Positions 1 through 64,000 of a DNA stretch of 64,000 bases are shown here, piece after piece. This DNA is from Pseudoflavitalea sp. G-6-1-2. GTDB taxonomy: Bacteria; Bacteroidota; Bacteroidia; Chitinophagales; Chitinophagaceae. The notes under the pieces are model-generated. The model was not told where the DNA came from. It made no database searches and saw only the letters and a program-made list of their open reading frames with translations. The position numbers were made by a program, and so were the translations under genes. The stretch is from contig NZ_JABBGB010000001.1 of assembly GCF_012927185.1 (NCBI RefSeq), positions 124,001-188,000 of the forward strand. The letters run 5' to 3'. Within the stretch, counting starts at the first letter, position 1, and each line of letters opens with the position of its first letter.

Positions 1-396
1 GAAGCGGATATTCAGTTTACCATAAAAGGCGGGAATGAAGTATTGCAGATAGTGCCGCTGCTGTTCATTCAGTTTATCGAGAACAGCTTCAAACATGGCG
101 CACATCGGGTGAACGACAAGGGGTACATCCATGGATCGCTCGAAGTGAGCAATGGCAGGGTACATTTCAATCTGGCCAATGATCTGCCGGAAGCGGGTGG
201 GTTCAGCATGTTCAAACACAATGCAGCAGCGCAGCAAACAGCTGTAAACAATGGCACCGTTTACGGAGGCATCGGTATCAAAAATGTAGAGAAACGATTG
301 GAGATGTTCTATCCCGGCAGGCATAAGCTGAACATCAAAAAAGATGAACATCGTTACGAGGTGACCATCGATATCATCATCAATGGTCCATACTAA
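1..396 (+). CDS. Sensor histidine kinase, LytS/YehU type (C-terminal part)
   Basis: The reading frame is open from base 1, so the gene starts outside the window; 131 codons remain. The fragment is the ATP-binding half of a LytS-type kinase. The N-box reads FIENSFKHG, and the G-box/terminal part reads GGIGIKNVEKRLEMFYPG, which is characteristic of the His_kinase/HATPase pair of this family. The membrane sensor part is not visible. The next gene, 55 bp downstream, is a LytTR response regulator, the usual cognate partner. The stimulus cannot be told from this fragment. Confidence 0.9.
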   Translation, partial: EADIQFTIKGGNEVLQIVPLLFIQFIENSFKHGAHRVNDKGYIHGSLEVSNGRVHFNLANDLPEAGGFSMFKHNAAAQQTAVNNGTVYGGIGIKNVEKRLEMFYPGRHKLNIKKDEHRYEVTIDIIINGPY

Positions 397-451
397 CAGA
401 GTTATTCAATGATAACAGATACTAACGTTTAAGCATAACTGACAAACGCAC

Positions 452-1156
452 ATGATCAAATGTCTTATTTGCGATGATGAGCTGATGGCACACCAGGTAC
501 TGGAAGCCTACATTCTGCAAACACCCGGACTCACCCTCGTGGGCAAATGCCGCAATGCGCTGGAAGCCTTTGCCAAACTGGAACAGCAGCCCATCGACCT
601 TATCTTTCTCGATATCGAAATGCCGCTGGTGAATGGCATCAGCTTTCTGAAAACACTGATCAACCCACCCAAGGTTATCTTCACAACGGCCTACTCCAAT
701 TACGCGCTGGAGAGTTACGAACTGAATGCAGTGGATTATCTGCTGAAGCCATTCTCACCGGAAAGGTTTGCGAAAGCCATCGATAAAGTGAAACTGGCTA
801 TCGGCAATCAATCGCAGCCCGAAGCGGAGAAACCTGCTGAAGAAACGGCCCTTGTGATCAAAGAGAAAGAAGGGTTCATTCGTGTATCGCACGACAACAT
901 CCTTTATATCGAAGCATCGAAAGATTATATGCGCGTAGTTACTCCGGGTAAAGTGCATCTGGTGCATATCACCATGAAAAAACTCGAAGAATCGTTGCCT
1001 GCCACACAGTTTGTGCGCACGCATAAATCTTTCATGGTTTCGCTGCGCGCAATACGCATGGTGCGTTCTGCGGAGCTGGTGCTTACCAGTGGAACCGTTA
1101 TCCCTGTAAGCGTTAATTACAAAGATCAGGTGAATGAGAAGTTCAAAGGGAATTGA
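452..1156 (+). CDS. LytTR-family response regulator
   Basis: 234 residues. Residues 1-120 form a receiver domain with acidic pair D8/D9, phosphoacceptor D54 in LIFLDIEMP, and the conserved lysine in LLKPFSPERF. Residues about 135-234 form a LytTR DNA-binding domain (FIRVSHDNILYIEASKDYMR and RTHKSFMVS are typical). It follows the histidine kinase in the same direction and very likely receives phosphate from it. The stop codon abuts the stop of rimM on the other strand with no intergenic base, so the two transcripts converge without a spacer. Confidence 0.95.
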   Translation: MIKCLICDDELMAHQVLEAYILQTPGLTLVGKCRNALEAFAKLEQQPIDLIFLDIEMPLVNGISFLKTLINPPKVIFTTAYSNYALESYELNAVDYLLKPFSPERFAKAIDKVKLAIGNQSQPEAEKPAEETALVIKEKEGFIRVSHDNILYIEASKDYMRVVTPGKVHLVHITMKKLEESLPATQFVRTHKSFMVSLRAIRMVRSAELVLTSGTVIPVSVNYKDQVNEKFKGN

Positions 1157-1672
1157 TCATCTGAATACATCGAGCAGGCCATCGGGCAGCACCACATGCA
1201 CCTGCTTCAGTTTCTTGTCTACTTTCAGCAGAGTTTCCGGATGCATGGGAATGAGCGCTTCATTGCCATCGAGATCGATGCGGGCCAGCACCTGATGCGG
1301 CTGTTCGATCACTTCGAGAATTTCGCCGATATCGGTTCCGTTATCGATGATATGAAAACCGAGTAAAGAAATGGGGGCAGTTTTATTGGTGAACTGCTGT
1401 ACCGTGGCTTCGGGCAACCAGATCTGTTTCTGAATAAAATTGCGGGCTTCTTCTTTGGTATTGATGCCTTCGATTTTGATGAAGAGCTCCGTCTCGTTTT
1501 TGATGCGTGTTTCTTCTACAAAGTATGGAAGCAGTTCGTCGCGTTTCACTTCGATAAAAATAGTGGTAACGCCCTTGAGGGCTGTTTTCTGGCCGAGGTG
1601 ATGCACCAGCACCAGCTCACCTTTCACACCGAAGGTGGCTGCTAATTTTCCGATACTTTGATAATTGGTCAT
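1157..1672 (-). CDS. rimM: Ribosome maturation factor RimM
   Basis: 171 residues from the ATG at 1672; an in-frame ATG at 1708 would add twelve residues lying in the rpsP-rimM gap and is unlikely. The N-terminal RimM beta-barrel begins YQSIGKLAATFGVKGELVL and the C-terminal PRC-barrel part contains LIPMHPETLLKVD. RimM assists late maturation of the 30S head by binding S19. It follows rpsP, as in many bacteria, but the two are separated here by a hairpin with a T-run. trmD, usually in the same operon, lies about 54 kb away at 55369-56046. Confidence 0.93.
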   Translation of the reverse strand: MTNYQSIGKLAATFGVKGELVLVHHLGQKTALKGVTTIFIEVKRDELLPYFVEETRIKNETELFIKIEGINTKEEARNFIQKQIWLPEATVQQFTNKTAPISLLGFHIIDNGTDIGEILEVIEQPHQVLARIDLDGNEALIPMHPETLLKVDKKLKQVHVVLPDGLLDVFR

Positions 1673-1704
1673 AGTGTATGCCCGCAAGTTAGTAAATGAA
1701 TGGA

Positions 1705-1738
1705 ACAAAAAATCCCGATGAAAGATTCACCGGGATTT
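1705..1738 (-). terminator. Hairpin with T-run between rpsP and rimM
   Basis: Read on the minus strand, AAATCCCG (1738-1731) and CGGGATTT (1717-1710) form an 8-bp stem with a 13-nt loop, followed by a short T-run. It fits a Rho-independent terminator or attenuator after rpsP, and would lower rimM expression relative to S16. Confidence 0.6.
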
Positions 1739-1762
1739 AATAGGTTGATTCCATGCGCTAAA

Positions 1763-2188
1763 TTAACCTTCGCTCTTACGTGGTCCGGCAGGTGCCATTG
1801 GACGACGGGGACGACGGTCTCTGGCACTGGCTTCTACGCGCTTTTTCAGTTGCGCTTCGTGCTCAGTGTGCCATTTCTGGAATTTCTCCATAGCAGCAGC
1901 CTCATCGAAAAGACCGAGCTTAACGCCACGCAGAAGGTGTTTCAGGTAAAGCACTCCTTTGAAAGACAGGATACGACGAACAGTATCTGTAGGCTGAGCA
2001 CCTTTGTGCAGCCAATCAAGCGCTTTCTGGCGATCCAGTTGAATGCTTGCAGGAACTGTAAGTGGATTGTAAGTACCCAGCTTTTGAATGAATTTACCAT
2101 CTCTGGGTGAACGAGCATCGGCAACTACGATGAAGTAGAATGGTCTTTTTTTAGACCCATGACGTTGCAGTCTGATTTTTACTGGCAT
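1763..2188 (-). CDS. rpsP: 30S ribosomal protein S16
   Basis: 141 residues. The N-terminal 80 residues are canonical S16 ([20 protein letters not shown], then [15 protein letters not shown]). The protein is much longer than the roughly 80-90 residues of E. coli S16; the extra C-terminal part is charged ([19 protein letters not shown]), and such extensions are common in Bacteroidota. Transcription probably starts from the strong promoter at 2252-2282. rimM follows on the same strand after a hairpin. Confidence 0.96.
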
Positions 2189-2251
2189 TTTAAATAGAAA
2201 TTTAAATGCGTGAACAAATAGGGTTACAATTTAAAAAAATGTCAAGGATTG

Positions 2252-2282
2252 CAAAGGTAACAATACCCCTGACTTTGCCAAA
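2252..2282 (-). promoter_or_regulatory. Bacteroidota-type promoter of rpsP
   Basis: On the minus strand a -33 TTTG (2282-2279) is followed after exactly 19 bp by TACCTTTG (2259-2252), a perfect match to the Bacteroidota -7 consensus TAnnTTTG. The expected transcription start is about 55 bp before the rpsP start codon. Confidence 0.75.
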
Positions 2283-2344
2283 TTTAATACAATTCGGATA
2301 TAAAATTCAGTGCGTAGTTAAAATTTTACATTCCGCGGAAACTC

Positions 2345-3664
2345 TTAACGGCGGCCCAGTCCCATGCGTCCCATCGGCATTTTGTTCATCATTTTCATCA
2401 TGCCTTTCATCTGTTCGAACTGCTTCAGAAATCCGTTCAGTTCGTCCATACTTTTTCCTGCCCCTTTGGCAATCCGCGTTTTACGACGGGCGTCGATTAT
2501 TTCAGGGTTTGAACGCTCTTCGGGTGTCATTGAATTGATCAATGCTTCGATACCCTGAAAAGCATCATCGGATATATCGATGTCTTTTACAGCCTTTCCA
2601 ACACCGGGGATCATTCCGAGGAGATCTTTGATATTTCCCATCTTCTTGATCTGCTCCAGCTGCTGTTTGAAATCGCTCAGATCAAACTGGTTCTTTCTGA
2701 TCTTCTTCTCCAGCTTCTTGGCTTCTGCTTCATCGAACTGTGCCTGAGCCTTTTCTACGAGGGTAGTGATATCACCCATGCCCAGGATACGCTGTGCCAT
2801 ACGCTCGGGGTAGAACACATCGAGGGTATCCATCTTCTCACCACTGCTTACAAACTTGATCGGTTTGTTCACGGTGTATTTGATGGATAAGGCAGCACCA
2901 CCACGGGTATCACCATCCAATTTGGTGAGTACCACGCCGCTGAAGTCGAGGCGATCGTTGAAGGCCTTGGCAGTGTTCACTGCATCCTGACCGGTCATAG
3001 AATCCACCACGAACAGGATCTCCTGCGGTTTCACGGCAGATTTTACATTGGCCACTTCGGTCATCATCTGCTCGTCTACAGCCAGTCGGCCGGCAGTATC
3101 GATGATCAGTACGTTCTTATTTCTGCTTTTTGCCTCTTTCACCGCATTGGTGGCGATGTCTACGGCATTTTTATTTTCTGGTTCGCTGTACACTTCTACC
3201 CCAATCTGTTCGCCCAGCACTTTCAGCTGATCGATGGCCGCAGGGCGGTAGATATCCGCCGCCACCAGCATGGGGTTGAGGTTCTTACGTGTTTTGAGGT
3301 AGTTGGCCAGTTTGGCGCTGAAAGTGGTTTTACCCGAACCCTGCAGACCGGCAATGAGAATTACAGCGGGATTGCCTTTGGCATTGAACTCGCTTTCGGT
3401 TCCTCCCATCAGTTCGGCGAGCTCGTCTTTTACGATCTTCACCATCAGCTGGCCAGGACTCACTGCTGTTAATACTTTCTGCCCCAGGGCAGTATCGCGC
3501 ACCTTGTCGGTGAAATCCTTCGCGATCTTGTAGTTCACGTCGGCATCAACCAATGCACGGCGTATATCCTTTACCGTGGCTGCAATATTTAACTCGGTGA
3601 TTCTTCCTTCACCCTTTATCTGTTTGAAGGCCGATTCTAACCGCTCTGTAAGATTCTGGAACAT
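2345..3664 (-). CDS. ffh: Signal recognition particle GTPase Ffh
   Basis: 439 residues, normal family length. An N-terminal helical bundle is followed by the GTPase domain with P-loop GLQGSGKTTFSAKLA, DTAGRL and TKLDGDTRGGAALS, and by a methionine-rich M domain ending QMKGMMKMMNKMPMGRMGLG that binds 4.5S RNA and signal peptides. It targets membrane and secretory proteins to the translocon together with FtsY. It sits between rpoD and rpsP, all leftward, and appears to have its own promoter. Confidence 0.97.
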   Translation of the reverse strand: MFQNLTERLESAFKQIKGEGRITELNIAATVKDIRRALVDADVNYKIAKDFTDKVRDTALGQKVLTAVSPGQLMVKIVKDELAELMGGTESEFNAKGNPAVILIAGLQGSGKTTFSAKLANYLKTRKNLNPMLVAADIYRPAAIDQLKVLGEQIGVEVYSEPENKNAVDIATNAVKEAKSRNKNVLIIDTAGRLAVDEQMMTEVANVKSAVKPQEILFVVDSMTGQDAVNTAKAFNDRLDFSGVVLTKLDGDTRGGAALSIKYTVNKPIKFVSSGEKMDTLDVFYPERMAQRILGMGDITTLVEKAQAQFDEAEAKKLEKKIRKNQFDLSDFKQQLEQIKKMGNIKDLLGMIPGVGKAVKDIDISDDAFQGIEALINSMTPEERSNPEIIDARRKTRIAKGAGKSMDELNGFLKQFEQMKGMMKMMNKMPMGRMGLGRR

Positions 3665-3693
3665 GATTTTATCAATTTTCTAAAAATGCGACT

Positions 3694-3733
3694 GCGGGGC
3701 CGTCTATCCATTCAGGGACAGTACAGACCCCGC
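3694..3733 (-). promoter_or_regulatory. Leader hairpin of ffh
   Basis: GCGGGG at 3694-3699 pairs with CCCCGC at 3728-3733 and is supported by GTCT/AGAC next to it. The hairpin lies between the putative ffh promoter and start codon, within the 5' leader. There is no T-run, so it is not an obvious terminator. Function unknown. Confidence 0.35.
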
Positions 3734-3754
3734 CAACATTTGAATTTCAGCGGG

Positions 3755-3762
3755 CAAATTTA
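3755..3762 (-). promoter_or_regulatory. Putative -7 box of ffh
   Basis: The minus strand reads TAAATTTG, a perfect TAnnTTTG match, about 90 bp before the ffh start. The -33 side is weak (TTTA after 18 bp). Confidence 0.45.
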
Positions 3763-3816
3763 CAGTAAGATTGTGAAGTGTAAAGCTTTCTTTCGGGTAT
3801 TTGCTCTTTTTTCGGA

Positions 3817-4686
3817 TTATACGCCCAGGTAACTGCGAAGTGCCCTTGAACGTGAATTGGTTCTCAGCTTGGTAATGGCTTTGTCTTTGATCTGCCGTAC
3901 CCGCTCGCGCGTGAGATTGAATTTATCGCCGATATCTTCGAGGCTCATGGGATGGTCTACCCCAATTCCGAAGAAATAGCAGATCACTTCTTTCTGGCGC
4001 TCGGTAAGCATTTTCATCGACCGCTCGATTTCCATGCGGAGGCTCTCTTTGTGCTCGATATTGGTTTCTGCCCGCTCTGCATTCGGATTCTCCAGTACAT
4101 CAACCAATGTATTGTCTTCACCTTCCGAAAGTGGTGTATCCATGCTCACATGCCTGGCAGCGATGCCGAGTGTGGCCGATACTTCTTCCGTTTCGAGTTC
4201 AAGCAGTTCGGCCAGTTCTTCGGGGCTGGGTTCGCGTTCGAACTCCTGCTCCAGCTGGGAGAATGCTTTCTGAATTTTGTTGGTGAGACCTACTTTGTTG
4301 AGAGGGAGACGAACAATGCGGGATTGTTCAGCGAGTGCCTGCAGAATGCTTTGGCGAATCCACCATACGGCGTAAGAGATGAATTTGAAACCGCGCGTTT
4401 CATCGAAACGCTGTGCTGCTTTGATAAGGCCGAGGTTACCTTCATTGATCAGATCAGGTAAGGAAAGTCCCTGATTCTGATATTGTTTGGCAACGGATAC
4501 CACAAAGCGGAGGTTGGCTTTGGTCAGTTTGTCGAGGGCAGACTGATCTCCCTGTTTGATTCTACGGGCGAGTCTGACTTCTTCTTCAGGGCTGATCAAT
4601 TCAACTTTACCGATTTCCTGCAGGTATTTCTCAAGGCTCTGAGATTCACGATTCGTTATCGATTTCGTGATCTTGAGTTGACGCAT
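3817..4686 (-). CDS. rpoD: Primary sigma factor RpoD/SigA (short Bacteroidota form)
   Basis: 289 residues from [16 protein letters not shown]; an ATG two codons upstream (4692) is an equally readable start. Region 1.2 ([19 protein letters not shown]), regions 2.1-2.4 ([20 protein letters not shown], then [15 protein letters not shown]), region 3 and region 4.2 ([18 protein letters not shown]) are present. Region 1.1 and the long non-conserved insert of E. coli RpoD are absent, as expected for the housekeeping sigma factor of this phylum. Its promoters have the TTTG/TAnnTTTG form seen several times in this window. Its leader holds a small CCTGG/CCAGG hairpin (4734-4749). Confidence 0.96.
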
Positions 4687-5011
4687 ACTCATAGGTTGAG
4701 GTCGTTTAAAGGGTTTTTAAGGTTTAAAGGTTACCTGGTATTATCCAGGAGAAAAACGTAATAAAGCCTGTTTTCTTATATGATGATCGTCAACTTGTAA
4801 AAAGCCTGCAAAAGCAATTTAACCAATTCAAGCCCATTTTCCAAAAAAAAGAATGCTAAGCAACTGGTTTACAGTAGTTTTAAAGTTTTTCCCTTCAATG
4901 TTATCTTTCCATATCTTTAACGGGCCCCTTAACAAAAAAATTTTTGGGGTAGTATTATTTTTCTATTATTGCAACACAGGTATTACAAAAAGTTTTCAAT
5001 ACAAGGAGTAG
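4687..5011 (+). other. Divergent intergenic region, rpoD / START-like gene
   Basis: 325 bp, AT-rich. It holds the CCTGG(TATTAT)CCAGG hairpin at 4734-4749 in the rpoD leader and an unusually good Shine-Dalgarno AAGGAG at 5003-5008 for the rightward gene. No perfect TAnnTTTG promoter box was found on either strand; a TGCTTTTG on the minus strand is the closest for rpoD. Confidence 0.4.
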
Positions 5012-5392
5012 ATGAGTAAGAAACAACAATTTACGTTAGAGTATCCGGTAAGGTGTTCTCCTTCCATTTTATACGAATTTCTCAGTACACCTGCGGGTTT
5101 GCAGGAGTGGTTTGCTGATAAAGTGGACGAGCGGGATAATGTTTTCAGTTTTTCCTGGAATGGAACAATCGATAAAGCAGAAGTAACAGAAAGCGAAGAA
5201 GACAAGTTCATCCGTTTTCATTGGCTTCATGCACCATCTGAAGAATTTTTTGAGTTTCGCATCGAAAAATCAGAAGTAACCAATCAGACGATCCTCGTGA
5301 TCAAAGATTTTGCTGAGAAGAGCGACGTGAAAGATCAGAGCCAGTTATGGGGCTACCAGGTGAAAGACCTCTTCCACCGACTCGGTAACTAA
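5012..5392 (+). CDS. START-like/SRPBCC domain protein
   Basis: 126 residues, a single small-domain protein. The beginning TLEYPVRCSPSILYEFLSTP and the following GLQEWFADKVDERDNVFSF match the START/AHSA1-like fold, in which a helix-grip forms a hydrophobic cavity. Such proteins are common in Bacteroidota; the ligand is unknown. The start is fixed by AAGGAG seven bases upstream. Its stop codon overlaps the stop of the next gene on the opposite strand by four bases (CTAA at 5389-5392). Confidence 0.8.
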   Translation: MSKKQQFTLEYPVRCSPSILYEFLSTPAGLQEWFADKVDERDNVFSFSWNGTIDKAEVTESEEDKFIRFHWLHAPSEEFFEFRIEKSEVTNQTILVIKDFAEKSDVKDQSQLWGYQVKDLFHRLGN

Positions 5393-6000
5393 GGAAGCAA
5401 TGCAGTAAAGATGGCGCGGTACATTGTTTCCGCCTTTCCCGCTGATTCATTCCACATCTGTAACGGAATTCTTACAGATAACTTACAGAAATCATTAACC
5501 GAAAGATGAGAATCGATCAACTGTTCATCCAGTTGATCCATGGCTGCATAATTCGAAGCACTCAACTCATGCCGCCATTCATCTTCATTAATGCAAACCA
5601 TAAATCCTTTATCCGATAATCCCCTCTTATTTTTCTTCAACACATCCAGCAGCTTCGTTTTGTATTCGCCGCTAAGGTGCAGCGTGATGCTGAAATAATG
5701 CCCCCACCAGAACATCGTTCGGATGGCAAACACATGGTCTTTTCTGAAGATCTTCGGAAAATCGAGCATCACCCAGGGCAACCCCTCATATTTTTCTCCT
5801 TTTGATATCTTCGGAGACGAACCGGTGAATTCCTCCGGAAGATGGCTGCCATACGCTTCCATCTCCTGCCGGATTACCGGTATCATATCCCCCATCATCT
5901 CCATGGCTTTGTCGATAATGGCATTCTTTGTTAAAAGCAGTTGACCATTTTGAATGAATGCCAATTCATCTGCCGAAAGATGTATTTTTGTCCGATTCAT
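5389..6000 (-). CDS. Conserved hypothetical protein
   Basis: 203 residues; not recognised. No signal peptide or membrane segment is visible. It begins MNRTKIHLSADELAFIQNGQ, and has a methionine-rich helix (DKAMEMMGDMIPVIRQEM) and a central tryptophan-rich stretch (IRTMFWWGHYFSITLHLSG). The composition is that of a soluble cytoplasmic protein. It is convergent with the START-like gene and divergent from the permease gene, whose start is only 25 bp away, so its upstream region and the permease promoter overlap. Coding nature is supported by length and absence of any better reading on the other strand. Confidence 0.7.
   Translation of the reverse strand: MNRTKIHLSADELAFIQNGQLLLTKNAIIDKAMEMMGDMIPVIRQEMEAYGSHLPEEFTGSSPKISKGEKYEGLPWVMLDFPKIFRKDHVFAIRTMFWWGHYFSITLHLSGEYKTKLLDVLKKNKRGLSDKGFMVCINEDEWRHELSASNYAAMDQLDEQLIDSHLSVNDFCKLSVRIPLQMWNESAGKAETMYRAIFTALLP
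5983..5990 (+). promoter_or_regulatory. Putative -7 box for the LptF/LptG-type gene
   Basis: TATTTTTG matches TAnnTTTG and lies 34 bp before the GTG start at 6025, inside the first codons of the divergent gene. No good -33 element sits 19-21 bp upstream, so this is tentative. Confidence 0.35.
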
Positions 6001-6024
6001 GTATTAAAGGTAATTAGCAGCACT

Positions 6025-7572
6025 GTGATCAAAAAACTGGATATACTTGTACTCCGGGCATTCATTGGCCCTTTTATCGCCACCTTTTTCCTCACACTTT
6101 TTGTGCTGATCCTGCAATTCTTCTGGTTGTGGATCGATGACTTTGTAGGCAAAGGTATCGATGGCATTGTAATGATGCGCCTCATGATGTACCTGAGCGC
6201 TACCCTGGTGCCGTTAGCGCTTCCATTGGCCGTGCTTTTATCTTCAATCATGACATTCGGTAACCTCGGCGAAACATTCGAGCTCGTTGCTATCAAATCG
6301 GCCGGTATCGGCCTTATGCGCTTCATGCGCCCCCTGCTTGTTACTGCTGCTCTTCTCTCCGGCGTGGCCTTCCTCTTCAACAACTACGTGATCCCCGTAG
6401 CCAATCTCAAAATGAAGACCCTCCAGAACGATGTGGTAAATAAAAAACCAGCCTTCGCACTCAAAGAAGGCGTTTTCTATACTGCCATCCCCGGATACGC
6501 GCTGAAGGTGAGCAAAAAGGAACAGGACTCCATTCTGCACAACGTTATCATCTACGAAAATGGAAACGCACAATTGCAGGATAATATGATCGCCGCCCGC
6601 AAAGGCATCATGAAAGTTACGCCAGACAAGCATTTCCTCGAATTCCGTCTGCTCGATGGATGGCGCTATCAGGAAGAAGGCAACCGCGGTACCACCAACA
6701 CACAATTCACACGCCTCGGATTCAAAGAATACAAAAAGATACTCGACCTCAGCGCTCTCACCTTCAACCAAACCGATGAGGAGACTTTCAAGAACTATCA
6801 TGAAATGCTCAATGTAGGTCAACTGAGCGTAAGAGCCGATTCACTTGCCAAAGACATTAAGAAAGTAGAAGAACGCTCACGCGTAGACCTGCTCATGTAC
6901 GCAAACTTCAACCGTTACATCGATACCGGCTGGACGGCCAGCGTGAAAGCCGCGAAGCTGCCCGACAGCATCAGATCTTTTTCGCAGCTCATACCCGACA
7001 GTCTTCGCGCGATGGTCACCGATAACAGTGCATCCTACGCAACATCCATGAAGTCTGCCATCGAAGGAAGCGCCGTCGATTACGAAGCCAAACGCAAAGA
7101 CCTCCGTCTTCACCTGATGACATTGCACGAAAAAATTGCCATGTCACTCGCCGTGCTCGTACTCTTTCTCATTGGCGCCCCACTCGGATCGATTGTGCGT
7201 AAAGGTGGTATCGGAACTCCTGTGGTATTCGCCGTAGCATTTTTCGTGATCTTCTTTTTGCTGAACAACTTCGGAAAGAAATTCGTGAAAGAAGATGTGC
7301 TGACTCCATTTGGCGGCATGTGGCTGGCCACCTTCGTACTGGTGCCCATCAGCATGTTCCTCATCTATAAAGCGCTGCACGATTCACAGCTCTTCAACAA
7401 AGAATTCTACTTCCGCATGTTCAGGAGCATTGGCAAACTGGTTGCAAAATACCGAAAGCCCAAACCTGCTCTGGCAGCGGCTTCCGGAGAAACAATCGAA
7501 ATCGGGGAGGATGTTGAAATTTCTGACGAAGTGGTTGCTGAAAAGCCAAACGAAAAGAATTCAGAGGCGTAA
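6025..7572 (+). CDS. LptF/LptG-family permease (YjgP/YjgQ)
   Basis: 515 residues from the GTG at 6025 (VIKKLDILVLRAFIGPF), which has AAAGG 14 bases upstream; an upstream in-frame ATG at 5941 would read through the start of the divergent gene. Three N-terminal membrane segments (about residues 10-40, 55-85, 100-125), a long periplasmic jellyroll-type region, and three C-terminal segments (about 365-460) follow the LptF/LptG plan. These proteins form the inner-membrane ABC exporter with LptB that drives lipopolysaccharide to the outer membrane. The protein is longer than the roughly 360 residues of E. coli LptF/G because of an enlarged periplasmic part and an acidic C-terminal tail, typical for the phylum. 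LptF or LptG cannot be decided. Confidence 0.9.
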   Translation: MIKKLDILVLRAFIGPFIATFFLTLFVLILQFFWLWIDDFVGKGIDGIVMMRLMMYLSATLVPLALPLAVLLSSIMTFGNLGETFELVAIKSAGIGLMRFMRPLLVTAALLSGVAFLFNNYVIPVANLKMKTLQNDVVNKKPAFALKEGVFYTAIPGYALKVSKKEQDSILHNVIIYENGNAQLQDNMIAARKGIMKVTPDKHFLEFRLLDGWRYQEEGNRGTTNTQFTRLGFKEYKKILDLSALTFNQTDEETFKNYHEMLNVGQLSVRADSLAKDIKKVEERSRVDLLMYANFNRYIDTGWTASVKAAKLPDSIRSFSQLIPDSLRAMVTDNSASYATSMKSAIEGSAVDYEAKRKDLRLHLMTLHEKIAMSLAVLVLFLIGAPLGSIVRKGGIGTPVVFAVAFFVIFFLLNNFGKKFVKEDVLTPFGGMWLATFVLVPISMFLIYKALHDSQLFNKEFYFRMFRSIGKLVAKYRKPKPALAAASGETIEIGEDVEISDEVVAEKPNEKNSEA

Positions 7573-7654
7573 ATTTTTCTTTTTTTTATGATGGTTTATC
7601 GGATAGAAGCAGTCTCTTCCGAATAATATGCTATGGCTTATGGGCAATTGCTTT

Positions 7655-7797
7655 GCGAAGGGATGTACAAATCCGTCGCGGAATGTGCCGGGCAGAGTTG
7701 TATCTCCGATTCAATCTAAGAATGAAGGATGGGGCAATGGTACAAAGCCAGGCGTTGACGCAACACATTCCAAGGCCGTATTTGTACATCCCTTCGC
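7655..7797 (+). repeat. Palindromic repeat element, copy 1
   Basis: 143 bp bounded by an 18-bp perfect inverted repeat (7655-7672 GCGAAGGGATGTACAAAT and 7780-7797). Inside, GGAATGTG (7680-7687) pairs with CACATTCC (7764-7771), giving a two-part hairpin with an internal loop. Two blocks (7668-7708 and 7760-7784) recur in inverted orientation in copy 2. It resembles REP/MITE-type elements, non-coding and possibly mobilised by an enzyme encoded elsewhere. Confidence 0.8.
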
Positions 7798-7952
7798 GCG
7801 CTTCGCCGGAGGTGCAGCTTTCGTTGCCTTAGAAATATTCTCATTGATAAAAGCCGGAGAAATACTTTTGAGTCACTGCAACTGAAACAATATTTTGATT
7901 CATGCATTAAGAGCATTTTTTGCAATTCAACTCTTGCCAAATCGGCGACCGA

Positions 7953-8106
7953 CCGTCGGGAAAGGGTATGCAAATACGGCCTTGGAATGTGTTGCACAGC
8001 AGCAGAGCATTGCACTACCGTTCAATCCTGTTTATCTGTAGCCTCACCGGAGATACAACGCTGCCCGGCACATTCCGCGACGGATTTGCATACCCTTTCC
8101 CGACGG
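7953..8106 (-). repeat. Palindromic repeat element, copy 2 (inverted relative to copy 1)
   Basis: 154 bp bounded by a 23-bp perfect inverted repeat (7953-7975 and 8084-8106, containing GGGTATGCAAAT). GGAATGTG (7984-7991) pairs with CACATTCC (8069-8076). The block 8048-8088 equals the reverse complement of 7668-7708 with one mismatch in 41, and 7971-7995 equals the reverse complement of 7760-7784 over 25 of 25. The outer stems of the two copies differ in sequence but are each self-complementary. Confidence 0.8.
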
Positions 8107-8129
8107 AGAAAAATCAATTGTATGATAAT

Positions 8130-8828
8130 TTAGAAGTTGGGCTGCAACGGATGCTTCGTATAAAACTCCAGCACATGCGCCACCACTTCTTCCGGTGTAT
8201 CTGCAATCTTCAGCAGATCGAGATCTTCCGGTGAAATATTCGATGCCTGCTTATGCATGGTTTCGTGCATCCAGCTAACGAGACCACTCCAGTAATCGGT
8301 GCCTACCAATATGAGTGGCACCTGCAACATCTTACCGGTTTGTATCAGCGTAATTACTTCGAAGAATTCATCCATCGTTCCAAATCCTCCGGGCATCATC
8401 ACAAAGCCCTGCGAGTATTTTGTGAACATCACTTTTCTCACGAAGAAATATTCAAAATGGAGATTGGCATCACGATCGATATACGGGTTGGCATGTTGCT
8501 CAAAAGGCAACTCGATATTCAATCCTACCGATTTGCCACCACCCAGCTGCGCGCCTTTGTTTGCTGCTTCCATCACACCCGGACCACCACCTGAAATGAT
8601 ACCGAAACCTTCTTCCGCCAGCTTGCGGGAAATAGCCGTAGTGAGTTCATAAAACGGATGCCCTGGTTGTGTGCGGGCCGAACCAAAAACAGAGATACAA
8701 GGACCAATCTTTGCAAGTGCCTCAAAGCCATCCACAAATTCTGCCATGATCTTGAATATCTGCCAACTGCTATGCGCCTTACTTTCCGACCACCTGCGTT
8801 GCTTACTCTTTCTGATCGAATCATTCAT
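8130..8828 (-). CDS. LOG-family protein (TIGR00730)
   Basis: 232 residues. The Rossmann-like LOG fold is shown by ISVFGSARTQPGHPFY, the phosphate-binding loop SGGGPGVMEAANKGA and MMPGGFGTMDEFFEV. Family members studied hydrolyse cytokinin riboside 5'-monophosphates or more general nucleoside monophosphates to the base and ribose 5-phosphate. The longer N-terminus (about 40 residues before the fold) puts it in the larger LOG subgroup. A second, shorter LOG gene lies at 10533-11072 beyond the symporter. Substrate in this organism is unknown. Confidence 0.9.
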   Translation of the reverse strand: MNDSIRKSKQRRWSESKAHSSWQIFKIMAEFVDGFEALAKIGPCISVFGSARTQPGHPFYELTTAISRKLAEEGFGIISGGGPGVMEAANKGAQLGGGKSVGLNIELPFEQHANPYIDRDANLHFEYFFVRKVMFTKYSQGFVMMPGGFGTMDEFFEVITLIQTGKMLQVPLILVGTDYWSGLVSWMHETMHKQASNISPEDLDLLKIADTPEEVVAHVLEFYTKHPLQPNF

Positions 8829-8859
8829 ACTTACGCTTGTTTAGAGGTGAATACTGAAG

Positions 8860-8907
8860 ATAAAAATAGCCATCCTTTTCCACTTCTCACGAAGTGCAGA
8901 GGATGGC
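8860..8907 (-). terminator. Terminator of the sodium:solute symporter gene
   Basis: On the minus strand GCCATCCT (8907-8900) pairs with AGGATGGC (8876-8869), with an inner ACTTC/GAAGT stem, followed by TATTTTTATC. A good intrinsic terminator directly after the symporter. Confidence 0.75.
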
Positions 8908-8939
8908 CATTCTGTATGTTTAACGCAACGAAGCGCTGT

Positions 8940-10400
8940 TTAGTTTACTGCAGGCGTAGCTTTTTTTGAGATCAGCAGCAGACCGATAAATGTCAAACCA
9001 CCATTGATGATCAGCAGCTCCAGTCCGATTTCGAAAGAACCGAAAAGCACATGCTGAAATTTCTTGATCAGCAGGCAGATCAGCGGCGCCGCTACACAGA
9101 CCGCAGGCACCAGATTATCGTTCACACGGCGTTTGGTGAGGATGCCGAAACTGAATAAACCTAACAACGGTCCATAAGTGTAACTGGCTACATCGAGAAT
9201 CACATCGATCATGCTTTGATTGCCAACCCATTTGTAGATCATGATGAAGAGCAGGAAGATGGCAGCAAAGCCCAAGTGTATCTGCTGGCGGTATCTCTTC
9301 TTCTGTTTATCGTTCCAGTCGTTACGGCGTTGTATGCCCAGAATATCGATGCAGAACGATGATGTGAGGGCAGTAATAGCCCCATCGGCACTGGGGAAAA
9401 GCGCAGAGATCAATGCGATGATGAACACCACGGAAATTAGCGGCGTCATATGATGCAGGGCCACTTCGGGGAAGAGCGCATCTTTGGTGGCAGTAATATG
9501 TTCCTGCGCAGCATAGAGATGAAGCAATCCGCCGAGCACGAGGAACAGCAGCACCACTCCCATCAGAATCAGCGACATGGTGATCACATTCTTCTGCGCA
9601 TCTTTCAATGTTTTTACAGAGATATTCTTCTGCATCATCTCCTGATCCATCCCCGTCATGGTAATGGTGATGAATGCTCCAGCCAGAATCTGCTTCACGA
9701 AAAACAGCTTGCTGTTAGGATCGAAAACAAAAATATTGGAAAGCCCTTTCTCGCCCATCAGACTGAGGCTTTGTCCAAGGCTCATATCCATTTTATTGAG
9801 GATGTAATACACACAGATCACCAAACCTGCAATCATACAGGTAGTTTGCAATGTATCTGTGTACACGATTGTTTTAACACCGCCTTCATACGTGTACAGC
9901 AAAATCATCAGCAGAATAATCAGTGTAGTTGCCCAGAACGGCACACCGAAACTGCTGAGGATGGTATCCTGCAGAATCTTCACTACCAGATAAGTTCTCG
10001 CAGTGGCGCCAAGTGTACGGCTCAGAATAAAGAAGGATGCACCTGTTTTGTATGATTTCGTTCCCAGTCTCGTACTGAGATAATTGTAGATCGAAGTAAG
10101 ATTGAGTTTGTAGTACAATGGAAGTAGTACGAACGCAATTACCAGATAACCGAGCAGGTATCCGATAGTGATCTGAAAATAGGCAAACCCTGCAGCGCCA
10201 ACACCACCAGGCACACTCACAAAAGTTACTCCACTGAGTGAAGTTCCGATCATGCCGAATGCCACGAGCATCCAGTTCGAATTGCGGTTTCCGATAAAGA
10301 ACGAATCATTGTTAGAGTTACGGGATGTGAAGTATGCTACCGCCAGCAGCAGCACAAAATAGCCTACCACAAAGGAGAACAGCATGGACGCTGACATCAT
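8940..10400 (-). CDS. Sodium:solute symporter (SSF family)
   Basis: 486 residues with about 13 hydrophobic segments over the whole length. The pattern of SSF proteins (SLC5/PutP/SglT) is seen in GMIGTSLSGVTFVSVPGGVG in segment 1-2, TYEGGVKTIVYTDTLQTTCM in the middle, and ALISALFPSADGAITALTSS, the conserved SSF signature region near the centre. It uses the inward sodium gradient to import a solute such as a sugar, sialic acid or organic acid; the substrate cannot be read from sequence. It is followed by an intrinsic terminator, and diverges from the second LOG gene. Confidence 0.92.
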   Translation of the reverse strand: MMSASMLFSFVVGYFVLLLAVAYFTSRNSNNDSFFIGNRNSNWMLVAFGMIGTSLSGVTFVSVPGGVGAAGFAYFQITIGYLLGYLVIAFVLLPLYYKLNLTSIYNYLSTRLGTKSYKTGASFFILSRTLGATARTYLVVKILQDTILSSFGVPFWATTLIILLMILLYTYEGGVKTIVYTDTLQTTCMIAGLVICVYYILNKMDMSLGQSLSLMGEKGLSNIFVFDPNSKLFFVKQILAGAFITITMTGMDQEMMQKNISVKTLKDAQKNVITMSLILMGVVLLFLVLGGLLHLYAAQEHITATKDALFPEVALHHMTPLISVVFIIALISALFPSADGAITALTSSFCIDILGIQRRNDWNDKQKKRYRQQIHLGFAAIFLLFIMIYKWVGNQSMIDVILDVASYTYGPLLGLFSFGILTKRRVNDNLVPAVCVAAPLICLLIKKFQHVLFGSFEIGLELLIINGGLTFIGLLLISKKATPAVN

Positions 10401-10532
10401 AATCTTAAAAAATTAATAGTGATTCTCTACAGAAAAAAATTGCAGCGTTGAAGGTAGGGAAATTGTTACCAAAATGGCCACATCCACTTACCTTAGTACC
10501 AGTTTCCGGTAAAGGAAATCAAACATTTTTTT

Positions 10533-11072
10533 ATGAAGATCGAAAGCGTAGCGGTATTCTGCGGCTCTAAACCCGGACACCATCCCATATTTGCCCAGCA
10601 TGCGGCAGAATTAGGCAAGTTCATCGCCATACTCGGACTAAAGCTGGTGTATGGCGGAGGAAACCGTGGACTGATGGGCACTGTAGCAAATGCAGTGCTG
10701 ATGAACGAAGGCAAAGTAATGGGTGTAATGCCCAAACTGCTCGTGGATTGGGAACAACAACACGACTCACTCACCGAGATTGCCATTGTGCCAGACATGC
10801 ACACGCGCAAGAAAATGATGTATGAGCTCTGCGATGCAGCCATTATCCTTCCCGGCGGTTTCGGTACCCTCGACGAGTTATTCGAAATGGTTACATGGAA
10901 CCAGCTCAAGATCCACGATAAGAAGATCTACATCCTCAACTCCAACGATTTCTACAAGCATCTGCTCAATCATCTCCGTCAAATGGAGAAGGACGGATTT
11001 CTATACGAAGGCGTGAGCGAAAGGATCATCGTCTGCGACACACCAGTGGAGCTTTTCAATAAGCTGGGCTAA
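10533..11072 (+). CDS. LOG-family protein (TIGR00730), short form
   Basis: 179 residues, the standard length of the short LOG subgroup. Motifs: VAVFCGSKPGHHPIF, YGGGNRGLMGTVANA and PGGFGTLDELFEMVTWNQL, which together form the nucleotide-binding and catalytic site of cytokinin-activating phosphoribohydrolases. It probably cleaves nucleoside 5'-monophosphates to base and ribose 5-phosphate. It is only distantly similar to the longer LOG protein at 8130-8828, so the two are not a recent duplication. A strong bidirectional terminator follows. Confidence 0.9.
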   Translation: MKIESVAVFCGSKPGHHPIFAQHAAELGKFIAILGLKLVYGGGNRGLMGTVANAVLMNEGKVMGVMPKLLVDWEQQHDSLTEIAIVPDMHTRKKMMYELCDAAIILPGGFGTLDELFEMVTWNQLKIHDKKIYILNSNDFYKHLLNHLRQMEKDGFLYEGVSERIIVCDTPVELFNKLG

Positions 11073-11087
11073 CGCATCCTGTCATAA

Positions 11088-11152
11088 AAATATTTCCGGT
11101 GCAACAGCCGGAACACCGCGCGTATCCAGCGTTTCCAGCGAAATATTTTTTT
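11088..11152 (+). terminator. Second terminator-like structure after the short LOG gene
   Basis: AAATATTTC pairs with GAAATATTT, enclosing CCGG(TGCAACAG)CCGG, and a T-run follows. It lies just after the LOG stop and before the stronger hairpin at 11167-11206. Confidence 0.45.
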
Positions 11153-11165
11153 GAGATACTGCATT

Positions 11166-11206
11166 AAAAAGGCGAAGGTGCATCACACGATGCACCTTCG
11201 CCTTTT
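11166..11206. terminator. Bidirectional terminator
   Basis: An 18-bp perfect stem (AAAAGGCGAAGGTGCATC, 11167-11184) with a 4-nt loop, flanked by A-run and T-run. It serves the rightward LOG gene and the leftward barrel gene that converge here. Confidence 0.9.
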
Positions 11207-11225
11207 ATGTTAACCGTACACGGTT

Positions 11226-11825
11226 TTAGAATCCGATATTGTAACCGAAGTTGATGAATATCTGACTTCCGTATGGATTACGATCCTGCTGCAACAAATC
11301 ATACTGCGCCATAACGATGAACGAACCGCGACCCGCAGGGATCACTGCACCCGCACCGCCTACCAGTGAAGGAACAATTTTTCCTTCAAGCGTTTGCTCG
11401 GAAGATCCGTAAGAGAACTTACGTTTGCCCCATGTATAGTTGGCTTCAGGCTGAATTTGCAGAATGAGATAATCTACCGGATATACACGACCGAAAGCAT
11501 TCAAACCAGCCACCCCAAAGTTGTCTCTGTAGTTCAACCTCGAATCGGTATACTCCTGCTTTACGCTTGAGTAAATGAAATTCACACCTGCACCGGCAGC
11601 GAAGTAACGGTTGAATCTGTAGCCCACCTGTGGCGACACATTCACCAGCGTATAGTTGCCGAAGCTCAGACCGAAATTACCTCCAAAGAAAAGATTATCA
11701 CGGTTGAAACCCGTTTGAGGAGCACCCCGGTAGGTTGTTGTTGGTACCGGTTCTTTGCTCTGCGCCTGCACAGTTGCAGCGCCGAACAACAAGAGAGCAG
11801 CCAATGCAAGTTGTTTCATTTCCAT
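11226..11825 (-). CDS. Outer-membrane beta-barrel protein
   Basis: 199 residues from ATG 11825 (MEMKQLALAALLLFGAATVQ; ATG 11819 is also possible). A signal peptide ends at AQA/QS. The mature part alternates polar and aromatic residues in short strands (NLFFGGNFGLSFGNYTLVNV, then VGYRFNRYFAAGAGVNFIY) and ends with NFGYNIGF, an aromatic C-terminal strand typical of small outer-membrane barrels. It starts 38 bp after the FAD oxidase stop on the same strand, so co-transcription is likely. Function unknown; most such Bacteroidota proteins are uncharacterised. Confidence 0.8.
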   Translation of the reverse strand: MEMKQLALAALLLFGAATVQAQSKEPVPTTTYRGAPQTGFNRDNLFFGGNFGLSFGNYTLVNVSPQVGYRFNRYFAAGAGVNFIYSSVKQEYTDSRLNYRDNFGVAGLNAFGRVYPVDYLILQIQPEANYTWGKRKFSYGSSEQTLEGKIVPSLVGGAGAVIPAGRGSFIVMAQYDLLQQDRNPYGSQIFINFGYNIGF

Positions 11826-11863
11826 ATGGATGATTGTTGAGTGTTTCCGGTCGCTGAACAGCA

Positions 11864-13282
11864 TTAGAGATCGAAGATCTTTCCTGCGTTCAGAATATTG
11901 TTCGGGTCAAAGGTTTTCTTGATGCCCCTCATAATATTCAGCTGATGCTGATTGAACACAATATCGATATAGCTCTTCTGGATCAATCCGATACCATGTT
12001 CGCCACTGATGGTTCCACCCAGCTGATGCACCAGTTCGAACAACGCCTTGATCCCTTGTATCAGTTGCGGATCATCAGCGCTGTTGGCAATACCTTCTTT
12101 CTTGATGCGGATGTGCAGGTTACCGTCTCCGGCATGTCCGTAACACACTGCTTTGAAATCGTATTGTTGCCCCAGTTGCTTCACGCCGCGGATCAGTGCG
12201 GGCAGTTCGGCTCTCGGCACTACGGTATCTTCTTCTACTGTGTAGCCATCCACTTTCACAGCTTCGGCTACTCTTCTGCGTAATTTCCAGAGCTCCGCTT
12301 TCTGCTGGGCGTCATCTGCAAAATACACTTCGCCTGCCTCATATTCTGTTAAGAGCGTGCTAATTGCCTCCATCTCCATCATCAACGTATCGAGATGATT
12401 TCCGTCTACCTCGATGATGAGGTGCGCAGCAGTATCTTCGGTTACAGGTACAGCAGCGCTGTCTACAAATTTGCTTACGATCTTCAGTGCATCTATCTCT
12501 ACCAGCTCTAGCGCACTGGGTGTAAAGCCTGCACGGAAGATGGCGCTCACTGCTTCTCCGGCTTTTTCCAGCGACTGGAAAGGAACCAGCATCAGCAGGT
12601 CGTATTTTGGAAGAGGTATCAGCTTCAGCACAATTTTGGTAACGATACCGAGTGTGCCTTCGCTTCCTACCACCAGTTGTGTAAGGTTGTAGCCGGTTGA
12701 ATTCTTGAGAACGTTGGCACCCGTCCAGATAATTTCGCCATTCGGCAGAACCACCTGAAGGTTGAGCACATAATCTTTCACCACTCCATATTTCACAGCT
12801 TTGGGACCACCACTGTTCTCGGCGATATTACCGCCAATGAAACAGGATCCGCGGCTGCTGGGATCAGGAGGATAGAACAATCCTTTTTCTTTAACGGCAT
12901 TCTGCAATACTTCTGTGATCACACCGGGCTCGGTGATCACCTGCAGGTTACGTTCGTCGATGTTCAGAATGGAGTTCATGCGATCGGTGGAGATCAGTAC
13001 GCCACCGAGGTGCGGCAATGCTCCGCCACTCAATCCGGTTCCTGCGCCACGTGGTGTAACAGGAATGCGATGTTGGTTACAGATTTTCATCACGGCAGAA
13101 ATTTCTTCTGCTGTGCGGGGTCTCAGCACAACTTCGGGTGGGAACAACAGGTGTTCCGTTTCATCGTGCCCGTAGTCGTTGCGCGATTCTTCGTCCAGCA
13201 ACACATAGGCTTCACCGACGATCTGCCGGAAAGCATCTATATGCGCTGCAGTAAGGGTTCCTTTTAATGCCACAGTCTCCAT
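11864..13282 (-). CDS. FAD-binding oxidoreductase, GlcD/D-lactate dehydrogenase type
   Basis: 472 residues. The N-terminal FAD_binding_4 domain carries VTPRGAGTGLSGGALPHLGG and DPSSRGSCFIGGNIAENSGG; the C-terminal FAD-oxidase_C domain ends with GTISGEHGIGLIQKSY, the signature of GlcD and D-lactate dehydrogenases. It should oxidise a 2-hydroxy acid such as glycolate or D-lactate to the keto acid, passing electrons to the respiratory chain or another acceptor. No GlcE or GlcF partner is adjacent. The outer-membrane barrel gene follows on the same strand. Confidence 0.92.
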   Translation of the reverse strand: METVALKGTLTAAHIDAFRQIVGEAYVLLDEESRNDYGHDETEHLLFPPEVVLRPRTAEEISAVMKICNQHRIPVTPRGAGTGLSGGALPHLGGVLISTDRMNSILNIDERNLQVITEPGVITEVLQNAVKEKGLFYPPDPSSRGSCFIGGNIAENSGGPKAVKYGVVKDYVLNLQVVLPNGEIIWTGANVLKNSTGYNLTQLVVGSEGTLGIVTKIVLKLIPLPKYDLLMLVPFQSLEKAGEAVSAIFRAGFTPSALELVEIDALKIVSKFVDSAAVPVTEDTAAHLIIEVDGNHLDTLMMEMEAISTLLTEYEAGEVYFADDAQQKAELWKLRRRVAEAVKVDGYTVEEDTVVPRAELPALIRGVKQLGQQYDFKAVCYGHAGDGNLHIRIKKEGIANSADDPQLIQGIKALFELVHQLGGTISGEHGIGLIQKSYIDIVFNQHQLNIMRGIKKTFDPNNILNAGKIFDL

Positions 13283-13486
13283 GATTTTTCCTGGGGTGGT
13301 TAAGATTGGTCAATAATGCTGTTCAATAGTAAACGAGTCCAAAAATCGGATAAAAGCAGCAGTAAACTGCAAATTTTTCCTCAAAAACTGCAAAAACCCG
13401 AAGGATTTAGCCCGCTCATATCCCAAAAATAATGCATTTCAGGGCGCAGCACTACTAACGAATGGCCGTTTCAGGCAATATAATAA

Positions 13487-15079
13487 TTACCGGGGTTTGG
13501 TGATGATCACTATCTCAGGGTTCGAAGCCCTGAACACAGTGCGGCTCCCCCGATACGTTTGAAGTAATGAATCGATGTATGGTGTGGCAGGTTTCTCCGT
13601 CATGCTATTGACTTCCGGATAAATGATCAGCCTTCCTCCCCTGTCGAGATGAATGTTGATCGCACTATCCACTCCCGCGCGAAGCTCAGGCATCCAGGGC
13701 ACTTCCTGCACCTCGGTTTTGGTGAAGTACTCCAGAAAGTCTTTCAGTATCCACCCCTGCTGCAACAGTATCACATCATTTTCTTTCACGATGTTTTCAA
13801 CAGGTTTTACTTTGAGATAGTACCAGTCGTGCTCCAGATCGCGCAGCCAGCGGATGCTGCCAAAATAATTCACGGTGAGCAAAGTGATGCTTAGCACTAT
13901 GCCGACAGTTATGCTTTTCAATTTGAATGGAAAGCCGGTAACACTCAGTGTTCCCAGCAATAAGAACCAGAGCAATATTGTCTGGAAGATCCAGAACTCA
14001 AGTATCTCAGGCATCCATACACAGAAGAATGCAGAGTAAACCGCTCCGCAGAAAACCAGTGCAGGCACCACTGTTGGCCACTGTGCTTTGATGGACTTAT
14101 ATTTTCTGATGAAACGGATGATCAGTATCAGCATCATCACAGCGAGCAGCAAAGTGAGTACCGATAAGAAGATAGCCATGCCACTGCTGATATGTTGTGC
14201 CAGAAATATTTCATCGTGCAGCGAATGCACCTGCTGCATCTTTTCAAAATAATTATCGATGCCTGGGAGCCTGAACACGTAATGCCCGCCCACAAAGGCG
14301 TGTGTGAATCCGGTGAAAACATACACAGGTGTTTTCAATCCGGGTTTCTGCCAGTAATCGTGTTGTTTGGTATACCCCTGCACCCATCCGATCCATTGCT
14401 CCATGGAATTCTGTTCCGCAACAACCCAGCCCATCAGAAAGTAAACGCCGCCTACCAGCACAATGCCGATAACAGCGTATTGGAGTACGGCAGGGATCAG
14501 TGCAATTTGTTTGCGTTTGGTCCACAACATATACAGTACCACCAATGCAAAAAGAATATGCAGCTGATGGTACAATACAGCCAGACAATGCAGCACGCTT
14601 ACTTTCCAGATATCGCGTTTGCCGAATGTGGGTGATGTAAGCAGGTATAAAGAGGCCAGCAGCAACATCATCGCCGGCGCATACACTTCGATATTTGTAC
14701 TGTAAAACCACACTCCGTAGGAGAAAGCAACTACTGTTAGAAAAACCAATGATGGCAAGGGTTTCCAGCCGAAACGCCAACGAAAGAAGCTGTACACGAT
14801 AGCCATGCTTACACTGCCACATAGCGCAGTGAATGCTTCTACCAGAAAATAATCTTTCACACCTGGCAGAATAAGTTGCGTAAACTTCAGCCAGTAATGT
14901 GCAGAGTAATGATACAGCAGGTGATGTGGATGGCTGAGATGATCGCCCGTAACAATCCCTTTGAGGTAGCCAATAGAATCGTGCGGACCGGAAAAATTTT
15001 CGGCCAGCGTACATAGAAAAAATAAAAGCGATCCGGCGAATACAAGTAGCTGCTCCGGAATCTTCTGATTCTTCATCAT
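13487..15079 (-). CDS. Polytopic membrane protein, GT-C/DUF2723-like
   Basis: 530 residues with about a dozen membrane segments. The early loop GPHDSIGYLKGIVTGDHLSH and later YGVWFYSTNIEVYAPAMML resemble the first-loop acidic motif and conserved segment of GT-C glycosyltransferases and DUF2723 proteins, which use polyprenyl-linked sugars. The C-terminal 120 residues are a soluble outer domain. It is the last gene of the leftward EPS arm, 131 bp after the acyltransferase, so it may transfer a sugar to the polymer or a carrier. The role is inferred. Confidence 0.6.
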   Translation of the reverse strand: MMKNQKIPEQLLVFAGSLLFFLCTLAENFSGPHDSIGYLKGIVTGDHLSHPHHLLYHYSAHYWLKFTQLILPGVKDYFLVEAFTALCGSVSMAIVYSFFRWRFGWKPLPSLVFLTVVAFSYGVWFYSTNIEVYAPAMMLLLASLYLLTSPTFGKRDIWKVSVLHCLAVLYHQLHILFALVVLYMLWTKRKQIALIPAVLQYAVIGIVLVGGVYFLMGWVVAEQNSMEQWIGWVQGYTKQHDYWQKPGLKTPVYVFTGFTHAFVGGHYVFRLPGIDNYFEKMQQVHSLHDEIFLAQHISSGMAIFLSVLTLLLAVMMLILIIRFIRKYKSIKAQWPTVVPALVFCGAVYSAFFCVWMPEILEFWIFQTILLWFLLLGTLSVTGFPFKLKSITVGIVLSITLLTVNYFGSIRWLRDLEHDWYYLKVKPVENIVKENDVILLQQGWILKDFLEYFTKTEVQEVPWMPELRAGVDSAINIHLDRGGRLIIYPEVNSMTEKPATPYIDSLLQTYRGSRTVFRASNPEIVIITKPR

Positions 15080-15210
15080 TGATAGTTTCGTGCGTTATGA
15101 TGTCGCTATTACAGGCAGCAGGTTTGGAATTCTACAATGCTAACTCAATCAGGCTGTTCCTGCCAACGGTGTAAATTGGCAAGGGAGGGTGTGCCTCAAA
15201 ATACGAATGA

Positions 15211-16395
15211 TTATTTAGTTATGAAAGCAAATCTGTCTTTAAGTTTCAGAAACCATTTTTCGTACAGGTGATAACTGGCAATGCTGATAACTAACGATAA
15301 CGGTAAAGCGATGATCACCTGCGCAAAGGCCGTGCTGAGCATTCGCTGATCCCATCCGAGTTTCAGCACAATTTTGGTGGCTATGTAAATGCCCAGCAAG
15401 TGCAGGCAGTAGAGTCCGTATGTATAAGTCCCCAGCCTGGAAAGCAGTCTCAACCTTCCTAGTTTGAAGAATGATTTTTCGGCGTAATTCTGCTCGAGTA
15501 TGATCATTCCGAAGAACATGCCCATTACCAGTCTCTCAAAAATTATCGGAATACCCGCAGGGAACAACACACTCTTGAACAGGCTGGCCGCAATGGCGCC
15601 AATATAGATCAGGGCAATTACCGGTCGCTTCATATTCACTACCCACTGCTGAAATTTGTTGGGGAACGAACAGAGCCAGGCCAGCAATCCACCCAATGCC
15701 ATATCTCCGATTACAGAGAACGTATGGAAGTATCGGACAGCGTAATCATGATCAGTATCGGCTGTGTAGAAAGAGCGGAACACCAAGGATCCGATCATGA
15801 TCAGAATAAACACATATTTGTAAAACTTCACAGGAACAATGCGCAGGATCAGTGGCCAGGTAAGATAGAACTGTTCTTCAACAGCCACAGACCAGAGCAC
15901 ACTTACCAGCACTGCTTCCGGATGTTCCGGCCAGATGCGCATGTACTCGAAGTTGGCAAGGAATGTTACGTAGTACCAGGGATTCACACGTTCGTGATAC
16001 ACTTCTCCACCCATCTGCTTCAGCATCGGAAATAATATGAATGCTATAGCCAGACAGAGAAAATACAATGGCCAGATGCGCAGTATCCTTCTCACATAAA
16101 AATTACCTACATGGATCTTTCCCGTTAGTTCACGTTCTCTGATCAGCAGATAAGTGATGAGAAAACCACTCAGTACAAAAAAGAAGTTCACACCAAGCCC
16201 GCCATACTGAAAAAGAAAACGGATGCTTTCACCTGCAGTTGGATTGGTTCCTGAGATATACGGAAACACCGTCATATACCAATGGAACAGGAACACCACA
16301 AAAAACGACAGAAACCGCAATCCATCGAGGTTTGGGAAGAATACACGGGCCTTTGCAGGAGGCGGGGCAACAGTGGCTGATAATGTACCGATCAT
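15211..16395 (-). CDS. Acyltransferase 3 family protein (OafA/YrhL-like)
   Basis: 394 residues, about ten membrane segments. The family N-terminus FFPNLDGLRFLSFFVVFLFH holds the conserved R/H region, followed by GGLGVNFFFVLSGFLITYLL and VLWSVAVEEQFYLTWPLIL. These proteins move an acyl group, usually acetyl, onto sugars of surface polysaccharides across the inner membrane. It lies 12 bp after the TolC-like gene in the EPS arm and is one of two acyltransferases there. The protein begins with a short extra N-terminal stretch rich in Ala/Pro (SATVAPPPAKAR). Confidence 0.92.
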   Translation of the reverse strand: MIGTLSATVAPPPAKARVFFPNLDGLRFLSFFVVFLFHWYMTVFPYISGTNPTAGESIRFLFQYGGLGVNFFFVLSGFLITYLLIRERELTGKIHVGNFYVRRILRIWPLYFLCLAIAFILFPMLKQMGGEVYHERVNPWYYVTFLANFEYMRIWPEHPEAVLVSVLWSVAVEEQFYLTWPLILRIVPVKFYKYVFILIMIGSLVFRSFYTADTDHDYAVRYFHTFSVIGDMALGGLLAWLCSFPNKFQQWVVNMKRPVIALIYIGAIAASLFKSVLFPAGIPIIFERLVMGMFFGMIILEQNYAEKSFFKLGRLRLLSRLGTYTYGLYCLHLLGIYIATKIVLKLGWDQRMLSTAFAQVIIALPLSLVISIASYHLYEKWFLKLKDRFAFITK

Positions 16396-16407
16396 GATTT
16401 CAACTGT

Positions 16408-17142
16408 TTATTTTCTGGGAAGTACATCATCGATGCTCACGCCGATGAGCATTTCCAGTTCATATTTGGCAACGTTGAAATTGCGCTGAGATTCCACTTT
16501 GGTCATTTGCTGGCTGTAGTAGGCATTCTCTGCTTTCTTGAATGCGTCGGCAGAGATGCTTCCATCGGCAAAATCTTTTTCTGCCAGTTTGTATTCGGTA
16601 TACTCACCCTGTGTGATGCGCGATTGCAGTTCGAGCTTTTCTTTGTGCATCAGATAATCTTCGTAGCGGCTGAGTACATCGCGGCGAATGGCGCGGTACT
16701 TCTCATTTTTCTCCGCTTCCGCGATATAGATATTCTCACGGGCAATCTTTACATCATTGCTTTTGGCAGAGAAGAAGTCGAGCGGTAAAGTAAGTGCGAA
16801 GTTGTATCGGGGAAAGAACAATCCTCCATTACCTCCATTAACAGTAGTGCTCTGGTTCATGTTCTTGATGGAAAGCTCATTGAGGTTACTGGTTGCCGAA
16901 AGGGCGCCGAGCCATGATCCTTTTGCTTTCTTCAGATTTCTTTCTGCGATCACCACTTTTCTGTCGGCGATCTCATAGTTGGGATTCTGCAATGCAAGCT
17001 GCACCAGCTTTTCGCGGATATCGATCTGTCGAACGGTGTCCAGATTAGAATGGTAAGTAGATGCATTTCGTCCGGCAGGCGTTTGCGCAACGGCATTCAT
17101 CGCGGCCAGCATCCCCATGGAGAGTATCAGAGTTTTGAGCAT
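16408..17142 (-). CDS. Half-length TolC/OEP-like protein
   Basis: 244 residues with a signal peptide (LILSMGMLAAMNAVA). The mature protein has the long amphipathic helices of an OEP unit (IADRKVVIAERNLKKAKGSW, then EKNEKYRAIRRDVLSRYEDY, then YSQQMTKVESQRNFNVAKYE) interrupted by one short beta region (RYNFALTLPLDFF). Normal TolC proteins have two such units in about 420-480 residues; here only one is present, with intact start and stop, so it is not an obvious truncation. It lies 3 bp after the Wzy-type gene. It may form the outer-membrane exit of the EPS as a higher oligomer, since no OPX/Wza protein is visible. Confidence 0.75.
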   Translation of the reverse strand: MLKTLILSMGMLAAMNAVAQTPAGRNASTYHSNLDTVRQIDIREKLVQLALQNPNYEIADRKVVIAERNLKKAKGSWLGALSATSNLNELSIKNMNQSTTVNGGNGGLFFPRYNFALTLPLDFFSAKSNDVKIARENIYIAEAEKNEKYRAIRRDVLSRYEDYLMHKEKLELQSRITQGEYTEYKLAEKDFADGSISADAFKKAENAYYSQQMTKVESQRNFNVAKYELEMLIGVSIDDVLPRK

Positions 17143-17145
17143 ATT

Positions 17146-18660
17146 CTAATTTTTTTCTTCTGCGGTTTGAGATTGTACAGCACTATCGTATTGCGGCATT
17201 TTGATCAGCAATGCCAGCACGGAATAAAAATATAAGACACTGGGATATTGGCCTATGGCAAGTTGTGAGATCTGCGCCACTATGAGCGTAAAGATGGAAA
17301 CAAAATGGCAGAGATGCAAGGTTTTCAATTCGGGATCGCGCAAACGATAATAACTTTTTATGCCCGTTCGCATGATCACATAATAAAAAATCAGCAACAG
17401 TGCCAATCCGATTGGGCCCTGTTCCATCATGGTTTGCATAAATCCGCTATCTGGTGGTATGGTGCTCATGAAATGCCCCGGATGATAGAACTGGCCCATG
17501 TTTCCGGATGAGTTCAATCCTCCGCCGATCGGGTGTTTGTATGCGTAAGGCTGCACAATCTTCCGGTTCATATCCCGTGCCATGGCAGAGGGATCTTTGG
17601 AACCTTCAAAAGTGGTACGCAGCCTGTTGATCACCATATTGTCGTAGATGGGAGCTACAAGCAATCCTATGATCATGAAAGCAAATACTCCGGAGAAGAT
17701 CAGGGTTTTCTTTTCGTAGAGATTGAGCACACAGTAGAAAACCATGCCGGCTACTATCATCATGGTGCCTGTTCTGGTACCTGTATAGCTCGATGCAAGG
17801 AAATGAATAATGGTGATCACATAATACAACACCCGCTCTTTCATGGCTTTTGTGCGCAATGCCAAAATCAGCATCATCACACAGGTAGATGAATAGAGAA
17901 TGCCGGCTGCAGCAGGATCACTCAGAAACCCGAATCGCCTGATGAATCCGAAGTTCACGAACAATTCAAATCGCTTCGGATCTGCCATCAGCCATACCTG
18001 CTCGTAATTCGAAAAACCAAACCATTGTTGCTTGCACGCATACAATGCATGGATGGTACTGAAGATGATCCAGAACCTTGTGAAATGAATGATGGTCTTT
18101 CGTGAATTAAGAAAGCAGTAGCTGATGTAGAAGAACGCCACAAAGCTCACCTGTTTTCTGAAGAAGTTGAACCAGCCGAAAACGCTTCGTCCCGAAGGGT
18201 TCACCAGCTGTATCACGTAATAGCCCACCAGCACCAGCATCCACACTGTGATGGCGGCACTCCAGAATTTTGTATCGATCTCTTTTCTTAACGATTGTTT
18301 GGTGAGTACACCCAGCATCGCAAGATAAGCGAGGTATTCAGGGATGAGTCCCGTTGGGATCATATTCGCAGAATTGCTCAGCCTGGCCGGCAACATCATG
18401 AATATCGAAGTAACATAAGCGGCATAAAATCCAAACAGGGGATAAACTATACAAAGTCCACAAAGCATGATCACACCTAATCCTCCCACTATGGCGATGC
18501 TCAGTTTGATATCCACCATCACCGTGATGTAACTCATCAGCAATGCCAGCAATCCCATGAGGGCAACGCCGATGGGTGTGGCCAGTTTTTTGGTCACCAG
18601 GTGATAACGCAGGGATTCCGTCAACGCTGCTTTTGTTCTATGGAGCAGATTCTTTTCCAT
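17146..18660 (-). CDS. O-antigen ligase/polymerase-like membrane protein (Wzy type)
   Basis: 504 residues with about 12 membrane segments and a large external loop between the last ones, the Wzy_C/WaaL plan. FRKQVSFVAFFYISYCFL precedes the middle loop, and ASSYTGTRTGTMMIVAGMVF carries the conserved RTG-type motif of this family; the loop contains HPIGGGLNSSGNMGQFYHPG. It would polymerise lipid-linked repeat units or ligate polymer to an acceptor in the periplasm. It is embedded in the EPS arm, five bases after the 35-residue membrane peptide and three before the TolC-like gene. Confidence 0.85.
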   Translation of the reverse strand: MEKNLLHRTKAALTESLRYHLVTKKLATPIGVALMGLLALLMSYITVMVDIKLSIAIVGGLGVIMLCGLCIVYPLFGFYAAYVTSIFMMLPARLSNSANMIPTGLIPEYLAYLAMLGVLTKQSLRKEIDTKFWSAAITVWMLVLVGYYVIQLVNPSGRSVFGWFNFFRKQVSFVAFFYISYCFLNSRKTIIHFTRFWIIFSTIHALYACKQQWFGFSNYEQVWLMADPKRFELFVNFGFIRRFGFLSDPAAAGILYSSTCVMMLILALRTKAMKERVLYYVITIIHFLASSYTGTRTGTMMIVAGMVFYCVLNLYEKKTLIFSGVFAFMIIGLLVAPIYDNMVINRLRTTFEGSKDPSAMARDMNRKIVQPYAYKHPIGGGLNSSGNMGQFYHPGHFMSTIPPDSGFMQTMMEQGPIGLALLLIFYYVIMRTGIKSYYRLRDPELKTLHLCHFVSIFTLIVAQISQLAIGQYPSVLYFYSVLALLIKMPQYDSAVQSQTAEEKN

Positions 18661-18665
18661 GTGAA

Positions 18666-18773
18666 TCAGAAGAACAGAAATTTAATGAACATGCCCAAAC
18701 AAAACACGATGGCAAATAAGGTACTGATCAGTTCGAACATTTTATATGATTGTTCCGGATTCTCGTTTTCCAT
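18666..18773 (-). CDS. 35-residue single-span membrane peptide in the EPS operon
   Basis: ATG at 18773, stop at 18666; 35 residues beginning MENENPEQSYKMFELI and ending IVFCLGMFIKFLFF. An acidic, polar N-terminus is followed by one 20-residue hydrophobic helix. The frame fills the 122-bp space between the acyltransferase (9 bp upstream) and the Wzy-type gene (5 bp downstream) exactly, with no other reading there, which favours a real gene. It could be an accessory subunit of the acyltransferase or polymerase. No family is recognised. Confidence 0.6.
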   Translation of the reverse strand: MENENPEQSYKMFELISTLFAIVFCLGMFIKFLFF

Positions 18774-18782
18774 GATCACTGT

Positions 18783-19928
18783 TTATTTTTCTTTTTGTAT
18801 TACGGCTTCACGGGCCATTACCGTTGCAGGAGCAGGTTTCGCAACGGAATCATCTTTCAGCGTGAAGATCCAGGTAAGTCCCAGTTTTCTGCAAACATTG
18901 AACATGATGATCGGAATGATCACTCCTGCAGGCCAGATGGTAAATTGCAGCAACGGTATATTCTCGATGTGCAACACACGAACCAGCAACACCCTTACTC
19001 CCGCCGTTACCATCAGATGCGCCACATAGATGTACAACGCATGATATCCAATTACACGAAGGAACCTCAGCACATTGAATCTTTGCAGCATGAACGATAA
19101 ATGGATCATGAACAACCCACCAATGATGGCCGAGAAGAAGAAGATATCCTGACGCTGATGCTGTACATAGAAATCCGTTTCTTCAGGATGCGCCAGATTC
19201 AATGTAGTGCAATACCACTCTACTGCTGCGAAGATGGGAAGAATGATCAGCGTGGTTTTGAAAGACGATAACCATTTATGATGTTTCTCATCCAGCACAA
19301 TATTGTGCAACGCATCTCCCACAGCGAAGAAGAGATAGTAAAAGCTTACTCCGCTTAAAAATCCGATATGCACATTTTTGATATGACAGTAACTCGCTAT
19401 TCCATACAGCACCAGTCCCAGCACCAGCTGATGCCTGCTGGTGAGTTTTGCGTACCAGCTCAGCAACGCATACAGCACACTCACAAAGAAAAGTGCATTG
19501 AGATACCAGAACTGTTCGAGTTTGCGGGGATCGAGTATGAGGTTGAGATAATCGAAAGGTTCGCGTTTTGCATTCACCATTCCTGCAAACAGCAGTTGCA
19601 GCGTGATCTGTATGCTTCCCCATAACAACAGAGGATACATCACCGTTCTGAATTTAGCGCTTACAAATTCACCAATTCCTTTTTTGTTGAGAGTGGTAGC
19701 CATAAATGCTCCCGCGATCATAAAGAACAATGGCATGCGAAAACCCATGGTGAATACATCCACGATACGAATGCCGGGGTAACTGTACGATCCTATTCCC
19801 ACATTGGCTATCCCTTCAAATGTATGCCTGTACACAGGCATCATGATGCAAATCCCTTTGGCATAGTCCATCCAGGGATTTCGGGAACGGCTCAGAATCT
19901 TGTCCGCATTAAATAAAGAGTTGATCAC
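18783..19928 (-). CDS. Acyltransferase 3 family protein
   Basis: 381 residues with about ten membrane segments. The start WMDYAKGICIMMPVYRHTFE has the family pattern of a conserved acidic/arginine-histidine first helix, followed by MGFRMPLFFMIAGAFMATTL. Such proteins O-acetylate or succinylate surface sugars. It lies 26 bp after the Wzc/GumC-like gene and directly before the small membrane peptide. It is not a close copy of the acyltransferase at 15211-16395, so two different positions or substrates of the repeat unit may be decorated. Confidence 0.9.
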   Translation of the reverse strand: MINSLFNADKILSRSRNPWMDYAKGICIMMPVYRHTFEGIANVGIGSYSYPGIRIVDVFTMGFRMPLFFMIAGAFMATTLNKKGIGEFVSAKFRTVMYPLLLWGSIQITLQLLFAGMVNAKREPFDYLNLILDPRKLEQFWYLNALFFVSVLYALLSWYAKLTSRHQLVLGLVLYGIASYCHIKNVHIGFLSGVSFYYLFFAVGDALHNIVLDEKHHKWLSSFKTTLIILPIFAAVEWYCTTLNLAHPEETDFYVQHQRQDIFFFSAIIGGLFMIHLSFMLQRFNVLRFLRVIGYHALYIYVAHLMVTAGVRVLLVRVLHIENIPLLQFTIWPAGVIIPIIMFNVCRKLGLTWIFTLKDDSVAKPAPATVMAREAVIQKEK

Positions 19929-19954
19929 AATAAGACAGGTTTATCGATTAACAA

Positions 19955-22165
19955 TTACAACTCCATGTTGTCTGGCTCTACATTGTTCAAAACCGTTCCT
20001 ATAAACTTTCCGTCGGTGCTCTTCAAATAATCTATGGAGTCTTTATCAGTTTGCTTCAGTACAGATTTTGCGTCAACCACAGCAATGATGGCATCGGCAT
20101 AACGCGCTAGTTCTTTACTGTCTGCATGTTCGTTGAGTGAAGATCCCTCGATCAGCACATAATCATATCGTTCTGCAACTCTGCTGATATTTTCGAGCAG
20201 GTTGTTGGGAGGCAGCGCTTCCGATGGTGTGAAGTTTCCTTCCACACATCCAATCACATCTGCATGTGGGATGGATGTTTTGTTGGTGATGCTGAGAAAC
20301 GCTTCCGGACCAGCTTTTTCGCCTGCACTGAAGGTGGTAAGTGCTGGCTTCGCCTCGAACATGCGGGTCAACGAATTATTGCTGAAGTTGGCATCGACTA
20401 TCAGCACTTTTTTACGTGTGAGGCTGAGGCTATGCGCCAGCGCTTCTATCACAGTTGTTTTGCCTTCATTTGGTTTGGTACTGGTGATCAGTATCACTTT
20501 CCTTCCACTCTTCTCCAGTTCGTAACGGAGCTTGCGGAGGTTCTCTACAAAAAGATTATCCTCATCTTTACGAACAGGCTCTCCTTCGAGTTGCAGATGC
20601 TCTTTCAGTTCTTTCTTCTTCAGATCGATGCGGTTCAGAGAGCTGAGCAATTTCAGTCTGGTGATACGATGAAAGATAGAGGGCGTTTTGTATGAGCTGT
20701 CCAGAAACTCCAGTCCGAGTATGATGATGGCACTCAGAAAGAACACCAGAATGCCGCTCATACCCATGATGATGGTGCGCTTTGCAGGCTCAGGTTTGAA
20801 AGCAGGTTGCCCTACCATTGTTTGCTTGAAGTTGTTCTCAGGATTCACGTCGAGATCGAGTGATGCCTGCAAACTTTTTTTCAATGCTTCATATTCCTGT
20901 GATGCGATACGGAGTTCTTCTTCTTTCGATTTCAGAATTACTTCTTCTCCACCACCGGAGGAGGTGAGGGCTTCGTATTTATCTTTTTGCTCGCGATAGA
21001 GTTTTACGTTCTGCTCTGCTGCAAGTATTTGTTCCTGCAACTCAATTTTTCTGTTGATGAGCTTCGCCTGATTGTCTGCAGATTTCTCGGCTTTGCGTTC
21101 TTTGTCGCCCGATGAAACAGGCGCCGCAGCCTGCATCTTGCGCACGTTGGCATCTATCTTGTCCTGAATATTCTTCATCTCATCTTCAGACTTGCCGGCT
21201 TTCTGCAGGTCCAGATTTTCGTTCTCTCTTTTCAGGCGCAGGTATTCTGCGTTGTTCCCTGTTGAAGTGGTAGTTCCACCAGCTCCCGACATCGAAGAAC
21301 GGAGCTGCGTTTCTGTAGCAGTCAACTCACCGCGAAGATTGTTGAGGTTGGCCATTTCGCGTTGGTAATTCGAAGTCATTTCCTGCACCACTCCCATCGC
21401 AGCAGAAGCACGGTCGGCAACATTGGGTGTACCTATTTTAGCACGGAAATCGCGAAGCTTTCCTGTAAGTTCATCTACTTCTCTCTTCTTGGAATTGGTA
21501 AAGCTATCGAGCTTGGCAGTTGATTCAACTGCACGGGCTCCGTAAATATTGTTGAAGAAACGGATGAACTGCTCCCCGATCGTATTCACCACGTATGCGC
21601 TCAGCAAAGGATTTTCCGATGCATAGCTGATGTTGATGAAGTCGGTTCTTTCTACGCGCGTGAAAGCAATTTTATCGCTCAGCGCTTTATCGTTGTAACC
21701 ATAGAGCAGAATGAGATCATACACTTTTTTCTCTTCCGGATCGTAAGGAGAAATGAGACTCATGCTGGAGATCTTATCCCGCAGAATGGACTTTGCAGCT
21801 TCGAGATTGGCCACTTTGTAAACTTCCTGTCCGCGCTGATCGGAAGTGAGTACGCGGAAGGGATGTGAATCGTCCAGATCGTGCAACAGCAGTTTGTAGC
21901 TGAGCATGCCCATTACTTTGGGCGATCTGAAAGTTTCGATCACGTTATTGAACCGAAGATCGATCTCATAGATGTTGAGCCCTGCTTCTTCTTTGATGCG
22001 CACTTTCTGCTCCATGGTAAACCCGGTGGAATACTGGGAGAAAGAGAGATAAGATTTCTTTTGTGTAAGCGTGAAGCCAAACCCTGCAAGTAACCCGATC
22101 AACGTGCACAAAGCGATGATCCACTTTTTGCGCAACAGGGAATGCCATAAATACATCAGATCCAT
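19955..22165 (-). CDS. Wzc/GumC-like chain-length and tyrosine-kinase-like protein
   Basis: 736 residues. A Wzz-type N-terminus (MYLWHSLLRKKWIIALCTLI, membrane segment 1 at about 14-32), a long coiled-coil periplasmic region, a proline-rich stretch (AFKPEPAKRT) and membrane segment 2 (about 485-505) lead to a cytoplasmic P-loop domain. Walker A is ITSTKPNEGKTT, Walker A' is LIVDANFSNN and the Walker B region is YDYVLIEGSSL, with Glu where BY-kinases have Asp. The C-terminus (NNVEPDNMEL) has no tyrosine cluster. It controls EPS chain length and assembly; autokinase activity is doubtful. First gene of the leftward EPS arm. Confidence 0.88.
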   Translation of the reverse strand: MDLMYLWHSLLRKKWIIALCTLIGLLAGFGFTLTQKKSYLSFSQYSTGFTMEQKVRIKEEAGLNIYEIDLRFNNVIETFRSPKVMGMLSYKLLLHDLDDSHPFRVLTSDQRGQEVYKVANLEAAKSILRDKISSMSLISPYDPEEKKVYDLILLYGYNDKALSDKIAFTRVERTDFINISYASENPLLSAYVVNTIGEQFIRFFNNIYGARAVESTAKLDSFTNSKKREVDELTGKLRDFRAKIGTPNVADRASAAMGVVQEMTSNYQREMANLNNLRGELTATETQLRSSMSGAGGTTTSTGNNAEYLRLKRENENLDLQKAGKSEDEMKNIQDKIDANVRKMQAAAPVSSGDKERKAEKSADNQAKLINRKIELQEQILAAEQNVKLYREQKDKYEALTSSGGGEEVILKSKEEELRIASQEYEALKKSLQASLDLDVNPENNFKQTMVGQPAFKPEPAKRTIIMGMSGILVFFLSAIIILGLEFLDSSYKTPSIFHRITRLKLLSSLNRIDLKKKELKEHLQLEGEPVRKDEDNLFVENLRKLRYELEKSGRKVILITSTKPNEGKTTVIEALAHSLSLTRKKVLIVDANFSNNSLTRMFEAKPALTTFSAGEKAGPEAFLSITNKTSIPHADVIGCVEGNFTPSEALPPNNLLENISRVAERYDYVLIEGSSLNEHADSKELARYADAIIAVVDAKSVLKQTDKDSIDYLKSTDGKFIGTVLNNVEPDNMEL

Positions 22166-22216
22166 TGAATATCCATTTTGTGTTTCAGAGAAATAGGTCC
22201 GCTGTTAATGAACAAA

Positions 22217-22256
22217 GAAGAACAAGGCACAACTGCGGGTTGATGCCTTGTTCTTC
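22217..22256 (-). terminator. Terminator after the 2404-residue protein gene
   Basis: A 12-bp perfect stem: GAAGAACAAGGC at 22217-22228 pairs with GCCTTGTTCTTC at 22245-22256, and a weak T-run follows on the minus strand. It separates the giant gene from the EPS arm. Confidence 0.65.
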
Positions 22257-22268
22257 CGGGAACAATTG

Positions 22269-25200
22269 CTATTTCGCTTCAGCTCTCAGCATCTTCGCAG
22301 CCGATACCGGTTTACCATTCACCACGAGGGTTACCATGTAAATGCCGGTTCCGAGTCCTTCGCCAATGTTGAGGCGAAGTGTGTTGATGCCTGCTGGCAA
22401 TTGTCCGTAAGCACGTTTGTATATCAGTCTTCCGCTGAGATCATAAATATCTATTCTTACCTGATCGGCGGTTGACTTGTTATAGAAATCAAGACTAATG
22501 TTATCGTTGAACGGATTCGGATAAGCCTTGATATTTATTTTTCCTGTTGCAAGCGCTTCGTTCTCCAGCTTCTTCTGATCGTTGTTCACTGCCACTTCTT
22601 TTGCAGGCACTTCATTGCTGTTACCCGGCATGTCGAAGTTTGGAACTGTGCCGCCGCTTGCATCATCATAGGTTCCGATGATGAGACCTGAGTTGAAGCC
22701 CCATGCTGCGTCTGCTGTTGTGGAGAAGTCGATGTTCACTTCGCCATTTGCATCCGGCACCACATCACCGATGTACACAATCTTGGTTCTGTTTTCCCAT
22801 GAGTTGAGGTACACGGTTCTTCCGTTGATGGTATAAGTGGCTGTATAATCATTACGATCCCATCCTGCATCGCCAATACTTCCGATGAATCCGAAGCGGT
22901 AACGCTTGTTCTGATTGAGTCCGCTCACCTTCACAGTTGAGACCTGAGTTTTATCGAGCCAGAAACAACTTTGCAGTACCGCATCCGGCACTATGCCCGA
23001 GTTGTTGCCTGTTACAACACCTGCTACGTTCTCACCGTTGAATGGTGTTACAATCGAGAGGGTGAGTCCGCTTGGCTGTCCGGCATAGTTTTTCAGATTG
23101 GTGAAGTCCTGCACAAATGCCGGATTCTCGCTGGCATTGTTCCACGGGAACGCTGCATCCGGTGTAGAGAAGTTGAAGTTGAAGTACACCAGCGATTGCG
23201 GTGTAATGGTCTTCATGCGATTACTGAAATCAGTAAAGGCCGATCCAACTTTTGCTCTTACACGGAACCAGTATTTGGTATTAGGATTCAATCCTGTTAC
23301 CAGTCTGCTGGTAGTGTTTGCTGCCAGTGCAGTGGATGTCGGAGAACTGAACAGAGAATCTGAGGCACGTTGCAATTCAAATCCATCCACGGAATTTTCA
23401 TTGTTCAATCTGTCGGACCAGGTTACAAGCACCGATGTGCGGTCTACCGGTTCTACATACAGATTAACAGGGCCCATCGGAGCAATTGCAGGTGCGTACT
23501 CTTCGATCTGAACCGCGTTCAGCACAATGTATACAGCACCTGAGGCTTTGGTGAGCGATACAGTGATCTCGCCCGATGCATTTGGTGTAAGCCCATTGAG
23601 GTTGGCTGTGAGATTGGTATTGTTCCTTGCCTGCAGAGTGTCTTTAACAGCACCGGCAGTGAAGATCTCAGTACCATCGGTTCCTTCGTTCTGGCTTCCT
23701 ACGAAGATGAGATTGTATCGTTTGGTTTGATCCAGTCCGGAGAATTTGATATTGTGCGGAGCATTGCCATCGTCGATGATACCGCTGCTCAATACCACAT
23801 CAGGATAAACGCCGGAGTTGTTTCCGGTTTGATGTCCCATTCTGGTTACACTACCCCATCCTTCAACCAGCTGAATGGCGATGTTGGACGGAACATTGTT
23901 TTCATCGCGCAGATTGGTTCTGTTCATTCCTGCGTTTCCATATCCAAGCATATTGGTCCATGGAGCCGGAGCTTCTGCACCTACACCTGTATTGATGTAG
24001 AACGATCTTGTATTCTTGTCGGCCACACCGATATTCACTACCTGTGTATTCACTCCACCCTTATCGTCTTCTGCTTTGATGGTGATTGTTCTGAATCCGA
24101 TATTGTCTGCTGTTGGAGACACTACCAGTCTGTAGTTGTTTCCACCCATTGGCAGCAGGCTCACAAATCCGGGTTTGTTCTGTACAGTTACAGTAACTAC
24201 GTCCCCTGCATTATCGGTTACTGTGAAGTCTTCATTCACTGTGGCATCTGTTTTCACGAAGATGTTATCCAGTGATGCAATCACAGGTTTGTTATTGGCT
24301 GTTGCAATATGAACTGTGTCGCTGGTTGCACCATCGCCATACTTGTTGTTGCCTACAACAAAATAGTAGTAGTTGGCATATGGCTGCGTGGTGTTGTCTG
24401 AATAGTCCACTGCATCTGCATTCTGTGCACCTGGGTTCAGCAATGTATACGGACCGGCTTTTACAGAGGCACGATATACTTTGTAAGACGTTTCGTTGTA
24501 GGCCTTGTCTTCCCATGTGAGTTTCACACCGGTGTTAGGAATATCCTGCGTTTGCAGATTGAGCGGTTTCACTGGCGTTGAACCATCATCAAATCCGGTT
24601 TCAATCACCAGCGCATTCAGGTAGCCGCCGATATTCGGATTAGGATCACCGATCATATCAATGAACACATCACCACCGGCGCTCGGTTGCACCTGATAGA
24701 TAGTATCGGTTCCACTGATGTTATTGTAGAAGTTGATCTCAGCAGCTTTGCTTCCGATCTTGTAAGTGGTAACGGTAGCAGCACCAAATCCGCAATACGG
24801 ACAAGTGTTGCTTGCGTAGAATACGAAGTTGTATTTGCGTGCCGGATCGAGGCCACGAACGCGAAGCTTCAGTGTATCGTCGCTGGTAGCGCCACCCCAT
24901 CCGAGATAATCTTTCAGTACGTTGTTGGGGAAGATGCCACCATCGTTGGGCACCTGTGCACCGTCGCCACCATTTCTGTTATTGGCGTTGTTATTGAGAC
25001 GCTGGATACCAACAGTGGTTACCTGGTTCTTGATGTTGCGGAGACCGCCTACATTAAAGAGACCGGTTTTTACATCGATATCATTCCAGAGTGCAACATA
25101 TCCGGTGTAGTTGAACATATTGATCTGAACTTTATCGTTCGGATCCACTTCAGCCACATTCAGCACAAAGTCTTTCTGCGACCATGCTCCATATTCATCA

Positions 25201-28200
25201 TCTGCAATTACAGACAATGTGTAAGTACCCGAATGATTGTAGCTCGGAGCCAGCGTAATTGAACCGCGGCCATTGCCACTGTCTACCAGCGTAGCAAATG
25301 AAGGCAGACTGGCCACGCGCCATGTGATGCCGGAGTTGCCATCTTCGTCTGTAGCAGAGATTGGAATAACTACAGGAGTGGCACCCTCATTCATATTCAC
25401 ATCGCTGATGTTATTGATCACCGGAACAGCGTTGTTGTTCACCAGCATGGAGAAGTAAGTGGTATCGAAACCATTGAATCCGTCGGACACTACCACTTTA
25501 ATATTGTACACACCCATGTCCATGATGGATGGAGTGAACGTAAGATTTGCAATACCATTGCTCACATTGGTGATGCTTGCAAAGTATGGCGAAGGAATGA
25601 TATTGAATGTAAGCGGATCACCATCCACATCGGTAGCTTTCAGCTGAACGGAGTAAGACGTACCGTAGGTCATGGAGAAATCGTCTACCGTTTCGATCAC
25701 CGGAACAGAGTTCAGTGTAGCAGCGTTTGCAGTATTGCTGTAACCACTGGGTGAAACCTGGCCTTTTGCAAGTACCTTATAATAATAGGTAACATTTGCA
25801 AAGAGCGCACTATCGGTATAAGTTTTAGTAGCACCTGCACCGCCGTCTACAGTAGCCACCAGACGGAAGCTGGTAGTATTGCCGAGTGAGCGGTAGACTT
25901 CAAATCCGGTTTCGTCGGAACTGTTATCGTTCCAGGTGAGTTTTACATTGTTGGTGCCCAGCAACGTGGCTGCCAATGAAGATGGAGCAGCTGGTTGTGA
26001 TGGGGCCACCAATGTTGTATCCCATGATGGTTGATAAGTAGCCAGTCGCAGTGCATTGATCTCACTTGCGGTCATCGCTGAATTAACAACGAAGACATTG
26101 TCCATCAATCCCGCAAAATAATCATTGGCTGTGCTCGCCTCACCAAATGAGTTATCATTAGCAGAACCACCAGAGTAGCCCAATCTCGATGCATTGGATG
26201 CTGCAATTGGTTTGCTGGTGAAAGTATTTGTGATCGACTGCACTTCCACACCATTCACAAATAATTTGGTGGCATTCTGAGTATAGGTAACAGCCACATG
26301 GTTCCAGGTGTTCAGCGCTGTGAATCCGGGAATCGAAGCAAATGTAAGTGTGGTAGAAGATTGCTTGCTGTTATTAGTTGCATAACTGTACTGGAAGCCG
26401 TTTCCATTGAAACGAAGTGCAAGACCGTTGTTGATGTTGCCGAAATCGAAGATCATGCGCTTGTTGAAGCTGGCGGCCGTTGGCTTTATCCACATGGCAA
26501 CAGTGCGTGCATCATAGGCGCCTTCACTTGGGAATGCACCGGTTTCGCTGCTGTTTACCTGTGCGTAAGCATTGGTGCCGTTGAAAGAGAGTGCATGCGT
26601 TCCTTCTTTCACATCAGCATTGTTGAAACTGGTATTGGTGAAACCCAATGTGCGGGAGTTGCCACCGCTTGCATTGCTGCCATCGTTGTTCAGCTTCCAG
26701 TTGGCTTCGGTATAATTTGCTGTGAAAGCAGATTCACCATAAGGGCTGATAGCTCTTACCTTATAATAATATTTCGTTTCAGCGCTGAGTCCGGAATCGA
26801 GATAGCTGCTGCCTGCAAGAGTTGCAACTGGCAGATAAGGTCCGGTTACCGCTGTTGAGCGAACCAGTTCAAATCCGGTCTCGTTGTTGCTGTTATCGTT
26901 CCAGCTGAGCTGAATTCTATTGTATCCTGTTCCGGTTGCCACCAGGTTAGATGGTGCAGTCGGAGCTGTACCTCCGGTGATAGTCGGAGAACGGAAGAGC
27001 GAAGCAAGTGGAACATTCACTTCTGAAGTAGAAGGTCTCTTCCAGGTCAGCTGCACAGTTTCATTGCTTCCGGCATTGTGATAGAATGCAACCGCAATCG
27101 GGTGTACACCTACAGACAGGTATACTGTTCCTGTTTTAGAAACGGTGCTGTTGCGGCTTCCATCGTTATTGATCTTTTCAGGTGTTCCGTATGGACTGCC
27201 GATATACAAGTTAGCACCATCATTTGCAGAAAGCTTGAATGTATAATTGTCGGCAACCGTAATATTGATGTAACCTTCCCAAAGAATACCATAATCTACA
27301 GTGCGGCTTCCTTTGATGGTTGTAAAATCGAACGCAGTAGTGCCGCTGGTAGTGGAACCTGTTTTTACCGGAGTAAGTACATTGAAGTTCGGCAGTGAAA
27401 TCCAGCCGGTTCCTTCGTAATATTTCCAGTTGATACCAGTAGCAGAGAAGGTAGTGGAAGTAGTTACCTGATTGCTCGGAGATGATGCATTGCCTGCAGC
27501 ATCTACCGCCTTTACGTAAATGGTGTAGTTGGTATTCTCGTTGAGATTCGAAATATTGAAAGACGTCTCTTTGGTAGTGTAAGTTTTGGATCCGTTGATA
27601 TAGATCTCATATTTCACTACACCTACGTTATCGGTTGAAGCATTCCATTTCAGATAAGCGTAGTTCGAAGCCATTCCCGAAACGGTGAATGAAGATGGTG
27701 CAGTTGGCGCAGTTAGATCCACTTCTGTTTTCACGCCCGTTTCATTTGAATTAGGCGCTGCGCCGAAGGCGCTTACTGCACGAACGATATAATAATAACT
27801 GGTGTTGGAAGTTAATCCCTGATCGAGATACGACAATACATCCGGACCCGTGATAGTCAGCAACCGATAAGGTCCGCCGGAAGTTGTACTTCTGTAGATC
27901 TCATAGCCGGTTTCGTTTTGTCCGGCATTGGGGTTCTCACTCCAGTCGAGTTGAATGCTGGTGAGTGACGCAGCGATACCTGTAAGATTTTTTGCTGCAT
28001 CGGGTTTGGGACTTCCGCTTGCAGGAACAACTTTGAATACCGGCGAAGGCAATGATCCGCATCCGCGATCCTCTACCACTTTAGCTGTATAATTTCCAAC
28101 AGGTACAGTAATAGTACGGCTGGTGCCGATCAGTTGATTGCTGCTATTGAACCAGTTGTAACCGAAGAAACCTTCAGGTTGTTTCAGCTGAACGGTAGTG

Positions 28201-29483
28201 CTGCCATCAGGAGCCGGCAGTATGATACTTTGCAATCCGTCTATGGCAATATTCGGAGTTTGTGTTACAGGCTTTGGAGAGATCACTGCGGGGATGGGGC
28301 TCCAATCGCTCCAGGGCCCGCTGGCACTGCGTTTGAAACGAACCCGGTAAGTACCGTAAGATTTTACGGTAATATTGTTTGCTTCAAAACTGATGATGGA
28401 AGATCCATCATAAATTGTAGGGGTATTGTTCTCGAACTTCGCAATAGTGTTGTTGTCTTTCTGCCATTCGTATGCAGCAAAGCCCGGTGTGATACCAATT
28501 TTGGAATTGATAGCAGAATCCGGACAATAAGAATTGCGTTTATAAAAGATCAGTGGATTCGCTTTGTGCAGGCTGTTCATGAAAGGCACAAAATCCGGCT
28601 CGGACCAATGTTTATCCCACACTGCGTGACCAAGATCGGGGTACATGGTCCAACGGATATCACCACCATTGTTGAGGTAATTATCTCTGGTAGACTGCGC
28701 ATACCCCAGTGAAGGGTTGGTGTCTTTGCCACCACTTGCAAACCAAATGGGAATATGAATGAAATTCTGAAAATCAGTATCACCATTTGCAGCTGCCGAT
28801 GGAGCCGCTTTCGCAACACGCTGGGGATATTTATTAGTGAAAGACCATGCTGCTGCACCACCATTGGACAAACCTGTAGACAATACTCTGTCGATATCGG
28901 CACGCGCGTATTTTACAAGCGAATCAATTACACTGAGTATAATTCCATAGTAAGGAGAATAAGGAGCAGTTCCCCAGTCGGACCAGCAGGTGCTGCTCTG
29001 CGCCTGCGGATACAACAGAAAACCATCGAACTGTCCGGAGTTCACCTTATCGAGAAACGAGCGGCCGCCATGCACCAGCTGACGTTCATTATTGTAGAGG
29101 CCGTTATTGCTGGGGCATCCTGGCTCTCCGGCTCCATGGAAGAATACCATCAGCGGATATTTCTTTGAAGCACTGTCGGGATTGGTATAACTCTTCGGAA
29201 ATTTCAATCTGAAACACATATTCACACCACCGCCGAAATTGATATAGTATGCCTTATAGGCCGAAGCATCATACTGACCTGTTCCGGTACTCACCCCCTG
29301 CGTAGGAGTGCTCACCCATTTTTGCAACCCCTGAATATTCGTGTTGGGATTGGTAGCAGATCCGCTGGGATCTGATGAATTATAGCGAACCTGAGGGTCC
29401 GCAGGATTGAACACATTCTGCGCATGCACCACAGCAATGCATAACAATGTACCCATTGTAGAAAGAAGTAAAGCTTTCTTCAT
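22269..29483 (-). CDS. Giant secreted esterase-like multidomain protein with T9SS tail
   Basis: 2404 residues from MKKALLLSTMGTLLCIAVVH (an ATG three codons earlier is less likely). A signal peptide is followed by an alpha/beta-hydrolase domain (about 75-310): oxyanion FFHGAGEPG, nucleophile S206 in GLSNGGA, probable D254 and H286. Then come Ig/FN3 domains, a PA14-like domain (about 695-830, starting INWKYYEGTGW), a LamG-like domain (about 935-1150), more FN3 and cadherin-like domains, and three copies of an unnamed module (about 1450-1631, 1826-1994, 2098-2273). It ends with a Por_Sor tail (KAYPNPFNDNISLDF). Exported by the type IX system and probably surface-anchored; likely binds and deacylates a polysaccharide. 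Confidence 0.9.
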   Translation of the reverse strand: MKKALLLSTMGTLLCIAVVHAQNVFNPADPQVRYNSSDPSGSATNPNTNIQGLQKWVSTPTQGVSTGTGQYDASAYKAYYINFGGGVNMCFRLKFPKSYTNPDSASKKYPLMVFFHGAGEPGCPSNNGLYNNERQLVHGGRSFLDKVNSGQFDGFLLYPQAQSSTCWSDWGTAPYSPYYGIILSVIDSLVKYARADIDRVLSTGLSNGGAAAWSFTNKYPQRVAKAAPSAAANGDTDFQNFIHIPIWFASGGKDTNPSLGYAQSTRDNYLNNGGDIRWTMYPDLGHAVWDKHWSEPDFVPFMNSLHKANPLIFYKRNSYCPDSAINSKIGITPGFAAYEWQKDNNTIAKFENNTPTIYDGSSIISFEANNITVKSYGTYRVRFKRSASGPWSDWSPIPAVISPKPVTQTPNIAIDGLQSIILPAPDGSTTVQLKQPEGFFGYNWFNSSNQLIGTSRTITVPVGNYTAKVVEDRGCGSLPSPVFKVVPASGSPKPDAAKNLTGIAASLTSIQLDWSENPNAGQNETGYEIYRSTTSGGPYRLLTITGPDVLSYLDQGLTSNTSYYYIVRAVSAFGAAPNSNETGVKTEVDLTAPTAPSSFTVSGMASNYAYLKWNASTDNVGVVKYEIYINGSKTYTTKETSFNISNLNENTNYTIYVKAVDAAGNASSPSNQVTTSTTFSATGINWKYYEGTGWISLPNFNVLTPVKTGSTTSGTTAFDFTTIKGSRTVDYGILWEGYINITVADNYTFKLSANDGANLYIGSPYGTPEKINNDGSRNSTVSKTGTVYLSVGVHPIAVAFYHNAGSNETVQLTWKRPSTSEVNVPLASLFRSPTITGGTAPTAPSNLVATGTGYNRIQLSWNDNSNNETGFELVRSTAVTGPYLPVATLAGSSYLDSGLSAETKYYYKVRAISPYGESAFTANYTEANWKLNNDGSNASGGNSRTLGFTNTSFNNADVKEGTHALSFNGTNAYAQVNSSETGAFPSEGAYDARTVAMWIKPTAASFNKRMIFDFGNINNGLALRFNGNGFQYSYATNNSKQSSTTLTFASIPGFTALNTWNHVAVTYTQNATKLFVNGVEVQSITNTFTSKPIAASNASRLGYSGGSANDNSFGEASTANDYFAGLMDNVFVVNSAMTASEINALRLATYQPSWDTTLVAPSQPAAPSSLAATLLGTNNVKLTWNDNSSDETGFEVYRSLGNTTSFRLVATVDGGAGATKTYTDSALFANVTYYYKVLAKGQVSPSGYSNTANAATLNSVPVIETVDDFSMTYGTSYSVQLKATDVDGDPLTFNIIPSPYFASITNVSNGIANLTFTPSIMDMGVYNIKVVVSDGFNGFDTTYFSMLVNNNAVPVINNISDVNMNEGATPVVIPISATDEDGNSGITWRVASLPSFATLVDSGNGRGSITLAPSYNHSGTYTLSVIADDEYGAWSQKDFVLNVAEVDPNDKVQINMFNYTGYVALWNDIDVKTGLFNVGGLRNIKNQVTTVGIQRLNNNANNRNGGDGAQVPNDGGIFPNNVLKDYLGWGGATSDDTLKLRVRGLDPARKYNFVFYASNTCPYCGFGAATVTTYKIGSKAAEINFYNNISGTDTIYQVQPSAGGDVFIDMIGDPNPNIGGYLNALVIETGFDDGSTPVKPLNLQTQDIPNTGVKLTWEDKAYNETSYKVYRASVKAGPYTLLNPGAQNADAVDYSDNTTQPYANYYYFVVGNNKYGDGATSDTVHIATANNKPVIASLDNIFVKTDATVNEDFTVTDNAGDVVTVTVQNKPGFVSLLPMGGNNYRLVVSPTADNIGFRTITIKAEDDKGGVNTQVVNIGVADKNTRSFYINTGVGAEAPAPWTNMLGYGNAGMNRTNLRDENNVPSNIAIQLVEGWGSVTRMGHQTGNNSGVYPDVVLSSGIIDDGNAPHNIKFSGLDQTKRYNLIFVGSQNEGTDGTEIFTAGAVKDTLQARNNTNLTANLNGLTPNASGEITVSLTKASGAVYIVLNAVQIEEYAPAIAPMGPVNLYVEPVDRTSVLVTWSDRLNNENSVDGFELQRASDSLFSSPTSTALAANTTSRLVTGLNPNTKYWFRVRAKVGSAFTDFSNRMKTITPQSLVYFNFNFSTPDAAFPWNNASENPAFVQDFTNLKNYAGQPSGLTLSIVTPFNGENVAGVVTGNNSGIVPDAVLQSCFWLDKTQVSTVKVSGLNQNKRYRFGFIGSIGDAGWDRNDYTATYTINGRTVYLNSWENRTKIVYIGDVVPDANGEVNIDFSTTADAAWGFNSGLIIGTYDDASGGTVPNFDMPGNSNEVPAKEVAVNNDQKKLENEALATGKINIKAYPNPFNDNISLDFYNKSTADQVRIDIYDLSGRLIYKRAYGQLPAGINTLRLNIGEGLGTGIYMVTLVVNGKPVSAAKMLRAEAK

Positions 29484-29881
29484 AAAAAGCAATTGATGCG
29501 TTATTGGTAAACGTTAATTGTTTTGCGAAACGCGGTTTCACAATGAGGATATGTTTTCCGAAACTTTTTCAACAAAGGATCAGGAATGGCATATTGGAGG
29601 GTGAATTTTGTGGTGGTTTTCTCGCAGAATAATGAGGTAATTACAGCGTAGGTGTTCCGATGGATATGTGGAAGAGAGGTTTTCGTAGTAAGGCCAAAAG
29701 TAATATAATTTTCTAATTGGCGAAATTAATTCAAACTGCGGTTCACTGCAATAACCGGTTCAGGGTATTTTTCAGCAATAATGAACAGGTATAGAAATTA
29801 TTTATTTTTTTTGCAGAACAGTTTCATCTTTAACTATCCATCCTGTTCAGATCAATTCCATGTGAAGAGCCTCACTTAACT
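29484..29881. other. Divergent intergenic region, giant gene / GT2 gene
   Basis: 398 bp, AT-rich, that must hold the start signals of both EPS arms. Nothing matches TAnnTTTG perfectly near either start. No hairpin terminator or coding frame was seen. Confidence 0.4.
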
Positions 29882-31075
29882 ATGATTCTGACAATTATCA
29901 ATTTTATTTTCTGGTTCAGCATCGGCCTTATTTTTTACAGTTATATCGGTTACGGCATGCTGGTTTGGGTTTTGGTGCGCATAAAAAAAATGTTCGCCAA
30001 ACAACCGGTTGCCAGAGCTGAAGAAGAATATCCGATGGTAGCATTGGTAGTAGCCGCATACAATGAACAGGATTTCATTGAACAGAAAATTGCCAACTCG
30101 CTTCAGCTCGATTACCCCAAACACAGGCTGGAACTGATTTTCATCACAGACGGCAGTAACGATCTCACGCCGGAGATCATCCGCAAATATCCGGAGATCA
30201 CATTGATGCACAGCCCCGAAAGAAGGGGAAAGTCCGCAGCCATGAACAGGGCTATCCGCCAGGTGAGCGCACCTTATGTGATCTTCTGCGATGCCAATAC
30301 CCTGCTCAACAAAGAATGTGTAAAGATGATCGTGCGGCATTATGCAGACCCGCGCGTAGGTGGCGTGGCCGGAGAAAAAAGGATCTGGCAGAATTCCGCA
30401 GATGCAGCAGCAGCAGCGGGTGAAGGCCTTTACTGGAAATATGAATCTTACCTCAAGAAACTCGATTCCGACCTGTACACCACCGTTGGAGCAGCCGGCG
30501 AATTGTTCTCCGTGCGCAAAGATCTGTTTGAAGCAGCGCCTGAAGGCACCATCATCGAAGACTTTGTGCAATCGCTGAAACTCTGTGTTAACGGGTATGT
30601 TGTGCGATACGAACCGCAGGCATACGCAGCCGAAGCGCCTTCTGCATCCATCAAGGAAGAGATGAAAAGAAAAGTGAGGATCTGCGCAGGCGCATTTCAG
30701 GCAATGATTCTGCTGAAGCCTTTGTTCAATATTTTCAGATATCCTGTTGTTTCATTTCAGTTCATATCTCACCGTATCCTGCGCTGGACGCTGTGTCCGG
30801 TGGCTTTGATCACCACTCTCCTTAGCAATATCGCCATTGTATTTCTTGCTCCGACCACTTTCTATGTTGGGGTATTATTTCTACAATCACTGTTCTATAT
30901 GCTCGGAATAACCGGTTGGATCTTTGCGAGCAGGAACATCAGATTGAAGGCAGTGTATATTCCTTTTTATTTTCTGTTCATGAATATTTCAGTGTTCATG
31001 GGCTTTAGCAGATTTGTAAAAAAGAAGCAGACAGTGTTATGGGAAAAAGCCGCCAGAAGCCAGTCCCATGCTTGA
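29882..31075 (+). CDS. Glycosyltransferase family 2 (membrane-bound)
   Basis: 397 residues. An N-terminal membrane helix is followed by a GT-A domain: ALVVAAYNEQDFIEQKIANS, LIFITDGSNDLTPEII, the metal-site DAN in APYVIFCDANTLL, and the acceptor-site acidic pair in IIEDFVQSLKLCVNG. Two or three helices close the C-terminus. It adds sugar residues to a lipid-linked intermediate or extends a chain at the inner membrane. The protein resembles the hyaluronan/chitin-synthase branch in layout but lacks a full QxxRW. First gene of the rightward EPS arm. Confidence 0.93.
   Translation: MILTIINFIFWFSIGLIFYSYIGYGMLVWVLVRIKKMFAKQPVARAEEEYPMVALVVAAYNEQDFIEQKIANSLQLDYPKHRLELIFITDGSNDLTPEIIRKYPEITLMHSPERRGKSAAMNRAIRQVSAPYVIFCDANTLLNKECVKMIVRHYADPRVGGVAGEKRIWQNSADAAAAAGEGLYWKYESYLKKLDSDLYTTVGAAGELFSVRKDLFEAAPEGTIIEDFVQSLKLCVNGYVVRYEPQAYAAEAPSASIKEEMKRKVRICAGAFQAMILLKPLFNIFRYPVVSFQFISHRILRWTLCPVALITTLLSNIAIVFLAPTTFYVGVLFLQSLFYMLGITGWIFASRNIRLKAVYIPFYFLFMNISVFMGFSRFVKKKQTVLWEKAARSQSHA
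29888..29901. promoter_or_regulatory. Imperfect TTGAYAATTRTCAA palindrome
   Basis: CTGACAATTATCAA lies in the first codons of the GT2 gene. It is one of three similar sites in the EPS region (also 31072-31085 and 35463-35476). Operator function is conjectural. Confidence 0.25.
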
Positions 31076-31085
31076 TAATTATCAA
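31072..31085. promoter_or_regulatory. Perfect palindrome TTGATAATTATCAA
   Basis: A 14-bp perfect palindrome overlapping the stop codon of the first GT2 gene, upstream of the receiver gene. Possibly an operator. Confidence 0.3.
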
Positions 31086-31479
31086 TCTGAAAATACCATT
31101 AAAAGGGTATAGCAGATGTAAATGAAATTGTTGAATTTTGCTGCTGGTGAGAAAAATATAATAACAGACGACGCTTGGTTTATTAATTATAGTTATTACT
31201 TTTACTCCCGAATGTGAATCCCTCCTTGTTCAACATCCTTTGAAGGGCAAGCTAAATGCCAAATTGAAAAGAGCTTAACTCACACCACGAATCCATTGAA
31301 ATTCCCCACAGCTGATCGACCGATCAGTTAATCCACATACCACCTAAGAGCCATACCATTTGAGTACGGCATAACCTTGTTGATTTAGTTCCCAATACCT
31401 CATGTAAGCCGTTATTTATCGTCCAAGATGAATGCCTTTTGAAAAATTGCGATTTGTTTCACGTTTAATTTTTTCTTGA
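31076..31479 (+). other. 404-bp intergenic region before the receiver gene
   Basis: AT-rich and apparently non-coding. It contains the inverted repeat CTGATCG-AC-CGATCAG at 31312-31327 and the palindrome at its left edge. No clear terminator or TAnnTTTG promoter was identified, although a separate promoter for the receiver/transferase genes is expected here. Confidence 0.4.
31312..31327. promoter_or_regulatory. Inverted repeat CTGATCGACCGATCAG
   Basis: Two perfect 7-bp arms with a 2-bp centre, about 150 bp before the receiver gene. The size and symmetry fit a site for a dimeric regulator; none is encoded nearby. Confidence 0.35.
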
Positions 31480-31884
31480 ATGAAAAAACTAATACTCGCA
31501 ATTGACGACAGTAAGGCGATACGTTTTTTATTGCAAACTGTACTCGGAAAAGAATACCAGGTAGTAACTGCTCCAGATGGATGTTCAGCCATGTTTTGGT
31601 TATCGAAAAGAAACCTTCCTGGCCTGATCATTACCGATGCGCAGCATTCTGATATGCAGGACTGGGAACTGGTAGAACAGTTATCATCCAGCGGAATTTA
31701 CAAAGACATACCCATGATAGTTCTGTCGTCGCTCGACAAAGCGCATGTACAGGCACAGTGTGAACAATTCGGAGTATCCGCATTTTTCACAAAACCCTTT
31801 AATCCGGTTGACCTGATGGCCGAAGCGAACCGATTGCTTGACAATCCAGCGTTGTCATCTGCTGCTATAGCACATGCCAGCTAA
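31480..31884 (+). CDS. Stand-alone response regulator receiver domain
   Basis: 134 residues, receiver domain only. The phosphorylation site is intact: acidic pair D9/D10, phosphoacceptor D53 in LIITDAQHS, Ser83/84 in the Thr/Ser position, and K105 in FFTKPF. No output domain follows. It ends 43 bp before a sugar transferase that itself carries a receiver-like N-terminus, which suggests that this protein signals to EPS initiation. No histidine kinase is encoded close by. Confidence 0.93.
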   Translation: MKKLILAIDDSKAIRFLLQTVLGKEYQVVTAPDGCSAMFWLSKRNLPGLIITDAQHSDMQDWELVEQLSSSGIYKDIPMIVLSSLDKAHVQAQCEQFGVSAFFTKPFNPVDLMAEANRLLDNPALSSAAIAHAS

Positions 31885-31927
31885 CAGAGAAAAAATCAGG
31901 TAAAACTAAACCACTCAACCTTACTTT

Positions 31928-33091
31928 ATGGAACTGACATTTTTACCAGGGAGAAAGACGGAAGCCAGGAGGAGTTACAAACATTTTTCCTTCAGTTCCG
32001 GAATTGAACAACCATCATCCGGCACTGAACAGAAACTGGAATTTTTTTACATAGGCAAAAAGGCCTCGAACATCGATAGCCTCATCAAAACTTTTGAAAG
32101 CGGATATGCTGCTGAAAATATCAGCCATGCCCGCGCCATGATCAGAAGAATGCTGCACTCCAAAAGCGGCTTCCTCCCCGATGTGATCATCCTGGAAGTG
32201 AAACAGGATACGGATTTCCGCGATCTGCAACAATTTCTTGCAACTGATACACTGCTTGCAGGTGTACCCGTTATTGCCGAAGTGTCGGAACTTCCGAAGG
32301 AATCTTTCAAACGTGTAAAAGAATGCGCCTTCATCGATGAAATACTGATGCTGAAAGATCAGAGCAAATCTGCACTGATCCGCAAGATCGGATTCCTCAA
32401 AAAAGTGAAGCAGCAATTCCTTCACGAGAAAAGCTTCTCGCTCGAAATGAGTCTGCACGATCACAAGAGCAGACCAACCTATATCAAGCGCAGCTTCGAC
32501 ATTCTGGTGTCTTCTTCGCTGCTGCTCCTCAGCAGTCCGGTTTTGTTGCTGGTTATGGCAGCCATCAGAATCGAATCCAAAGGGCCTATCTTCTACATTT
32601 CAAAAAGAGCAGGCCGCGGCTACAGGATCTTCAACTTTTTCAAGTTCAGAACCATGGAAGTGGACGCAGACAAAAAAGTGGAGAGCATGAGCCATCTCAA
32701 CCAATATGATGCTGTAACGGAAGGCCCTGTGTTCTTTAAAGTGGACAATGATCCGCGCATCACAAAAGTTGGCAACTTCCTTCGCAAAACAAGTCTCGAC
32801 GAATTGCCACAGCTGCTGAATGTACTCAAAGGAGACATGAGCCTGGTAGGTAACAGACCCTTACCCTTATACGAAGCAGCATCGCTCACTACCGACCAAT
32901 GGGCAAAACGTTTCATGGCTCCGGCAGGCATCACCGGCCTCTGGCAGATCAAGAAAAGAGGAAAGAAAGATATGTCGGTAGCTGAACGCATCACGCTCGA
33001 TATCGATTATGCAGACCGTTATGGCTTCTTCTACGATCTCTGGATCATGGCCAATACGCCATCTGCGCTTATCCAAAGTTCAAATGCGTAG
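31928..33091 (+). CDS. Initiating sugar transferase fused to a degenerate receiver domain
   Basis: 387 residues. Residues about 37-165 look like a receiver: FYIGKKASNIDSLIKTF, then DVIILEVKQ, where E90 replaces the phosphoacceptor Asp, and MLKDQ (K143). Residues 183-387 are a bacterial sugar transferase (WcaJ/WbaP C-terminal type): YIKRSFDILVSSSLLL with one membrane helix, NFFKFRTME, the catalytic DE pair D291/E292 in LDELPQLLNVLKGDMSLVGN, and TGLWQI. It should transfer a hexose-1-phosphate to undecaprenyl phosphate, the first step of EPS synthesis. The Asp-to-Glu change suggests a constitutive or protein-interaction role. Confidence 0.9.
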   Translation: MELTFLPGRKTEARRSYKHFSFSSGIEQPSSGTEQKLEFFYIGKKASNIDSLIKTFESGYAAENISHARAMIRRMLHSKSGFLPDVIILEVKQDTDFRDLQQFLATDTLLAGVPVIAEVSELPKESFKRVKECAFIDEILMLKDQSKSALIRKIGFLKKVKQQFLHEKSFSLEMSLHDHKSRPTYIKRSFDILVSSSLLLLSSPVLLLVMAAIRIESKGPIFYISKRAGRGYRIFNFFKFRTMEVDADKKVESMSHLNQYDAVTEGPVFFKVDNDPRITKVGNFLRKTSLDELPQLLNVLKGDMSLVGNRPLPLYEAASLTTDQWAKRFMAPAGITGLWQIKKRGKKDMSVAERITLDIDYADRYGFFYDLWIMANTPSALIQSSNA

Positions 33092-33107
33092 CATTGCTTT
33101 ATAGAGT

Positions 33108-33144
33108 GTAGCGGGGTAAATCGCCCCGCTACTGCATTTTGCAG
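33108..33144 (+). other. Tandem hairpins between the sugar transferase and GT2 genes
   Basis: GTAGCGGGG(33108-33116)/CCCCGCTAC(33124-33132) forms a 9-bp perfect stem, and CTGCA/TGCAG a short second one. No T-run follows, so an RNA-processing or stabilising role is as likely as termination. Confidence 0.5.
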
Positions 33145-33187
33145 AAAAACAATTTTCTGCCGGTACAAACGCAAAAAGAGAGTTGAT

Positions 33188-34096
33188 ATGTTATCAGGGC
33201 AAGAGCCTTTCGTATCCATCATTACACTCAATTACAATCAAACGGCCGTTACCTGCGACTTTCTGGAATCGGCACGCAGGCTTCGTTATACCAATTACGA
33301 GATACTGGTATGCGATATGGATTCCACTATCGACCCTACAGAACAGATACTCGCAGGAAATTATCCCAATACACGTTTGCTGCTGAGAAAAGAGAATCTC
33401 GGCTTCGCCGGTGGCAATAACTGGGGCATGCGCCAGGCAGGGGGCGATTTTTTCTTCATCGTGAACAACGATACCGAAATGACGCCCGATCTCATTCAGC
33501 AACTGCTGCAGCCTTTCATGGAAGATGAAAGTATCGGCGTTACTTGTCCGCGCATCATGTACTTCGATCAGCCTAACGTTATTCAATATGCGGGATTCAA
33601 TCCCATGAGCACCCTCACCGGCAGAACCAGCACCATCGGCATTCACGAAGAAGACAAAGGCCAATACAACCAAAGCCGCAGCACATCGGGTGCACATGGC
33701 TGTGCCATGATGGTGAAAAGAGAAGTGGCAGAACGCGTAGGCATGTTCCCGGAGAAATTCTTTCTCTATTACGAAGAATGGGACTGGAGTGCACGCATTC
33801 TCAAAGCAGGTTTTAAGATCTGGTACACTGCCACTGCCCTTATCTATCACAAAGAATCACTGAGCGTGGGAAAATCAAATCCCATGAAAGTGTACTACCA
33901 TACCAGAAACAGAATTCTCTATATGCGCCGGAATGCAGCCCCCATGCAACTCCTGGCCTTCAGTGCATTCTTCACATTTTTCACTATTCCCAAAAGCGTT
34001 ATCAGTTTTGCGGCACGCAGACAGTTCACTCACCTGAAATGTTTTCTGAAAGGCGCTTTCTGGAATCTTTATTCATCGAGTTATTCTAAAACATAG
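33188..34096 (+). CDS. Glycosyltransferase family 2
   Basis: 302 residues. The GT-A domain begins FVSIITLNYNQTAVTCDFLE and has the metal-binding NNDTEMTPD in the DxD position; GFAGGNNWGMRQA and FFLYYEEWDWSARI are typical of rhamnosyltransferase-like GT2 enzymes. One hydrophobic segment near the C-terminus could attach it to the membrane. It probably adds a sugar to the lipid-linked EPS unit at the cytoplasmic face. The next GT2 gene starts two bases after its stop codon, so the two are translated together. Confidence 0.93.
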   Translation: MLSGQEPFVSIITLNYNQTAVTCDFLESARRLRYTNYEILVCDMDSTIDPTEQILAGNYPNTRLLLRKENLGFAGGNNWGMRQAGGDFFFIVNNDTEMTPDLIQQLLQPFMEDESIGVTCPRIMYFDQPNVIQYAGFNPMSTLTGRTSTIGIHEEDKGQYNQSRSTSGAHGCAMMVKREVAERVGMFPEKFFLYYEEWDWSARILKAGFKIWYTATALIYHKESLSVGKSNPMKVYYHTRNRILYMRRNAAPMQLLAFSAFFTFFTIPKSVISFAARRQFTHLKCFLKGAFWNLYSSSYSKT

Positions 34097-34097
34097 C

Positions 34098-35306
34098 ATG
34101 TTACTCACGCTTCTTCATATCATTTTCGGGATACTGTTTGCATACCTCTGCATCAACACGCTCTACTTTTTTGCAGCTGCGCTGGCAGGCAAACTGTACC
34201 GTTCGCCGAAGTATGAACCGCATCCGGAGAAGAAACGCATTGCCGTGCTGATCCCTACTTACAAAGAGGACCATATCATCATCAATACGGTGAAGAAAGC
34301 GCTGGAGCACGATTATCCTTCGGATAAGTTCCAGGTATTTGTAGCCGCCGATCAGCTGCAGCCCGAAACCATCGCACAGCTGCTCAATTTCCGCATCAAC
34401 CTGATAGAAGTGCAGTTCGAACTGAGCAGCAAGGCCAGATCTCTGAATCAGCTGCTGAATCATATCCCCGAAAAAGATTTCGATGTGGCCATCATCATCG
34501 ATGCAGACAATATTATGATGCCCGGAACGCTGGAGAAGGTGAATGCCGCATTCCAGAAGGGTTTCAGAGCAGTGCAGTGCCATCGCATTGCCAAGAACAG
34601 AAATACTCCGGTGGCTGTGCTCGATGCCATGAGCGAAGAGATCAACAATCATATCTTCCGGAGAGGACAACGGGCGCTCGGTTTCAGCAGCAACACCATC
34701 GGTTCGGGAATGGCATTTGAATTCAGCAAGCTGAAATCTATTTACAACAAACCCGGTATCCTCGGCAATCCTGCCTGCGACAGAGAAGTGGATTTTGAAG
34801 TGATGAAGGCCGATATCTGCATCGAGTTCATCGACGACGCGTATGTGCTCGATGAGAAAGTGAGCAGCAAGGCCGTGTTCGAGCGGCAGCGCACCCGCTG
34901 GCTCGAATCGCAGATCATTCACCTGCGACTCTTCTTTGACAAAAATCAAGGGCCGCTGCCGAAGACCCGCGACTACTGGAATAAACTTTTCGCCAACCTC
35001 GCCCCTCCCCGTCTGCTTTTCTTACTTAGCTACGGCATTCTCTTTTTGCTTTTTCTGATAGAGCAGGTAAGCGGCGTTGCTTTCCTGTATCCATCCTATA
35101 TATGGTGGGCTGCATTGACTGCTTTATACTTTTTGACATTTATCATATCCATCCCTTCCAGCTTCTATAATCTGGCAACTTTCAAAGCACTGATGCATAT
35201 TCCTTTGCTGATGTGGAGCATCGTAAGAGCTTTATTTAGAATGAAAGTGAGCAGAAAAGAATTCCTTCACACACCAAAGGCATTTACGCAGGAGCAAAAC
35301 AACTAA
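34098..35306 (+). CDS. Glycosyltransferase family 2, synthase-like
   Basis: 402 residues. An N-terminal membrane helix, a GT-A domain with IAVLIPTYKEDHIIINT, IIIDADNIM (DxD), REVDFEVMKA and the QRTRW motif of processive enzymes, and about three C-terminal membrane helices. The combination of D,D,D and QxxRW marks the cellulose/hyaluronan synthase branch, though the enzyme need not be processive. Last gene of the rightward EPS arm; a GGCTGAAA/TTTCAGCC hairpin (35307-35339) without T-run follows. Confidence 0.92.
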   Translation: MLLTLLHIIFGILFAYLCINTLYFFAAALAGKLYRSPKYEPHPEKKRIAVLIPTYKEDHIIINTVKKALEHDYPSDKFQVFVAADQLQPETIAQLLNFRINLIEVQFELSSKARSLNQLLNHIPEKDFDVAIIIDADNIMMPGTLEKVNAAFQKGFRAVQCHRIAKNRNTPVAVLDAMSEEINNHIFRRGQRALGFSSNTIGSGMAFEFSKLKSIYNKPGILGNPACDREVDFEVMKADICIEFIDDAYVLDEKVSSKAVFERQRTRWLESQIIHLRLFFDKNQGPLPKTRDYWNKLFANLAPPRLLFLLSYGILFLLFLIEQVSGVAFLYPSYIWWAALTALYFLTFIISIPSSFYNLATFKALMHIPLLMWSIVRALFRMKVSRKEFLHTPKAFTQEQNN

Positions 35307-35614
35307 GGCTGAAATATGCATGGATAAAGCGTTTCAGCCGACGCTTCAATATTAAGAATTATCAATGTTTTTTACGGGCGGCAATAACTGGCCCTGGTTT
35401 TGCTGCATCTTTGCCGTGATTTTACACTCACGCTTCCTACTGTACCACAAGAAAGAATACGATTGACAATTGTCAAATTCACCTGTTAAAAAACCGAGGT
35501 TTTGATGTATCGTAGCGTCGTACTTTTTCGTTTTCTGATAAGGTTGCTGTGTGTGCAAAGCCGCACCCAGGCAATAATAAATCCAATAAATCCTAATTCC
35601 GAAAAATCATCTCT
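35307..35614 (+). other. Intergenic region before the 1223-residue protein gene
   Basis: 308 bp. Contains the hairpin GGCTGAAA/TTTCAGCC (35307-35339) after the GT2 stop, the perfect palindrome TTGACAATTGTCAA (35463-35476), and a small AAAACC/GGTTTT repeat further on. No perfect Bacteroidota promoter box was found. Confidence 0.45.
35463..35476. promoter_or_regulatory. Perfect palindrome TTGACAATTGTCAA
   Basis: A 14-bp perfect palindrome 139 bp before the start codon of the 1223-residue protein, resembling the sites at 29888 and 31072. Possible operator. Confidence 0.35.
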
Positions 35615-38600
35615 ATGAAGAACCCTAACCGGCTGTTGCGACTGCTGATGTTTCTCAGTGTGTTTCTCTTCATATTTGATCAGAGTGGTTACGCTCAGCA
35701 GAAACAGAACTGGATCACCGCTAAGAATGGCGAAGAGATTGGCTTCTACGAATATGTTCCTGCCAATTACAAGGCCAATCCCACATTGAAATATCCCGTT
35801 ATCATTTTCCTGCATGGACATGGCGAAAGAGGCGATGGCCGCAGTCAGTTATCCAACGTATTACTGGGCGGTACTCCCCCAAGACTGATTGCAGACGGCA
35901 ATCCCATGACCTTCACCTGGAATGGCAAAACAGAATCTTTTATCGTTATCAGTCCCCAGCTCAATTCAAAATATGGATGGTGGCAGAACTGGTATATCGA
36001 TGAACTGCTCGCATACGCAGCAAAAACTTACCGCATAGATCCTGATCGCATTTTCCTTACCGGCCTGAGCATGGGCGGTGGTGGAACCTGGCAGTATGCA
36101 GGTGCATCGGTGGAAAATGCAAAGAAGTTTGCAGCTATCGGCGTATCGTGTGGTGCCTGTACAAGTATCGACAGATGCAATCTGGCAAAAGCCAATCTGC
36201 CGGTATGGGCATTCCATGCCAAGGACGATTCGAGCCCTGCTCCCTACTCCTGTACAGCCGGCACCATCGATGCCATCAGAGCCTGCAAACCCGCTGTGGA
36301 TCCGTATTTCACCACATGGGAAACGGGCGAACACTGGATCTGGGGCCGCGTGTACGATCCCGAATACAACTGGCAAAATCCCAACTTATACGAATGGTTC
36401 CTGGCGCAGAACAGAAGTCTGCCCGTGAATCAACGCCCTGTAATTGTTGCACCTGATGTAACAGTCACTTCCTCTGTAGCTACAACTGTGCTTGACGCTT
36501 CCAAATCGACCGATGCCGATGGAAAAATTTTACGCTATGTATGGAGAAAGGTTTCCGGCCCGGGTAACGGCACACTTTCCGCTCTTTACAATACCGACGG
36601 AAAAGTAACAGTGACAGATCTCGTGAACGAAGGCACTTACGTTTACGAAGTAAAAGTGATCGACGACAGAGCCGACTGGACCATCAAAAACATCACAGTA
36701 ACAGTAGTGCCCGGCGCTCCCGGCAGCAAAAGGCCGGTGGCCGATGCAGGTGCAGACTTCACGGTTTTCTATCCTTCCACTTCCTCACAACTGAACGGCA
36801 AGAACTCGTACGACCCCGATGGCAATATCGTGGGCTGGACGTGGAGTCTCGTGAAAGGCCCAACAGCAGTGAGTTTCACTAATGGCAATACATCCACTCC
36901 CACCGTAAACGGATTGGGACTGGGAACCTATACTTTCAAACTCGTAGTAACTGATAATAACGGTATCTCAGATGATGACGAAGTAGTGGTTACAGTTAGT
37001 CCGGCTAACATATTGCCTGTAGCAAAAGCAGGTGCAGACATCTATCTCACGCTTCCAACCAACACTACAACACTCGATGGCAGCAGTTCCTACGATTCGG
37101 ATGGAGAGCTCAAAGCTTATGAATGGAGCTATATCAGCGGCCCGGCAAAGTATAAAATAGTCTCGCCTACTTCCGTAAAATCTGCCCTCACAGATCTTGA
37201 AGAAGGAACTTATGAATTCAAACTGAGGGTATGGGATAACTGGTACAACTCCACCAACGACACAATAAAAGTATTTGTGGGAAAGGATCCCGCCCCGGTG
37301 AATCGCCCACCAGTGGCGGACGCGGGGCCAGACAGAACAATCACACTGCCCATAAAAAGTACCACACTCGACGGGAGCAAATCTGCGGACCCCGACAACA
37401 ATATCACTTCTTACCAATGGATCAAAATAAGCGGCCCTGCTGCGCATGATATTGCCAACAGCACCGCAGCTTCAACCACGGTAGACAACCTGGAAGAAGG
37501 AACCTATGAATTTCAACTGACCGTTAAAGATGCAGAAGGATTATCCTCCACCGATGTAATGACCATCACGGTGAAAGTTCCGATGAATCTGCCACCTGTG
37601 GCGAATGCAGGCCCGGATCGCAATATCACATTGCCACTGAACACCACAACGCTCGATGGATCTGCCTCTTCCGATCCCGAAGGTCAGGCACTTTCTTATG
37701 AATGGAGCTGGGTAAGCGGTCCAGCCGTGTATGATATCGGAGACAAAACCGCTGTTATCACCGGCATCAATGCGCTGGTACAGGGAACCTATCAGTTCAA
37801 ACTGAAGGTTACCGACAAAGGTGGACTCAGTTCCGAAGCATTGGTAAATGTGATAGTAAACCCTGTACTTCCTCCCGACAACAAACCTCCGGTAGCCAAT
37901 GCTGGCGCGGATTTCACAGTGCAGCTTCCCAACAATGGCACACTCGATGGCAAAAGCAGTTCAGACATCGATGGCAGCATTGCCAAATACGAATGGACCC
38001 TCGTGAAAGGCGCGGGCACTTACACGATCGCCAATAAAAATGCGGCATCAACACAGATCAGCGCACTCGTTGCCGGCACATACGAATTCAAACTGACAGT
38101 AACAGATAATGGAGGCCTTACTTCTTCCGACAATGTAGTAGTTACTGTAAAGCCCATTCCCAACAAACCGCCTGTAGCAAATGCCGGAACCGATATCACA
38201 TTGCAGCTTCCTGCGAATACAGCAAAGCTCGATGGTTCACTCAGCACTGATCCTGAGAGTAAGCCACTGACCTATGAATGGAGCTACGTAAATGGGCCAA
38301 CACCGTACAGCATTGCGAATAAGAATGCAGCCGTTACCAATGTATCGGCCCTAACCGATGGAACTTACCAATTCAAACTTACAGTAACAGATGAAGGCGG
38401 ACTCAGTGCCAGCGACATTGTGCAGATAACAGTAAAACCACTGCCGCCCAATAAATTACCGATAGCCAATGCAGGGGCCGACTTCACAGTATTTCTTCCG
38501 AATCCGGTGATAAAGCTGGATGGAAGGGCTTCCAATGATCCGGATGGAAGCATCGTTTCGTACAAATGGACCAGGATCAAAGGTCCCGGTACCGTTACCA

Positions 38601-39286
38601 TTTCAGGAGATGCAACAGCACAGGCAACAGTGGCCAATGCCATTGCGGGTGTGCATGAATTTGAACTGGTTGTGAAAGACAACAGAGGCGGCATCGATAA
38701 AGACACGGTTGCCATAACAGTGAAAGAGAAACCCAATGTTGCGCCGAAAGCCAATGCAGGCAAGGATATTACGATATATGTACCTACCAGTTCTGTGAAG
38801 CTGGATGGCTCTGAATCAACGGATAGCGATGGCCGGATAACCCTTTCGCAATGGAGACAGATCGGAGGTCCGGAAGAAGAAGCCACCATTGTTGAACCTT
38901 CGGGACTCAGAACAGAAGTGAACAGATTGGGGGTAGGTATCTATCTCTTTGAATTGATGGTAGTTGACGATAAAGGAGGCATTGGAAAAGACACGGTGCA
39001 GGTTGAAGTGATAAATAATTTTAAGTCTGATGAAAACTTTGCTGTCTATCCTAATCCAACAATAAACGGGACGGTGTATCTTCGCTGCATCAGCGACACC
39101 CGTGGAGAAGGCATATTAAAAATTTATGATGTGAATGGAAGGCTGATGAAGGCTATCAGGGTGCCGCGATCACAGTCTGTAACCATTCAGACGATTTCAG
39201 TTGCAGATCTTTTACCGGGTATTTACTATCTTGACTTCATTATCGGCAATCAGAAACGAATGCATTCGAAACTGATGAAACGGTAA
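35615..39286 (+). CDS. Secreted esterase-like protein with nine PKD-type repeats and T9SS tail
   Basis: 1223 residues. A signal peptide (LLMFLSVFLFIFDQSGYAQ) is followed by an alpha/beta-hydrolase domain (about 32-270) with oxyanion FLHGHGERGDG, S152 in GLSMGGGGTW, D204/D205 and H240 in GEHWIWG. Nine PKD/cadherin-like repeats of about 93 residues follow (each with PVANAG, LDGSxSxDPDG, YEWxxxSGP and GTYEFKLTVTD), and a Por_Sor tail (FAVYPNPTINGTVYL) ends the protein. The catalytic domain resembles extracellular carboxylesterases of the PHB-depolymerase/feruloyl-esterase kind. Exported by the type IX system. The 967-residue protein downstream is a close paralog. Confidence 0.92.
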   Translation: MKNPNRLLRLLMFLSVFLFIFDQSGYAQQKQNWITAKNGEEIGFYEYVPANYKANPTLKYPVIIFLHGHGERGDGRSQLSNVLLGGTPPRLIADGNPMTFTWNGKTESFIVISPQLNSKYGWWQNWYIDELLAYAAKTYRIDPDRIFLTGLSMGGGGTWQYAGASVENAKKFAAIGVSCGACTSIDRCNLAKANLPVWAFHAKDDSSPAPYSCTAGTIDAIRACKPAVDPYFTTWETGEHWIWGRVYDPEYNWQNPNLYEWFLAQNRSLPVNQRPVIVAPDVTVTSSVATTVLDASKSTDADGKILRYVWRKVSGPGNGTLSALYNTDGKVTVTDLVNEGTYVYEVKVIDDRADWTIKNITVTVVPGAPGSKRPVADAGADFTVFYPSTSSQLNGKNSYDPDGNIVGWTWSLVKGPTAVSFTNGNTSTPTVNGLGLGTYTFKLVVTDNNGISDDDEVVVTVSPANILPVAKAGADIYLTLPTNTTTLDGSSSYDSDGELKAYEWSYISGPAKYKIVSPTSVKSALTDLEEGTYEFKLRVWDNWYNSTNDTIKVFVGKDPAPVNRPPVADAGPDRTITLPIKSTTLDGSKSADPDNNITSYQWIKISGPAAHDIANSTAASTTVDNLEEGTYEFQLTVKDAEGLSSTDVMTITVKVPMNLPPVANAGPDRNITLPLNTTTLDGSASSDPEGQALSYEWSWVSGPAVYDIGDKTAVITGINALVQGTYQFKLKVTDKGGLSSEALVNVIVNPVLPPDNKPPVANAGADFTVQLPNNGTLDGKSSSDIDGSIAKYEWTLVKGAGTYTIANKNAASTQISALVAGTYEFKLTVTDNGGLTSSDNVVVTVKPIPNKPPVANAGTDITLQLPANTAKLDGSLSTDPESKPLTYEWSYVNGPTPYSIANKNAAVTNVSALTDGTYQFKLTVTDEGGLSASDIVQITVKPLPPNKLPIANAGADFTVFLPNPVIKLDGRASNDPDGSIVSYKWTRIKGPGTVTISGDATAQATVANAIAGVHEFELVVKDNRGGIDKDTVAITVKEKPNVAPKANAGKDITIYVPTSSVKLDGSESTDSDGRITLSQWRQIGGPEEEATIVEPSGLRTEVNRLGVGIYLFELMVVDDKGGIGKDTVQVEVINNFKSDENFAVYPNPTINGTVYLRCISDTRGEGILKIYDVNGRLMKAIRVPRSQSVTIQTISVADLLPGIYYLDFIIGNQKRMHSKLMKR

Positions 39287-39975
39287 GTACCTGTTTCAAT
39301 ATTACGCCCGCCGGAAGGCGAGCGATTGGTAACGCTCCCAGTATGTGAAGGATTTACTCAAAAGTGTTACCCGTCGCTCTCCTTTTTTGCGGGCGTTTTT
39401 TATTCGAATAACTGCTACGCACAAGTCAAAATTCTACTACAACTTATATCAAAAAACTGAACTACCTTTTTAGCCTGTTCAGTTGCAAAAAATCTATGAC
39501 TAACCGTGACGAGGGGCATTGCCTGAACATTGCCATCTTCTGAAACCCTTGTCCGGTCTGACTTTTACGGATCATAAAAAATCTCTTTCTTCTAACACGT
39601 TCGCTTCCTTGCATTCAGAACGTTTATCTGAAATTATTTCATGCTGTTTTATGCTACCGCGGCAAAATTGTTGAGGTTTTCATACATCTTGGTATAGTAA
39701 TTGCGCATTTTGATGTCTGAAAATCTTTCCCTATCAAAGCCCGGTAAGTTCGATTAGTAGAGATCCGTTTTAGTTCCCGCCTAAGTGTTTTCAGGGGATG
39801 ATGCGAGCTTTATTTGTACCGGCATCAGTTGTATTCCTTATCTGAAAAATTGTAAACAGGTCTGCTGCGATGGACGCATTGCTGTATTTGCATTGCTGCC
39901 ATTGGCTATGATCATTCATGGATGATCGTAACAGGATTCTTATTTCATTACCTCGGAAAACACATTTGATTTTCT
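39287..39975 (+). other. Long intergenic region between the two esterase paralogs
   Basis: 689 bp. The first 120 bp hold the structured terminator at 39304-39402. The remainder is AT-rich with no convincing frame; TTTATTTG at about 39810 is a near match to a -7 box but has no partner. Nothing else recognised. Confidence 0.45.
39304..39402 (+). terminator. Large multi-stem terminator-like structure
   Basis: Outer stem ACGCCCGC (39304-39311) pairs with GCGGGCGT (39389-39396), with inner helices GGCGAGCG/CGCTCTCC and GGTAAC/GTTACC, then a T-run at 39396-39401. Nearly 100 bp, much longer than an ordinary intrinsic terminator. Confidence 0.6.
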
Positions 39976-42879
39976 ATGAGAAACTTTTTACCCGCCTTGC
40001 TGGGCATCTTCATTACGATGTCTGCAGCAGCACAACACGAACCCAAGGGTATTACAGCCAGCAATGGAGAATACATCGGGTTCTATCAATTCCTTCCTCC
40101 CGACTACAACAAAGATTCGAAAACGCATCCGCTGATCATCTTCCTGCATGGTGCAGGAGAAAAAGGTGATGGCACCACACAACTCAAAAACGCCTGCTGG
40201 AACGGTGTTCCCCGCGAAATCGATGAAGGCAGCAACATGACTTTCACCTGGAATGGCAAAACGGAATCGTTCATCGTGCTCACGCCGCAGCTCAATTCGA
40301 AATATGGCTGGTGGCAGAACTGGTACGTTGATGAACTGATCACCTACGCCACCAAAAACCTGCGCATCGATCCCAACAGAATTATTCTCACCGGCCTCAG
40401 CATGGGAGGTGGTGGCACCTGGCAATATGCCGGCGCATCACTCGACAATGCCAAACGACTCGCTGCCATCGGCATCAGTTGCGGAGCATGTACCAACACT
40501 ACCTGGAGCAATATGGTAAATGCCAATCTTCCCATCTGGGCATTCCATGCCGAGAACGATGGAAGCCCCGCTCCGGCCAGTTGTACCAAGGGAGCCATCA
40601 GCTCCATCAATGCACTGAACCCAACTGTGAAGCCCTATTTCACACTCTGGCCCGATGGCGACCACTGGATCTGGGGCCGCGTGTACAATACCAAATACGA
40701 ATGGCAGAATCCTAATATTTATGAGTGGTTCCTGGCACAGAACAGAAGTCTGGCGCCCAATGTGCGCCCTGTTGCCAATGCAGGCAACAATCAATCCATC
40801 ACTACCGGCACAGCCGCTGTAACGCTGAATGCCGGCGGATCTTCAGACAAAGACGGCAGGCTGCTCCGCTTTATCTGGCGCAAGGTGAGCGGTCCTTCTT
40901 TCGGCACCATCAATACTCCTGTATCTGAAAACGGCATTACCACCGTTACCAACCTCACACAGGAAGGCACTTACGTGTATGAAGTGAAAGTGGTGGACGA
41001 CAGAGCCGACTGGACCACTTCTCAGGTAACCATCACTGTTAGCAATGGTCCGGGTACAGAGAACAAGCCGCCTCTGGCACGTGCAGGCAATGATATCACC
41101 ATCACCGCTCCTGCCAACAGCGTAACATTGAACGGATCAACTTCTTCAGACCCCGATGGCAGCATTGCTTCGTGGAGCTGGAGCAAGGTAAGCGGTGCAA
41201 CAGCAGCTACCATCGCAACTCCCAACGCCAGCACCACAGTAGTGAACAATCTTACTCCCGGCAGTTATGTGTTCCGGTTAAAAGTTACTGATAACAAAGG
41301 AGCCACTGCAGAAGACGATATCACCATTACAGTGAACAAAAGCGGCGACAAGCCTACATCCTGGACGGTAAGTGCAGGAGCCGACGCCACCATTACATTG
41401 CCTGTGAACAGTGCAAAGCTCGATGGCTCGGCATCCGCCGATCCTGCTGGACCATTGCAGAAATTCGAATGGACCAAAATCAGCGGTCCTTCGCAATTCA
41501 GCATTGCCGACGCCACTGCACAAACAACCACTGCTACCAATCTTGCCGCAGGCACATATGGTTTCAAACTCACCGTATGGAACAATGCGTGGTCGCCGGA
41601 ATCGGACACAGTTTTCATCACGGTGAAAAGTGGCACTCCACCTCCACCTAATCAGCCCGTGATTCCGAAAGCAGGTGCAGACATCACCATTACATTGCCC
41701 ACAAGCAGCACCACTTTAGATGGATCTGCTTCCACCAACCCAACGGGCGAGGGCATCAAAGCGTACAAGTGGAGAAAGATATCGGGCCCTGCATCCTGCA
41801 CATTTGCCAATGCAGAAGCAGCTGTAACAGCCATCAGCAATCTTACAGAAGGCACTTACAGTTTTGAACTGATGGTATGGAATCATAAATGGGAGCCTCG
41901 TGCAGATACCGTAAACGTTAGCGTAAAAACCGGCACCAAACCATCAGGAGATGTGGTGGTGGCGAATGCCGGTACAGATATAAATCTTATCTTACCATCC
42001 AACAGCACCACACTCAATGGTTCCGCATCTGCAGACCCTACGGGTGTGATAAAAGAATACAAGTGGAAGAAGATCGCGGGCCCTGCATCTTTCACCATTG
42101 TGAATGCAGCCGCACCGATCACGTCTTTGACAGGATTAACTGAAGGTACCTACCAGTTCGAGTTGATGGTATGGGGTCATAACTGGGTGCCTCGTGCAGA
42201 CACCGTGCAGGTAACAGTGAAATCATCCACAACCGGTGGAGGCAGCAATGGAGGCGGAACCGGAGGAACAGTGGTAGTTGCCAATGCCGGTCCGGATATA
42301 GCAATTACACTTCCGGCCAGCAGCGCTTCGCTGAACGGCTCTGCGAGCCGCGACCCATTGGGCATCATCAAAGAATATAAGTGGAAGAAGATCAGCGGCC
42401 CTGCACAGTACAGCATTGCCAATCCATCGGCAGCCATTACAGCGCTCACCAACCTTACAGAGGGTGTGTACAGTTTTGAACTGATGGTATGGGGCAATAA
42501 CTGGGTTCCGCGGGCAGATACTGTACTGGTAGTAGTTTCGTCGGTTGCCAAAGCCACTATGCAGACCACTGATGCAACGCTGACCGTTCAGACAACTGTC
42601 AATGATACAAAGTCCGGTGCAACGGCAGACAAACTCCGTATCTATCCCAATCCTGCCACCAGCGTTATCAATGTAGAAACGAGCAGCAGTAAAGGCGGTA
42701 ATGCAGTAATGAAAATCTATGATGCTTCGGGTGGCCTTCTACGTAAGATCAGTTATTATCAGCAGCAGTTGTTGCAGGTGCAGCAACTGGCAGTGAGTAA
42801 TCTGAAACCCGGAGTTTATGTGATTGAAATATCCATTGAGAATAAGCCGGCGCTTGTGAGCAGGTTTATAAAGCAATAA
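39976..42879 (+). CDS. Secreted esterase-like protein with six PKD-type repeats and T9SS tail
   Basis: 967 residues. Signal peptide (LPALLGIFITMSAAAQ), then an alpha/beta-hydrolase domain (about 24-262) almost identical in pattern to the 1223-residue paralog: FLHGAGEKGDG, S142 in GLSMGGGGTW, D195 and H230 in GDHWIWG; CGACTN and NGKTESFIVLTPQLNSKYGW are shared. Six PKD-type repeats follow, the last three with a distinct MVWxxxWxPRADTV ending, then a linker and a Por_Sor tail (LRIYPNPATSVINVE). It differs from its paralog mainly by repeat number, so it probably arose by tandem duplication with repeat loss or gain. Confidence 0.92.
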   Translation: MRNFLPALLGIFITMSAAAQHEPKGITASNGEYIGFYQFLPPDYNKDSKTHPLIIFLHGAGEKGDGTTQLKNACWNGVPREIDEGSNMTFTWNGKTESFIVLTPQLNSKYGWWQNWYVDELITYATKNLRIDPNRIILTGLSMGGGGTWQYAGASLDNAKRLAAIGISCGACTNTTWSNMVNANLPIWAFHAENDGSPAPASCTKGAISSINALNPTVKPYFTLWPDGDHWIWGRVYNTKYEWQNPNIYEWFLAQNRSLAPNVRPVANAGNNQSITTGTAAVTLNAGGSSDKDGRLLRFIWRKVSGPSFGTINTPVSENGITTVTNLTQEGTYVYEVKVVDDRADWTTSQVTITVSNGPGTENKPPLARAGNDITITAPANSVTLNGSTSSDPDGSIASWSWSKVSGATAATIATPNASTTVVNNLTPGSYVFRLKVTDNKGATAEDDITITVNKSGDKPTSWTVSAGADATITLPVNSAKLDGSASADPAGPLQKFEWTKISGPSQFSIADATAQTTTATNLAAGTYGFKLTVWNNAWSPESDTVFITVKSGTPPPPNQPVIPKAGADITITLPTSSTTLDGSASTNPTGEGIKAYKWRKISGPASCTFANAEAAVTAISNLTEGTYSFELMVWNHKWEPRADTVNVSVKTGTKPSGDVVVANAGTDINLILPSNSTTLNGSASADPTGVIKEYKWKKIAGPASFTIVNAAAPITSLTGLTEGTYQFELMVWGHNWVPRADTVQVTVKSSTTGGGSNGGGTGGTVVVANAGPDIAITLPASSASLNGSASRDPLGIIKEYKWKKISGPAQYSIANPSAAITALTNLTEGVYSFELMVWGNNWVPRADTVLVVVSSVAKATMQTTDATLTVQTTVNDTKSGATADKLRIYPNPATSVINVETSSSKGGNAVMKIYDASGGLLRKISYYQQQLLQVQQLAVSNLKPGVYVIEISIENKPALVSRFIKQ

Positions 42880-42911
42880 AGTTTTTTCCAATTATCCTTT
42901 TAAAGATCGTC

Positions 42912-42946
42912 AGGGTGTACCCTCTAAGGCTACACCCTATTTTTTT
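42912..42946 (+). terminator. Intrinsic terminator after the 967-residue protein
   Basis: AGGGTGTA (42912-42919) and TACACCCT (42931-42938) form an 8-bp stem, followed by ATTTTTTT. A standard intrinsic terminator. Confidence 0.8.
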
Positions 42947-43025
42947 GCCCAAATTCAAAACAATTCCTCCCGATTTCATAACATACAGAAAATGAAGTAA
43001 TTGAACTTAAATTTTATTCAAGAAT

Positions 43026-43153
43026 ACATTTTTATGTACATAATAACGTTACTTGTCACATTTTTATGTACATAATAATGTAATGAACAACAATTTTATG
43101 TACATATTAATGTTAAACTAAACATTTTTATGTACATAATAATGTACATTTAC
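43026..43153 (+). repeat. Four tandem 32-bp repeats with palindromic core
   Basis: Four units of exactly 32 bp start at 43026, 43058, 43090 and 43122. Each opens with ACATTTTTATGTACATAA (copy 3 differs by two bases) and holds the palindrome TTATGTACATAA (TTATGTACATAT in copy 3) at 43032, 43064, 43096 and 43128. The last six to eight bases vary. The array ends 66 bp before the DUF4143 ATPase start. The exact pitch, about three helical turns, places every palindrome on one face of the DNA, as for cooperative protein-binding boxes. A related ATGTACATAA occurs at about 48473. Confidence 0.85.
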
Positions 43154-43219
43154 AGTAGCAAGTTATCCCGAATTCATAACAAAGCCGCCGAAAGCATACT
43201 TGTTTTTACCTTTTGATCC

Positions 43220-44530
43220 ATGTACAGAAATGAGATAAAACGACTATTGGCCTGGAAGCAATCCAAAGGCAGGAAACCAATGATCATCAGAGGTGCCAGG
43301 CAGGTTGGAAAAACCTGGCTCATGAAAGAGTTTGGCAAAACTTACAAACAATCAGTGTACGTGAACTTTGAGAGCAACACAACCTTGCGCTCCATGTTTG
43401 AAGAGGACTTTGACATTCGCCGGATTATCACAGCCATTCAAATCGCTACCAATACTCAGATCGACCCCGCAAATACATTACTGATTTTTGACGAAATACA
43501 AGAAGCGTCTGGCGCCCTAACATCATTGAAGTATTTCCATGAAAATGCACCGGAATTCAATATCGTTTCAGCCGGCTCACTATTGGGAGTTGCTTTGAAT
43601 CAGCAAACCTCATTTCCAGTTGGGAAGGTTGAATTCATGGATCTGTATCCATTAGATTTCATAGAGTTCCTTGAAGCAATCAATGAGAAACCACTTGCAG
43701 AAATCATCAAAAAGCAGGATTGGGAGCTGGTTACCGGATTCAAATCGAACTTGATTGACTTACTGCGGCAATACTATTTTATTGGAGGAATGCCGGAAGT
43801 TGTACAATCGTTTGCCAACGAAAAAGACTTCACAAAGGCAAGAACCATCCAACAACGCATTCTTTATTCTTATGAGCAGGATTTTTCAAAGCACGCTCCT
43901 GCAAGTGTAGTTCCCCGAATCAGAATGCTGTGGAACGCAGTTCCCTCACAGCTTGCAAAGGAAAACAGAAAATTCATTTACGGAGCAATCAAACAAGGAG
44001 CCAGAGCTAAAGACTATGAAATAGCGATGTCGTGGCTACTCGATTGCGGATTGATTCATAAAGTGAACAACATCAGTAAACCCGCCATTCCACTAAAAGC
44101 ATATGAAGATATTTCTGCCTTTAAACTATATCTTGTTGATGTAGGATTACTTGGCGCAATGACCGATCTCGATCCTAAAACACTGCTCGAAGGAAATGCT
44201 GTATTTGAAGAGTTCAAAGGGGCCATCACAGAGCAATACGTTTTGCAGCAGCTGAAAGCGAATAACGTCAACAGCGTTTATTACTGGTCTCCGGATAACG
44301 CCAGATCAGAGATAGATTTTATCATTCAATTTGATGGGAAAATAATTCCTGTTGAAGTAAAAGCATCAGAAAATCTCAGAGCGCGCAGTCTACGGGTGTA
44401 TCACGAAAAATATTCCCCTGCAATCAGCATCAGAACTTCGATGTCGGATTACAGGCAGGAAGAATGGCTTTGCAATATTCCATTGTATGCGATTGCCAAT
44501 CTGCCTCAGATTTTATCAACCATGAAATAG
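43220..44530 (+). CDS. AAA ATPase with DUF4143 domain
   Basis: 436 residues, typical length. AAA_14 part: Walker A GARQVGKT at 25-32 and Walker B LLIFDEIQE (D91/E92). The C-terminal DUF4143 half has YYFIGGMPEVV and a PD-(D/E)xK-like motif, SEIDFIIQFDG then VEVKA. This large family is abundant in Bacteroidota; its function is not established, and roles in defence or mobile elements have been suggested. Base composition is more AT-rich than the neighbours. Preceded by the 32-bp repeat array, which may be its own binding site; convergent with dnaJ across a shared terminator. Confidence 0.9.
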   Translation: MYRNEIKRLLAWKQSKGRKPMIIRGARQVGKTWLMKEFGKTYKQSVYVNFESNTTLRSMFEEDFDIRRIITAIQIATNTQIDPANTLLIFDEIQEASGALTSLKYFHENAPEFNIVSAGSLLGVALNQQTSFPVGKVEFMDLYPLDFIEFLEAINEKPLAEIIKKQDWELVTGFKSNLIDLLRQYYFIGGMPEVVQSFANEKDFTKARTIQQRILYSYEQDFSKHAPASVVPRIRMLWNAVPSQLAKENRKFIYGAIKQGARAKDYEIAMSWLLDCGLIHKVNNISKPAIPLKAYEDISAFKLYLVDVGLLGAMTDLDPKTLLEGNAVFEEFKGAITEQYVLQQLKANNVNSVYYWSPDNARSEIDFIIQFDGKIIPVEVKASENLRARSLRVYHEKYSPAISIRTSMSDYRQEEWLCNIPLYAIANLPQILSTMK

Positions 44531-44552
44531 CAGTAAAGGATACACGAAAACA

Positions 44553-44581
44553 AAAGCCACCTGATCATCTCAGGTGGCTTT
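44553..44581. terminator. Bidirectional terminator between the ATPase and dnaJ
   Basis: A 12-bp perfect stem (AAAGCCACCTGA at 44553-44564 with TCAGGTGGCTTT at 44570-44581) and T-rich flanks on both strands. It serves two convergent genes. Confidence 0.85.
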
Positions 44582-44599
44582 CAAATATCTGTTCAACTT

Positions 44600-45760
44600 C
44601 TACGAAAACATTTCACGCACTTTATCGAAGAAGTTCTTCTCGCTCTTATCGGGCTGTGGCTTGAAATTAGGCGACTGCGACAGTTTCTCCAGCATCGCCT
44701 TTTCTTCGGACGTAAGGTGTTGCGGCGTCCACACATTCACATAGATCAGCTGATCACCTTTTTCGTAGCTGTTCACAGCGGGGAAACCTTTTCCTTTGAG
44801 TCGGAAGATCTTTCCACTCTGCGTACCAGCAGGTATCTTGATTTTTGCACGCCCATCGATAGTAGGCACTTCCACGTTGGTGCCGAAGGCGGCATCGGGG
44901 AATGAGAGATGCAACTCGTAAGCTACATTCAGTCCATCGCGGTGCAATTCTTTGTGTTGTTCTTCTTCGATGAGGATAATCAGATCACCTGCAGGACCTC
45001 CACGTTCACCGGCATTGCCTCTTCCGCTTACGCTGAGCTGCATGCCTTCCTGTACACCTGCCGGGATATCGATGCTTACGGTTTCTTCTCCATACACACG
45101 TCCTTCTCCTTTACAGCTTCCGCATTTGGCCGTTATCACATGCCCTTCACCGTTACAGGTTGGACAAGTGGTTACGGTCTGCATCTGACCGAGGAAGGTA
45201 TTGGTTACTTTGCGAACCTGTCCGCTTCCGCCGCAGGTACCGCAGGTTTGTGTGCTGTTCTTGTCTTTGGCGCCGCTTCCGGTACAGGTGCTGCAGACAA
45301 CGTATTTTTTTACTTTGATCTGCTTGTTTACACCTTTGGCGATCTCTTCGTAAGTGAGTTTGAGTTTAATGCGGAGATTGCTTCCGCGAACACCGCGTGA
45401 GCGCTGACCGCCTCTTCTTCCGCCACCACCGCCACCTCCGAAGAAGTTGCCGAAGATATCGTCTCCGAAAATATCACCGAACTGGCTGAAGATATCATCC
45501 ATGTTCTGTCCGCCGCCGAATCCGCCACGGCCGTTGCCGCTCATTCCTGCATGTCCAAAACGATCGTACTGTGCGCGTTTATCCTGATCGCTCAGCACTT
45601 CGTAGGCTTCTGCCGCTTCTTTGAATTTCTCCTCGGCAGCTTTATCGCCGGGGTTACGGTCAGGGTGATATTGCATGGCTACTTTCCGGTAAGCCTTTTT
45701 GATCTCATCCTGGGAGGAGCTTTTTGATACTCCCAATATTTCGTAATAATCTCTTTTCAT
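44600..45760 (-). CDS. dnaJ: Chaperone protein DnaJ
   Basis: 386 residues. J domain with YHPDRNPGD at its centre, a Gly/Phe-rich segment ([16 protein letters not shown]), four zinc-binding CxxCxGxG repeats ([32 protein letters not shown]) and a C-terminal substrate-binding domain ending [11 protein letters not shown]. It stimulates the ATPase of DnaK and presents unfolded substrates. It is 14 bp downstream of grpE, so the two form an operon; dnaK is not in the window. Confidence 0.97.
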
Positions 45761-45774
45761 AGAAAACCAGGGTA

Positions 45775-46323
45775 TTATTTTCCTACAACCACTTTAGCAA
45801 ACCGGATGATTTTGTCATTCAGGTAATAGCCCTTGGTTACTTCATCCACCACTTTTCCCTGGAGATCAGGAGTGGGCGCGGGGATTTCGGTAATGGCTTC
45901 GTGGAATTCGGGGTTAAATTCAGTTCCGATGGCCTGCATTGGTTTGAGGCCTTTGGCAGCGAGTGTATTGCGCAGTTTGGCGAATACGAGCTGCACGCCT
46001 TCGCGGATAGCGGGATTATCTTCCTGTGTTTCGAGGGTCTTTTCTGCGCGCTCACTATCGTCGAGTACATCGAGCAGTGAAGTGATCACATCTTTGCCGG
46101 CAGTCTGGATCAGATCCAGTCTTTCCTTCGCCGTTCTTTTTCTGAAATTGTCGAATTCAGCGGCCTGACGGATGTATTTGTCTTTCAGTTCTGCTACTTC
46201 TGCGCGGAGTTTTTCCACTTCAGAATTTCCGCCTGCATTGTTTTCATTGGTCTCTTCGGAATTGAGTTCCATATTGCTGGCATCCTGGCCGTTGTCGTCC
46301 AAAATCGGATCTTTATCTGTCAT
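45775..46323 (-). CDS. grpE: Nucleotide exchange factor GrpE
   Basis: 182 residues from [20 protein letters not shown]; a longer frame to an ATG at 46422 adds a cysteine-rich, non-conserved stretch and is unlikely. An acidic disordered N-terminus precedes the long dimerising coiled coil ([20 protein letters not shown], then [20 protein letters not shown]) and the C-terminal beta domain ([15 protein letters not shown]). It releases ADP from DnaK. It leads into dnaJ. No CIRCE element was found upstream. Confidence 0.95.
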
Positions 46324-46472
46324 AGCTTTCCTGTTTTTATGCCTTTTTGCTGTAATAATGGCCGATGGGCACTGTGAACCGGTAAAAATACACCGTTTCA
46401 TCGGCAAACCATAGTTGGGCAATTACTTTGCCAGCGGTGCAAATCGGGTCAAATTGTCCGGCATTTCCGGTT

Positions 46473-46507
46473 CAAAAAGAAGACCCCCGCAGCGAAGCGA
46501 GGGTCTT
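46473..46507 (-). terminator. Terminator of the atpD-atpC operon
   Basis: Minus strand AAGACCC (46507 side) pairs with GGGTCTT (46480 side) with inner CGC/GCG pairs, followed by CTTTTT. It stands between atpC and grpE on the same strand. Confidence 0.75.
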
Positions 46508-46545
46508 GATATTCTGTCTGATGCGGACTGATCCGTCTATCAGTA

Positions 46546-46803
46546 TTAATTGGCTTCTTCAGCACCTTCCACCAGTACGGTCACTTTGTTGTTCAGTACT
46601 TCTACAAAGCCGCCCTGGATGTTGTAGTACACCACGTGGTTGCTTTTGTCTTTCAGCACTTTCATCTTTCCGGCCTTGAGGGCAGAAACGAGTGGAGCGT
46701 GCTTGTCGAGTACTTCGAACAGACCGCTGATGCCAGGCAGTTGTACTCCGTATACATCTCCGCTGAACAGCTTGCGTTCCGGTGTTAATATTTCTAAGTT
46801 CAT
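46546..46803 (-). CDS. atpC: ATP synthase F1 epsilon subunit (short form)
   Basis: 85 residues. It contains only the N-terminal beta-sandwich of epsilon (LEILTPERKLFSGDVYGVQL, then LFEVLDKHAPLVSALKAG); the C-terminal helical hairpin that inhibits ATP hydrolysis in E. coli epsilon (about 139 residues) is missing. Such short epsilon subunits are usual in Bacteroidota. It binds gamma in the F1 central stalk. It follows atpD on the same strand (25 bp); the other ATP synthase genes are not in the window. Confidence 0.93.
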   Translation of the reverse strand: MNLEILTPERKLFSGDVYGVQLPGISGLFEVLDKHAPLVSALKAGKMKVLKDKSNHVVYYNIQGGFVEVLNNKVTVLVEGAEEAN

Positions 46804-46827
46804 ATCAGATTAAAATGATGTGACAAA

Positions 46828-48670
<1,843 letters not shown>

Positions 48671-49837
48671 GTGATGCAACTGACAGAAGTTAAGGATGCT
48701 GCTACGGCTGCTGCATTTATTCAGGTAAATGTAGTGATCAATAAACACGACCCCAGCTATATCCGCCCTTTGGATAAGGATGTGGAGGAGGTTTTCGACC
48801 CCAAACGCAACAAAGCTTTTGGATTCGGAGAAGTAACCCGCTGGATCCTTCACGATAAAAATGGTGCACTCATCGGCCGCATTGCCGCTTTCATAAACAA
48901 CAAATACCACAATAAAGGAGATGAAGGCCCCGTAGGCGGCATCGGATTCTTCGACTGCATCAATGATCAGAATGCCGCAGACATGCTCTTCGATGCATCG
49001 CGCCACTGGCTGCTTCAGCGAGGCATGGAAGCCATGGATGGCCCCATCAATTTCGGAGAGCGCGACCGCTGGTGGGGACTTGTAGTAAAAGGCTTCAACG
49101 AGCCGCTTTACTGCATGAACTACAATCAACCCTACTACCAGTCGCTGTTCGAGACTTACGGATTCAGGCCATTCTACAACCAGCTCTGCTTCGGCATGAC
49201 CCTCCAGGGACCATTCCATAAAAAACTCTGGAACCGCCACGCCGCCATTGCCAACGACCCCAGTTACAAAATGCTCAACATCGACAAAGCGCAACTGGGA
49301 AAATACGCGGCAGACTTCTGCGAGGTGTACAACAAAGCATGGTCTGAACATGAAGGCATGAAGGAACTCAATCAGCAACAGGTGCTCCGCATGTTCGAGA
49401 AAATGAAACCGGTGATGGATGAAAAGATCGCATGGTTCGTGTACCACAACAACCAGCCGGTTTCTGTATTCATCAATCTCCCCGATCTCAATCAGTGGTT
49501 CAAATGTCTCGATGGCAAATTCAACTGGTGGAATAAACTCAAATTGTTCTGGCTGATGAAAAAGAGACCCACCCGTAAAATGGTAGGGTTGGTTTTCGGA
49601 GTAATTCCGGAATATCAGGGCAGAGGCCTCGATGCCTATATGATCATCGAAGCCAGTATTACGCTGAGACAATACGCCTACGATCAATACGAAATGCAGT
49701 GGATCGGCGACTTCAATCCCAAGATGATCAATGTTGCCAAACGCATGGGCGAAACATGGCCCAGCAGAACGCTTACCACTTATCGCTATAACTTCGACAG
49801 AACGAAGGAATTCAAGCCACATCCGGTTTTGCTGTAA
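48671..49837 (+). CDS. GNAT-like protein (YghO-type)
   Basis: 388 residues. A first domain (about 1-130) and a second acetyltransferase-like domain (about 200-365) are visible; the latter has VGLVFGVIPEYQGRGLDAYM, which contains the Q/RxxGxG/A acetyl-CoA loop of the GNAT fold. Proteins of this layout are annotated as N-acetyltransferase or YghO-like; the substrate is unknown. No signal peptide or membrane segment. Single gene, convergent with the VWA protein gene (9 bp between stops). Confidence 0.7.
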   Translation: MMQLTEVKDAATAAAFIQVNVVINKHDPSYIRPLDKDVEEVFDPKRNKAFGFGEVTRWILHDKNGALIGRIAAFINNKYHNKGDEGPVGGIGFFDCINDQNAADMLFDASRHWLLQRGMEAMDGPINFGERDRWWGLVVKGFNEPLYCMNYNQPYYQSLFETYGFRPFYNQLCFGMTLQGPFHKKLWNRHAAIANDPSYKMLNIDKAQLGKYAADFCEVYNKAWSEHEGMKELNQQQVLRMFEKMKPVMDEKIAWFVYHNNQPVSVFINLPDLNQWFKCLDGKFNWWNKLKLFWLMKKRPTRKMVGLVFGVIPEYQGRGLDAYMIIEASITLRQYAYDQYEMQWIGDFNPKMINVAKRMGETWPSRTLTTYRYNFDRTKEFKPHPVLL

Positions 49838-49846
49838 CAGACGGAG

Positions 49847-51610
49847 CTACTCATCTTTCTTCTTCCGTCTCTTCATCTTCCCATAAATCTTTTTGGCTTT
49901 GCTTACCATGGTAAGAAATTCCTCTTCGAAGTAATCTCCTTTGCGCAGCGATTCGTTGGCGAGGTCTATCACATCGCTCCATCCATACTGATTGGAAAAT
50001 TTCGATTGCTTCAGCAGCGACGCAAACATCGATACACTTGTAGCAAAACGATAGCATTGCGGCAGTTCATCAAACCCGGTGAATACACTCTCCACCTGAT
50101 ACTCAGAAATACGCCGGACCGTTTCTGCCGGCTTGCGGAAATTGATGCTGATATTGGCCAGCGGTTCGTCGGTGGGATAAGAATCTGCTCCGCTGCCTCT
50201 GACAGGCGTCAGTTCAAAAAGCACCAGCAATGAATGTCCGGGCCCAACCTCTCCCCCTTCCACTTCGTTGAGGGAATCGGCCAGCGCCTTTGCTTTATTG
50301 TCGAATCCGATCAGCCTGTACTCGCGCACAAGCGACGAATTGAAACGAATATTCAGATACGCATCATCGGCAACCGTGTAAAGTGTTTGCGTGAGTTCTT
50401 TCACCAATACTTTTTCGGCCTCATGTTCATTATCGAGATACGCAAAATTGCCATTGCCTTTTTTAGCAAGCACTTCGAGTTTGGAGTCTTTGTAATTGCC
50501 CATGCCTACACCAAGGCAGGTAAGATAGATGCCGCTCTCCTGATGCATGGTGATCAGTTTCTCCAGCTCGGCCTCACTCGACTGCCCTACGTTGAAATCC
50601 CCGTCTGTAGCGAGTATCACGCGATTATTCCCTCCTTTGATGAACTGGCTCTTCGCCAGCCGGTACGCATTTCTGATACCCGATTCACCCGGCGTTGATC
50701 CTCCCGGATACATCTCTTCGATCGCCTTGCTGATCTTTGCCTTATCTCCGCCTGACGTGGGACCCAGCCAAACGCCCGTAGCACCGCCATACACTACAAT
50801 GCTAACGGTGTCTATTGAACGAAGATTGTTCACCAGCAATTTGAAAGATGCCTTCAGCAGAGGCAACCGATTCGGCATATCCATCGACCCTGATACATCT
50901 ACCAGAAAAACGAGATTGGATGGAGGGATGGCCGCACTGTCCATTTTCCTCGAACTCACATTGAGAAATAACAACTGATGCGCAGGCTCCCATGGACATT
51001 CAGAAATATAACTCCTGAATCCGAAGATGCTGTCCCTCGCCATTGGTGATGCTTCGAAGTTGAAATAGTTCAGCAGTTCCTCTGTACGCACGGCGTCCGG
51101 AGGAACGGTAGTATTCATGTTGAGGAAGCGGCGGATATTGCTGTAAGCTGCTTTATCGGTATGAATGGCGAAGCCTGTTTCAGGATATTTTCTCGCAGGC
51201 ACAAATTCATTCTCCACCAGGGCGCTGTAGGTTTCGCCACTGAAGAGTTTGCGCCGTCTTTCTTCGGGATTGAGATCGCGCGTGATGCTCACCAGCCTGT
51301 TGCGTTGCAGATTGGCAGCGGAGTGCAGCATCTTCAAGGCAATGGTATGATAACGGCCGGCCTGCAGTTTAATAGCGAGATCCTGAAAGCCATCGAGAGA
51401 GATGAATATCGAATCGGTCTCCCTTGTGCTTACGATGCCAAAAGAGCCATTGATGCCGGAACTGTAAATGTAATTGGTGCTCTGCAATTTGAGTTTGGCA
51501 TTGGACAATGCATTGCCCTTTTCGTCTCTGATCTCACCGCGGAGGTAATATTGAGCAGAAGTTTTGGCGCATAAAAAAGCAGTCAGCAGTATTGTAGCAG
51601 CAATTCTCAA
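49847..51610 (-). CDS. Secreted von Willebrand factor A domain protein (YfbK-like)
   Basis: 587 residues, starting at a TTG (51610) because the only signal peptide (RIAATILLTAFLCAKTSAQ) begins there and no upstream ATG fits. Residues about 20-90 are a carboxypeptidase-regulatory-like beta domain (YLRGEIRDEKGNALSNAKLK). Then comes the YfbK N-terminal part (HTDKAAYSNIRRFLNMNT), a VWA domain with MIDAS motif FLVDVSGSMDMPN, and a DUF3520-like C-terminus. It is extracytoplasmic; it may bind proteins or metal ions. It follows hpt on the same strand, 65 bp apart. Confidence 0.85.
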   Translation of the reverse strand: MRIAATILLTAFLCAKTSAQYYLRGEIRDEKGNALSNAKLKLQSTNYIYSSGINGSFGIVSTRETDSIFISLDGFQDLAIKLQAGRYHTIALKMLHSAANLQRNRLVSITRDLNPEERRRKLFSGETYSALVENEFVPARKYPETGFAIHTDKAAYSNIRRFLNMNTTVPPDAVRTEELLNYFNFEASPMARDSIFGFRSYISECPWEPAHQLLFLNVSSRKMDSAAIPPSNLVFLVDVSGSMDMPNRLPLLKASFKLLVNNLRSIDTVSIVVYGGATGVWLGPTSGGDKAKISKAIEEMYPGGSTPGESGIRNAYRLAKSQFIKGGNNRVILATDGDFNVGQSSEAELEKLITMHQESGIYLTCLGVGMGNYKDSKLEVLAKKGNGNFAYLDNEHEAEKVLVKELTQTLYTVADDAYLNIRFNSSLVREYRLIGFDNKAKALADSLNEVEGGEVGPGHSLLVLFELTPVRGSGADSYPTDEPLANISINFRKPAETVRRISEYQVESVFTGFDELPQCYRFATSVSMFASLLKQSKFSNQYGWSDVIDLANESLRKGDYFEEEFLTMVSKAKKIYGKMKRRKKKDE

Positions 51611-51675
51611 CCCTGAAATTTGGGACGAAAAGTACCATATACTTCGGTCACTTGCAAGTGCAGTTGCGGAGAATG

Positions 51676-52212
51676 CTATTCAGCCAGCTTGTAAATGGCT
51701 GGGATATTCCTCCCGAGTCCGTCATAATCAAGGCCGTAGCCCACTACAAACTCATTGGGAATGGCAAATCCGAGATAGTCGATGGGAATGGGAAAAACAG
51801 TGGCTTCGGGCTTGTGCAGCAGTGTAACTATCTTGAGGGAAGATGGCTGCTGGTGGTGCAGCTGCGGCAAAAATTCGCTGAGCGTTTTGCCCGTATCTAC
51901 GATGTCTTCGATAACCACCACATCACGGCCAAAGATATCAGTATCGAGGCCGATGGCCGTAATCACCTGGCCCGTAGAACGGGTTCCCTTATACGAAGCC
52001 AGCTTTATGAAACATACTTCCACATCCACCGTCAGTTCTTTGAAGAGGTCTGCCGCAAAGATGAAACTGCCATTTAGTATGGCAATGAACACCGGCCTTT
52101 TGCCTGCATAGTCTTTATTGATATCCGCTGCTATTTCTTTGATGCGGGTTTTGATCATTTCAGCAGTGAGGTATGGCTGGAACGATTTATCGTGTACGTG
52201 GATGATGCTCAT
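51676..52212 (-). CDS. hpt: Hypoxanthine phosphoribosyltransferase
   Basis: 178 residues from MSIIHVHDKSFQPYLTAEMI; the longer frame from 52236 runs into the end of the upstream gene. The PRPP-binding loop VVVIEDIVDTGKTL and LNGSFIFAADLFKEL fit the type I PRTase fold. It salvages hypoxanthine and guanine to IMP and GMP. It is separated from the LysM/glucosaminidase gene by 7 bp and from the VWA gene by 65 bp, so it is part of a leftward operon with both. Confidence 0.93.
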   Translation of the reverse strand: MSIIHVHDKSFQPYLTAEMIKTRIKEIAADINKDYAGKRPVFIAILNGSFIFAADLFKELTVDVEVCFIKLASYKGTRSTGQVITAIGLDTDIFGRDVVVIEDIVDTGKTLSEFLPQLHHQQPSSLKIVTLLHKPEATVFPIPIDYLGFAIPNEFVVGYGLDYDGLGRNIPAIYKLAE

Positions 52213-52219
52213 AAGTTGG

Positions 52220-53452
52220 TTATTGATAAATGACAAGCATTTGCCCGATCTTCAGATCGGCACTCTGCAGTTTGTTCCATTCCTGGATCTTCTCAACGGT
52301 TACATTGTATTTCTTAGCGATGCTGTAGAGTGTTTCTTTTGTTTGTACTGTATGCGCAATGGCATTGGCCATTGCCGGTCTGTTGTCTACCGTTGTTCTC
52401 ACCACATCCGCTACTGCAGGCATATCCGCTGCCAGTCTGGGTTTGGAAGGAGATTTGGTATGAAGATACAATTGCTCGCCGGCAGCGGGTTCTTCCTCTT
52501 CGTTGAGATGATTGTATTTCAGCAGGCTTTCGAAGCGGATGGCTTCTGTCTGACAAATATCGTACAACGATTCGCCGGGCTTCACTATATGAAATTCATT
52601 GGCGCCTGTTTTGCGCTTGCGCTGAAGATAGAGCAGTTGATTTTCTGTGAGAATATCTTCTCTTCCGAGATCATTGAAATCGAGCAGGCGACGCAAAGAA
52701 ATATCATAATTCTTTGCGATGGCCAGCAGTGATGTGCCACTCGTGGCAAAGATCACGCGGGTTTCGTTGATCCTGAACTCACCTTTTGGATAATCCGTTG
52801 CAACCGGCTCCATGTACACAGCGGGCACTGTTGCAGGGCCGGATGGTTGTGCTGCTGTCTGCACCACTTCCATGGCAATCGGGTCGCCGATCTCCAGTTT
52901 GGGAACTGCCGCGATGATCTCTTCGCGCGGCTTCGCTCTTCCGAGAGCAATGAGCGAATACTCCTGCAGGTTGTAATCTTCGATCAGCTTTATCAGCAGC
53001 TGCGAATATTTTATGTTGGTGGCATAGCCGGCTTTCTTCAGTCCGTATGCCCATCCTTTGTAATCGGTGGGATCGAGGCCGAAGAGGAAAGCGTAACGCT
53101 GACTGTTCTTCAGAAAGTTGGAATGATCTGTGTAAGATTCTTTGGGATCGGAGTAGCTGCGGAAGCATTCTCCGCGTGCATCATCGTCGTGATACACTTT
53201 ATTGCCCGTCCAGGTATTCTTGCACTTGATGCCGAAGTGGTTATTCGATTTAAGTACGAGCGGGCTTCTTCCGGCCATCGTTTCATGAATGCCCTGTGCC
53301 AGTTTGATGGAAGCGGGAACACCTGTTCTCACCATTTCCTGAATGGCGAGTTCCTTGTAGGTGTTGATGTAGTTTAGAATGTCTTCGCTCTTCTGAGCTT
53401 TTGCACATAGTGTTGCCAGCAGCGGCAAAACAATCATTAAGCGTTTCAGCAT
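52220..53452 (-). CDS. Secreted glucosaminidase with three LysM domains
   Basis: 410 residues. Signal peptide MLKRLMIVLPLLATLCAKAQ. A GH73-type glucosaminidase domain (about 30-165) has GVPASIKLAQGIHETMAGRS with the catalytic glutamate, and SNNHFGIKCKNTWTGN. Three LysM peptidoglycan-binding repeats follow (about 230-275, 290-335 and 365-410), the last starting AHTVQTKETLYSIAKKYNVT. It hydrolyses peptidoglycan between N-acetylglucosamine and N-acetylmuramic acid, probably in cell separation or wall remodelling. It starts 6 bp after the O-methyltransferase stop. Confidence 0.9.
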   Translation of the reverse strand: MLKRLMIVLPLLATLCAKAQKSEDILNYINTYKELAIQEMVRTGVPASIKLAQGIHETMAGRSPLVLKSNNHFGIKCKNTWTGNKVYHDDDARGECFRSYSDPKESYTDHSNFLKNSQRYAFLFGLDPTDYKGWAYGLKKAGYATNIKYSQLLIKLIEDYNLQEYSLIALGRAKPREEIIAAVPKLEIGDPIAMEVVQTAAQPSGPATVPAVYMEPVATDYPKGEFRINETRVIFATSGTSLLAIAKNYDISLRRLLDFNDLGREDILTENQLLYLQRKRKTGANEFHIVKPGESLYDICQTEAIRFESLLKYNHLNEEEEPAAGEQLYLHTKSPSKPRLAADMPAVADVVRTTVDNRPAMANAIAHTVQTKETLYSIAKKYNVTVEKIQEWNKLQSADLKIGQMLVIYQ

Positions 53453-53458
53453 TCCTTT

Positions 53459-54097
53459 TTATTTTTTACGGATCATGAGTAAGCCATCACGAATGGTGAG
53501 CAATACCTGCTCCACCCTGTTATCCTGCAGAACCATTTCATTGAAGGCCTGCATGGCTTTGCCATTTTTTGTTGTCACCGGCGTTTCCAGTACCTGTCCA
53601 TGGAACAGCACATTATCAGCCAGTATCACACCACCGGGCCGCACAGCTGGCAAAACCAGGTTGAAATACTCCATATAGGAAACCTTGTCTGCATCGATAA
53701 ACACCAGATCCCAGGTTTCCTGCAGGGTGGGTATTATCTGTAACGCATTGCCGACGTGCAAAATTATCTTATCACGATCAATTGACCTATCAAAATTTGC
53801 CTGAGATATAGCTCCATCGGCCTCTCTGAGCTCAATTGTATGCAATAAACCGTCTTTTAACAAGCCTTTTGCAAGGCAAAGGGCGCTGTATCCGGTAAAT
53901 GTGCCTATCTCGAGGATACGGCGGGGCTGCATCATTTTGCTCAGCATTTGGAGCACGGCCCCCTGAACATGACCGCTCAGCATATGCGGTTGCGCATGCG
54001 AGGCATAGGTACGTTCATTGATCTCCTGCAGCAACTCATCTTCGGGAGAAGTGAATTTTGCAGCATACTCTTCTATGATTGCGGGGATCAGTTCCAC
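53459..54097 (-). CDS. Class I SAM-dependent O-methyltransferase
   Basis: 212 residues from a GTG at 54097 (VELIPAIIEEYAAKFTSPED). The frame extends upstream to 54307, but that part is not family-like, overlaps the divergent CDF gene and precedes the promoter box, so it is excluded. The O-methyltransferase family (COMT-like) motif ILEIGTFTGYSALCLAKGLL and LVFIDADKVSYMEYF are clear. It transfers methyl groups to a hydroxyl, typically catechol-like; the substrate is unknown. First gene of the block with glucosaminidase and hpt. Confidence 0.88.
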   Translation of the reverse strand: MELIPAIIEEYAAKFTSPEDELLQEINERTYASHAQPHMLSGHVQGAVLQMLSKMMQPRRILEIGTFTGYSALCLAKGLLKDGLLHTIELREADGAISQANFDRSIDRDKIILHVGNALQIIPTLQETWDLVFIDADKVSYMEYFNLVLPAVRPGGVILADNVLFHGQVLETPVTTKNGKAMQAFNEMVLQDNRVEQVLLTIRDGLLMIRKK

Positions 54098-54111
54098 AGT
54101 GGCGTTTCGCA

Positions 54112-54140
54112 CAAAGATAATCTTTGTACTTTTACGCAAA
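54112..54140 (-). promoter_or_regulatory. Promoter of the O-methyltransferase gene, overlapping a divergent one
   Basis: On the minus strand TTTG (54140-54137) is followed after 17 bp by TATCTTTG (54119-54112), a perfect -7 box 14 bp before the GTG start. The box lies in the symmetrical ACAAAGAT-A-ATCTTTGT (54111-54127), whose other half gives AATCTTTG, a near -7 box on the plus strand for the CDF gene. Confidence 0.6.
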
Positions 54141-54149
54141 TCGCTTGCT

Positions 54150-55145
54150 TTGAATACCGGCCTTGAAAATCTTCGCGTACAACGGTGGGTTGTAACCGTT
54201 GCCATAATGCTGTTCCTCCTGAAAATTGTGGCGTATTTTCTTACCCACTCCGTAGCCATACTCACAGACGCGCTCGAAAGCACCGTGAATGTGATTGCGG
54301 GATTCATTGGACTGTACAGCCTCTACGTGGCTTCCAAACCCAGAGACGAAGATCATCCTTACGGACACGGCAAAGCAGAATTTCTCTCGGCAGCAGTTGA
54401 AGGCACATTGATTCTGATTGCCGGGCTCATCATCATCTTCGAATCTGTAAGCAATTTCATTCATCCCCGCTCTCTGCAAAAACTGGATTATGGTATCCTG
54501 CTCATTGCCGTTACTGCGCTCATCAATTTTGTTGTAGGAAGCATCAGTATCAAAAAGGGAACGAAGAATAATTCACTCGCATTGGTTGCAAGCGGCAAAC
54601 ACCTCCAATCGGATACATGGTCTACACTCGGCATCATTGCCGGATTGATTGCCATCAAATTTACCGGACTGCTCTGGCTCGATGGAGCCATCGCCATAGT
54701 GCTCGCATTGTACATCATGTATACCGGCTACGGCATTCTCCGCAAATCGCTGGCAGGAATTATGGACGAAGCAGATAAGGATCTGCTGCAAAGAATGGTT
54801 GTTCTGCTCGATGCCAACCGACGCACCAACTGGATGGATATTCACAATCTCCGCGTAATCAAATATGGCGGGCAATTGCATGTAGACTGCCACCTTACCG
54901 TTCCCTGGTATTTCAATGTAAATGAAGCACACGTTGAAGTGGATGAGCTCGCAAACCTTATCAGGCGTGAGTTTGGAGACAGCATCGAAATGGCGGTGCA
55001 TACAGATGCCTGCATGGATTTCAGTTGTTTCATCTGCACCAAATCCGATTGCAACGTGCGTAAACATGAGTATGTACAACAGGTGAAGTGGGATATGAAA
55101 CACCTGCAAAGCAACCGCAAACATTCGTTGCAGACAATCGAATAA
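54150..55145 (+). CDS. Cation diffusion facilitator (CDF) transporter
   Basis: 331 residues from a TTG at 54150 (LNTGLENLRVQRWVVT); the longer frame from 54018 covers the divergent promoter and gene start. Five to six membrane helices carry the metal-site HSVAILTDALESTVNV (Asp in helix 2) and HPYGHGKAEFLSA; the second metal pair is near LQSDTWSTLGI. A cytoplasmic C-terminal domain ends in a Cys-rich stretch (MDFSCFICTKSDC), which could bind metal. CDF proteins export Zn, Co, Fe or Mn in exchange for protons. Confidence 0.92.
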   Translation: MNTGLENLRVQRWVVTVAIMLFLLKIVAYFLTHSVAILTDALESTVNVIAGFIGLYSLYVASKPRDEDHPYGHGKAEFLSAAVEGTLILIAGLIIIFESVSNFIHPRSLQKLDYGILLIAVTALINFVVGSISIKKGTKNNSLALVASGKHLQSDTWSTLGIIAGLIAIKFTGLLWLDGAIAIVLALYIMYTGYGILRKSLAGIMDEADKDLLQRMVVLLDANRRTNWMDIHNLRVIKYGGQLHVDCHLTVPWYFNVNEAHVEVDELANLIRREFGDSIEMAVHTDACMDFSCFICTKSDCNVRKHEYVQQVKWDMKHLQSNRKHSLQTIE

Positions 55146-55250
55146 TCCTCCGCAATTTCCCCCGTAATCTCCGGGGTATATTTCCTATGTGGATAAACTG
55201 CGCATTGGCACGGTACATGCAATTATACCCTCACTAAAACCGTCCCCCTT

Positions 55251-55328
55251 ATGAAAAAGACAATCTTAATCGGTCTGTTGATGACCCTCATCATGTGCCT
55301 GCTGATTTACATTTTTACCGACTTCTGA
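55251..55328 (+). CDS. Possible 25-residue hydrophobic peptide
   Basis: ATG at 55251 and TGA at 55326 give MKKTILIGLLMTLIMCLLIY followed by IFTDF. The composition, a positive start and a single hydrophobic helix, is that of a small membrane peptide. It sits alone between the CDF gene and trmD. No Shine-Dalgarno is seen and a chance frame of this size is possible. Confidence 0.35.
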   Translation: MKKTILIGLLMTLIMCLLIYIFTDF

Positions 55329-55368
55329 TTCAGCGAACAGTACATGCAAATAAATTTCAATCGATAAT

Positions 55369-56046
55369 TTATTGATCGAAGATATCAGGCCTGCGTTCTT
55401 TGGTACGCTGAATGGCCTGCTCATGGCGCCAGTCGGCTACCTTGATGGGATCGCCGCACATGAGAATTTCCGGTACTTTCCAGCCGCGGAAATCTGCGGG
55501 CCGGGTGTATACGGGAGGTGCAAGCAGATTGTCCTGAAAGCTGTCTGTAAGTGCAGATGTTTCATCGCCCAGTACACCGGGCAATAGTCTGCCTACTGCA
55601 TCTACGATTATCGCTGCAGCGAGCTCCCCGCCACTCAGCACATAATCGCCGATAGAGATTTCCATGGTTACAAAATGTTCGCGGATGCGTTGATCGATGC
55701 CCTTGTAATGGCCGCAGATGATCAGCAGATTGCCTTTGAGTGAAAGTCTATTGGCGGTGGGTTGATCAAAGCGTGGACCATCGGGCGTTACGTAGATGAT
55801 CTCGTCGTAGGTTCTGTCTTTCGACAGCGTTTCGATGGCATTGGCCAGCGGTTCCGGCATCATCACCATCCCTGCTCCTCCTCCGTACTGGTAATCGTCT
55901 ATTTGTCCATATTCATTCACAGCCCACTGGCGCAGGTGATGCACATGCACTTCGAGCAAACCCTTGTCACGGGCTCTTTTCATGATGGAATGCGAAAGCG
56001 GACTTTCCAGTAATTCGGGTACAACAGAAATAATATCGATACGCAT
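55369..56046 (-). CDS. trmD: tRNA (guanine-N1)-methyltransferase
   Basis: 225 residues from [20 protein letters not shown]; an in-frame ATG at 56082 would add an atypical start. The deep-knot SPOUT fold is recognised by [32 protein letters not shown] and [20 protein letters not shown]. It methylates G37 of tRNAs for Leu, Pro and Arg, preventing frameshifts. It stands alone rather than with rpsP/rimM. A TATCTTTG box is only 5 bp before the start, which would give a leaderless or nearly leaderless mRNA if used. Confidence 0.95.
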
Positions 56047-56050
56047 GGCG

Positions 56051-56058
56051 CAAAGATA
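56051..56058 (-). promoter_or_regulatory. -7-like box directly before trmD
   Basis: Minus strand TATCTTTG, perfect TAnnTTTG, ends 4 bp from the ATG. No -33 TTTG at the usual distance. It may be a genuine leaderless promoter or coincidence. Confidence 0.35.
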
Positions 56059-56165
56059 AGGCAGTATCACAGGAACTTTCACTAAATTGTATCTCCATCC
56101 CCCTACTCTGGCCCGCAGGCCCCTTCCCCCTGATTATTCATTTATTATTAAAAGATTGAAGCATC

Positions 56166-56636
56166 ATGATACTTCAAAAGAACACGCCTGCACCGGATTT
56201 TGAGCTGTACAATTCGCCCGATCACAAGCTGAAACTCAGCGATTTCAAAGGCAAGCGCCTGATACTCGCTTTCTATCCGGCCGACTGGAGCCCCGTGTGC
56301 AGCGATCAGATGAGCCTTTACAACGAAACACTCAGACTATTCCACAAACACAATGCAGAAGTGCTGGGCATTTCGGTAGACAGCAAGTGGTGCCATATGG
56401 CTTTCGAAGAAAACCGTAATCTGCACTTTCCATTACTGGCCGATTTTGAGCCCAAAGGAGCAGTGAGCAAAAAATACGGCGCCTACAACGAACAGGAAGG
56501 AGAAAGCCTGCGCGCGCTTTTCGTGATCGATGAAAAAGGCATCATTCAGTGGAGCCATTTATCTCCCGACAGCGTGAATCCCGGAGCCGACGGCATTCTC
56601 GACGCACTCGAAGCTATGGACAATCACAAAAAATAA
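56166..56636 (+). CDS. Peroxiredoxin (AhpC/TSA, Bcp-like)
   Basis: 156 residues. Thioredoxin fold of the peroxiredoxin kind, with FYPADWSPVCSDQMSLYNE holding the peroxidatic Cys in the place of the usual TxxC, and a later LFVIDEKGIIQWSHL. No second conserved resolving Cys is visible, so a 1-Cys mechanism is likely. It reduces hydrogen peroxide or alkyl hydroperoxides. The DsbA-like gene starts five bases after its stop, so both are made together. Confidence 0.9.
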   Translation: MILQKNTPAPDFELYNSPDHKLKLSDFKGKRLILAFYPADWSPVCSDQMSLYNETLRLFHKHNAEVLGISVDSKWCHMAFEENRNLHFPLLADFEPKGAVSKKYGAYNEQEGESLRALFVIDEKGIIQWSHLSPDSVNPGADGILDALEAMDNHKK

Positions 56637-56641
56637 TTCCA

Positions 56642-57163
56642 ATGTCTACACTCAGGGTTCCTGTAAGCGGCGAAGACCATACTACCGGTACTGCACAAGC
56701 TAAGTTTGTATTGGTGGAGTACGGCGATTATCAATGTCCGCACTGCGGACTCGCTTTTCCCTTCGTTAAGAAACTGCTGAAAAAACATACCACCGATCTG
56801 CAATTCGTGTTCAGGAATTTTCCTTTGCAGGAATCGCATCCGCTGGCCATGATGGCGGCTATGGCCGCAGAAGCCGCTGACCGGCAGGATAAATTCTGGG
56901 AAATGCACGATATGATTTTCAAGAATCAAAAACACCTTAGCCCCGATGCCATTCTCGGCTTTGCCAGCAAACTGAAACTGAATCAAAACCAGTTCGGAAA
57001 AGACCTCAGAGACCAGGCGCTGCTCAGTAAGGTGGAAGCCGATTTCGAAGGGGGATTGCGCAGCGGTGTAAACGGCACTCCCACTTTCTTCCTCAACGGA
57101 GAACAGGTAACCAGTTACAACGAAACTTACAAATCGCTCGAAGCTTTGCTGAAAGAAAAATAG
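56642..57163 (+). CDS. DsbA-family thioredoxin-like protein
   Basis: 173 residues from MSTLRVPVSGEDHTTGTAQA; a longer frame from 56549 overlaps the peroxiredoxin. The active-site CPHC (VEYGDYQCPHCGLAFPFVKK), a helical insert and the cis-proline loop VNGTPTFFLNGE fit the DsbA/thioredoxin_4 fold. There is no signal peptide, so the protein is cytoplasmic, unlike E. coli DsbA. It may act as a disulfide reductase or isomerase, perhaps with the peroxiredoxin encoded just before it. Confidence 0.88.
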   Translation: MSTLRVPVSGEDHTTGTAQAKFVLVEYGDYQCPHCGLAFPFVKKLLKKHTTDLQFVFRNFPLQESHPLAMMAAMAAEAADRQDKFWEMHDMIFKNQKHLSPDAILGFASKLKLNQNQFGKDLRDQALLSKVEADFEGGLRSGVNGTPTFFLNGEQVTSYNETYKSLEALLKEK

Positions 57164-57210
57164 CTCATCGGTTCTAACGATAATGAAACAATTGGTTATC
57201 CACGCAACCT

Positions 57211-57245
57211 CATGCTGGTACAATTTATGATGCCGTACCAGCATG
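57211..57245 (+). promoter_or_regulatory. Inverted repeat enclosing a start codon
   Basis: CATGCTGGTAC (57211-57221) and GTACCAGCATG (57235-57245) are a perfect 11-bp inverted repeat with a 13-nt loop. The ATG of the AHSA1-like gene (57243-57245) is the end of the second arm. In mRNA the start codon would be in a stem; in DNA it could be an operator. Confidence 0.6.
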
Positions 57246-57710
57246 AAACCTATCCACAAAAACATACTGATACCTGTATCGAGAGAGCTTGCTTTCGATC
57301 TCTTCATCAACCGGCTTACCAATTGGTGGCCAAAAGAATATACCTGGTCGCAGGACAAACTCGAAGAGATCTGCATCGAACCTGCTGTCGACGGACTCTG
57401 CACGGAGATCGGTCCGTTTGGTTTTCGTTGCGATTGGGGAAGAATTACCTCATTGAAGAAAAACGATACCATCGGCATCAAATGGCAGATCAGCCCGCAA
57501 CGCGTGCCTGTGCCCGATCCTGATCAGGGCAGCGATATCACCATTCATTTTACCGATGCTGAAAATGCCACCAATGTAGATCTGGTGCATTCAAATTTTG
57601 AAGCGCATGGCGACGGATATGAAGCATACGCCGAAGCGATGGACAGCTACAAAGGCTGGAGTTATATTCTCGATTGTTTTAAGAAGTTCGCGGCTTTGCA
57701 ACCGGTTTGA
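57243..57710 (+). CDS. SRPBCC/AHSA1-like protein
   Basis: 155 residues. Opening VSRELAFDLFINRLTNWWPK and closing GDGYEAYAEAMDSYKGWSYI LD pattern belong to the AHSA1/SRPBCC group, which has a helix-grip cavity. Many members in this group are encoded beside ArsR-type regulators; none is next to this gene. The ligand is unknown. The start codon lies inside a perfect inverted repeat. Its last 32 bp overlap the end of xth on the opposite strand. Confidence 0.85.
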   Translation: MKPIHKNILIPVSRELAFDLFINRLTNWWPKEYTWSQDKLEEICIEPAVDGLCTEIGPFGFRCDWGRITSLKKNDTIGIKWQISPQRVPVPDPDQGSDITIHFTDAENATNVDLVHSNFEAHGDGYEAYAEAMDSYKGWSYILDCFKKFAALQPV

Positions 57711-58473
57711 TTTCGATCCAGGTGGGGGCATGGTCGCTGGTTTTCTCCCATCCGCGCACGTGGCTGTCAACACCGGCAGCAATGAGTTTTTTATCGAAAT
57801 GACTGCTCAACAGCAGATGATCGATGCGAAGACCTGCATTGCGTGCATAGGCCTGACGGAAGTAATCCCAGAAAGTATAGATCTTTTCGTTGGGATGCAT
57901 TTTGCGTAAAGCGTCTGTCCAGCCGAGTGCTACGAGCTTCGCATACGCTTCGCGTGTTTCGGGAAAGAACAATGCATCCTTCACCCAGCTCTCAGGTTTA
58001 TACACATCCATTTCAGTGGGTATCGCATTGTAATCGCCGAGCAGTATCACCGGAATATCTTCTGCCAGCAGTTTCTTCGCATGCGCGTGCAGGCGTTTGA
58101 ACCAGGCGAGTTTGTAATCGAATTTAGGCCCGGGTGCAGGGTTGCCATTGGGAAGATAGAGATTGCCGATCCGGATGCCGGCCACATCTGCCTCGATATA
58201 ACGGCTATGCATATCCTCGGAGTCGCCGGGCAGCGCTCTTCTGATCTCTGCAGGCTTGCCAACTTTACTGAGGATCGCAACACCATTCCAGCTTTTCTGT
58301 CCGTGCCAGATGGCTTCATATCCGGCGTCATTGATGGCCTGGAGGGGGAATTTCTCTTCAGGAGCTTTGAGCTCCTGCAAACAGGCGATGTCTGGTGCAG
58401 ATTCTTTCAGCCATTGCAGCAGTACGGGCAATCTTCCGTTTACGCCATTCACGTTGTAAGTAGCAATTTTCAT
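57679..58473 (-). CDS. xth: Exodeoxyribonuclease III
   Basis: 264 residues from MKIATYNVNGVNGRLPVLLQ (10 residues later than the longest frame). The EEP nuclease fold has NVNGVNGR, CLQELKAPEEKFP with the metal-binding Glu, GDYNAIPTEMDVY and the C-terminal SDHAPTWIEI with the catalytic Asp-His. It is an AP endonuclease and 3'-5' exonuclease of base-excision repair. Tail-to-tail overlap of 32 bp with the AHSA1-like gene. Confidence 0.94.
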   Translation of the reverse strand: MKIATYNVNGVNGRLPVLLQWLKESAPDIACLQELKAPEEKFPLQAINDAGYEAIWHGQKSWNGVAILSKVGKPAEIRRALPGDSEDMHSRYIEADVAGIRIGNLYLPNGNPAPGPKFDYKLAWFKRLHAHAKKLLAEDIPVILLGDYNAIPTEMDVYKPESWVKDALFFPETREAYAKLVALGWTDALRKMHPNEKIYTFWDYFRQAYARNAGLRIDHLLLSSHFDKKLIAAGVDSHVRGWEKTSDHAPTWIEIKPVAKPRTS

Positions 58474-58556
58474 ATGCACCGTATTAAGTGAATCAGTTTC
58501 CATTGCGTTGCAAAATCAAAGCCAGTAAAGCCTTCCGGCCGATTGATCCGGAGAAA

Positions 58557-58958
58557 TCATTCTGCGTCTTCTTCGTCTCCCATAAATCCTTCGAGATCCC
58601 GGCGCTGTTTTTTGGTAGGTCGGCCCACTTTGCTGAGGCGTTTGCCCGTGTGGAAGCTGCTTGCCTCGAACTTCATGCGTTCCAGTTCTTCAGGCGGCGT
58701 GAGGTCTTCGTAGTATTTGACAGCCTCTGTATGTGCAAGGCGGTTATGAAGTAGCCCGGTGACCTTCACAGTCCATCTCCGGGCTACTGTTTTAACTTCG
58801 TAGGTTTCTCCGATGTTCACAGATTTGGAAGGCTTCACATTCATGTCGTTGCACTTCACCTTTCCACTGTCGCAGGCTTCTGTTGCCAGCGATCTCGTCT
58901 TGAACAACCGGATTGACCATAAATATTTATCGATCCGTAATTTTTCTTTCTCTGCCAT
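58557..58958 (-). CDS. S4-domain RNA-binding protein (Hsp15-like)
   Basis: 133 residues. The S4 fold begins LRIDKYLWSIRLFKTRSLAT and contains CDSGKVKCNDMNVKPSKSV; the C-terminus is highly charged. Hsp15 in E. coli binds stalled 50S subunits carrying nascent chains and helps to recycle them. The similarity is to that family (HslR), although length and role should be taken as inferred. A TAAATTTG box lies 14 bp before the start and overlaps the end of the M20 peptidase gene. Confidence 0.88.
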   Translation of the reverse strand: MAEKEKLRIDKYLWSIRLFKTRSLATEACDSGKVKCNDMNVKPSKSVNIGETYEVKTVARRWTVKVTGLLHNRLAHTEAVKYYEDLTPPEELERMKFEASSFHTGKRLSKVGRPTKKQRRDLEGFMGDEEDAE

Positions 58959-58972
58959 AAGGCAAATTTACG

Positions 58973-58980
58973 AAGGAATT
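58973..58980 (-). promoter_or_regulatory. Putative -7 box for the S4 gene
   Basis: Minus strand TAAATTTG, with a TTTG 16 bp upstream, slightly closer than usual. The box overlaps the stop codon of the preceding gene. Confidence 0.4.
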
Positions 58981-60340
58981 ACTCCGCAAAGAACTTATGG
59001 AAATAAGGGATGGTTTCGATGCCCTTGTAGAAATTAGCCAGATCGAACTTCTCATTGGGAGAGTGCAGGTTATCGCTGTCGAGACCAAAGCCCATGAATA
59101 CGATCTTCACGCCCAGTTCTCTTTCGAGGATGGCGCAGATAGGAATGCTTCCGCCACCACGAACGGGTACGGGTTTCTTTCCGAAAGTAGATTCGTATGC
59201 TTTGCTTGCCGCCTGGAATCCTTTTGAGTTGATCGGCGTCATGTAAGGCTCGCCACCATGGTGGTTTTCAGCGTTCACAGTCACAGATGCGGGAGCGATC
59301 TTTCTGAAATAGTTCAGCAGAATTTCCGTGATCTTCTCTGAGCTCTGATTGGGAACCAAACGTGCAGAGATCTTCGCATATGCTTTTGAAGGCAATACGG
59401 TTTTGGCTCCTTCGCCGGTGTATCCACCCCAGATACCGTTCACTTCGAGTGTTGGACGGATACCGGTGCGCTCGTTGGTAGAGAATCCTTTCTCGCCCCA
59501 GAGTTCGGTGATGCCGAGGTCGGCTTTGTATTCCGCTTCGTTATAAGGAGCTTCTGCAAGCATCTTTCTTTCTTCGTCGGGCACGTTGAGTACATCATCA
59601 TAAAAACCGGGGATGGTGATATGATTGTTCTCATCGTGACAGCTGGCGATCATCTTTGTGAGGATGGTGATGGGGTTGGCTACTGCTCCACCATACACAC
59701 CACTGTGAAGGTCGCGGTTGGGGCCTGTAACTTCCACCTGAATGTAAGCGAGACCGCGCATGCCGATGTCCATAGATGGTGTATCCAGAGAGATCATGGC
59801 GCTGTCGCTGATCAGGATCACATCGCATTTCAGCAGGTCTTTATGATCTGCTACAAACTTGCCAAGATTGGGAGATCCCACTTCTTCTTCCCCTTCGATC
59901 AGGAATTTGATATTGGTGGTGAGTGTACCGGTCTGCACCATGGTTTCCAGTGCTTTCACGTGCATGTACACTTGTCCTTTATCATCAGCAGATCCGCGTG
60001 CGTAGAGTTTGCCTTCTTTTACAACCGGCTCGAAAGGCCCGCTGTGCCAGAGGTTCAGCGGATCGGGTGGCTGTACATCGTAGTGGCCATATACCAGAAC
60101 GGTTGGTTTGGAAGGATCGATGAGCTTCTCACCGTACACCACCGGATGGCCGGCAGTTTCCATTACTTCCGCTTTGTCTGCACCCGCTTCGATGAGGCGT
60201 TGCTTTACCGCTTCTGCGCATTTGCGCATATCTTCTTTATTGGCGCTGTTGGCACTGATTGATGGTATGCGCAACAGTTCTGTCAGTTCACTGAGGAAAC
60301 GATCTTTATTCTTTTCCTGATAATCTTTCCAAGCTTGCAT
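58979..60340 (-). CDS. M20-family dipeptidase
   Basis: 453 residues. Metal-binding motifs: VYGHYDVQPPDPLNLW with the first His/Asp, RGSADDKGQVYMHVKA with the bridging Asp, and EGEEEVGSPNLGKF with catalytic/metal Glu. A dimerisation insert and a C-terminal His (DSDNLHSPNE) complete the site. This is the M20/M25/M40 dipeptidase group (carnosinase-like), which cleaves di- and short peptides; no signal peptide, so cytoplasmic. Upstream GH31 gene is on the same strand, 61 bp away. Confidence 0.93.
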   Translation of the reverse strand: MQAWKDYQEKNKDRFLSELTELLRIPSISANSANKEDMRKCAEAVKQRLIEAGADKAEVMETAGHPVVYGEKLIDPSKPTVLVYGHYDVQPPDPLNLWHSGPFEPVVKEGKLYARGSADDKGQVYMHVKALETMVQTGTLTTNIKFLIEGEEEVGSPNLGKFVADHKDLLKCDVILISDSAMISLDTPSMDIGMRGLAYIQVEVTGPNRDLHSGVYGGAVANPITILTKMIASCHDENNHITIPGFYDDVLNVPDEERKMLAEAPYNEAEYKADLGITELWGEKGFSTNERTGIRPTLEVNGIWGGYTGEGAKTVLPSKAYAKISARLVPNQSSEKITEILLNYFRKIAPASVTVNAENHHGGEPYMTPINSKGFQAASKAYESTFGKKPVPVRGGGSIPICAILERELGVKIVFMGFGLDSDNLHSPNEKFDLANFYKGIETIPYFHKFFAE

Positions 60341-60401
60341 AATGGCAATTTTTAAAGTTAAGTAGCAGCCAGATTGGGTGGCGAATGTAAGAACTTTTCA
60401 A

Positions 60402-62858
60402 TTACAATCGGACCTCGATGCTGGTTGGCTTTCCGTCGAAAATGATGGTGGCCGCAGTGAACGGGCCATCGGCCAGCATTACCGGTTTAGCGGCAACAAC
60501 CTTCACAGCAGTGCCATTCGCCTTCACCTCTTTCACCGAATTGCCGGGAATCAGCAGGGTGAACGTGCGCTGGTATTTGCGTTTGTAAGCCGCCACATTA
60601 TTGGTTTTGATATCGATTACGATCATCGAGCCGCGCGTAGTTCCCGTGAAAGTTACCAGCTCGTAATTGGCACGTTCGAGTGCGCGGGGTTCGGCACCAT
60701 CATCGTCGTACCAGGTGTAGGAAGATGGGTTGGCCGAAGGATAATACACCACACTGATATTCTTCGAATCGTATTGCCCGGTTGAGCGTATCACAGAATC
60801 AGTCTGCCAGAGCGGAACAAAACTGCCGGCTTTTGCATAGAGCGGCAGGTAGCTCAGGTCTGCAGGCTGATCGATCCACTGCTTTCCATCGAGCAGTTTA
60901 TTGTCGGAGAAACGATACCATTGCCCTTCGGGAAGATATACTTTGCGGCTGGTGGCGGATTGCGTCATTACAGGAGCAACCAGCAGCTGATCGCCCCACA
61001 TATACTGATCGGTGGCATTGAATGCTTCTGCATCATTAAATCCGTAGTAGTACAATGGCCGCATCAACGGTTTACCCATCACTGCCTGATCGAAACTGAG
61101 GCTATAATTGTAAGGCAACAGTTCATAACGGAGACGGATATACTTTTTTACGATCGATTGTGTTTTTTCATCCCAGAAAACTGGTTCCGAAGGAATGCTT
61201 TTCAGTGTTGGATCTGCTGCCTCCGGCGCTGTTCCGTGAGGACGGAAAACCGGTGTGAATGCTGCGAACTGCAGCCATCTGGTGTACAGTTCGAAGTCGG
61301 CTTCATCGGCAACGGCAAATCCGCCTGCATCGGAATGAATGTACGGCAATCCGCTCAGGCTCATGCCCATGAGAATGGGCCATTGTGCCTTCAGTCCGCT
61401 CCAGCTGCGGGCTACATCGCCTGTCCATGGGAACACGCTGTAACGCTGACTGCCTGCAAATCCTGCACGGTTGAGGTGGAAGAGTCGCTGATCGCTGTAC
61501 TCATTGCTGTATTTTTCAGCCAGCATGGCACTCCATTGATGGCCGTAAATATTGTGCACTTCGTCTGCTTTTACCGGCCGTGCGATGCCCTGATCTTTCA
61601 GGTTGTGAATAATTTCGTTTGGATGTTTTTCGGGTTCGCCGAGATCGCTCCACCATCCACTAACGCCATTGGACACCTGCTTTTTGTAAAGCTTCCACAT
61701 AAAGTCTTTGGCGGGCTTGCGGAAGATATCGATGAGTCCGCCTTCACCGAAAAAGAAATTATTGTATGTGTATGGTTGTCCGGTTGCATTGGTGGCGAGG
61801 AATGGAGCAGCTTCTGCATAATTGGTGGTACCCTTCAGAAAGAATGGCTCCGCAATCAGTATCGGTTTGATGTTCTGCTGACGGAACTGCGTGAGCATGA
61901 GCTTTGGATTGGGCCAGCTGGAACTGCTTACCCAGTCGAAGTTTCCCATGGTTCCTTTCACATGATCGCCGAACCAGAAGAGGTCGAAGATCAATCCGTC
62001 TACCGGATATTTCGCAGCCTGCATTTTGCTCACTACATCTTTCACCTGTGTTTCATTTCTGTATCCGAATCTCGATACAAAATTGCCCATGGCCCAACGT
62101 GGCGGAAGTGGTTGTCTTCCGGTGAGGGCAGAATAATTGAGCAGCATTTCGTCGAGGTTCTTTCCGAACACAACGTAGAAGTTCAGTTCGCCACTGCTGA
62201 AGCCCGCTTCCAGCGTGGATTTATCAGTAAGTCCAATATCAGCATATCCTTTGGATGGATTATCGAAAAAGAGTGCATAACCGTTTGATGAAAGCAGAAC
62301 AGGAACAGAGAAGTTCAGGTTCTCTGCACCCAGTCCATATCCATACACGGGTGTATTGTAGAACAACAGGCGGTAGCCACGGCGATCCATCGGAATGGCA
62401 CGCTCACCGCCTCCCATCCATTTCTCACCATCGGATAGCTGGAAACGGAATCCCCTGTTGTCGTTTTCCGAAAAGTACCGCACGGATTTTACTTTGATCT
62501 CCCTGCCTTGTTTGAAGTAGATATTCTCCCGCTGGATCACTATGCTCAGTCCGTTTTCAAAGTCGATGGCCTGTGACGGGCCGTTCGTGACCTTCGTCTG
62601 GGAAGGCTGCGGAGAGGTGATCACAGCGTTGGACATCAGTTCGTTCCGGTTGTAATCGGCCGGTTTGTACACAGCTCTGATCACCTGGTTTCCATAGGGA
62701 TAGAAATTCCATTGACCTTCTTTCGCCTTGTACAGCACATCGGTTACCTTGCCATTGAACGGATCTTTTCCTACAGTATTCACCACTACCTGCTGTGCAG
62801 CGAGTGGAGAAAATACTACGGCCAATATGCCTGAAATCAGTATTTTACGAATGCGCAT
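60402..62858 (-). CDS. Glycoside hydrolase family 31 enzyme
   Basis: 818 residues with a signal peptide (RKILISGILAVVFSPLAA). A DUF4968/galactose-mutarotase-like N-domain precedes the GH31 barrel. The nucleophile is D405 in GWWSDLGEPEKH, and the acid/base is probably D481 in VFPWTGDVARSW. C-terminal beta domains (DUF5110 type) close the protein. The SDLGEP form of the nucleophile motif differs from the WxDMNE of typical alpha-glucosidases and recalls the alpha-transglucosylase branch of the family. It acts on alpha-glucosides outside the cytoplasm. No SusC/SusD-like genes are adjacent. Confidence 0.9.
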   Translation of the reverse strand: MRIRKILISGILAVVFSPLAAQQVVVNTVGKDPFNGKVTDVLYKAKEGQWNFYPYGNQVIRAVYKPADYNRNELMSNAVITSPQPSQTKVTNGPSQAIDFENGLSIVIQRENIYFKQGREIKVKSVRYFSENDNRGFRFQLSDGEKWMGGGERAIPMDRRGYRLLFYNTPVYGYGLGAENLNFSVPVLLSSNGYALFFDNPSKGYADIGLTDKSTLEAGFSSGELNFYVVFGKNLDEMLLNYSALTGRQPLPPRWAMGNFVSRFGYRNETQVKDVVSKMQAAKYPVDGLIFDLFWFGDHVKGTMGNFDWVSSSSWPNPKLMLTQFRQQNIKPILIAEPFFLKGTTNYAEAAPFLATNATGQPYTYNNFFFGEGGLIDIFRKPAKDFMWKLYKKQVSNGVSGWWSDLGEPEKHPNEIIHNLKDQGIARPVKADEVHNIYGHQWSAMLAEKYSNEYSDQRLFHLNRAGFAGSQRYSVFPWTGDVARSWSGLKAQWPILMGMSLSGLPYIHSDAGGFAVADEADFELYTRWLQFAAFTPVFRPHGTAPEAADPTLKSIPSEPVFWDEKTQSIVKKYIRLRYELLPYNYSLSFDQAVMGKPLMRPLYYYGFNDAEAFNATDQYMWGDQLLVAPVMTQSATSRKVYLPEGQWYRFSDNKLLDGKQWIDQPADLSYLPLYAKAGSFVPLWQTDSVIRSTGQYDSKNISVVYYPSANPSSYTWYDDDGAEPRALERANYELVTFTGTTRGSMIVIDIKTNNVAAYKRKYQRTFTLLIPGNSVKEVKANGTAVKVVAAKPVMLADGPFTAATIIFDGKPTSIEVRL

Positions 62859-62989
62859 AAACGTTATAATTAAGCTTCCGGAATTTGGTAATGCAACTTA
62901 CAGATTCGGGGGGAGATAATTAAATAATTGGCCCTTCAGGATTATAACAGTACTTATATTTTTAGCTATATTGCGTACATCATCAGACC

Positions 62990-64000
62990 ATGAACAGCCA
63001 TCAGATAAAAGCCCAGTTGGTGAATATTGCAGAAGAGAGGATCTATCCTGCTGAGATTCACATTGCAGGAGGAAAGATCATTGCGATTCAGGAACTGGCT
63101 CCCGGTTCCCTCACAGATGGCGCGCCATTCATACTTCCCGGCTTCATAGACAGTCATGTACATATTGAAAGTTCCATGCTTGTACCATCCGAGTTTGCAA
63201 GGCTGGCAGTTGTGCATGGTACAGTTTCTACTGTGAGCGATCCGCATGAGATTGCCAATGTCTGCGGCATGCAGGGAGTTGAATACATGATCAATAATGG
63301 CAATACGGTACCCTTCAAATTCAATTTCGGCGCTCCCAGCTGTGTGCCGGCCACCAGCTTCGAATCGGCAGGTGCTGTACTCGATGCCAAAGACGTTGAA
63401 GCACTGCTGAAACGCGACGATATAAAATATTTAAGTGAGATGATGAACTTTCCGGGTGTGCTGTTCAAAGACCCGGAAGTGATGGAGAAGATTGCAGCCG
63501 CACATCGGTTCGGCAAACCCGTGGATGGCCATGCACCTGGCCTCCGGGGAGCGGAAATCCGACAATACATCGATGCCGGCATCAGTACCGACCATGAATG
63601 TTTCACCCGCGAAGAAGCGGAAGAGAAACTGAAACTCGGCATGAAAGTGCTGATCAGAGAAGGAAGCGCTGCGCGAAACTTCGAAGCACTGATAGATCTT
63701 ATGAACGATTATCCCGATCTGATGATGTTCTGCAGCGACGACAAACATCCGGATAGTCTCGTGGAAGGTCATATCGATCAGCTCTGCGCACGTGCCATCG
63801 CGAAAGGTATCGGCCTGTTCAAAGTGTTGAAAGCCGCCTGCGTAAATCCCGTGCAGCATTATAAGCTGGATGTGGGTTTGCTCCGCGAAGGCGATCCCGC
63901 AGATTTCATCCTCGCAGAGAATCTTATCAACTTCAAAGTGCTCAGCACTTACATCAATGGGCAGCTGGTAGCCGATAATGGGAAGTCGCTCATCGACAGA
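62990..64000 (+). CDS. ade: Adenine deaminase (first 337 codons)
   Basis: ATG at 62990; the frame is open to the end of the window, so the C-terminal part is missing. The amidohydrolase metal site is shown by [46 protein letters not shown] and FCSDDKHPD, all specific for adenine deaminase. It converts adenine to hypoxanthine and ammonia with Mn or Fe. The hypoxanthine product would be salvaged by Hpt, encoded at 51676-52212. Divergent from the GH31 gene with 131 bp between. Confidence 0.95.

Follow-up and report, generated by a model that had tools for sequence, protein, structure and literature searches.

The locus

An LptG/YjgP-like permease gene and a LOG / TIGR00730-like gene converge on a pair of palindromic elements, A and B, in the window, by which the whole analysed stretch of 64,000 nucleotides is meant (Table 1). 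The initial annotation had described two facing palindromes of 143 and 154 bp at this place, and their coordinates and lengths were borne out. A script check also confirmed the perfect outer arms of 18 bp in A and 23 bp in B, and the inner stem GGAATGTG/CACATTCC common to both. The 41-nt and 25-nt inverted blocks that had been reported as shared are contained in longer ones, of 52 nt (90%) and 39 nt (87%), which A and B carry in opposite orientation. When folded as single-stranded DNA, A reached a z-score of -5.8 and B, folded as 150 of its 154 nt, one of -7.4; none of 200 dinucleotide shuffles was as good for either element. The 17-mer CGGAATGTGCCGGGCAG occurs twice, and two matches were found in none of 100 shuffles when up to three mismatches were allowed. 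Therefore, given the fold scores and the doubled 17-mer, the palindromes of A and B are not due to chance. No conserved sequence beyond the tail motif GGTGCAGC was recognised by eye in the spacer between them. Against Rfam 15, the window gave no match above the gathering score and two chance-level matches (E 1.4 and 1.9).

Table 1. Features of the paired elements and their flanking genes, in positions of the window
Feature	Position	Strand	Basis or remark
Flanking gene 1, LptG/YjgP-like permease	5941-7572	+	ends 82 bp before A; named by reading, without family search
Element A, palindromic hairpin with large apical loop	7655-7797 (143 bp)	+	sequence comparison, R1 (match at G000:C1:131658-131792, 117.4 bits), folding
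A, outer stem P1, 5' arm	7655-7672	+	18 bp, perfect with 7780-7797
A, inner stem P2, 5' strand GGAATGTG	7680-7687	+	script check; P2 covariation
A, apical loop (core)	7688-7763	+	alike among copies; without covarying helix
A, inner stem P2, 3' strand CACATTCC	7764-7771	+	followed by internal-loop AA at 7772-7773
A, outer stem P1, 3' arm	7780-7797	+	script-checked pairing
Spacer between A and B	7798-7952	.	read by eye
Tail motif GGTGCAGC, just inside the pair	7811-7818	+	script check
Element B, same family, opposite orientation to A	7953-8106 (154 bp)	-	sequence comparison, R1 (match at G000:C1:131963-132096, 113.2 bits), folding
B, outer stem P1, 3' arm on minus strand	7953-7975	-	script-checked
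B, inner stem P2, 3' strand on minus strand	7984-7991	-	script-checked
B, apical loop (core)	7992-8068	-	sequence reading, alignment
B, inner stem P2, 5' strand on minus strand, GGAATGTG as in A	8069-8076	-	script-checked
B, outer stem P1, 5' arm on minus strand	8084-8106	-	23 bp, perfect with 7953-7975
Flanking gene 2, LOG / TIGR00730-like	8130-8828	-	end 23 bp past B; named by reading, without family search

The same site, between the same two convergent genes, also carries a pair in G001, G004 and G002, in which the permease neighbour was read likewise. By reading, its counterpart in G005 has no insert. At the permease gene end in that genome (L123), a short GACCTCA-like tandem repeat stands where the other species carry the pair.

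Family size and distribution

BLASTN searches with A and B found further copies in their own genome (G000), and a covariance model, R1, was made from 29 copies of G000 (alignment A1, which used 29 of the 30 motif-found copies and left out C1:1370596). The model gave 59 matches in G000 at E ≤ 1, of which 57 were below 1e-5, E-values of covariance models being rough. The check for further copies of the shared blocks, which had been proposed with the initial annotation, therefore had a positive outcome. An exact 25-mer search of genome_contigs gave no match.

Two more models were used, R2 from the copies of relatives and R3 as a general model. Matches to R1 were present in 4 of 59 related genomes including its own, all belonging to the same genus (G000, G001, G002 and G004, the last with 46 matches counted by R1 only). 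With R2, 114 matches were found in G001, and five of 394 family genomes had matches, namely the same four and G179, which belongs to another genus and is incomplete (84%, in 420 contigs). R3 gave 109 matches in G002 and 3 in G179 at E ≤ 0.1, and across 395 genomes of the class it matched the own genome alone. For the other two genus members, G003 and G005, nothing was found with R1, with R2 at E ≤ 0.01 or with R3 at E ≤ 0.1, 150 candidates being scored with each of the latter two models. The carriers are thus four of the six genus members examined and one incomplete genome of another genus. The multi-genome searches ran with stricter filters and scored 56 first-look candidates per genome in the 59-genome R1 search and 8 per genome in the family and class scans; as the latter could miss weak copies, absence outside the genus is weak evidence. 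A scan of LOG-protein loci (80 loci, 57 of them searched with R2) gave one chance-level match only (E 0.62); the nearest named LOG-protein matches include Terrimonas, Flavihumibacter and Chitinophaga. Among literature titles and abstract openings, no description of this element family was found. It is a real, lineage-limited and dispersed extragenic family.

The inverted pair as unit

Neighbouring elements no more than 1.6 kb apart always face each other ('+-'), in 20 of 20 cases in G000, 38 of 38 in G001 and 35 of 35 in G002, that is, in 93 of 93. The cores of pair members are more alike than those of re-paired elements (p 2e-4 in G000 and in G001), and the inner-stem 6-mers are identical in 10 of the 20 G000 pairs against 3.5 expected (p 6e-4). 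The spacers measure 89 to 985 bp in G001 and G002. The orientation rule also holds at non-convergent sites, which by crude ORF calls make up 31 of the 59 two-element sites (one of the 31 being two single elements 2.4 kb apart). As the elements face each other even at these sites, the pair itself is the unit.

For L228 and L250 in G001, both halves match, with 85% over 180 nt and 76% over 280 nt. The match runs from outer palindrome edge to outer edge; the flanks have no match and the spacer between the halves is unaligned. This indicates that the inverted pair, and not a single palindrome, was copied there. It is the single clean case of whole-unit copying, and no target-site duplication was seen by eye at these two sites. 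The REPIN-like layout that the initial annotation had proposed is upheld, with the inverted doublet as its unit, by the 93 facing pairs together with this whole-unit copy.

Anatomy and covariation of the fold

Each element has two stems, an outer one, P1, and an inner one, P2, of about 8 bp. A small internal loop separates them, and P2 is capped by an apical loop of about 70 nt. The full length has a median of 153 nt in G000 and of 149 nt in G001. On its 3' side, the internal loop is AA in 57 of 62 rows in G000 and in at least 77 of 117 rows in G001, and in the window copies this AA is faced by GC. In the REPs of E. coli, the conserved mismatch is AA-GC in mirrored order (PMC8266576), and the likeness is best taken as a resemblance only.

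Complementarity of the outer stems, on which the initial annotation had let its reading depend, was kept across copies, with standard pairs in 89.2% of stem cells over the 62 aligned rows of G000 (three weak partial matches being retained in the counts). Stem cells changed on both sides numbered 221 in G000 and 375 in G001, against 61 and 104 in shuffles, and none of 500 shuffles was as high. The weakest of the other covariation measures, pairs with a double change in G001, was matched by 5 of 500 shuffles. All rows were counted, including two antisense and one weak extra row in alignment A3 and three weak partial rows in alignment A4. The alignments were fitted to the structure and lean towards it; slid controls and the independent first alignment agree with the covariation of P1 and P2.

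Helix-forming covariation is confined to these two stems. At P2 columns 23/137 in G000, the letters swap with almost no wobble state (AU 21, GC 21, CG 17, UA 1 and UG 1). No covarying helix was found in the apical loop, where the weaker signals (z 5.9 at columns 41/107 in G000 and z 8.5 at columns 38/41 in G001) form no run. Read by eye, the cores are of two types: R1 (TGCCGGGCAG ... GTGCAACA) prevails in G000 and R2 (ACCNGCGC ... TTCGCTTA) in G001, and each of these genomes also holds a few copies of the other type. The exact tail motif GTGCARC was found in 48 of 173 copies within 40 nt on the 3' side of the stem, and in none of the 173 within 30 nt on the 5' side. Two copies, L256 (about 2345-2449, minus strand) and L116 (about 1476-1515), have a partly tandem-repeated 5' arm, as if the hairpin had provoked local duplication.

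Selection on pairing between orthologues

The sister species G001 and G004, whose matching stretches are mostly 85-94% identical, were compared at 48 of the 114 G001 elements, these being the ones with an aligned match in 35 G004 loci, and the base pairs were defined from the G001 sequence. A match was given by 31 of the 35 loci; L100, L102 and L121 are second loci at covered sites, and L367 was without match. Substitutions amounted to 80/1680 (4.8%) in the 5' arm, 118/1680 (7.0%) in the 3' arm and 632/3022 (20.9%) in the loop, and to 273/2160 (12.6%) in the upstream and 340/1961 (17.3%) in the downstream flank. The stem arms (5-7%) are therefore more conserved than the loop (21%) or the adjacent intergenic DNA (13-17%). 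Double changes from one Watson-Crick pair to another were present in 26 of 1443 pairs, where 2000 shuffles averaged 1.1 and never exceeded 6. Single changes, in 107 of 1608 pairs, were more frequent than double changes, in 33. The selection for a folded structure that had been suggested from the window pair is thus backed both by covariation across copies and by that between orthologues. As the stem letters drift while pairing is kept, the folded hairpin itself seems to be what matters.

The new single changes between G001 and G004 comprised 10 G.T and 20 A.C states. Across copies, the outer stems held 22 G.T against 44 A.C mismatches (p 0.009) where two flanking pairs were present on each side, a filter which skips the positions right beside the internal mismatch. 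A forward-strand RNA with wobble tolerance all along the stem was rejected because G.T was favoured over A.C neither in the outer stems nor in the new changes. For the 17 modelled pairs in the fitted alignments, G.T and A.C numbered 63 and 31 in G000, and 145 and 17 in G001. At columns 3-4, a Watson-Crick partner lies one step off the G.T in a gapped stem in 1/2 and 12/13 cases in G000 and in 6/6 and 21/21 in G001, and the excess there is mostly a register artefact. Beside the mismatch, the excess is partly real: columns 19/141 and 20/140 in G000 hold 32 T.G and 2 C.A, and a gapped stem confirmed true partnership for 25 of the T.G; column 24/211 in G001 holds 101 T.G, with 38 confirmed. Since T.G is common and A.C rare beside the mismatch, the core-forward strand seems to be the folding one there, either as DNA or as RNA. 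The bulk of the stem shows no G.T tolerance.

Genomic positions

The elements are found at the 3' ends of genes, in many cases where two genes converge. With gene neighbours taken from crude ORF calls, 52 of 112 sites were between convergent ORFs, compared to 10 of 104 background ORF neighbours (p 1.6e-9), and the end of the same-strand upstream ORF was at a median of 30 bp from the element. T-runs of 5 within 30 nt were upstream of the hairpin in 69 of 173 copies and downstream in 16, and a typical intrinsic terminator was rejected because so few copies have the run after the hairpin. A flank matching a G001 element site was found for 26 of 38 G000 sites (including L156, an odd one-sided match), and for 20 of them both flanks matched. 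These shared old positions indicate that transposition is rare. At the shared sites inspected, neither stems nor spacers look related in sequence, and the core types are not the same.

A 3-kb segment of G000 is duplicated at 91% (L357 and L358, G000:C2:1754651-1757633 and C3:1604838-1607825); it starts 13 nt outside an element stem and ends past a terminator. It holds a weakly SymE-like ORF (PF08845 at 16.1 bits, below the cut-off of 29) and an unknown 288-aa ORF. As it reads as a segmental duplication with no recognised transposase, a larger transposon was rejected.

Search for a mobilising protein

Three kinds of Y1 protein were found in the genus. One of 142 aa is encoded in all six genus genomes, in G000 between genes that by reading belong to aromatic biosynthesis. 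A RAYT-like one of 198 aa, the L031 kind (57.9 bits against NF047646, below the cut-off of 80), is also encoded in all six and is thereby present in G003 and G005, in which no element was found. The third, the L268 kind, is in G004 and G003 and scored 95.2 bits with NF047646. The carrier G179 has a RAYT-like gene of another kind. RAYT presence does not track the elements. A small Y1_Tnp protein of G000 (L030 1468-1893, G000:C3:744654; 70 bits) lies between chorismate-mutase-like and 3-dehydroquinate-synthase-like genes, both named by reading; it has relatives (L259-L263) in all six genus genomes and looks domesticated.

When R1 and R2 were run on 22 loci, no element was found in about 1.5 kb on each side of L031 and the other tested Y1 genes; the only matches were two loci included for their elements and one chance-level match (E 0.77). 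In G001, 2.7 kb separate the RAYT-like gene (4324-4920) from an element (L361 7581-7714), and a helicase-like gene stands between the two; an element of G002 (G002:C66:9054-9190) is 2.8 kb from the RAYT-like gene on the same contig. No element is within 120 kb of it in G000. The link to RAYT drawn by the initial annotation was not supported: none of the RAYT-like or other Y1 genes in the loci searched was directly flanked by a copy, and the gene also occurs in G003 and G005, yet elements do lie 2.7-2.8 kb off in G001 and G002. Action of a RAYT in trans is possible, with little in the positions to support it.

An autonomous copy was rejected, as the long '+...-' spans L359 and L360 in G001 and L148 in G000 (counted as two sites) hold seemingly ordinary chromosomal genes; no transposase was recognised by reading in the two long spans checked for genes. 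A phage or plasmid origin was rejected for lack of a blastn match. A Y1-motif-like stretch in G001 (L362 4874-5035, G001:C1:2023873-2024034), in frame before an ABC-transporter-like ORF, is apparently a decayed remnant.

Discussion

The family, with its pairing rule, its positions at gene ends, the selection on its pairing and one whole-unit copying event, is on balance probably a lineage-specific, REPIN-like family of non-autonomous miniature mobile elements, in which paired palindromes of about 150 bp are read in trans as folded single-stranded DNA. The unit would be the inverted pair with its variable spacer, copied whole and landing just downstream of genes. Each palindrome would fold, single-stranded DNA being the most likely form, into a long hairpin that has a large loop and, between the stems, a small mismatch that is fixed. 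A trans-acting, structure-reading protein would then recognise the fold, the mismatch and the loop, and not the stem letters, and stems whose letters are irrelevant to the reader could drift by paired changes. The mismatch and the free stem letters point to recognition of a folded strand; the single-stranded DNA substrate and a trans-acting protein, putatively of the HUH type, are inferred. The patchy distribution, in four of six genus members, also supports this explanation.

Some observations count against it. Rare transposition alone is not enough to account for stems that remain paired at their sites, and a loop that changes faster than the adjacent DNA is odd for a recognition site. The loop diverges more than the adjacent intergenic DNA, yet within one genome the core is of the same type in most copies; either conversion among copies or a change made jointly with the protein would be sufficient to account for this. 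The AA of the mismatch is less constant in G001, and the common T.G beside the mismatch would also be expected of RNA. It is unlikely, but conceivable, that the host has adopted the elements as a genome-wide system of paired DNA hairpins, which lie where genes end and which a protein reads in their folded form, and that the loops of each lineage co-shift following that protein. The co-shift would show in the two core types, R1 predominating in some species and R2 in others at sites that are orthologous.

Fairly unlikely, though to be taken seriously, is an architecture kept by the host, in which 3'-end insulators, either DNA cruciforms or both-strand RNA structures, would separate convergent genes and the stems would be kept by host selection. 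The excess of convergent sites, the short distance to the upstream ORF end, the conservation of stems in place and the positions common to several species would all be accounted for, and both-strand RNA also predicts no G.U preference in most of the stem. However, no element was found in two of the six genus members, and coarser searches of other genera that were sampled gave elements in one genome only; whole-unit copying between loci is known from G001, about half of the two-element sites (31/59) are non-convergent by ORF calls, and the few T-runs after the hairpin show that these are not typical intrinsic terminators. That the copies are a family of structured non-coding RNAs, with the core-forward strand as the one that is read, is quite improbable. 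It would fit the strong covariation, the alike loop sequences, the orientation along the upstream gene and the strand-specific T.G wobble beside the mismatch; this wobble, being partly real, slightly raises the RNA explanation and slightly lowers that by mobile elements. Set against it are a loop in which no helix was found, the remainder of the stem without wobble preference, a window without an Rfam match at gathering score, and the T-run that stands just upstream in many copies, as after a terminator.

Another possibility, which overlaps with the REPIN-like explanation and names its mover, is that the RAYT-like protein of L031, encoded beside a helicase-like gene, moves the REPIN in trans; we regard this as unlikely. 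The gene is present in all four element-bearing genus members (with another kind in G179), the nearby elements in G001 and G002 slightly raise the possibility, and the Bacteroidetes subclass 2.6 TnpA genes with flanking folded repeats (PMC6006769) offer a precedent. The gene is, however, also present in G003 and G005, where no element was found, no genome has an element in the stretch searched on each side of it or, in G000, within 120 kb, and only 14 of 173 copies have GTAG or GTGG in the 12 nt on the 5' side of the stem. It is most improbable that the paired changes arose solely by template switching inside the quasi-palindrome, without selection. The arms are indeed near-perfect partners while their letters drift, but arm-to-arm correction alone predicts a near-neutral rate in the arms, where it is 5-7% against 13-17% in adjacent DNA, and single changes outnumber double ones.

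To return to the REPIN-like explanation, REPINs are defined by an inverted doublet as the unit (PMC3116915) and REPs as short palindromes of 20-50 nt (PMC8266576). The present family resembles REPINs and BIMEs (paired REPs, linked to RAYT/TnpAREP) in its inverted doublet unit, its extragenic location near gene 3' ends, its stem mismatch and its tens to about 100 copies. It differs in having palindromes of about 150 bp, with a loop of about 70 nt, instead of palindromes of 20-50 nt, in its variable spacers, in lacking a RAYT directly beside a copy and in lacking the conserved 5' tetranucleotide, which is mostly GTAG in REPs; no position in the 30 nt upstream of the stem had one base in more than 59%. 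The nearest precedent appears to be the Bacteroidetes TnpA genes of subclass 2.6, which are reported to have atypical secondary structures on their flanks and further copies of these at other places in the genome (PMC6006769). Phylum, non-canonical folded repeats and copies elsewhere are shared; compared by description only, those repeats flank tnpA, whereas none here was seen to do so.

MITE or foldback transposons likewise have inverted ends and no recognised coding capacity or internal transposase gene. The ends here are palindromes whose letters vary between copies, and no target duplication was seen in the one clear case. The attC sites of integrons also have variable stem letters. Recombination at attC sites acts on a folded single strand (PMC8266576), as is proposed here.

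Two genomes have about 100 hairpins each, and orthologous ones were compared in 48 cases; the family thereby offers a direct way to separate selection on a DNA fold from selection on RNA. It is also an example of a REPIN-like life style in which no RAYT stands next to the elements and the palindromes exceed the described REPs several times in length, and therefore there may be either another mover or a distant, domesticated one working in trans.
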